Shown piece by piece: positions 1 to 28,326 of a stretch of DNA of 28,326 nucleotides. Each line of letters begins with the position of its first letter. Within the stretch, counting starts at the first letter, position 1. The notes below the pieces were generated by a model that saw nothing but the letters and a program-made list of their open reading frames with translations, was not told the DNA's origin and did not search any database. The translations under genes and the position numbers were made by a program. Source of the DNA: a virus; IMG/VR virus record IMGVR_UViG_3300046388_000092, positions 1 to 28,326 of that record. The stretch is one strand, 5' to 3'.

Positions 1-2
1 CA

Positions 3-464
3 AAGGACGGAGCGTTTCTGGAAAGTAATTCCCACGTTAACAGTGTGCAGCTCGCACAGCCTGTGGAGGAAGACACGGAGGTATGGGTAGGATTACCCTA
101 CACAATGAAGTATACCTTCTCTGAGCGACTATTTAAAGCTGCTGCGGGTCAAGGCAAGAGTCCCTCAAATGCCGCTAAGTTGATGTTGAAGAATGTGAGT
201 ATATTCTATAGCGACACAGCTGCGTTTGACGTTAAGGTGACACCTAAGTTCCGTGACACGTTCACCTCTTCGTTTACTCCTACTATTGTGGGATCTTCAA
301 CCATAGGAACACTAACGCTGGATAACGGTGCTTTTAGAGTTCCGCTCTTTACAAAAGCTAAGGAGACCGCTATAACACTTGAAAGTGAGAGTGCATTACC
401 TTGTGCTTTTCAATCCGCAGAATTTGAATCCTTTATCCACTCACGCTCTAACCGAATTACTTAA
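3..464 (+). CDS. Tail tubular protein B (T7 gp12-like), C-terminal part
   Basis: The reading frame is open to the left edge, so only the last ~153 residues are present. In T7-like phages gp12 forms the nozzle of the short tail, contacts tail tubular protein A and anchors the fibres. The fragment looks like the family's C-terminal beta-rich end: VGLPYTMKYTFSER, then alternating beta strands and a serine-rich end (FIHSRSNRIT). A GTG lies at position 45, but coding sequence continues upstream of it, so it is not the start. The tail fibre gene follows after 2 bases, which supports a tail role. The family assignment comes from remembered similarity of sequence and position. Confidence 0.82.
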   Translation, partial: KDGAFLESNSHVNSVQLAQPVEEDTEVWVGLPYTMKYTFSERLFKAAAGQGKSPSNAAKLMLKNVSIFYSDTAAFDVKVTPKFRDTFTSSFTPTIVGSSTIGTLTLDNGAFRVPLFTKAKETAITLESESALPCAFQSAEFESFIHSRSNRIT

Positions 465-466
465 TC

Positions 467-1429
467 ATGGCTCTATCTTATAATCAATCAACCGACCTGT
501 CGGACAATACCTTTTCGTTCTCGTTTGACTACATCAACCTCGAAGATGTTCACGCTATTGGACAACGCATCTCTGACGATATGTGGGTGCAACTCACTGT
601 AACCGCTCGTGACCCTGATGCTAAAACCGTAACCGTAAGTGACTCCCTTACACCTTATGACAAGGTACAGGTATATAGGCAGACTTCTATAGCTCCCCTT
701 GTGGACTTCCAGAACGGAGCAAGACTAACCGATCGGGACTTAGATAGTGCCTACCGTCAAGGCTTGTTTGCTGCTCAGGAAGTAGCAGAGAACGCTAACC
801 AAAGCACTCAGCGTGAAGACGTGGACACAGACCTTATCGCTAACGGCGCAATTAGCACACCTAAGATTGCCGACGGAGCTGTGACCGACCAGAAGTTAGC
901 TACGACGCTGGACCTGTCTACACACAGCGTTACCCTCGCTACAGGAGAGATAGGCGCATCAGAGCTGTCTGATGATGCTGTCGATAGTCAACACTTGGTG
1001 GACGGCTCCGTGGACAACGTTCACCTAGCTGGAAGTATTGACCTGACTACTAAGGTTACAGGGACGCTTCCTCAAGCTAACGGAGGCACAGGTGTTACTT
1101 CTATTCCCTTTTCCGTAAAAGCTGAGAGCAGTGAGGTTACTATATCCGCTGCTGGCACTGCTGACACCTTTACGCACGGCTTAGGACAAGTCCCTGAGTT
1201 CTTCAAAGTGTATCTGAAATGCACTACGGTTGCTAACGGTTATTCTGTCGGTGACATAATTGACGTTATTCAGGATACTAACGGTAATCGCTCTATAGCT
1301 GTTTCTGCTGACAGCACCGAAATCAGCATCAACCGAGCAGGCGATATTCACGTTGCTGATAAAGATACAGGTGCTAATGGAGCCATCACAACCTCGAACT
1401 ATAAGTTTATATTTAAGGCATACGCATAA
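467..1429 (+). CDS. Tail fibre protein with T7 gp17-type N-terminal anchor
   Basis: Predicted 320-residue tail fibre that attaches to the tail and contacts the host surface. Residues 1 to about 110 match the T7 fibre anchor domain in style: SYNQSTDLSDNTFSFSF near the start, YRQT, then LTDRDLDSAYRQGLFAAQEVAE. A low-complexity shaft follows (NGAISTPKIADGAVTDQKL and similar segments) with a PQANGGTG turn common in phage fibres. The last ~110 residues look like a small beta-rich tip. It is much shorter than T7 gp17 (about 550 residues). The ATG lies 2 bases after the gp12-like stop and has no Shine-Dalgarno sequence. Its place between the gp12-like and gp13-like genes differs from T7, where the fibre gene follows gp16. 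Confidence 0.88.
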   Translation: MALSYNQSTDLSDNTFSFSFDYINLEDVHAIGQRISDDMWVQLTVTARDPDAKTVTVSDSLTPYDKVQVYRQTSIAPLVDFQNGARLTDRDLDSAYRQGLFAAQEVAENANQSTQREDVDTDLIANGAISTPKIADGAVTDQKLATTLDLSTHSVTLATGEIGASELSDDAVDSQHLVDGSVDNVHLAGSIDLTTKVTGTLPQANGGTGVTSIPFSVKAESSEVTISAAGTADTFTHGLGQVPEFFKVYLKCTTVANGYSVGDIIDVIQDTNGNRSIAVSADSTEISINRAGDIHVADKDTGANGAITTSNYKFIFKAYA

Positions 1430-1430
1430 T

Positions 1431-1901
1431 ATGCTAATAAAAGAATACAGTAACGGTTGTAAAGCCGTACTAGCCACCGAGCAACACGCTAAAGAACTAG
1501 CACCATTCCTTCGTGGTTATGATCGCATGGAGGTTGGAGCATACGGTTTTACTGACTGTGAAGAGGCGTTGACCGCAGCACTGAAGAACGACGACATTAC
1601 TATTACCGCTTTAGATTCAGATGGTGTTCCGTTTGCCATGCTCGGCGTAGGGAATGCAGGAAAAATGCCTTACATCTGGTTACTTGGTAGTGATGCTGTG
1701 AAGGATAACTGGTACGTGTTTGCCAAAGCATCTAAACAATTTTTACCGCTCCTTATGAAGGACTACCCTATCGTAACAAACTTTGTTCTTAAAGACTACA
1801 AATCATCTGTAAGATGGCTGAAGTGGTTAGGCGCAAAGTTTATACGTGAAGTCGATTTCAATGGCGCACTCTTCTATGAATTTATAATTACTAAAGAATA
1901 A
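1431..1901 (+). CDS. Internal virion protein A-like (T7 gp13 / DUF2833 type, GNAT-like)
   Basis: A 156-residue protein in the slot normally held by T7 gp13. The segment VPFAMLGVGNAGKMPYIWLLGSDAV followed by KDYKSSVRWLKWLGAKFIREV resembles an acetyltransferase (GNAT)-like fold: strand, bulge, helix, then a helix with WLxxLGAKF. That pattern is what I recall of the DUF2833 / gp13-like phage family. A longer start at 1353 would lie inside the fibre gene, so I chose the ATG at 1431, 1 base after the fibre stop. The role is probably virion assembly or ejection. I cannot say whether any acetyltransferase activity remains. Confidence 0.7.
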   Translation: MLIKEYSNGCKAVLATEQHAKELAPFLRGYDRMEVGAYGFTDCEEALTAALKNDDITITALDSDGVPFAMLGVGNAGKMPYIWLLGSDAVKDNWYVFAKASKQFLPLLMKDYPIVTNFVLKDYKSSVRWLKWLGAKFIREVDFNGALFYEFIITKE

Positions 1902-1902
1902 T

Positions 1903-2421
1903 ATGGGACCATTAGCAATACCAATCGCAATCGCAGCGGGTGTCGCCCAAACAGGGCTATCTATAAAGAGCCAACGTGACGCAGCTAAGGCGCAGGAAAA
2001 ATATCAAGCAGCAGCTTCCAAGGCTGAGTCAGCAAGGGCGCAACAGCAAATGGGGGCTGAGCGTATTCAGCAAGCTTTTCAAAACGAAGAGCGAGCTAAA
2101 GAAATTCAAAACGCAGCTCGTAAAGCCGATGAAGCACGAGCCAGAGCAAGAGTATCTGCTGGAGAAGCGGGTGTAGCTGGTACGAGCGTTGATGCATTGT
2201 TAAATGATTTCAGCCGACAAGAAGCAGCTTTTCGCTTTGGACTACAACGGCAAGGCGAACAAATGGACGTATCTCGTGAGCTTCGATTAAAAGATATGGG
2301 GCTTCAATCTTACAATACCCAAATCTCTATCAATAAGCCTATCAAACAACCTGACTATGCTGGGGCTATTGCTTCGGGCATATCCACTGGTCTTTCTATC
2401 TATAGCACTAAAACTCCGTAA
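1903..2421 (+). CDS. Internal virion protein B (T7 gp14-like)
   Basis: A 172-residue protein. In T7, gp14 is ejected first and is thought to form an outer-membrane pore for DNA entry. Here the N-terminus is hydrophobic (PLAIPIAIAAGVAQTG, residues 3-18). A long Ala/Gln/Glu/Lys-rich helical segment follows (about residues 20-95, probable coiled coil) with a small GEAGVAGTSVDALL element near 88-101 that is typical of the family. The C-terminus has a short small-residue stretch (YAGAIASGISTGLSIYST). Its length is near T7 gp14 (196 aa). The start lies 1 base after the gp13-like stop, and its stop overlaps the next ATG by one base. Position and composition make the call fairly secure. Confidence 0.82.
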   Translation: MGPLAIPIAIAAGVAQTGLSIKSQRDAAKAQEKYQAAASKAESARAQQQMGAERIQQAFQNEERAKEIQNAARKADEARARARVSAGEAGVAGTSVDALLNDFSRQEAAFRFGLQRQGEQMDVSRELRLKDMGLQSYNTQISINKPIKQPDYAGAIASGISTGLSIYSTKTP

Positions 2422-4952
2422 TGGCTAAACAAACTTTAAAATCCTTATTAGGCGCATCTGACGAACGAGAGCAGGTCGAACTAAACCTCGACGATGCCAC
2501 GTTCCGTGCGCCTCGTGTTCAAGCTGGACAGTATAGCGTACGTGTACAGCAAACCCTTAGTGCTGGGGAGTCTACCGCAGGGCAACTAGCAAATTCATTA
2601 GGGCGTTATGCTGGTCCTATAGCTCGCCAGTATCAAAGCATTGAAACACAGCGTCAGGAAGAGTTTGCTGATATTGCTGGGTTGTTTACTAATGAAGAAG
2701 CTGCTGCTATTGTGGCGGGAGACACCACGAAGGTAAGAGAATCACTAGACACTACTATCAATGCGTTAGATTCTAGACAGCGTAAGAAAGCTCTAAAGTT
2801 TGTTGAGAACCCTGCTAACTACATCCGTGCCTCTCGTGTGCTGGGTCAGAAGATTGCTAATCAATACAATCTAGACCTGATTCAAAATAAGGATCAGTAC
2901 GTCAATAGCGAAGAAGACATGGGGACGCTCCTTAAAAACACAAGGGACGACGTCATTAAGAACAACAACCTGTCGGGCTATTCCTTGGAAGGCTTCTTGG
3001 ACTATGCCAATAGGTACGATCAGAAGCATCTCCCTGTATTACAAACTGCTCGTGATGAGGTAACTGAGACTAACTATATTACCAACAGTGTTGATTCGAT
3101 TGTCGGACAAGCTGAAGGTGTTGAGGATGTTAACTTCACTGAGGTAGCATCTTCGTTCAGTGAGCTGTTTCAAGCCTACACTCCAGCAGAGCAATCCCAA
3201 TATCTCGAAACTACTATCGACCGCCTATTGGCTAAGGGTGACTATGACACTGCTTCCAAGTTCGTAGGCTGGATGGCGACGGACGAGAACGGTTTGTTGG
3301 TAGGCAATGCTGCGCTACCTGAAGGCACATTTAACCTTCTTAATGAGAAGATTGAAAAGCACCAGATAGATCGGGAAAACTTTGAACAAAAACAACAGCA
3401 GTCGTTCCTCGCCGAGAACAATGAAGCTATTCAACTTGCTGTTGCTGACCTTAACGAAGGCAAAGCTGTAGAGAATATCACGCTTAGCTTCGGACCTGAG
3501 ACACAAGTTGAAGTTAATCTGAAAGGCGTAAAAGAACCTGTAGAACTTTTAGAACGTGCTAGATCCGCAATTTACAGCGCAGAGCTGGAGCCTGAGACTA
3601 ACAAAGGCGGGATGTATGCCTCGCTAACGAAACAGATTGAATCCTTAGAAACCGACAACATCAACCGATACAATCGTCTTGGTGTTACTCAGCTTATGCA
3701 AGAGTTCCAAAGCAGCCTTACCCTTGAGGTAGCTGGAGAGAACGTCTTAGGCTTGACCAATGACCAAGCTCTGGAAATGCGTTTCAAAGCCGAGCAACGC
3801 CTACGAGACGGTCTTGACGAGATTCAAAGGGACAACGAAAAGTATCCTACGATGGAAGACAAAGTAACGGCACAGCTTCGTTTAGTGGAGCAGACACGTC
3901 TTGAGTTAAGTCAGTCTTCTATAGAGATGTTCAAGACTTACAATGACACCACTCGTGTTCTTAAAGTACAAGATCGTGTTGGGCTAGGTGTTAATGGTTC
4001 ATTTGTTCCGCAGTTCTCCGCTACCCTCAGAAAGGCATTGACGGATCCGCTAACAAATATGCCTCCTACTGCTGCGGAATTGAAAGAAATAAACGCTCTG
4101 GCAAAGACAGAACGTGACCGTCTTCTAGAAGCTACCAGAGAGATAATGACTGCTCCTTATAGCGAGGAAGAACGTAAAGACCCTCGTCTTGCTTTTGAAA
4201 ATCGTCAGCGTCAGATCGATGATTTGATAGACGAGAGTATCAGTGATGCTATTGATGCTAGAACAGAAGAACAACAAATGGCGTCTACTACACCTAGTAA
4301 GCAACAAGAACAAGCAAAAGCACAGCCAAGAGATTTAACTAAACCAAACGGTCGCTTGAGATATGTTCCGAATTATGATGGTGCTGTCAGCGACCGTCCT
4401 AACGGCTATCAACAGGATGGAATCTTGTTCCACCCCGACGGACAAAACTATCGTGGTAAATTTCCTTCTGGCGTTCTCTATAACGAAGGCGTAATGCGAG
4501 ACAGCAAGTATAAGCGACGTGCTGAAAACTTAGACAAACTCAGAACCAAAGTTATCGAGCAAGTTGAAGGCGAGCGTCGTATCGTATTAGCAGACCCTCG
4601 TGAGAAACGTGTTGGTATTTCGTATACAGCGGAAAAATATATGGAAGCTCTTTACGGACAACGTACCGCTATTGACGCAGGACCAGCAATAACCGTAGAT
4701 GAAATACGAGCTGGGATGTTGGAAGGTAAAATTCCATTTGACCCTACCAAGATTAGGTTTAATGCTTTCCCTGTTCTTTCTCCTGAGATGATAAACAATC
4801 CCGATCAATATGAAGATGTAATATTAGATTATGCGTCGGCTTTAAACGTCCCAAGAGAACAAGTACCTGCGTTTCTGTACGCACAAGCACAAGCCCTCTC
4901 AAGCAGAGGTATAATTTTCAAAACAACTATCAATACTCAAATAGAAGAATAA
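2421..4952 (+). CDS. Internal core protein (T7 gp15-like)
   Basis: An 843-residue protein between the gp14-like and gp16-like genes. T7 gp15 (747 aa) is a core protein that, with gp16, spans the periplasm during ejection. This protein is long, mostly helical and rich in Gln, Glu and Asp, with no signal peptide or membrane segment. Around residue 620 it has a Gln-rich linker (TEEQQMASTTPSKQQEQ) that probably separates a helical tube part from the C-terminal part. The start overlaps the gp14-like stop by one base (TAATG). The call rests mainly on gene order, size and composition, because gp15 proteins diverge quickly. Confidence 0.78.
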   Translation: MAKQTLKSLLGASDEREQVELNLDDATFRAPRVQAGQYSVRVQQTLSAGESTAGQLANSLGRYAGPIARQYQSIETQRQEEFADIAGLFTNEEAAAIVAGDTTKVRESLDTTINALDSRQRKKALKFVENPANYIRASRVLGQKIANQYNLDLIQNKDQYVNSEEDMGTLLKNTRDDVIKNNNLSGYSLEGFLDYANRYDQKHLPVLQTARDEVTETNYITNSVDSIVGQAEGVEDVNFTEVASSFSELFQAYTPAEQSQYLETTIDRLLAKGDYDTASKFVGWMATDENGLLVGNAALPEGTFNLLNEKIEKHQIDRENFEQKQQQSFLAENNEAIQLAVADLNEGKAVENITLSFGPETQVEVNLKGVKEPVELLERARSAIYSAELEPETNKGGMYASLTKQIESLETDNINRYNRLGVTQLMQEFQSSLTLEVAGENVLGLTNDQALEMRFKAEQRLRDGLDEIQRDNEKYPTMEDKVTAQLRLVEQTRLELSQSSIEMFKTYNDTTRVLKVQDRVGLGVNGSFVPQFSATLRKALTDPLTNMPPTAAELKEINALAKTERDRLLEATREIMTAPYSEEERKDPRLAFENRQRQIDDLIDESISDAIDARTEEQQMASTTPSKQQEQAKAQPRDLTKPNGRLRYVPNYDGAVSDRPNGYQQDGILFHPDGQNYRGKFPSGVLYNEGVMRDSKYKRRAENLDKLRTKVIEQVEGERRIVLADPREKRVGISYTAEKYMEALYGQRTAIDAGPAITVDEIRAGMLEGKIPFDPTKIRFNAFPVLSPEMINNPDQYEDVILDYASALNVPREQVPAFLYAQAQALSSRGIIFKTTINTQIEE

Positions 4953-4953
4953 C

Positions 4954-7900
4954 ATGGCATTAGGTTTTAAAGTAGACAAGTTCCTAGATTCTGAGGAAAA
5001 CCAACAAGAAGTACTAGGTTTACAGCCCGAAGACCCAAGCGTAATAGCCGACGTTGCTGCTGCTCCGTTCCGAGGCATCGAGGGCGCAATTCAAAGCACC
5101 TATAACTTTGCTGACTTCGTTCTTCGTGACGCTCTGCCTGACTATGACAATCGCTTCCTTGGGAAGTCAGAGACCATAGCTGGTAGCCTTGTTGAAGGCG
5201 TAAGCCAATTCCTTGTACCCTATGCTGGTATTGCCAAAGGTGTTAAGGCTGCATCGCAGCTTGGACGTGTGGGTAAAGCTTTCACACGTAAGAACAAGAA
5301 AGGTAAGGATGTCCTGAACTGGAAAGGTATTCTAGCCTCTGAGACCGCTACTGACTTCATTGCATTCGATGCACAGGAAGAACGCTTGTCTAACCTTATC
5401 AACTCGTTCCCTGCTCTTCGTAACCCTGTCACAGAGTTCCTTGAGGCTAAAGAAGATGATGGTGAGATTGAAGGACGCCTCAAGAACAGTCTTGAAGGTC
5501 TAGGTCTTACTGGAGCTGTTGGTGGTATGATTGTTGGACTCAAAGCTCTGCGTAAGAATCGTAGAGGCGAAGACGGTGGTTCGTACCTACGTGAGAACCA
5601 AGGAGCGTTTCAAATGCGAAACTTTAATTCAGTATCAAGCTACAATGCCTTTAGCCCGTCTATGCGAGCCTTAGAGCAACTTAAAGGAGATGATGACATT
5701 TTCTTACACCAAGCTGTTGAAAAAATTAGCCAAGCTGGTGGTGGCGTTCGTGGTGTTGCGGAAGAGTTAAAATGGATCGGAATAGATAACGTAGATAAGC
5801 TAAAAGAAATGGCAGATCCTGAAGACATCGTTGGGAATAAAATAACGAAAGAAGGATTAAAGAAAATAGTTGATCGTAACCAGCTTCATTTACGTCTCAA
5901 CGAACAAGCCCCTAGTTTAACTTATTCCACATTTAAACAAGAAGGTGGAGATAACTATAGAGAATTTACGTTAGATATTACGGATGAATATACAGGGCGA
6001 GAAGTCGCTGAAAAGAAAAAAGCTTTAGATGAGCTTGGTACTTACAAGCCTCACTATGATACATCAGCCAGACGTAAAGGAGGAGAAAATCTTCTTCATT
6101 TTCGAACAACGGACAGAACCGATACTACTGGTAATAAAATTCTATATGTAGAAGAGTTACAATCAGATTTCATACAAGGGCTAAATCAAGGACGTAGAAA
6201 AGACGAAGCCTATAAAGGCATCAATGAACCCGCTCCGTTACAGAAAAGCTACGTTGGTTCTTCTATGCGTATGATTATACAGATGGCTGCGTCTGAAGGA
6301 TATGATGCCGTTGCGTTCCCAAAAGGTTTTGAAGTTGCTGACTTGTATAATGTAAAGATTGATAACCTAACACTTAATAACATTGCTGAAGATGGATCTT
6401 ATTCCTTTAAGATAACTAAAAAAGGACAAACAGAAGACAAAGTTATTAAGGCTGCGGAGTTAGATACTACTTTTGGTAAAAAGGCTGCGGAAGATATTCG
6501 CACTATGAAAGTAGGAGAAGAACGTAATGACTACAATGTGTCTGTTCCTGCTGCTCCATTTATCAACCAATATGATAAAGCAATGCCGAAAGAATTAAAT
6601 CGATTTGCAAAATCTTTTGGTGCATCAACCAACGTTGAAAAAGTATCTCGAAAAGCCGAAGGTGATGTCATTACAGATATTGAAGGCGTTGAACGGATGC
6701 TTCAGAAATACGGAGCAAATTATAATAAAGTAGACGAAGCATCGTTGTATGACTTTGTTGGTTTAGAAAACCCTGTAATGAAAATAAGGGCAAAGCGAGG
6801 AGGACGACCACTCGACTACCAAGAAGGTATGCTTGAGGCGCTTGAAGACTTTGCTATCACTCGTTTGAATCTCGATGAGCGTGAATTAAGAGACGTTATC
6901 GAAGCTGAAGAAGGTTGGGGTGTTGTTTCTTATGTTGATGAGAATGTCATGGAGCCTAACTTAGCTAGAGACTTCGCAAACTTCTTGGTTGAAAAATACG
7001 ACATAGCTGAAGGTGCTGTGTTCGCTCCAGCAAAGGAAGCACATTACATCAACATCAATGATGGTATGAAAGAGTCCGTTGCTAACGGTGTATCCATGTG
7101 GGGACTCCGCACCAAAGGCATGACAGACCGTGTTGGACGTATTAAGGATCCTGAACTAGAATCAGCTTTAGGGCTACGTGAAGTAGACAACATCAGTAAT
7201 CTGGATGCATTGGAGATGGAAGAACTAGCCACTAAGATTGAAGGCTACGATTCTCCTATCCCAGCTACGGATGCTAACACTAATGTAGGCTACGCACTAG
7301 AGCGTCTTGCTGCTAACGGTTCTACTGCTGAGACCAAACGTCTTGCTGCTGCGCTCAATAAATTATATGAGGGCGACGAAGACACGCTTAATGCTACCAT
7401 CCAAGCATTCTTTGGTAAGAAGGCTGCTGGGGCGTACAATGCTACCTCGAACAACATTGACCTGTACACCAACCGTACGGGCATCGCAGCAGGTGAAGTA
7501 GATCCTAAACAAGTGTTCGGTGAGTCTACGCTACTCCACGAAATCATTCACGCCTCTGTTGTCACTAAGATACCACCTGAGATTTCTGCTGCTCGTACCG
7601 ACCTTACTGGTATGCGCTACATGAACAGGGTTCGGAAGATGATGGACGACCCCAAGGTAGATGAACCTGTTCGCAACATCCTCAAAGTCTACTCCAACGC
7701 TGTAGACAACCTTCCTGAGAAACACGCTAATATGTTGAATCACTTCAACAACCCTAATGCGTATGGTAAGAAGTTTGGTGAGGACAGCGTAGACGAGTGG
7801 TACGGCTTTACTAACATCGACGAGTTCATTGCTGAGGCGATGTCTAATCCTACCTTCCAGAACTTCCTGAAGGGTCTTCCAAGTGAGCAAAACAAGAATC

Positions 7901-10900
7901 TGTTCGAACGCTTGATGCAAGTCCTTAAAGAACTTGTTGGCGTTGAAGGTAAAGGTACAGCGTTTGAAGACGTAGTGTCTGCTTACTCTGACTTAGTGAC
8001 CAAGCAAAAGAAACGCTACGGAGCTGTGGACTATGTTCCAGACTACCAGCGTCGGATGTATGGTACTCGTAGTAGCCGTGCGTTCGCACAGAAGAACGAA
8101 CGAAGCAAGAGCCAAGAAATACAAACCGCTGCTGGTGATATTGAAGTTACCCTTGATGATATTCCAAGAGGTGGAAAGATTGCATTGAGTGGTGTTGAAA
8201 ACTCCCTTAACCGAGTTGAGACAACTAACGACCTTGGTGAACTGCTCGCTGCTGCTGAAAGCAAAGTAGAAGCAGAGCTACGTGCGAACCCCAGCCTCAA
8301 GCCAGAGAGCTTGGAGAAAGGCGGTATCATACAAGCTGCTCAACGATTCAGCGAGCTGACAGGGACTAACAAAGACCTCATTGACTCAGAAGTTAATGCT
8401 GCTGGCAAGGACGCTAATGAGCTACGACGCATCGCTTCTCGTATGTATACAGTGGAATCACTGGCTGCTGGACAAGCTGATATTGTATTCACAAAGGCTC
8501 AAGAGATTAGCCAAAAGGGAACAGGTGTTACTGACGCAGACAAAGCCGTTATGGTTGGTGAGCTGAAGAAAATGCTTCACCTTGTTGCTGCTGGTTCTAA
8601 CCTTCGTCGTGGCTTCGGTCAGGGCTTGCAGTCCACACAGTTCAAACGTGTGCGTCTGTCGCTGTCTGATGTAGAGCTACGTTCTAAAGAGATTCTTAAC
8701 GAGTTCATGGCTAACAACACTTCTGGTAGCTTTGAGACTCTCGTGAACCGTATCCTCCTTGCAGGTGACTCCGACGACCTTATCCAACGTACGCTTGGTA
8801 TTACTAAGCAAGCTCGTAATAGCGATCCTAAAGGATTCATGGAGAAGGCTCAGAACTGGTACGTAAACTCACTGCTGTCTGGTCCCCGCACCTTCATGAA
8901 GAATGCGGTTGGTAATATGATTGCACAGACTCTGTTGCAAGTAGAGACTGCTGTTGGTGGTGTCTTTGTTAACAAGGCTATCACTAAGCACGTCCTCAAG
9001 GAAATGGCTACCCTAGAGTCCTTCCGTGAAGGTATGAGTTTCTTCCTCAAGGCTTACAAGCTGGATGAGCAGATGCTCGACACTGGACGTTCGCCTCTTG
9101 AGAACACTGCTCGTACTGAGCGTCCGTTGTACTTTGAGAATGCTGCACCTGAGCAGACCATGCGACAAGCCTTCAACTGGTTCGGTGAGAACGTAGTCAA
9201 CATCCCGACTAAGCTGCTGCTATCTATGGACGAAGTGTTCAAGCAGTCCATGTTCCGTCAGAATGCCAAGCTTGAGTTCACGCTCAAGGGCATGAAGCTG
9301 GGTATCAAAGACCCTGACGAACTGGCTGAGTACGTGGCTAAGGGTCTCGATACTGTCCTTGTTGATGGTGAACGAGCCTTCGGTAACACTGGTATCATTA
9401 AGTATGCTCAGGATGTCGTAGACACGATGGATGCTGACGCTGTTAAAAAGGGTGGCAAACGTATGCTACCCTCTGAGCGTGGTGCTAAAGTCCAAGAGGT
9501 TATCAACGAGCAAACACAGATGCGAGCCGACAAACTGAAGTCCATCGAGGACGGAGGTCTTGGTATCGAGAACCTTGCAGAGCTTGATAACATCTCTGCT
9601 CGTTCCTTGGAACACGCTCGCTACGGCACGTTCACTAACGACGCTGGTAAGGCTGCTGAACTCGCACAAGCTATTGTACAGACTGTGCCGTTCATGAAGT
9701 TCATCTTCCCCTTTGTTCGTACCCCGATCAATATTCTCAAGTTCTCCTTTGACCGTGCAGCCTTTGCTGCTCCTGAACTTAGTCGTAATGTCTTGGCACG
9801 TATGCCAGATATGCCGATGATTAAGGACGCACAGCAACGCATCCGTCAAGAGCTGGACAGCCGTGACCCAATCGAACGCTCCAGAGCAATCGGTAAGCTG
9901 AGTACGTCAGCAATGATTAACGCTACTCTGTTGTACATGATTACGTCTAATCGTGACCTCCTTACTGGTGGTGGACCCGCTGACCGTAACCAACTCAAGA
10001 CTCTTGAGCAAGCAGGATGGCAACGCTACTCCTTTAAGGTCGGTAACAAGTATGCATCGTTCTCTGGTCTTGACCCAATCGGTACTCACTTCGGTATCCT
10101 TGTTGACTTGGTTGAACAGTTAGATGACGGCAACGAGCTTAATACTACGCTCGCTGAACAAGTCTTCGCTGCTGCTACTATCTCCATGACTCGTAACTTG
10201 ACTGAGAAGTCATACCTCGCTGGTCTTACGCTTCTGTCTGACGCACTGTCTGACCCTGAGAATCGTATGGAGTCCATGATTAACAACCTTGCTGGTGGAT
10301 TCGTTCCTAACATCCTGTACCAAGGTCAATCACTTGGTGGCGATACTACCACTCGTGAAACTCGTAACCTTGCTGACGCTGTTCTCAAGAAGCTTCCTAT
10401 CGGTAACTCTCGCCTCGACCCGAAGCGTAATCTCCTTGGTGAGCCTATCATTGCAGAACAAGTACCGTTTGTTGGTCCATTCAATCCTTCACGCCTATCA
10501 ACTCGTGACGGAGATACTGTCTTCGAAGAGTTGGCACAGCTTGAGCATGGATTTACCAATCCTCGTCCGAAGCTGGAACGTCTCATCGACCTTGACGAAT
10601 ATATCAATGAAGGTGGACAGACAGCTCATGACCGTCGCCTAGAGCTTATGGGTACAACCAAGCTCCGTGGTAAAACACTGCGACAGTCGCTGGAACAACT
10701 TATCAAGAGAAAGCAATACCAGAACCTTAGCACCTTCTCTGAGGGTGGATTCAAGAGTCCTCGTGTTGATGTCCTGAACCGTGTTATCAGTAAGTACCGT
10801 ACGGCTGCTCTACACAAGATGTTTGAAGAGTTCCCTGAAGTACGTCAGAAGTACATGGACATTAAGAAAGCTAAGTACTTGGCAAAGCGTGGAGAAGACG

Positions 10901-10935
10901 CTGATGTCCTTTCATCCCTATTATCAAATGAGTAA
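4954..10935 (+). CDS. Giant internal virion protein (T7 gp16-like) with ELQSD and zincin-like domains
   Basis: A 1993-residue protein, far longer than T7 gp16 (1318 aa). gp16 is ejected and helps form the DNA channel across the inner membrane. Visible layout: an Ala/Gly-rich N-terminus (1-200); an insert at about 300-560 with YVEELQSD at residues 398-405, a motif I know from large phage polyvalent-type proteins; a zincin motif HEIIH at 862-866 with a downstream EFIAEAMSNPTF (E957, E961) that could supply the third metal ligand; and a C-terminal third with family-like phrases (SLLSGPRTFMKNAVGN, TGGGPADRN). T7 gp16 begins with a lytic transglycosylase domain; I see no ES-type catalytic motif here. 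The sequence encoding about residues 200-700 looks more A-rich and less uniform than the flanks, which may mark an inserted module. The start is 1 base after the gp15-like stop. Confidence 0.82.
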   Translation: MALGFKVDKFLDSEENQQEVLGLQPEDPSVIADVAAAPFRGIEGAIQSTYNFADFVLRDALPDYDNRFLGKSETIAGSLVEGVSQFLVPYAGIAKGVKAASQLGRVGKAFTRKNKKGKDVLNWKGILASETATDFIAFDAQEERLSNLINSFPALRNPVTEFLEAKEDDGEIEGRLKNSLEGLGLTGAVGGMIVGLKALRKNRRGEDGGSYLRENQGAFQMRNFNSVSSYNAFSPSMRALEQLKGDDDIFLHQAVEKISQAGGGVRGVAEELKWIGIDNVDKLKEMADPEDIVGNKITKEGLKKIVDRNQLHLRLNEQAPSLTYSTFKQEGGDNYREFTLDITDEYTGREVAEKKKALDELGTYKPHYDTSARRKGGENLLHFRTTDRTDTTGNKILYVEELQSDFIQGLNQGRRKDEAYKGINEPAPLQKSYVGSSMRMIIQMAASEGYDAVAFPKGFEVADLYNVKIDNLTLNNIAEDGSYSFKITKKGQTEDKVIKAAELDTTFGKKAAEDIRTMKVGEERNDYNVSVPAAPFINQYDKAMPKELNRFAKSFGASTNVEKVSRKAEGDVITDIEGVERMLQKYGANYNKVDEASLYDFVGLENPVMKIRAKRGGRPLDYQEGMLEALEDFAITRLNLDERELRDVIEAEEGWGVVSYVDENVMEPNLARDFANFLVEKYDIAEGAVFAPAKEAHYININDGMKESVANGVSMWGLRTKGMTDRVGRIKDPELESALGLREVDNISNLDALEMEELATKIEGYDSPIPATDANTNVGYALERLAANGSTAETKRLAAALNKLYEGDEDTLNATIQAFFGKKAAGAYNATSNNIDLYTNRTGIAAGEVDPKQVFGESTLLHEIIHASVVTKIPPEISAARTDLTGMRYMNRVRKMMDDPKVDEPVRNILKVYSNAVDNLPEKHANMLNHFNNPNAYGKKFGEDSVDEWYGFTNIDEFIAEAMSNPTFQNFLKGLPSEQNKNLFERLMQVLKELVGVEGKGTAFEDVVSAYSDLVTKQKKRYGAVDYVPDYQRRMYGTRSSRAFAQKNERSKSQEIQTAAGDIEVTLDDIPRGGKIALSGVENSLNRVETTNDLGELLAAAESKVEAELRANPSLKPESLEKGGIIQAAQRFSELTGTNKDLIDSEVNAAGKDANELRRIASRMYTVESLAAGQADIVFTKAQEISQKGTGVTDADKAVMVGELKKMLHLVAAGSNLRRGFGQGLQSTQFKRVRLSLSDVELRSKEILNEFMANNTSGSFETLVNRILLAGDSDDLIQRTLGITKQARNSDPKGFMEKAQNWYVNSLLSGPRTFMKNAVGNMIAQTLLQVETAVGGVFVNKAITKHVLKEMATLESFREGMSFFLKAYKLDEQMLDTGRSPLENTARTERPLYFENAAPEQTMRQAFNWFGENVVNIPTKLLLSMDEVFKQSMFRQNAKLEFTLKGMKLGIKDPDELAEYVAKGLDTVLVDGERAFGNTGIIKYAQDVVDTMDADAVKKGGKRMLPSERGAKVQEVINEQTQMRADKLKSIEDGGLGIENLAELDNISARSLEHARYGTFTNDAGKAAELAQAIVQTVPFMKFIFPFVRTPINILKFSFDRAAFAAPELSRNVLARMPDMPMIKDAQQRIRQELDSRDPIERSRAIGKLSTSAMINATLLYMITSNRDLLTGGGPADRNQLKTLEQAGWQRYSFKVGNKYASFSGLDPIGTHFGILVDLVEQLDDGNELNTTLAEQVFAAATISMTRNLTEKSYLAGLTLLSDALSDPENRMESMINNLAGGFVPNILYQGQSLGGDTTTRETRNLADAVLKKLPIGNSRLDPKRNLLGEPIIAEQVPFVGPFNPSRLSTRDGDTVFEELAQLEHGFTNPRPKLERLIDLDEYINEGGQTAHDRRLELMGTTKLRGKTLRQSLEQLIKRKQYQNLSTFSEGGFKSPRVDVLNRVISKYRTAALHKMFEEFPEVRQKYMDIKKAKYLAKRGEDADVLSSLLSNE

Positions 10936-11164
10936 ATCAAACAAAGACCTACTGGACGAACTGATGGCTTTGACCATCGAGGAACTCCTTACCGTAATCA
11001 AGAGCGGAGAAGCTAGTCCTGCTACACTTAATGTAGCTCGACAAATGCTTCGTGATAACCAAATAACTTGCACTCTGAAGGATAGCAGTCCATTGTCAGA
11101 GCTTGTAGAAGTATTACCGTTCGATGAGTACGCCACAGATACCAGAGAAGCTAAAGGACTTTAG
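10928..11164 (+). CDS. Small terminase subunit (T7 gp18-like DNA maturase A)
   Basis: A 78-residue protein that would recognise concatemeric DNA and regulate the large terminase. The sequence is MSKSNKDLLDELMALTIEEL, then LLTVIKSGEASPATLNVARQML, a helix pattern (GEAxPAxLNxARQxL) shared by small terminases of many marine T7-like phages, and an acidic C-terminus. T7 gp18 is 89 aa. The ATG overlaps the end of the gp16-like gene by 8 bases. Its 3' end overlaps the large terminase by 41 bases in another frame, which implies translational coupling. A longer frame extends upstream to 10781, but that part is only a shadow of the gp16-like gene. Confidence 0.82.
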   Translation: MSKSNKDLLDELMALTIEELLTVIKSGEASPATLNVARQMLRDNQITCTLKDSSPLSELVEVLPFDEYATDTREAKGL

Positions 11165-12800
11165 GAACTTTTTATATTATGTTTGGCACTCGCTGGAACA
11201 AATTAAAAGAGATCCTACTCCCATTCAGTACGATATTGCAGAGTTCATGCAATACGGTCCTAAGCGTGGTGTTATACAAGGTTTTAGAGGCGTGGGTAAG
11301 AGTTGGATTTGTTCTGCTTTCGTTACCCACCAACTCCTGCTTGATCCTTCGAAAAACATACTTGTCGTATCAGCTTCGAAAACTCGTGCTGATGATTTCT
11401 CGACGTTTACTCTGAGACTGCTCCACGAGCTACCGCTCTTAGAACATCTCAAACCTAAAGCTGACCAACGGTTCAGTAAGGTCTCTTTCGATGTTGGACC
11501 CGCCCCAGCATCCCACGCACCCTCTGTTAAGTCATTGGGTATTACCTCCCAGCTTACTGGTAGCCGTGCTGATATTATTGTCGCTGACGACATTGAAGTA
11601 CCTACTAACTCAGCTACGCAAGCTATGCGGGATAAACTGAGCGAACAGATAAAGGAGTTTGATGCTATCCTCAAACCTAACGACTCCTCCAAAGTACTGT
11701 TCCTAGGCACACCACAGTGTGAAGACTCAGTATACAGGAAGCTGGGAGAGCGTGGATATAATCTAAAGGTATGGACATCAGAGACCGTTACTAAACATAA
11801 GAACGAAATCACCTACGGAAGTAGCGTGTCCAGTCTCTGTATCAGCGATACCGAAGGAGAACCTACCGAACCTACCCGATTCACCGAGTTTGACCTCAAC
11901 GAACGGAAAATATCCTACGGTTCTGCGGGGTATGCCCTCCAGTTTATGCTTAATACGTCCCTATCGGACGTTGACCGCTTCCCATTGAAGCTAGGAAACC
12001 TGATTGTTCACGATATTGACGTGGATATGGCTCCTGAGAAGCTGATATGGGCGCAATCACCCGACTTAGAGTGGACTAACCTACCCTGTGTAGGACTCCG
12101 TGGTGACCGATTCTACCGCCCTATGAAGGTTGTAGGAGATATGGTCCCATATACTGGCTCTGTTCTCGCTATTGACCCCTCTGGTCGTGGTAAGGACGAA
12201 ACAGGATACGCTGTAGCTAAGATGCTTAACGGTAATCTATACATTCCTGACGCTGGTGGACTCAGTGGTGGCTACGAAGAAGACACTTTGTTGGCTCTTG
12301 TTCGTCTAGCAAAGCTACACAAGGTCAATAAGATCGTTGTTGAGTCCAATTTCGGTGACGGTATGTTCACACAGCTTATAATGCCTCTGTTACGTCGAGA
12401 ATACCCTTGTTCTATCGAAGAGGTACGGCACTCTCAACAGAAAGAAAAGCGCATTATAGACACCTTAGAACCCCTTCTAGGTGGTCACAGGCTCATTATC
12501 GACCCGAAGGTGATCGAAAAAGATTTTAAAACTGCTCAAAAGTATCCAGCAGAGCAGCAACTGCACTATATGTTGTGCCACCAAATGACCAGAATAACCT
12601 CTGGTAGAGGCTCTATCCGTCATGATGACCGTCTCGATGCCTTGGCTATCGCCTGTAACTATTGGGTAGAACAAATGGCTCAGGATGTAAATGAGAAGAT
12701 ACAGGATAGAAAAGAACAATTACTGCGTGAAGAGCTGGACAAGTTCAAAGATACCTACTACAAACGTAAGAATAATAACAATCATATTTCATGGATATAG
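11124..12800 (+). CDS. Large terminase subunit (T7 gp19-like)
   Basis: A 558-residue packaging motor: an ATPase that pumps DNA into the prohead and a nuclease that cuts the concatemer. ATPase motifs: Walker A GFRGVGKS (residues 53-60) and Walker B IIVADDIE with D155/D156 and E158. A coupling-type segment follows (VLFLGTP). The RNase H-like nuclease domain shows VLAIDPSGRGKDE with D351, VVESNF with E407 and HDDRLDALAIA with D505. Length matches T7 gp19 (586 aa). The ATG lies inside the small terminase gene. The next gene starts 10 bases before its stop. No key residue appears missing. Confidence 0.95.
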   Translation: MSTPQIPEKLKDFRNFLYYVWHSLEQIKRDPTPIQYDIAEFMQYGPKRGVIQGFRGVGKSWICSAFVTHQLLLDPSKNILVVSASKTRADDFSTFTLRLLHELPLLEHLKPKADQRFSKVSFDVGPAPASHAPSVKSLGITSQLTGSRADIIVADDIEVPTNSATQAMRDKLSEQIKEFDAILKPNDSSKVLFLGTPQCEDSVYRKLGERGYNLKVWTSETVTKHKNEITYGSSVSSLCISDTEGEPTEPTRFTEFDLNERKISYGSAGYALQFMLNTSLSDVDRFPLKLGNLIVHDIDVDMAPEKLIWAQSPDLEWTNLPCVGLRGDRFYRPMKVVGDMVPYTGSVLAIDPSGRGKDETGYAVAKMLNGNLYIPDAGGLSGGYEEDTLLALVRLAKLHKVNKIVVESNFGDGMFTQLIMPLLRREYPCSIEEVRHSQQKEKRIIDTLEPLLGGHRLIIDPKVIEKDFKTAQKYPAEQQLHYMLCHQMTRITSGRGSIRHDDRLDALAIACNYWVEQMAQDVNEKIQDRKEQLLREELDKFKDTYYKRKNNNNHISWI

Positions 12801-13039
12801 AAGTACCACCTATCGACCAAGCGTCTGCGATACTTGGAGAACATTATCGCAACTATGTCGTCCTCTTTCAAGATGATGACGACCCTACTGGTTATGATAT
12901 TGCGTACAGTGATCCATACAGTGCTAAAGGGTTGCTAGAAGCAGCCACAAAGTACCACAATACCTACCTCGAAGGTGGGACTGAGTTAGATGATTTTGAA
13001 TGGTCTGAACTCGACGACGAGGACGAAGACGAAGAATAA
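12791..13039 (+). CDS. Very acidic 82-residue protein, unknown
   Basis: I do not recognise this family. Of 82 residues, 25 are Asp or Glu and only 3 are Lys or Arg. The last eight are all acidic (DDEDEDEE), and residues 28-31 are DDDD. The first half has ordinary hydrophobic residues (ASAILGEHYRNYVVLF), so it probably folds. Its start overlaps the terminase stop by 10 bases, so it is co-translated with the packaging genes, and it is the last gene before a terminator and the presumed genome junction. It is not like T7 gp18.5 (Rz) or gp19.5 by eye. A nucleic-acid-mimic or packaging-accessory role is possible but is only inference. Confidence 0.7.
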   Translation: MDIEVPPIDQASAILGEHYRNYVVLFQDDDDPTGYDIAYSDPYSAKGLLEAATKYHNTYLEGGTELDDFEWSELDDEDEDEE

Positions 13040-13075
13040 CTTTTCTGTTGTTGTATTCATAACATAAATGTGGTT

Positions 13076-13112
13076 GGAGCCGTCTCTGTTGTGTGTCAGA
13101 GGCGGTTCCTTT
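13076..13112 (+). terminator. Terminator-like hairpin after the packaging genes
   Basis: A 13-base-pair stem, with two G-U pairs, joins 13076-13088 to 13097-13109. The loop is 8 bases (TTGTGTGT) and a short T/C-rich tract follows. It lies 37 bases after the last late gene. The U-run is short, so it may be an attenuator-type site or an RNA-stability hairpin for late mRNA. Confidence 0.65.
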
Positions 13113-13214
13113 CCCACACCAAATATTTTGGTAAAAATTTATGAGAGGGTTATACGAATTGTGTAAACGAAAACACCCCCCTTATGCCCGCACGTCGCAC
13201 ACGGCAAAATCGTT

Positions 13215-13225
13215 GCATTATGCGC
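13215..13225. repeat. 11-base near-palindromic repeat, copy 1
   Basis: GCATTATGCGC. The core GCAT-T-ATGC is an inverted repeat. An identical 11-mer lies 319 bases downstream in the same gene-free region. Confidence 0.5.
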
Positions 13226-13286
13226 CTGTTTTTGCCTGCTGTAGACCGCTCCAGCACTGCAATTAGACATAATACATATTGTGCAT

Positions 13287-13462
13287 TAAACGTAGTTTAC
13301 TTTTCCATATGGTCAAACAGCGACCGACTCCATCTTTAGATGCGGTAACCGTCTGTTGTTCAACTGGTGTTTTTTATTTTTAACCAGACGTAGTCTGACT
13401 GTCTGATTTACTCAAGACTTTTAAAGTCTTCAGAAGGCGTCATGACTGCGGTGTCTTCGCAG
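13287..13462. repeat. Cluster of short inverted repeats
   Basis: Six perfect inverted repeats fall in about 175 bases: TAAAC-GTA-GTTTA (13287-13299), CATCT-TT-AGATG (13331-13342), CTGGT with ACCAG (13364-13387), CAGAC-GTA-GTCTG (13385-13397), AAGACTTT-T-AAAGTCTT (13414-13430) and CTGCG with CGCAG (13446-13462). Two of them share an AC-GTA-GT centre. The cluster lies in non-coding DNA at the presumed concatemer junction. It may be a maturation or packaging site, an origin, or structured leader RNA. Confidence 0.55.
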
Positions 13463-13533
13463 GAAGCTTTAGCTCGTAGGTAAGACGAACAGCCTCTCCA
13501 AAACTTTTCTCAACTTTTCGTACCAAACCGTAC

Positions 13534-13544
13534 GCATTATGCGC
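13534..13544. repeat. 11-base near-palindromic repeat, copy 2
   Basis: GCATTATGCGC, identical to copy 1. Here the base before it makes the inverted repeat longer (CGCAT-T-ATGCG). It lies 27 bases before the promoter-like motif at 13571. Confidence 0.5.
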
Positions 13545-13570
13545 AGGGTTTCTTGCAGGGAAAAAAGTAT

Positions 13571-13593
13571 GGGGTTGACAGGGTTGTTATAAT
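13571..13593 (+). promoter_or_regulatory. Promoter-like motif before the early genes (copy A)
   Basis: GGGGTTGACAG, three bases, then TG-T-TATAAT. The TGnTATAAT part is a perfect extended -10 element of a bacterial sigma70 promoter. The TTGACA is only 7 bases upstream of it, so it cannot act as a normal -35. The same arrangement with the same spacing occurs at 15758. The first early gene starts 72 bases downstream. Confidence 0.5.
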
Positions 13594-13664
13594 GAAGGGG
13601 CAAATCAATCCGATCACTGCCAAGCCAAGCACGGCGACATAACACATCAAGGAAACACACGATT

Positions 13665-13784
13665 ATGACAAACACCGCAAAAACCACAAAAGTAGCTAAA
13701 GCTAAACGCAGTAAAACCGACAAGGTTTCTCCGAACGTAGCTCGAATCCAACGCCAACTCGGAGCTACGCTGTTACCTTGGTAA
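13665..13784 (+). CDS. First early gene, 39-residue basic peptide
   Basis: A short protein starting MTNTAKTTKVAKAKRSKTDK and ending QRQLGATLLPW. It is rich in Lys and Arg with no hydrophobic segment, so it may bind nucleic acid or a host protein. I do not recognise it. Support comes from position (first frame after the promoter-like motif), an AAGGA sequence 11 bases upstream of the ATG, and a CACACGATTATG start context like its neighbours. It is too short to be sure. T7-like phages often open the early region with small host-takeover proteins. Confidence 0.5.
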   Translation: MTNTAKTTKVAKAKRSKTDKVSPNVARIQRQLGATLLPW

Positions 13785-13828
13785 CAATCACACATCTGAT
13801 AATCACCCACAGTAAACCACACACAATT

Positions 13829-14029
13829 ATGGCTAAATATACTACAACAACTTACACCGACAACAGTGCTAAAGCAATTCATCGAGACCTGTCTTGGGCA
13901 GATGCTAAAAGCATTTGCTCAAAGGCAAGCGAAAGTGGCTACGCCGAAATTACCTACGGTAAAGATGTCGTTTGTCGCTCCGTCTTCGTACCTACTTGGG
14001 CAGTCGAAATCGACCGCTCACACCTCTAG
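13829..14029 (+). CDS. Small early protein, 66 residues, unknown
   Basis: The sequence begins MAKYTTTTYTDNSAKAIHRD and contains SWADAKSICSKASESGYAEITYGKDVVCRSV, which looks like a small mixed alpha-beta fold of the kind common in phage early genes. I do not recognise the family. I chose the ATG at 13829 because it follows the CCACACACAATT leader that also precedes the gene at 14758. An upstream GTG at 13778 would run through the leader of the previous gene. The 44-base spacer before the ATG has only two G residues and no Shine-Dalgarno sequence. Confidence 0.6.
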   Translation: MAKYTTTTYTDNSAKAIHRDLSWADAKSICSKASESGYAEITYGKDVVCRSVFVPTWAVEIDRSHL

Positions 14030-14072
14030 TCTGCACAGATCATCTATGACAAAAGTAAGGCAAAAACTCGCC

Positions 14073-14726
14073 ATGAAAAAAACCACAATCAAATCCATCG
14101 AGGCTACCGTAGGTAGTTTATCCGCTCCGTCTAAGATGCCATGCCACGGCTTTAGCTTACCAGCTAAGGACTGCAAGGTTGGCTCTAAGCTACGCTTGTC
14201 TGAGAAGTCTACCTGTTCTTCATGCTACGCCCTGAAGGGCAGATACGTCTTCCCTAGCGTCCAGAATGCTCTACAGAGCAGACTCGACAAGCTCAAGTCT
14301 ATGACTTCAGACAGTTGGGCAGACAGCATGAGCGACCTCATCTTCCGTAAGGAAAAGTCTGGCTACTTCAGATGGCATGACTCAGGTGACTTACAGTCAC
14401 TGGAGCATCTCGAAGCTATTGCCAAGGTCGCAGTTAATCTTCCTAAGATTAAATTCTGGTTGCCGACTCGTGAGTATAAGATTGTTAAATCTTATGTAGA
14501 CAAACACGGCTCGTTCCCATCCAATCTAACCGTAAGGTTATCTGCCTACTTCAAACAGTCAGCACCGCCCACCGAAACCGCAGACAAGATTGACGCAGTT
14601 TGCTCGACCGTAGGCTACAAGGCAAGCAAACACATCTGTCCTTCAGGACAACAAGGCAACAAGTGCCTCGACTGCCGAGCTTGCTGGAATCGTAGCGTAG
14701 CTAACGTTGACTATCCTCTCCACTAG
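14073..14726 (+). CDS. Gp88-like Cys-rich phage protein
   Basis: A 217-residue protein resembling, from memory, the phage family called gene product 88 (GP88), whose function is unknown. Typical phrases are visible: MPCHGFSLPAKDC (C24, C34), STCSSCYALKGRYV (C48, C51), YFRWHDSGDL (98-107), KFWLPTRE (127-134), LTVRLSAY (152-159), and a Cys-rich C-terminus with C177, C189, C198, C201 and C204 in KCLDCRACW. Nine cysteines in CxxC and CxxCxxC spacing suggest a metal or Fe-S site. The start is uncertain: the ATG at 14046 adds MTKVRQKLA. I prefer 14073, where TAAGG lies about 12 bases upstream. It sits inside the early cassette, so a host-takeover role is possible. Confidence 0.75.
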   Translation: MKKTTIKSIEATVGSLSAPSKMPCHGFSLPAKDCKVGSKLRLSEKSTCSSCYALKGRYVFPSVQNALQSRLDKLKSMTSDSWADSMSDLIFRKEKSGYFRWHDSGDLQSLEHLEAIAKVAVNLPKIKFWLPTREYKIVKSYVDKHGSFPSNLTVRLSAYFKQSAPPTETADKIDAVCSTVGYKASKHICPSGQQGNKCLDCRACWNRSVANVDYPLH

Positions 14727-14757
14727 AATAACCACACACAATCCAACACACACAGTT

Positions 14758-15177
14758 ATGATTACACCACACAAAAATCGCTCCATCGACCGTACCAAAC
14801 CTGTAAAGGTTTATTGGAATCTTCACCGTGACTGCTACTCCGTCCAACAGGACGGTCTAGTGGTAGCTCATGCCGACCAAGTCGAGCTACGTGCCGTGAC
14901 CTTCAAGGTCAGCGAGTCAGGCAGACAGCGTGTACTAAAAGAGCGTAAGAAAAACGTCCACGCTTTTGTCGTTGGCTTTATCGACGATGCTCTAGCTCGT
15001 TACTGGGACATAAAGATTGTATACAATCCTTACAAGTACGACAGCTTTCGGCTCTGGACTGACGACCGTGTAACGGTACAGTCGGCTGAGGCTGTTATCC
15101 TGCGGATACGAAACGGCAGAGGTGACATCCTTGCTGAGCGCACCACAGGCAAGCCATACTGGTCTGCCTATAAATAA
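14758..15177 (+). CDS. Conserved-looking early phage protein, 139 residues
   Basis: It has a KPVKVYWNLHRDCYSVQQDG segment (residues 14-33), then GLVVAHADQVELRAVTFKVS and GRQRVLKERKKNVHAFVVGF. I recall this pattern from other phage early genes without any known function. The fold looks beta-rich, with paired strands, and then a basic helix. It has no membrane segment or catalytic motif. The ATG at 14758 is chosen over 14707 because 14707 overlaps the Gp88-like gene and 14758 follows a CACACACAGTT leader. That 31-base spacer holds a single G. Confidence 0.7.
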   Translation: MITPHKNRSIDRTKPVKVYWNLHRDCYSVQQDGLVVAHADQVELRAVTFKVSESGRQRVLKERKKNVHAFVVGFIDDALARYWDIKIVYNPYKYDSFRLWTDDRVTVQSAEAVILRIRNGRGDILAERTTGKPYWSAYK

Positions 15178-15205
15178 CCATCCACATCCAATCCCACACA
15201 GTTAT

Positions 15206-15376
15206 ATGAAAACCACAATTACACTCCGCAAACGAGAAGTCTATGGCAACGAGCTATTCTACGTAGTAGACAGCGAACAAGCCACAGCTATCCAAATCCT
15301 GACAGGACAAAAGACTGTTACGGAACGTAACATCGGAGCTTTGAAACAGCTCGGATACACCATCACCTATGCATAG
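15206..15376 (+). CDS. Small early protein, 56 residues, unknown
   Basis: It begins MKTTITLRKREVYGNELFYV, continues VDSEQATAIQILTGQKTVTERN and ends with ALKQLGYTITYA. It looks like a strand-strand-helix-helix-strand mini-domain. I do not recognise a function. The start follows the CCCACACAGTTAT leader, which again is almost free of G (one in 28 bases). An upstream in-frame start at 15122 lies inside the previous gene and is rejected. Confidence 0.6.
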   Translation: MKTTITLRKREVYGNELFYVVDSEQATAIQILTGQKTVTERNIGALKQLGYTITYA

Positions 15377-15431
15377 TCTGCGTAGTACAATCAAGACAAA
15401 AGTAAAGTGGCGAAACTGCCGAACAAAAATT

Positions 15432-15626
15432 ATGGAATATAAAATCACAATCACATGGAACGATGACGATGTTCGTCATGTAGCAGCACAAATGGGTGTC
15501 TTGCTGAGCGACGAGCAAATCATCAACGTACTCGACTCTATCCTACACAATCACGATCCTGAACTTGGCGTCACATGGGACACCATCGAATGGGCAATCG
15601 AGTCTGAACTTCGACCCGCTAAATAA
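15432..15626 (+). CDS. Small early protein, 64 residues, unknown
   Basis: It begins MEYKITITWNDDDVRHVAAQ and continues with MGVLLSDEQIINVLDSILHNHD, then WDTIEWAIESEL. This resembles a group of short phage proteins with a beta strand followed by two helices; no function is known to me. It is acidic and soluble. The ATG follows an A-rich leader (GAACAAAAATT) with no Shine-Dalgarno sequence. The next gene begins 2 bases after its stop, so the two are probably co-translated. Confidence 0.6.
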   Translation: MEYKITITWNDDDVRHVAAQMGVLLSDEQIINVLDSILHNHDPELGVTWDTIEWAIESELRPAK

Positions 15627-15628
15627 CT

Positions 15629-15811
15629 ATGTTACTACAAATCCTATCCACCTGCAAGCAACTCAATCGCTTGCTCAAATCTAAAGATCCGTACCATGCT
15701 GACCTCGTTGACACCTTACTACGTAAGCTAGACAAGGCAATCCCATCTGATACAGAGGGGGTTGACAGCCATGATATAGTAAAAGCTCTCAAGGATGAGG
15801 CAGACCGCTAA
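15629..15811 (+). CDS. Small helical protein, 60 residues, unknown
   Basis: It begins MLLQILSTCKQLNRLLKSKD and ends SHDIVKALKDEADR. It is helical, charged and has no membrane segment. It starts 2 bases after the preceding stop. The promoter-like motif at 15758 lies inside its last third, so either the motif is embedded in coding sequence or this frame is shorter or spurious. I cannot assign a family. Confidence 0.5.
   Translation: MLLQILSTCKQLNRLLKSKDPYHADLVDTLLRKLDKAIPSDTEGVDSHDIVKALKDEADR
15758..15780 (+). promoter_or_regulatory. Promoter-like motif (copy B)
   Basis: GGGGTTGACAG, three bases, then TG-A-TATAGT. It matches copy A at 13571 in every defined position except one in the -10 element, with identical spacing. 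It could start transcription about 70-90 bases before the DUF932-like gene. Confidence 0.45.
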
Positions 15812-15848
15812 GTCCAACCAACCACATAATCGTAAACGTAAAACGCAT

Positions 15849-16838
15849 ATGAAACAAGACACACACATCGTAAACATCCACAGCAACACTTGGTCAGACA
15901 AGATCACCGACCGCATCGACACCATCGAAGATGCGGGTCTCAATTGGGACGTAGTCAAGACACCTCTGGTAGCTATGCTAGAGGGACGCTACCCACTGCC
16001 ACTAGAGACTCATGTCTCTGTCAACCGTACCGATACCAACCACTCCATAGGAGTAGTGGGTGCTAAGTATGAGCCTATCCAAAACTCTCGTATTTGGGAG
16101 GCTATGCACCAATCCCTTGAGGGTGTAAACCACACCATCCAAGGCTCAGGCTACACCAACGGTGGCTCGAAGGTATTCATACAAACCAAGGTTGACTCCG
16201 ACGACTTCAAGGTCAAAGGTGACGACTTCAATAACTACGTTACCTTCTTCAGCTCACATGACGGAAGCTCTGCTTTCGAGCTGTTCGATACATCTGTTCG
16301 TATCATCTGCACCAACACCGTCCAAGCTGCGAGACGTAAGGGTGGCAAGGCGTTCAAGCTCAAGGTACGTCACACTAGCAATGCTAGCATCCGCTTCGAC
16401 AACGTCATGGATCATCTGGAATCCATCTTCGATGTTCGTAAGCAGACCTATGCTGACCTCAACGAGCTGGCTACCGTAGGTATGAGCTACAACGACCTCA
16501 TCAACTGGTCTACCAGTTTCTTCAACAGCAACAATAAGAAGCTGACTACTGTAAGTAGCAACAAGGCACACGAGGCTCGTCGTCTGGCAATGCATGGCAT
16601 GGGTAACCGTGGCGAAACTGCCTACGATATGCTCAACGGAGTAACGGAGTTACTTACTCACGGTGACCGTCAGTCCAGTCGCAACTCTGCATCTGTCTGG
16701 AAGTCCAGCGAGCTGGGTCATGGTGCTACCACCAAGGCTAAGGCACTCGACCATCTGGTAAACCAGTACCACCGCAACGACCACATCAAACGTGGTCAAG
16801 AGCTACGTCACTTTGGCGAAACAGCACTAGCTGTCTAG
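15849..16838 (+). CDS. DUF932-like phage/plasmid protein
   Basis: A 329-residue protein resembling the DUF932 / phage-plasmid-like family, whose function is not known. Supporting phrases: VGAKYEPIQNSRIWEAM (near residue 75), GGSKVFIQTKVDSDDFKV (about 104-121), NYVTFFSSHDGSSAFELFDTSVRIICTNTVQAA (about 127-160) and FKLKVRHTSNASIRFDNV. The hallmark of the family is the order Y-x-P-I-Q, a middle SHDGSSA, then VRIICTNT. The C-terminal third is Asn/Ser-rich and ends with helical segments. The start at 15849 follows an A-rich leader; 15795 would overlap the previous gene. A small hairpin follows at 16887. Confidence 0.78.
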   Translation: MKQDTHIVNIHSNTWSDKITDRIDTIEDAGLNWDVVKTPLVAMLEGRYPLPLETHVSVNRTDTNHSIGVVGAKYEPIQNSRIWEAMHQSLEGVNHTIQGSGYTNGGSKVFIQTKVDSDDFKVKGDDFNNYVTFFSSHDGSSAFELFDTSVRIICTNTVQAARRKGGKAFKLKVRHTSNASIRFDNVMDHLESIFDVRKQTYADLNELATVGMSYNDLINWSTSFFNSNNKKLTTVSSNKAHEARRLAMHGMGNRGETAYDMLNGVTELLTHGDRQSSRNSASVWKSSELGHGATTKAKALDHLVNQYHRNDHIKRGQELRHFGETALAV

Positions 16839-16886
16839 TCATTATTCATATCATCGTAATTGTGTTACTCGTCCTGAGCATGACGT

Positions 16887-16904
16887 TAAAAGGCTCACCT
16901 TTTA
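16887..16904 (+). terminator. Short hairpin between the DUF932-like and lysis-type genes
   Basis: TAAAAGG pairs with CCTTTTA across a 4-base loop (CTCA). It is followed by AT-rich sequence running into the next start codon at 16909. It could be a weak terminator, an RNA-processing hairpin, or a structure that limits translation of the muramidase. Confidence 0.4.
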
Positions 16905-16908
16905 TATT

Positions 16909-17271
16909 ATGACAATCATCACACTTATACTCGCTATCATCACCGTCGAATCAGGCGGGGACGACAAGGCTATCGGAGACGGAGGCAAAGCATATGGCTG
17001 TCTTCAGCTCCATGCATCCTACGTGGCAGATGCTGCGGAGTATGCTGGTAAAGACTGGAATCATAACGATGCCTTCGACCGTGAGACCGCCATCGACATT
17101 GTACTAGCCTATATGTCTAGGTATGCCACACCAGCTAGGCTGGGACGTAGCGTAACCGCTGAAGACATAGCTCGTATACATAATGGGGGTCCGAATGGGT
17201 ACAAAAAGCCTGCAACCGTAGCCTACTGGAACAAGGTTAAAGCTGTATTGGAGGCAGACAAGATCCGATGA
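16909..17271 (+). CDS. Lytic transglycosylase/lysozyme-like muralytic enzyme
   Basis: A 120-residue peptidoglycan-cutting enzyme and the likely endolysin. The N-terminus TLILAIITVESGGDDKAIGDGGKAYG has a catalytic Glu (E14) in an ESGG context, then the AIGDGGKAYGCLQLH block typical of small SLT-type muramidases, and late in the protein ARIHNGGPNGYKK (about residues 87-99), which matches the family's WNGGPxGxxK element. There is no clear signal peptide: the hydrophobic start is the first catalytic helix. It differs from T7 lysozyme (gp3.5), which is a Zn amidase, and it lies in the early region instead of after endonuclease I. It shares an ATGA overlap with the next gene. Confidence 0.8.
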   Translation: MTIITLILAIITVESGGDDKAIGDGGKAYGCLQLHASYVADAAEYAGKDWNHNDAFDRETAIDIVLAYMSRYATPARLGRSVTAEDIARIHNGGPNGYKKPATVAYWNKVKAVLEADKIR

Positions 17272-17567
17272 ACCACAACAGATTCCTAATCTATCTACCG
17301 CTATGCGAACGGTATCTATGCCACCCGAAGAGCAAGACTGCCAAGGTGTACCACCGTCACCGCAAGGATGACCTGCGTGAGATGGCTCGTGACCTCCATC
17401 AATTTGATGGGGAAGTCGTAGCTCTAACACCAGCGCGTGACGTTGAGATACATGACGGTCTCAGGTATAGCAACACCCGAATGTCGGGAGGCGAGCTTCG
17501 CCTTCAGATGTCCAAATCAGGTGGGGGAGGTACTCACCCTCTGGACGGTACTGAAACGAGCTTCTAG
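17268..17567 (+). CDS. Basic 99-residue protein, unknown
   Basis: Starts inside the stop of the muramidase gene (ATGA overlap), so it is translationally coupled to it. The N-terminal half is basic and Cys/His-containing (CERYLCHPKSKTAKVYHRHRK), the middle has DLHQFDGEVVALTPARDVE, and the end is Gly-rich (KSGGGGTHPLDG). It has no membrane segment, so it is not an obvious holin. I do not recognise it. It is the last gene before the strong terminator at 17608. Confidence 0.6.
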   Translation: MNHNRFLIYLPLCERYLCHPKSKTAKVYHRHRKDDLREMARDLHQFDGEVVALTPARDVEIHDGLRYSNTRMSGGELRLQMSKSGGGGTHPLDGTETSF

Positions 17568-17607
17568 GCATAACCTCGTCCCAGCAATGGGCATTCCTGT
17601 GTGGACA

Positions 17608-17641
17608 AGGGGTCACCTCAAATCGGGGTGACCTCTTTTTG
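17608..17641 (+). terminator. Strong intrinsic terminator ending the early block
   Basis: A 10-base-pair stem (AGGGGTCACC with GGTGACCTCT, one G-U pair) joins 17608-17617 to 17627-17636. The loop is 9 bases and a run of T follows (17636-17640). This is a textbook rho-independent terminator. It separates the early cassette from the RNA polymerase gene, so the polymerase needs its own promoter or read-through. Confidence 0.85.
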
Positions 17642-17655
17642 TGTCAAGATAAAGC

Positions 17656-17685
17656 TTGACTCACCCCTTTATGTATAATTATATA
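17656..17685 (+). promoter_or_regulatory. Possible host sigma70 promoter before the RNA polymerase gene
   Basis: TTGACT (17656-17661), an 18-base spacer, then TATATA (17680-17685). A better -10 match, TATAAT at 17674, is only 12 bases from the -35. The region is very AT-rich, so chance matches are likely. Confidence 0.35.
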
Positions 17686-17713
17686 TTATTTAATAACTTG
17701 TTAAAACAATTGT

Positions 17714-17727
17714 TATACAATTGTATA
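17714..17727. promoter_or_regulatory. Perfect 14-base palindrome, possible operator 1
   Basis: TATACAATTGTATA is its own reverse complement. It overlaps a second palindrome, AACAATTGTT (17705-17714). It lies 95-110 bases upstream of the RNA polymerase start and just after the promoter candidate. Confidence 0.5.
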
Positions 17728-17758
17728 TACTACTGTTATAGCTACTTAAAGAAAGAGT

Positions 17759-17776
17759 TATACAATATGTTGTATA
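17759..17776. promoter_or_regulatory. Inverted repeat with the same half-sites, possible operator 2
   Basis: TATACAA, a 4-base spacer (TATG), then TTGTATA. The half-sites are identical to those of the palindrome at 17714, and the centres are about 47 bases apart. The 10-mer GTTATACAAT also occurs at both sites (17712 and 17757). Confidence 0.5.
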
Positions 17777-17822
17777 GATATGTTGACAAGTTATATACAT
17801 TACTACTACAACGGTAACTGCT

Positions 17823-20231
17823 ATGCAGAAACTATCTTTTCCAGACAAAAACAAGAAGGCTGAAACAGAGATGTTAGAGAAGGGAGTTAACAAACTCCGT
17901 TCTCACGTTGAGTCAGCTCGTAACAGAAACAGTGAGACTGAAACTTGTTATGGTCAGCGACTGCTGAGAGAGGCTGTTCCTTTGTTAGTTGAGGGAATCA
18001 ATGACTGGTTTAAACAACAGAGTAAATCACCTTGTCCAAGCAATGCTTATCATGAGCTACAGAAAATAAACCCTAAAGTCTCTGCGTTCATAGCCTTGAA
18101 GAGTATTGTAGATACGTTAACACAGCGTAGAGCCTTGTCCTCTGCTGCGATTAAACTCGGAGCGTTGATCGAAGATGAGCTACACTTCGGTGCATTCTCT
18201 GAGCATCCTAACTTTAGACAGATTCTACAGGGAGCTGACAAACGTCCTAACTACCAGAAGAAACGGTACTATGTTATTCACTCTGAGAAGGGTGAGGTAG
18301 AACAAGGCAATGCAGAGGGATGGGATAGATGGGGGACACGTATCAAGCTACACATAGGGACTGTTCTCATCACACTCATCAAGGAGTATACTGGATTGTT
18401 AGACTATGTTATGATCCAGACTAACAAGCGTGGACCTGCTCGTTTCATACAGGCTACGAAGAAAACACAGGAATGGATAGAAGAGATGATCAAGTACAAC
18501 GAAGGTCTTGATCCATTCTGGATGCCGTTAGAAGATTTTCCTAAGCAATGGACAGACAAGTGGAGCGGAGGCTACGATGTAGAGAACGGTCTACCACCAG
18601 TCACAATCATCAAGACCAAGGACAAGGCGTTCCTGCGTACGAACGAGGAACCTATGACCAACGTCATGACGTGCCTAAACCATTTGCAGAACACAGCTTG
18701 GCAGGTCAACCAGCCTGTACTTCAAACCCTTTCAGATATATGGGATGAGAACATACAGATAGGATCGTTACCAGCCAGAGAAGATGAGGAACTACCTCCG
18801 CTTACAGATGAGATGAAGGAGGATCCTGACCAGCTCAAGATGTGGAAGCGTAGAGCTGCACAAGTCTACGAACATAACGCATCTACCAAGAGTCGCAGAC
18901 TACTGGTCATGAATACTCTGATGATGGCGCAGAAGTATCAGGGTAAGAGATTGTTCCTGCCACACCAGTGTGATTTCCGAGGCAGAGCGTACGCAATCCC
19001 AGCTTACTTGAACCACATGGGACCAGACTTCAGCAAGGGTCTGATGCAGTTTGCCAATTCTGAAACTGTAACAAGTGACGACCAGCTCAAGTGGCTACAC
19101 ATTCATGGAGCTAACACCTTTGGTATCAAGGGTACGTACGATGAGCGTATCGCTTGGACAGAAGAGAACAAGGATCGTATCATACGATTGGCAGACAACT
19201 TTAAATCTGAGCTGGACTTCCTGAACGAGGCAGATGAGACGTTCCAATTCATTGCCTATGCCCACGAGCTGAAGCGTCTGCACAATACCAAAGGTACATT
19301 TGAAACTACCTTACCCTGTCAGATGGATGGGACAAACAATGGACTCCAGATACTTGGGATGCTGACACGAGATGAGTCAGCCTGTATCGCTACCAACGTA
19401 GCACCATCTGAAACACCGCAAGACATCTATGGTATCGTAGCCAATCGAGCAATCGAGACCCTGATGCAAGACGATAACCCTTTCGCCTACCAATGGCTAC
19501 AGTTTGGTATCACAAGAAGTTGTGCCAAACGCCCCACAATGACCCAACCGTACGGCTCAACCCCGCATAGCTGCCGAGCCTACGTCAACGGCTGGTACTT
19601 GGAACAAGTGAGAGCAGGGAAACCTGACCCATTTGACGAGGCAACTCGCTTCCAAGCTACCGCCTATCTTTCCATGCACATCTGGAACGCCATCAACCAC
19701 GTAGTCGGACGCCCTCGTGAGGCTATGGCTTGGCTTCAGAAGACAGCACGTACCCTCGCTAAGTTTGAACGTCCCATGTATTGGGTCAGTCCCTCTGGTT
19801 TCCCATGCAACCAAGCCTATCCCAAGTGGATGGAGAAATCCATACGTACCAAGATAGGAGAGAAGGTGTATCGAGTTAAGTTCCGTGAGGATACAGATAA
19901 ACTCTCACCTAAACGACAAGCTCAGGGAAGCTCACCTAACTTTGTACATAGTCTTGACGCTGCTTGTCTGCACCTGACAGTTAACAACTGTGCAGAGCAG
20001 GGAGTGACCAGCTTTGCAATGGTACATGACAGTTACGGTACGCATTGTACACACTCCGACACCTTGGCACAGCAGATACGCCAGTCGATGTACGACATCT
20101 TTAGTGACGATCAGTTACTGAAATTAAAAAACAACCTTGAGTGCAGTCATGAGTTGACACTCGACTCATTACCCACTTATGGTTCCTTCGACATCAATGA
20201 TGTCTTAAACTCAAAGTACATATTCTCATGA
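17823..20231 (+). CDS. Single-subunit DNA-directed RNA polymerase (T7 gp1-like)
   Basis: An 802-residue phage RNA polymerase that would transcribe the class II and III genes. Catalytic motifs are intact: motif A QMDGTNNG with D502 (T7 D537), motif B RSCAKRPTMTQPYG with R565, K569 and Y577 (T7 K631, Y639), and motif C VHDSYG with D736 (T7 D812). SSPNFVHSLDAA precedes motif C as in the family. It is about 80 residues shorter than T7's 883; the N-terminal promoter-binding part is the variable region. Cognate promoters were not recognised with confidence. The ATG has no Shine-Dalgarno sequence. Its stop overlaps the SSB start (ATGA). Confidence 0.97.
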   Translation: MQKLSFPDKNKKAETEMLEKGVNKLRSHVESARNRNSETETCYGQRLLREAVPLLVEGINDWFKQQSKSPCPSNAYHELQKINPKVSAFIALKSIVDTLTQRRALSSAAIKLGALIEDELHFGAFSEHPNFRQILQGADKRPNYQKKRYYVIHSEKGEVEQGNAEGWDRWGTRIKLHIGTVLITLIKEYTGLLDYVMIQTNKRGPARFIQATKKTQEWIEEMIKYNEGLDPFWMPLEDFPKQWTDKWSGGYDVENGLPPVTIIKTKDKAFLRTNEEPMTNVMTCLNHLQNTAWQVNQPVLQTLSDIWDENIQIGSLPAREDEELPPLTDEMKEDPDQLKMWKRRAAQVYEHNASTKSRRLLVMNTLMMAQKYQGKRLFLPHQCDFRGRAYAIPAYLNHMGPDFSKGLMQFANSETVTSDDQLKWLHIHGANTFGIKGTYDERIAWTEENKDRIIRLADNFKSELDFLNEADETFQFIAYAHELKRLHNTKGTFETTLPCQMDGTNNGLQILGMLTRDESACIATNVAPSETPQDIYGIVANRAIETLMQDDNPFAYQWLQFGITRSCAKRPTMTQPYGSTPHSCRAYVNGWYLEQVRAGKPDPFDEATRFQATAYLSMHIWNAINHVVGRPREAMAWLQKTARTLAKFERPMYWVSPSGFPCNQAYPKWMEKSIRTKIGEKVYRVKFREDTDKLSPKRQAQGSSPNFVHSLDAACLHLTVNNCAEQGVTSFAMVHDSYGTHCTHSDTLAQQIRQSMYDIFSDDQLLKLKNNLECSHELTLDSLPTYGSFDINDVLNSKYIFS

Positions 20232-20824
20232 AGAAAACCATAACCACACCAAAGGGGATTGCAAAGTATCCCCATGTTAACGAACCCAACACTCGCTTCA
20301 ATCCAATGGGCGAATACAGTTGTTCTATTGTCGTGTCCGATGAGGACGGAACCGCATTCCGTGCAAAGATCGAAGAACTCTTCGACGCTGAGTACGAACG
20401 TGAATGCATTATTCATAAAAAGAAACTGAAGAAGTCACAGCATTTCCCTGTCGCTCAAGACGAGGATGGGCAGTGGCTTGTCAAGACCAAGCAGGTATCC
20501 AAGGTAGAGACCAAGAGCGGAGACGTTTATACGTTTGACGTTAAATTGTTCGATGCCTCTGGTCAGCCTGTAAAGTCTGAGAACTGTCGTGTAGGTAGCG
20601 GGAGCCAAGTCAGATGCTCCATCGAGCCTCGCACATGGTACAACCCTAGCGTTGGCTTTGGCATGACGTTGTCTCTCCGTGCTGTACAAGTTATTGAGCT
20701 TGTCGAAAGCAGTGGAGGTAGCAGTGCCGACAGCTTTGGCTTCGATGCAGAAGAAGGTTTCAAAGCTGAGACCTTTAACGATGTCCTGACCGACGAACCA
20801 ATAGAAGAATCTATTGACTTTTAG
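20228..20824 (+). CDS. Single-stranded DNA-binding protein (T7 gp2.5-like)
   Basis: A 198-residue SSB that would coat replicating single strands and bind the polymerase and helicase. It has the family's OB-fold core (GEYSCSIVVSDEDG, YTFDVKLFDASGQPV, CRVGSGSQVRCSIEPRTWYNPSVGFGMTLSLRAVQVI) and an acidic C-terminal tail ending in phenylalanine (EESIDF), as in T7 gp2.5, where the last Phe is required for partner contacts. Length is close to T7's 232. It starts in the ATGA overlap with the RNA polymerase gene, and its 3' end overlaps endonuclease I by 11 bases. Confidence 0.88.
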   Translation: MKKTITTPKGIAKYPHVNEPNTRFNPMGEYSCSIVVSDEDGTAFRAKIEELFDAEYERECIIHKKKLKKSQHFPVAQDEDGQWLVKTKQVSKVETKSGDVYTFDVKLFDASGQPVKSENCRVGSGSQVRCSIEPRTWYNPSVGFGMTLSLRAVQVIELVESSGGSSADSFGFDAEEGFKAETFNDVLTDEPIEESIDF

Positions 20825-21230
20825 GTCACAGTTTGAGCGTAAGGTTGCCTCAGCCCTAACGGATGCTGGGGCAGCCTTCACTTACGAAGAGGATGTTATA
20901 CGATTTGAACAGCCAGCAAAGGCTAGGAGATACACACCCGACTTCGTACTGCCAAACGGAATCATCCTTGAAGTCAAAGGCTACCTTAGCTCTGCTGACA
21001 GGATGAAACACAAGTGGATTAAAGAGCAGCATCCTGAGCTGGACATTCGCTTTGTCTTTATGAATCCTAACACACGTATATCAAAACGATCCAAGACACG
21101 GTATCGGGAATGGGCTGACAAGCTTGGCTATCCTTGGTGCTGTGGACCACAACTACCACAAGAATGGCTGAATTACAATCCCTCCAAATACACCAACCCT
21201 GCCCCGACTGCGGGAGCCGAGACGCCCTAA
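20814..21230 (+). CDS. Endonuclease I, Holliday-junction resolvase (T7 gp3-like)
   Basis: A 138-residue PD-(D/E)XK nuclease that resolves branched DNA and breaks host DNA. Expected catalytic residues by family pattern: E8 (QFERKV), D43 (YTPDFVLP), E53 and K55 (LEVKG); T7 uses E20, D55, E65 and K67, with matching spacing. The proposed start is TTG, inside the end of the SSB gene; the first downstream ATG would remove the active site, so an early non-ATG start is needed. The C-terminal 67 bases overlap the primase-helicase gene in another frame. Confidence 0.88.
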   Translation: MTFRSQFERKVASALTDAGAAFTYEEDVIRFEQPAKARRYTPDFVLPNGIILEVKGYLSSADRMKHKWIKEQHPELDIRFVFMNPNTRISKRSKTRYREWADKLGYPWCCGPQLPQEWLNYNPSKYTNPAPTAGAETP

Positions 21231-22720
21231 CAATTAATACAGACGGTAGCACAAAGTGTTACTCATGTGATACATTCACACCTAACGGTGCTGACTACGA
21301 GACTCCGAAGACGCACAGTAATTTTGTGCGAGGTGAGTATCAAGACCTCGTAAAGCGGAAGATCTCTGAGAAGATATGCAAGCTATACAATTACCAGATC
21401 GGAACGCACGACGGTAAGAACTGCCACATCGCATCGTACAAAGATAAGAGTGGTGTAGTTGTCGGGCAGAAGATACGGTTTCCCGACAAGACTTTCAAGA
21501 TAGTAGGAGATGTTAAGACTCCGTACGGTTGGCAACGATTCTCTGATGGTCGTTACATTGTAGTTACTGAAGGAGAGATAGATGCTCTGTCCGTAGCTGA
21601 AGTGTTCGATGGTAAGTACCCTGTTGTGTCTATACCAAACGGAGCTGCCTCTGCTCCTAACTTTTTCAAGAAGCACCTCGACTACTTTGAAGGCTTCGAG
21701 AATGTAGTACTGATGTTCGACATGGATGAGCAGGGAGTGCAAGCAGCTAAGACCTGTGCATCTATCCTGTCTGTTGGTAAAGCAAAGATTGCTAGACTAA
21801 CAGCCAAGGATCCTAACGAACTGTTGGTAGCAGGTAAAGCTCAAGACCTTGTTCAATCATTCTGGAATGCAGAAGTCTATCGCCCTGACGGTATCGTACT
21901 AGGTACAGATATGTGGGAGAAGATTAACAACAAGGAAAAGGTAGAGACAAGCGACTACCCATACGAAGGCTTGAACCGTATCACACGAGGACTGCGTGTC
22001 GGTGAGATTGTCACCTTCTGTGCTGGCTCTGGTGTGGGTAAGTCAAGTCTGTGTCGGGAGATTGCTTACTCGTTACTGAACCAAGGACAGAAGCTTGGCT
22101 ACATTGCCTTGGAGGAATCAATCCAACGTACCGCTATGGGACTGATGGGTATTCACGCTAACAAGCCGTTGCATTTGATGGACGAGCTACCACCTGAAGA
22201 GGTAATCAAAGAAGCATACGAGGCTACCATAGGCTCAGGAAACTATGTTACCTACGACCATTGGGGTTCCATTGAATCCGACAATCTTATCAATCGTATC
22301 CGCTACATGAATAAAGCATTAGGTTGTAAGTGGATATTCCTTGACCACGTATCAATCGTAGTATCTGGTCAGGACGGAGACGAACGAAAGATGATTGATA
22401 TACTAATGACTAAGCTACGTTCCCTTGTCGAAGAGACACAGGTTGGCTTGTTGTTGGTCTCACATTTGAAACGTCCAGAAGGCAGAGGATTCGAGGAGGG
22501 AAGAGAGATAACTCTTGGACACCTTCGTGGCTCTGCTGGTCTTGGTCAACTGTCTGACATGGTGATTGGCATTGAGCGTAATCAGCAGGACGAGGACACC
22601 AAGAATCAAAGTACTGTTCGTATTCTAAAGAACCGCTTCAGTGGTGAGACAGGCGTGGCTTGCTACTTGGAGTTTAATAACCACACATCACGCTTAACCG
22701 AACTAACCATCGAACTATAA
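21164..22720 (+). CDS. Fused DNA primase-helicase (T7 gp4-like)
   Basis: A 518-residue protein that primes lagging strands and unwinds DNA at the fork. Zinc-binding domain: C13, C16, C32 and C35 (PCPDCG and KCYSCD). TOPRIM primase: TEGEIDA with E136 and MFDMDEQG with D186 and D188. RecA-like helicase: CAGSGVGKSSLC (about residues 285-296), the LDHVSIVVSG Walker B-like region, LLVSHLKRP and a C-terminal arginine region (RILKNRFSGETG). T7 gp4A is 566 aa. I chose the ATG at 21164, which puts the zinc ribbon at the expected place; the GTG at 21134 is upstream. It overlaps endonuclease I by 67 bases. Confidence 0.96.
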   Translation: MAELQSLQIHQPCPDCGSRDALTINTDGSTKCYSCDTFTPNGADYETPKTHSNFVRGEYQDLVKRKISEKICKLYNYQIGTHDGKNCHIASYKDKSGVVVGQKIRFPDKTFKIVGDVKTPYGWQRFSDGRYIVVTEGEIDALSVAEVFDGKYPVVSIPNGAASAPNFFKKHLDYFEGFENVVLMFDMDEQGVQAAKTCASILSVGKAKIARLTAKDPNELLVAGKAQDLVQSFWNAEVYRPDGIVLGTDMWEKINNKEKVETSDYPYEGLNRITRGLRVGEIVTFCAGSGVGKSSLCREIAYSLLNQGQKLGYIALEESIQRTAMGLMGIHANKPLHLMDELPPEEVIKEAYEATIGSGNYVTYDHWGSIESDNLINRIRYMNKALGCKWIFLDHVSIVVSGQDGDERKMIDILMTKLRSLVEETQVGLLLVSHLKRPEGRGFEEGREITLGHLRGSAGLGQLSDMVIGIERNQQDEDTKNQSTVRILKNRFSGETGVACYLEFNNHTSRLTELTIEL

Positions 22721-23103
22721 TGATTGTAACACTAGACCTATGCGCTCTTGGAGAGAATAATATTCACGTTGAATGCGGAGCTGACGACGCAGAAGAAATC
22801 TTGGGAGCATTCTACGCTGTACTGACAATGCTGTTTCCTGAATGCTGTGCTGAATGTGCTGTTATTGATAAAGCCAAAGAGATACTTTCTGAAGACGAAA
22901 TTGAAAACGCTGAGGAACTTGCCGAACACAAAGACATCATCTGTCGCCTTCTCTCTATTATTCATGAAGAGGCTCATTCCAACGGTGGTCACTTTATCTC
23001 TCCCGATTCTGAGCTTTGGCTGCGACAACTCGCTGACGAACTCAACCCCGCTTCCACTTTAGAACTCATTGAACAACTGCGTAAACAAAATGCCCAACGA
23101 TAA
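22720..23103 (+). CDS. Unknown 127-residue acidic protein between helicase and polymerase genes
   Basis: Starts in a TAATG overlap with the primase-helicase stop. The sequence is acidic and mainly helical, with a Cys-containing stretch PECCAECAVIDKA (about residues 40-52) and long Glu-rich helices (EILSEDEIENAEELAEHKD). I see no catalytic motif or membrane segment and do not recognise a family. Coupling to the replication operon suggests an accessory replication or host-interaction role. The next small gene overlaps its 3' end by 14 bases. Confidence 0.65.
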   Translation: MIVTLDLCALGENNIHVECGADDAEEILGAFYAVLTMLFPECCAECAVIDKAKEILSEDEIENAEELAEHKDIICRLLSIIHEEAHSNGGHFISPDSELWLRQLADELNPASTLELIEQLRKQNAQR

Positions 23104-23290
23104 ACAAAGCCACCCTATGTTTGCACCTGATACCGAATCTGTATTGGTTCGTGGTCTCAACGCTATGACCAAAGCCTGTGATGCTTTGTCCAAGCAGAAC
23201 GAGACTCTCAACGATGACATCGAAGGCATGAAGAGAAAGATCCAACGCCTTCAGGAACGAGTAATACTTAACGAAGGGAGTAAGGAATGA
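23090..23290 (+). CDS. Small coiled-coil protein, 66 residues
   Basis: MPNDKQSHPMFAPDTESVLV, followed by a long helix with heptad-like spacing (LSKQNETLNDDIEGMKRKIQ). It probably forms a dimeric coiled coil. I chose the ATG at 23090 over 23069 because it is the first ATG and keeps the overlap with the upstream gene short. Its stop overlaps the DNA polymerase ATG (ATGA), so it may also supply translational coupling. The function is unknown. Confidence 0.6.
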   Translation: MPNDKQSHPMFAPDTESVLVRGLNAMTKACDALSKQNETLNDDIEGMKRKIQRLQERVILNEGSKE

Positions 23291-25080
23291 TATTCTTTGA
23301 TCTAGAAACCAACGGTATAAAGGACTGGTCTCGACTTGGAGACCTTGAAACGGTGTGGTGCTTGTGCGCCTTCGATAGCAAGACAAGCAAGATGCACCGT
23401 GCCGTAGGTAACGAGCAGATTGAAGAACTATTGGAGTTGTTTTCTCAGCATGATTACATCATAGGACACAATGCTATAGGATTTGATTACCCTGTGCTTC
23501 AACGCATCTATGGTTTCAAACATCCCAATGTATTGGACACTATGGTCATGTCTCGTTGTATCTATCCCGATGTACGAGACGCAGACTTCAAGCGTAAGAA
23601 CTTCCCAAGGGATTTGATTGGACGCCACAGTCTTGAGTCTTGGGGTTATCGAATCGGTATCCACAAAGGAGACTACGGTGTTACGTCTGACTGGTCTGTG
23701 TACGCTGACGAAATGGGAGAGTACTGTGAGCAGGACGTAGTAGTCACTCGTGAGTTGTACCGTCACCTCATGCAAAAGAAACCTTCTCAGGATATGATTG
23801 AATTGGAACACAAGTTTGCTCGTTCCATGAGAGCGCAGGAGTACAACGGTTTTCCATTCGACATTGAAGGAGCGGAGAAACTATGCGCTGAGTTGACCTG
23901 CCGTAGAGCAGAGCTGAAGCAAGAGCTACAGGAGTTATTCCCAGCAGAGGTTGTTCAACTCAAGAGTTTCTTTTACACTACGCCAGATGGCAATGAGTGG
24001 AAGACCAAGAAGGCAGCTCTGGAAGCTGGTCACAAACTGAAGGACATCAAGAAAGGGAGGAACAAGACCAAGACAATTCCTTTCAATCCTAACTCCAGAG
24101 ACCAGATTGCTAGTCACTTACTGTCACAAGGTTGGAAGCCTGATGCATACGAAGGCAAACGTCCTGCGATCAACGAATCAGTACTGAATCAGATAGGAAC
24201 ACCCGAAGCTCTCAAGCTCTGTGAATATCTGTTGATAACTAAACGCCTTGGTCAAATCAGCGAAGGCAATCAGGCTTGGTTAAAGCTGGTCAAGGACGAC
24301 CGCATCCACGGTTCCGTCAATACCAACGGAGCTGTGTCTGGACGTTGTACCCACAACAATCCTAACGTCGCTCAGGTTCCTGCTTCTCGTGCGCCATACG
24401 GAGAGCAATGCCGACAACTGTTCCATGCTCCGAAGGGTAAAGTACTTGTTGGTGCTGACGCCTCTGGTCTGGAACTGAGATGCCTTGCTCACTATCTGTT
24501 TCCCAAGGACAAGGGAGCATACGCCAAGGAGATACTTGACGGAGACATCCACACTACCAACCAGAAAGCAGCAGGTCTTGAGACAAGAGACCAAGCTAAG
24601 ACTTTCATCTACGCTTTCCTTTACGGAGCTGGTGATGCAAAGATTGGTAGCATTGTTGGTGGCTCCAGTGCGGATGGGCGTCGCTTGAAACAATCCTTTA
24701 TGCAGAAGATACCAGCTATAAACTATCTGGTCTCTGCTGTGAAGCGGAAGGTAGAGATGGACAACACCCTGAAAGGGTTGGACGGACGTATCCTTCCATG
24801 TAGGTCAGCACATAGTGCGTTGAATCTACTGCTACAATCGGCTGGGGCTGTTGTTATGAAACAAGCCTTGGTGGATTTTGTTGCTGCTGCTGCTCGTCTA
24901 CCCTACGAGCTACATGGTAACATCCACGACGAGGTTCAGTTCAGTTGTGACGCAAGTCATGCCGATGAGTTGGGCGGTCTGTTCTGTAAGTCATTACAGA
25001 CAGCAGGTAAAAAGCTTGGCTTCCGTTGTCCTTTGGATGGGGAGTACAAGATTGGTAACACTTGGGCAGAGACCCACTAG
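23287..25080 (+). CDS. Family A DNA polymerase with 3'-5' exonuclease (T7 gp5-like)
   Basis: A 597-residue replicative polymerase. The proofreading domain shows Exo I FDLETNG (D5, E7), Exo II GHNAIGFDYP and Exo III YCEQDVVVT. Polymerase motif A is VGADASGLELR (D391), motif B is QAKTFIYAFLYGAG (K438, Y446) and motif C is HDEVQF (D548, E549). Y446 sits where T7 has Tyr526, the residue that determines ddNTP use. It is about 100 residues shorter than T7 gp5 (704 aa), so the thumb or thioredoxin-binding loop may be reduced. A good ribosome site (GGGAGTAAGGA) precedes the ATG, unlike most genes here. Confidence 0.96.
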   Translation: MIFFDLETNGIKDWSRLGDLETVWCLCAFDSKTSKMHRAVGNEQIEELLELFSQHDYIIGHNAIGFDYPVLQRIYGFKHPNVLDTMVMSRCIYPDVRDADFKRKNFPRDLIGRHSLESWGYRIGIHKGDYGVTSDWSVYADEMGEYCEQDVVVTRELYRHLMQKKPSQDMIELEHKFARSMRAQEYNGFPFDIEGAEKLCAELTCRRAELKQELQELFPAEVVQLKSFFYTTPDGNEWKTKKAALEAGHKLKDIKKGRNKTKTIPFNPNSRDQIASHLLSQGWKPDAYEGKRPAINESVLNQIGTPEALKLCEYLLITKRLGQISEGNQAWLKLVKDDRIHGSVNTNGAVSGRCTHNNPNVAQVPASRAPYGEQCRQLFHAPKGKVLVGADASGLELRCLAHYLFPKDKGAYAKEILDGDIHTTNQKAAGLETRDQAKTFIYAFLYGAGDAKIGSIVGGSSADGRRLKQSFMQKIPAINYLVSAVKRKVEMDNTLKGLDGRILPCRSAHSALNLLLQSAGAVVMKQALVDFVAAAARLPYELHGNIHDEVQFSCDASHADELGGLFCKSLQTAGKKLGFRCPLDGEYKIGNTWAETH

Positions 25081-25081
25081 T

Positions 25082-25564
25082 ATGGCGTATCAAAATAAAT
25101 TCGATAAGACTGGCAGAGCTAGTCAAGAAGGAGCAAAAGCAGAACAAGTCTTCAAGGATATTGTAGATGAGTTCTTTGATTCTGATATAGAAGCATCTGA
25201 CTTCACGAACCAACTCAAACACATTGACTTCCACTGTGAACTACCCCTCACGGTGGATGTCAAATCAATAAAGGATCCTAACACGATCTGGATTGAGCTA
25301 AAGAATGTGCAAGGTAAAGATGGGTGGCTTCATGGCGAGGCTACCCATATTGCTTTTGAGAGACCTGAAGTGTTTGCTCTTGTTAAGCGGGAACATTTAA
25401 TTGGTCTCGTTGATAAGCTTGTGGACATGGACACCATTGTGGACTCAGCTTCTGATTGTTTGTACAAACTCTATAGCCGTACCAAGTGGGGACGTAAAGA
25501 CCTACTGACAAAGATACGTCCTACTGACCTTACCTCTATCCCTTACCTACTTATAAAGAAATGA
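25082..25564 (+). CDS. PD-(D/E)XK nuclease-like protein, unknown role
   Basis: A 160-residue protein between the DNA polymerase and exonuclease genes. The pattern EGAKAEQVF (E21), then KHIDFHCELPLTVDVKSIK with D49 and D59-V-K61, fits the core of a PD-(D/E)XK nuclease: Glu in helix 1, Asp, then (D/E)xK on the next strand. It is followed by IWIELKNVQGKDGWLHGEATHIAF, a block I recall from conserved proteins of marine T7-like phages. The ATG is 1 base after the polymerase stop. The 3' end has an ATGA overlap with the exonuclease gene. Nuclease activity is inferred from the motif only. Confidence 0.65.
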   Translation: MAYQNKFDKTGRASQEGAKAEQVFKDIVDEFFDSDIEASDFTNQLKHIDFHCELPLTVDVKSIKDPNTIWIELKNVQGKDGWLHGEATHIAFERPEVFALVKREHLIGLVDKLVDMDTIVDSASDCLYKLYSRTKWGRKDLLTKIRPTDLTSIPYLLIKK

Positions 25565-26259
25565 AAACTGTATTAATTGATGGCGATCAAATTGCCTACC
25601 TCTGTGCTTTTGCCTGTGAACGTGAGATTGAATGGGACGAAGACACTATCAACCTGACTACCTCCAAGTCTGATTTACGTGACGCCCTCGACCAACAGAT
25701 TGAGAAAGCTAAGCGAGAAACTGAAGCCACCTCTGTTCGTGTTGCGCTCTCAAGTAGTACCAACTTCCGTAAGGATTTGTACACAGAGTACAAAGCCAAC
25801 CGTACTGCTCGTAAACCTCTTGGATTGAAGTATTGCTGTGGCTACCTCAAGAGTAAGTACAAAGCTGAAATCTCAGAAGGGATAGAAGCTGATGACTTGA
25901 TTGGTATATGGGCAGCTAACGACTACGACAATATCATTTGGGCTACCGACAAGGACTACCTTACCGTACCCTGTATGCTATACCGTAACGGACAGATGCT
26001 CACGATTAGTGAAGAGGAAGCTGACCACTACCTAAGACTCCAGACTATGGTGGGAGACACAGCCGATAACTACAAAGGAGCTAAAGGCTTTGGCGAGAAG
26101 ACAGCAGCCAAGTGGCTAAAGGAACATGGTGATACTTGGGAGGTTGTTGAGAAAGCTTTTGAAAAAGCTGGACAAACCAAGGATGAGTTTCTTATAAACG
26201 CAAAACTAGCTCGTATCCTTCGGAGCTTTGAAGACATAAAATGGTATCCATATGACTAA
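25561..26259 (+). CDS. 5'-3' exonuclease, FEN-like (T7 gp6-like)
   Basis: A 232-residue exonuclease for primer removal, host DNA breakdown and recombination. Metal-binding acids are present in family order: LIDGDQIAY (D7, D9), EADDLIG (E109, D111, D112), ATDKDY (D130, D132) and GDTADNYKG (D166, D169), followed by the helix-three-turn-helix GAKGFGEKTAAKWL. It is shorter than T7 gp6 (300 aa) but keeps the whole core. It starts in an ATGA overlap with the previous gene, and the next gene overlaps its end by 8 bases. Confidence 0.92.
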   Translation: MKTVLIDGDQIAYLCAFACEREIEWDEDTINLTTSKSDLRDALDQQIEKAKRETEATSVRVALSSSTNFRKDLYTEYKANRTARKPLGLKYCCGYLKSKYKAEISEGIEADDLIGIWAANDYDNIIWATDKDYLTVPCMLYRNGQMLTISEEEADHYLRLQTMVGDTADNYKGAKGFGEKTAAKWLKEHGDTWEVVEKAFEKAGQTKDEFLINAKLARILRSFEDIKWYPYD

Positions 26260-26458
26260 AGACACTGATTACCACGATAGGCTTGAGCAGGAGGTGACTC
26301 GCCTCAAGCGGGACATCATTCTGTTGGAGTCCAAGAACACTGAACTGGAATACTCCCTCAAGCGTTCTCATGCAGAGATAGCTGGGCTACGTCTGGATAA
26401 CCAACAGCTACGCCAAGCGATTGCTGTCCTTAACGATGAACCCACGAACTCGCTATAA
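26252..26458 (+). CDS. Coiled-coil protein, 68 residues
   Basis: DRLEQEVTRLKRDIILLESK and the following residues form a long amphipathic helix with Leu/Ile heptads over most of the chain. It is soluble and the function is unknown. Its start overlaps the exonuclease stop by 8 bases. The gene may make a small structural or scaffolding partner. Confidence that the frame is coding comes from tight packing and clear heptad periodicity. Confidence 0.6.
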   Translation: MTKDTDYHDRLEQEVTRLKRDIILLESKNTELEYSLKRSHAEIAGLRLDNQQLRQAIAVLNDEPTNSL

Positions 26459-26462
26459 CACT

Positions 26463-26660
26463 ATGGATAACACAGAACTACTACAAGCGTTAAGCAACAT
26501 CAATATCAATAGCGAGACTGCCGTTGAGGTTGTCGAGATATATTGCCAATACAAACTATACCAATCAGTCATCGAATGCGCCTCAATGCTGGCGTTCATC
26601 GGAATCATTGCAGCATTCGGTTGGTTTGTCATAAGCCTGATTAAGGCTGTGGATGATTAA
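26463..26660 (+). CDS. Small single-pass membrane protein, possible holin
   Basis: A 65-residue protein with an N-terminal polar helix (about residues 1-33) and one strong transmembrane segment at residues 36-59 (IECASMLAFIGIIAAFGWFV, then ISLIKA), followed by a short acidic end. T7's holin gp17.5 is also a small membrane protein (67 aa), but sequence similarity is not evident and T7's gene lies elsewhere. I therefore call it a membrane protein and list holin as a possibility, because no other candidate holin is visible in the window. The ATG is 4 bases after the previous stop. Confidence 0.6.
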   Translation: MDNTELLQALSNININSETAVEVVEIYCQYKLYQSVIECASMLAFIGIIAAFGWFVISLIKAVDD

Positions 26661-27018
26661 TCAACACAATAACACCATGAGCATACCAGACACAGGCGAG
26701 CGCACTGACTTCGATACAGGAGCTGTGCGTGACGCAATGCAAGGCAAGGGATGTCCCAGCCTTTTACCTATTGACGCTCTAAGAGCTGCTTCCAAGCGGT
26801 TCGAAGATGGAGCCGAGAAGTACGGACGCAACAACTGGCAGAAAGGTATCCCTCTGTCTCGCTATGTTGACGCCATCTATCGCCACCTTTGGGCATTCAT
26901 GGAGGAACGCTATGACGAGGACCACGGTGGTGCTGTTATTTGGAATGCGATGTGTCTTGTCCAGACCAGAGAATGGATACGAGACGGCAGACTTCCAGAA
27001 GAATTAAACGATCTATAA
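26653..27018 (+). CDS. dATP/dGTP diphosphohydrolase-like protein (MazZ / PF18909-like)
   Basis: A 121-residue protein resembling the phage dATP/dGTP diphosphohydrolase N-terminal-type family. Family phrases: ASKRFEDGAEKYGRNNWQKGIP (E55 to W62 forms EKYGRNNW), SRYVDAIYRHLWAFMEERYDEDHGGAVIWNAMCL. The H, E and D residues in RHL and DEDHGG are the expected metal-site residues of all-alpha NTP pyrophosphatases. In 2-aminoadenine (Z) phages such enzymes make the dNTP pool change together with PurZ, but related proteins also occur in phages without Z. No PurZ is seen here. The start is 26653 (overlap) or 26677 (MSIPDTG). Confidence 0.7.
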   Translation: MINQHNNTMSIPDTGERTDFDTGAVRDAMQGKGCPSLLPIDALRAASKRFEDGAEKYGRNNWQKGIPLSRYVDAIYRHLWAFMEERYDEDHGGAVIWNAMCLVQTREWIRDGRLPEELNDL

Positions 27019-27034
27019 TATAGGGGACACGTAT
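27014..27034 (+). promoter_or_regulatory. Leader of the structural block: -10-like site and strong ribosome site
   Basis: TATAAT at 27014-27019, then AGGGGA at 27022-27027, 7 bases before the ATG at 27035. The purine run is one of the few good Shine-Dalgarno-like sites in the window. The TATAATATAGGGG string superficially resembles the 3' half of a T7-type promoter, but no second copy was found to support that. Confidence 0.35.
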
Positions 27035-27229
27035 ATGAATGAATTTCCTACTGTTAACAAGACGTTGTTAAAAGCGTTGGAAGAACGATTCCCGATGAAA
27101 GACTTCGGGCAGACTGATGACATCAATAAACTGAATTTCCATTATGGACAGCGTTCGGTCATTAGTTTTTTAAAAACTCAGTATAATATTCAGAACGAAA
27201 ATATCCTCAATAACCCTAACCTTAAATAA
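27035..27229 (+). CDS. Small conserved-looking protein, 64 residues
   Basis: MNEFPTVNKTLLKALEERFP, then MKDFGQ, NKLNFHYGQRSVISFLKTQY. The pattern LLKALEERFP with a later GQRSVISFLK is one I recall from short proteins next to the portal gene of several marine podoviruses; no function is known. It is the first gene after the -10-like/ribosome site at 27014 and is followed by the small virion-type genes, so it probably belongs to the late block. Confidence 0.65.
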   Translation: MNEFPTVNKTLLKALEERFPMKDFGQTDDINKLNFHYGQRSVISFLKTQYNIQNENILNNPNLK

Positions 27230-27231
27230 CT

Positions 27232-27432
27232 ATGGGATCTGCCCCTAAAATTCCTGAACCTGCCCCGCCTCCACCACCTCCCCCTCCTCCTACTGCGACA
27301 GCGCAGCGGGTAGAAAAAGCGACATCTAGTCGCCCTGAAAAAAGCAAGCGTCGTGGTGTTTCTGCTCTCACAATCCGTCGTCCTTCCGTCAATGTTGGCG
27401 GTGGTTCTACTGGAGCTAACCTTCCTTATTAA
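27232..27432 (+). CDS. Proline-rich small protein, 66 residues, probable virion protein
   Basis: MGSAPKIPEPAPPPPPPPPP is followed by a basic middle (EKSKRRGVSALTIRRPS) and a Gly-rich end (VGGGSTGANLPY). Many T7-like phages have a protein of this shape (MG, poly-Pro, then RRG..LxI) near the portal gene or among the ejected proteins. It begins 2 bases after the previous stop. The function is unknown; it is probably a minor virion component, by analogy with T7 gp6.7 or gp7.3, which hold the same slot. Confidence 0.65.
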   Translation: MGSAPKIPEPAPPPPPPPPPTATAQRVEKATSSRPEKSKRRGVSALTIRRPSVNVGGGSTGANLPY

Positions 27433-27437
27433 TAATC

Positions 27438-27725
27438 ATGGCATTAAAAACAATAAACACTACTGTGACCGCTAACGGTGACACCGTTGTTCCTGACTGG
27501 AATGGACGCCTTGGAGCGTTCCTTGCTGCTGGAACATTTGACGGAGCTACCGTAAAGCTACAGCACAAGATTGGCTCGACTTGGGTTGACCTTGGAAGTG
27601 ATACTACGCTTACCTCAGATGGCGGTGGTCAATTCATCACCCCTCAATCCGAGCTTCGTGTTAATACTTCCTCCGCTGGAGCTAGCACTAGTATTACTAT
27701 TATCGTAAAACCACTTATGGTCTAA
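27438..27725 (+). CDS. Small beta-rich structural protein, 95 residues
   Basis: MALKTINTTVTANGDTVVPD, then WNGRLGAFLAAGTFDGATVKLQHKIGSTWVDLG, with a C-terminal ASTSITIIVKPLMV. It looks like a single immunoglobulin- or jellyroll-like beta sandwich. I recall similar short proteins (GTFxGATVxLxxxxGxxWVxLG) in many phage structural clusters, often named head or tail decoration proteins without proof. The start is 5 bases after the previous stop (TAATAATCATGG). Confidence 0.65.
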   Translation: MALKTINTTVTANGDTVVPDWNGRLGAFLAAGTFDGATVKLQHKIGSTWVDLGSDTTLTSDGGGQFITPQSELRVNTSSAGASTSITIIVKPLMV

Positions 27726-27726
27726 A

Positions 27727-27912
27727 ATGATATTCCGTAGAATCCGACCCCAAGCCCTAAACACTTATGCTGACGGACTAACGCTGAGTTTAACGGCTGG
27801 GTTGACTGAGGGTCTCACGCCTGTTCGTGTTTTCCAAAACCTTTACTTCCAACCTGATGGAACGTCAGCATACTTTCAGCCAGATGGTTCCTCATATTAT
27901 CTCCAACCTTAA
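27727..27912 (+). CDS. Small protein with YFQPDG repeats, 61 residues
   Basis: MIFRRIRPQALNTYADGLTL is followed by SLTAGLTEGLTPVRVFQ and then repeated units LYFQPDGTSA, YFQPDGSS and YYLQP. The aromatic-Gln-Pro repeats suggest a surface-exposed, virion-associated strip. I do not recognise the family. It starts 1 base after the previous stop and lies directly before the leucine-rich-repeat gene, which fits a tail or adsorption role. Confidence 0.55.
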   Translation: MIFRRIRPQALNTYADGLTLSLTAGLTEGLTPVRVFQNLYFQPDGTSAYFQPDGSSYYLQP

Positions 27913-27918
27913 TATATC

Positions 27919-28326
27919 ATGCCAAACATAACAGTATCTTCTTCAGTTGACTCAATGCTGAGAGCTTCCGATGCCCCCAGCATTCGTGACGCTATCGGGT
28001 CAATCAACTACCCTTACACAACGGACTTTATTTCAGGCACAGAGCAGACGAGAAACCTGACGAGTATCACTAACTCATCTGGTTATACTTACAATAACAA
28101 CCTCACATCTATCTATGTTGGAAGTAACGTGACTACGCTTGGGAGTTCGGCTTTTGCTTACTGCGCAAACCTTACCAGTGCAAACATTCCCGATAGCGTG
28201 ACTACGATTGGGGGCGCGGCTTTTGATTACTGCAGCAGTCTTACCAGTGTAACTATTCCTGATAGCGTAACTTCGATTGGGGGTAGTACTTTTCGTCGAT
28301 GCGCCAGTCTTACCAGCGCAACCATT
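27919..28326 (+). CDS. BspA-type leucine-rich-repeat protein, N-terminal part (cut by window end)
   Basis: The first 136 residues of a protein that runs past the right edge. The N-terminus contains SVDSMLRASDAPSIRDAIGS, a short module common in phage tail proteins (L-x-A-S-x-x-x-x-x-R-x-A-[IL]-G). From residue 62 it is made of 23-residue repeats (LTSxxIPDSVTTIGxxAFxYCxS), the hallmark of BspA / LRR_5 repeats known from bacterial surface adhesins. I infer a virion-attached adhesin or second receptor-binding protein. The start is 6 bases after the previous stop. Total length is unknown. Confidence 0.75.
   Translation, partial: MPNITVSSSVDSMLRASDAPSIRDAIGSINYPYTTDFISGTEQTRNLTSITNSSGYTYNNNLTSIYVGSNVTTLGSSAFAYCANLTSANIPDSVTTIGGAAFDYCSSLTSVTIPDSVTSIGGSTFRRCASLTSATI
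28102..28326 (+). repeat. 69-base tandem repeats encoding LRR units
   Basis: Units start at 28102, 28171, 28240 and 28309 (the last cut by the window end). Units 2 and 3 are very similar at the DNA level, for example in CTTACCAGTG and GATAGCGT; unit 1 is more divergent. Such repeats can gain or lose units by slippage or recombination. Confidence 0.75.

Follow-up and report, generated by a model that had tools for sequence, protein, structure and literature searches.

Repeated elements placed before the starts of unrelated genes have been described in Cluster K mycobacteriophages, where SAS/ESAS, a short asymmetric repeat, occurs in one orientation before unrelated non-structural gene starts (PMC3203893). 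In enteric bacteria, ACA motifs enhance translation and are silenced by the GU-rich GcvB RNA (PMC3879156). Moreover, open local structure suffices for starts lacking a Shine–Dalgarno (SD) sequence, and a survey of such starts found no conserved sequence motif among them (PMC3121790). Tandem type II hammerhead ribozymes in polycistronic RNAs are already known as well (RF02276, PMC3088659). A literature search restricted to a collection of open-access papers yielded none on repeated phage leaders made only of A and C, on the pairing of such leaders with hammerheads, or on a late antisense element directed to leaders.

The DNA considered here, hereafter the window, is the whole analyzed stretch of 28,326 bases, a virus contig that shows the gene order of T7-like phages:

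11124-12800: terminase
13575-13594, + strand: TTGACA-N7-TATAATG, a promoter-like site (putative promoter) upstream of the early cassette
about 13600-17600: early cassette
17823: single-subunit RNA polymerase
21134: primase/helicase
23287: DNA polymerase

The nearest named phages are marine, the terminase being 65% identical to that of uncultured phage MedDCM-OCT-S45-C18, followed by Roseobacter and Pelagibacter phages, and DNA similarity between named phages and the window is limited to 66 nt of the terminase gene. The close relatives are uncultivated virus contigs, designated by numbers with the prefix L, and L186 is among the nearer ones (terminase 81%, DUF932 protein 72%). Early gene content varies between these close relatives. 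In genome collections, where phage-like contigs were found, the best terminase matches are scattered over bins of unrelated taxa, and no host is therefore assigned. A tRNA-Leu(CAA) present in two relatives (L011, 8559-8644; L092, 7226-7311) is a possible host clue.

The promoter-like site is kept in L009, L011, L018, L023, L026, L092, L095, L096, L101 and L186. Its spacing is unfit for a two-hexamer sigma-70 promoter, and TGTTATAAT fits an extended -10 element. At the other end of the early cassette, a strong terminator hairpin is followed by two 29-nt repeats ending in TTATACAAT (hairpin and repeats together 17607-17766), located ahead of the RNA polymerase gene. A lysozyme-like ORF with Pfam Destabilase and SLT matches (16909-17271) also precedes this gene in the early part, and two tandem 69-nt repeats (28125-28262) lie within the last open ORF of the window.

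Four leaders in the early cassette are rich in A and C, at least at their ends:

13641-13664, + strand: leader of the first early ORF (13665), with an A/C-rich end and AAGGA upstream
13785-13828, + strand: A/C-rich leader of ORF 13829, 44 nt with 2 G, a longer variant ending in CACACAATT-ATG
14727-14757, + strand: A/C-rich leader of ORF 14758, 31 nt with 1 G, running from stop codon to start codon
15178-15205, + strand: A/C-rich leader of ORF 15206, 28 nt with 1 G, running from stop codon to start codon

The G counts that the first-pass annotation had given for the last three are exact. The ORF at 14758 encodes a member of the family of phage L5 gp82-like proteins (Pfam PF25735). The same annotation had described a motif consisting of CACACA followed by (A/G)TTATG, of which only the long form stands above chance: CACACARTTAT occurs three times in the window versus 0.08 expected and ACACRRTTATG three times versus 0.03 expected, a number reached for either motif in none of 100 shuffles. 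CACACA by itself shows no excess in the window (17 occurrences versus 19.5 expected) and is merely clustered near the early leaders, which rules it out as a signal on its own; likewise, a 12-mer with two mismatches permitted falls to background level. What carries the information is the longer leader anchored at the ATG rather than CACACA. In the leader of ORF 15206, the start is displaced by two bases (CACACAGTTAT-ATG), a departure from the motif as first described. The leader of ORF 13665, listed there as similar, does share the A/C-rich end, but it also contains AAGGA, which resembles an SD although its spacing is long (duplex -5.4 kcal/mol). The leader stands at just three of about nine early starts in the window; starts 14073, 15432, 15629 and 15849 do not have it, and two of these (14073 and 15432) are preceded by another repeated element, module D, described below.

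A search of the relatives, also suggested by the first-pass annotation, revealed that the leader is common there before many genes. Starting from 12 distinct seed leaders, a profile was grown that found 55 sites in 17 contigs, all of them on the coding strand and none on the opposite strand, versus 0-1 sites in locally shuffled sequence. These sites precede 48 ORFs from 21 protein families, and 54 of the 55 end exactly at the ATG. As a control for circularity, a second profile was built from the relatives only, with the ATG columns omitted; even so, an ATG directly follows 42 of its 44 matches in the relatives. Applied to the window, this profile ranks the leaders of ORFs 15206, 14758 and 13829 first to third (22.2, 19.3 and 13.8 bits), compared with 3.6 bits for the next non-overlapping site, 6.1 for the best site of the other strand and 6.7 for the mean best of local shuffles. 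Chance or base composition as the origin of the leaders is ruled out by the local shuffles and the strand control. In L023, L027, L028 and L101, many leaders are exactly the 24-27 nt between a stop codon and the next ATG, and in the distant relatives L003, L034, L039, L041 and L050 the A/C composition is retained and the exact sequence differs. The leaders of the window thus represent, locally, a leader that marine T7-like phages of one clade use again and again, a finding larger than first described. In some relatives, a gene of about 498 codons that lies well beyond the early cassette also has an A/C-rich leader (L092, 10876-10908; L198, 6668-6697; L199, 9470-9499).

The layout resembles that of SAS, the nearest described phage feature, in that a repeat of one orientation stands right before the starts of unrelated non-structural genes and is frequently preceded by a further, structured element. 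However, the SAS consensus GGGATAGGAGCCC contains the SD core AGGAG, whereas the leaders described here have 1-2 G and no anti-SD pairing, and the element upstream of SAS is a 17-bp inverted repeat, in place of which the relatives have hammerhead ribozymes and another hairpin module. The leader is thus not a member of SAS and is alike in layout only.

Use of SD sequences was scored as a duplex of -4 kcal/mol or stronger with a generic anti-SD. By this measure, SD-type duplexes precede 100% of starts in T7, 81% in Roseobacter phage CRP-118 and 64% in Pelagibacter phage HTVC304P. The corresponding values for the window are 20% of early starts, which were picked by reading so that a few may be off, and 11% of the other starts (n = 18), versus 22-24% of random positions. 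The other starts thus stay below even the random value of 24%, from which it follows that SD sequences are avoided phage-wide, and the claim that CA leaders replace SD sequences in the early cassette alone does not hold, late genes being SD-poor too. The strong site that had been contrasted with the early leaders does exist at the DNA polymerase gene, but it is the exception among the SD-poor starts of the window.

Absence of SD and absence of structure, both claimed for the leaders from the start, are borne out, and with them the case for SD-independent initiation: the leaders of ORFs 13829, 14758 and 15206 show no anti-SD pairing, and the mean unpaired probability of the window leaders is 0.72-0.83 (0.76 on average for leaders of relatives), compared with 0.57 on average for the remaining starts and 0.41 ± 0.08 for random positions of the window. 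Two leaders fold at only -0.3 (ORF 14758) and -1.0 kcal/mol. The early leaders also differ from late ones in composition, with 37% versus 21% C and with 3-7 ACA triplets per 40 nt versus 0.67 at late starts and 0.83 in random 40-mers. Late leaders are A/T-rich and have no common sequence; G makes up 11.7% of the 20 nt preceding late starts versus 23% genome-wide. The early leaders are, in sum, a special ACA-rich and homogenized form of the SD-free initiation used throughout the phage. With the SD-less starts surveyed earlier (PMC3121790) they share the missing SD and an open start codon region, but those starts had no motif, whereas here one sequence is reused. The stop-to-start layout inside the cassette makes leaderless mRNAs unlikely for these genes.

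In the relatives, larger modules often stand upstream of the leaders and are exchanged from junction to junction. One of them, found directly before the A/C leader and often in tandem, matches the type II hammerhead model RF02276 at 33 bits (E 5.6e-5), slightly short of the gathering threshold of 37. It contains the core CUGANGA, the GAAA and the cleavage-site C, with stems I and III closed and stem II open. Among 20 distinct copies, 97% of cells are paired and both sides have changed in 10 of 15 pairs, and the covariation score is 0.64 versus 0.17 for shuffles and at most 0.14 when slid. Judged from these features, the module is a type II hammerhead ribozyme with predicted self-cleavage. It agrees with known type II hammerheads in core residues, fold, covariation and occurrence as several copies between genes; what differs is that hammerheads are routine parts of phage early operons here, with the A/C leader directly after them. 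Positions of copies in three of the contigs are:

L186: 6295, 7460, 7901 and 8909, four hammerheads in one early region, the maximum
L023: hammerheads at 8652, 9522 and 10974
L092: hammerheads at 1249, 2387 and 3808

Further hammerheads, likewise between genes, occur in L095, L101, L011, L024, L028, L034, L039 and L197. The window has none, though its nearer relative L186 has four. A hammerhead-like sequence was also seen at 5084 of L136, a T7-like phage contig binned as Neomarinimicrobiota.

The second module, D, occupies the same junctions as hammerheads do in relatives and is present twice in the window:

14030-14072, + strand: module D copy 1, a conserved stretch and a small hairpin before ORF 14073 (GP88 family)
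15377-15431, + strand: module D copy 2, before ORF 15432

It reads TAGTCTGCGYAG..CAATC..GACAAA(A)GT and continues into a small hairpin, the two arms of which covary when the hairpins are read singly; RNAalifold found no structure in the raw module D alignment, in which the hairpins are misaligned. About 30 copies exist in L009, L011, L023-L028, L092, L095-L097, L100 and L101. An Rfam search of the window and of module D returned nothing believable, and the module could be a new ribozyme, a protein site or a processing site. The third module is a repeated leader before different genes:

L011 2687-2726 and L028 11870-11908, also in L026, L027, L095 and L097: leader TGCCTAGCTTCGGCATAACACAGGAAGC-AACACACAWTATG

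From its sequence, TGCCTAGCTTCGGCATAACACAGGAAGC may form an H-type pseudoknot holding AGGA.

Taken together, the leader is quite probably a reused, SD-free translation-start module of the enhancer type, belonging to this clade of marine T7-like phages. Transcription of the early genes would probably begin at the promoter-like site near 13575-13594 and yield a single polycistronic RNA. In this RNA, the gaps between a stop codon and the next ATG are often filled by about 25-31 nt of nearly pure A/C sequence ending in ACACARTT-ATG, which, according to the computed folds and duplexes, barely pairs with itself and offers no complement to the anti-SD. Such a leader would presumably hold the start codon open and, being ACA-rich and single-stranded, serve as the place where the small ribosomal subunit lands, perhaps by way of ribosomal protein S1, as published ACA and CA-repeat enhancers suggest. 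Since the phage avoids SD sequences throughout the window, its host probably starts many genes in an SD-free manner, and the early leaders would represent a standardized and probably stronger version of this mode. A leader made only of A and C would also remain apart from upstream ribozymes and hairpins. As in the enteric ACA enhancers (PMC3879156), the sequence is C/A-rich, contains ACA, is single-stranded and could pair with a GU-rich RNA; the enteric motifs, however, act with a downstream SD, which is missing here. It also speaks against the enhancer reading that this phage initiates its late genes with neither an SD nor the leader, and that within the clade the leader sequence is more uniform than openness alone requires. 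The uniformity points to an additional reader, RNA or protein, or to recombination.

A candidate for such a reader is a GU-rich element (13058-13096) at the 3' end of the late operon that contains the terminase gene:

13058-13077, + strand: CATAAC, which complements GTTATG, together with TGTGGTTGG; these form the upstream half of the candidate antisense element
13076-13109, + strand: terminator-like hairpin 3' of the terminase operon (z -6.2), with loop TTGTGTGT at 13089-13096

The loop TTGTGTGT is the reverse complement of ACACACAA in the leaders, and TGTGGTTGG, upstream of the hairpin, is complementary to their CCAA/CACA. It can be proposed, as a tentative reading that falls somewhat short of even chances, that one phage RNA reads all the leaders, this candidate antisense at the 3' end of the late transcript shutting off the early genes at late onset. 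The leaders would then stay near-identical because the antisense RNA reads them, an explanation that adds to the start module without excluding it. Because GcvB, a GU-rich RNA, silences such enhancers in enteric bacteria, the idea is plausible, although not proven; the candidate differs from GcvB in being phage-encoded at the end of a late operon and in also covering the start codon.

As a test of this proposal, the + strand of each contig was scanned in sliding windows of 30 nt for the place of strongest pairing to the contig's own leaders. In 12 contigs with CA leaders, the best site within 650 nt 3' of the terminase ranks first in eight, second in three and fourth in one, and a looser leader definition adds L009 with rank 8. 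Eight further contigs gave rank 1 in five cases and ranks 2, 4 and 9 in the others. With a generic leader as probe, seven contigs that have few CA leaders or none gave ranks 2, 4, 8, 10, 10, 11 and 17. In many contigs, but not in every one, pairing is weaker when the leaders are shuffled; for L186, the most informative of the eight further contigs, whose element has a different sequence (CATAAGTGTGTGTGTG), the z score is -7.9 versus -2.8 to -3.8 for shuffled leaders. The GU element of L186 folds by itself no better than shuffles, and a stable seed hairpin is therefore not general; the terminator loop of this contig holds GTGTGT. The motif CATAA..TGTG[T/G], in which the anti-start precedes the GU repeat and which occurs in three unrelated sequence versions, is found 16 times in 14.3 kb of post-terminase region and once in 231 kb elsewhere, and GU runs of at least 7 are present in the post-terminase region of 11 of 15 contigs with CA leaders versus none of six without; both the motif and the region were, however, defined post hoc, after some sites had been seen, and many of the contigs are closely related. 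In L039, 12 nt match the contig's own variant leader perfectly, but a swap test of elements against the leaders of other contigs showed no general preference for the own leader set. Moreover, L197, L009 and L193 are weak, the best site may fall inside a gene in some contigs (e.g., L041), and CATAA overlaps the stop codon of the preceding gene in some clades. Also, the right end of the genome, where the element sits, is the expected place of a packaging site or a phage promoter, and either of these is a fair alternative.

An ordinary explanation is that the host is SD-free and that the leaders mirror its taste for open, G-poor sequences, with the repeat being incidental. The late genes, SD-poor and G-poor in the same way, agree with this, but they share no sequence, whereas the early leaders share one across 21 protein families, and this explanation is considered unlikely. 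Slightly less likely still is that the leaders are recombination joints, i.e., short identical intergenic sequences that serve early gene exchange and are kept alike by recombination. The variable early gene content fits such a role, as does the finding that the same stop codon (GTTACCTTGGTAA) is followed by a hammerhead in L092 and by the plain leader in L009 and the window. However, recombination leaves unexplained both the exact ending at ATG and the A/C-only composition that persists despite sequence change, and joints of this kind can be a by-product of the start module. That each leader is a DNA operator or a promoter, used by the RNA polymerase of the phage or of the host, is very improbable and was rejected for promoters: repetition on a single strand at gene starts would suit it, but the leaders are confined to the early cassette, being absent before the late genes of the window, contain no canonical hexamers and have a fixed distance to ATG that would make leaderless RNAs from every gene.

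The start module thus remains the preferred reading of the leader. Combined with the candidate antisense element, it leads to a more speculative proposal, held with a little less confidence than the antisense reading itself, in which the phage would encode both halves of a switch: an A/C-only, SD-free start signal and, beside the terminator at the late 3' end, an antisense copy (anti-start CAUAA and GU repeats), which, from the onset of late transcription, would shut down translation of all the early genes that bear the signal. In relatives, the predicted tandem hammerheads would also cut the early RNA at sites between genes.

It is an open question by what rule ribosomes select SD-free starts, which usually have no sequence motif. 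Dozens of SD-free leaders that are nearly identical yet precede unrelated genes make this rule directly testable. The tandem hammerheads would offer a natural case of ribozyme cleavage shaping a phage operon. Moreover, if the late antisense element works, it would constitute an RNA-only early-to-late switch in a lytic phage, with one target common to many early genes.
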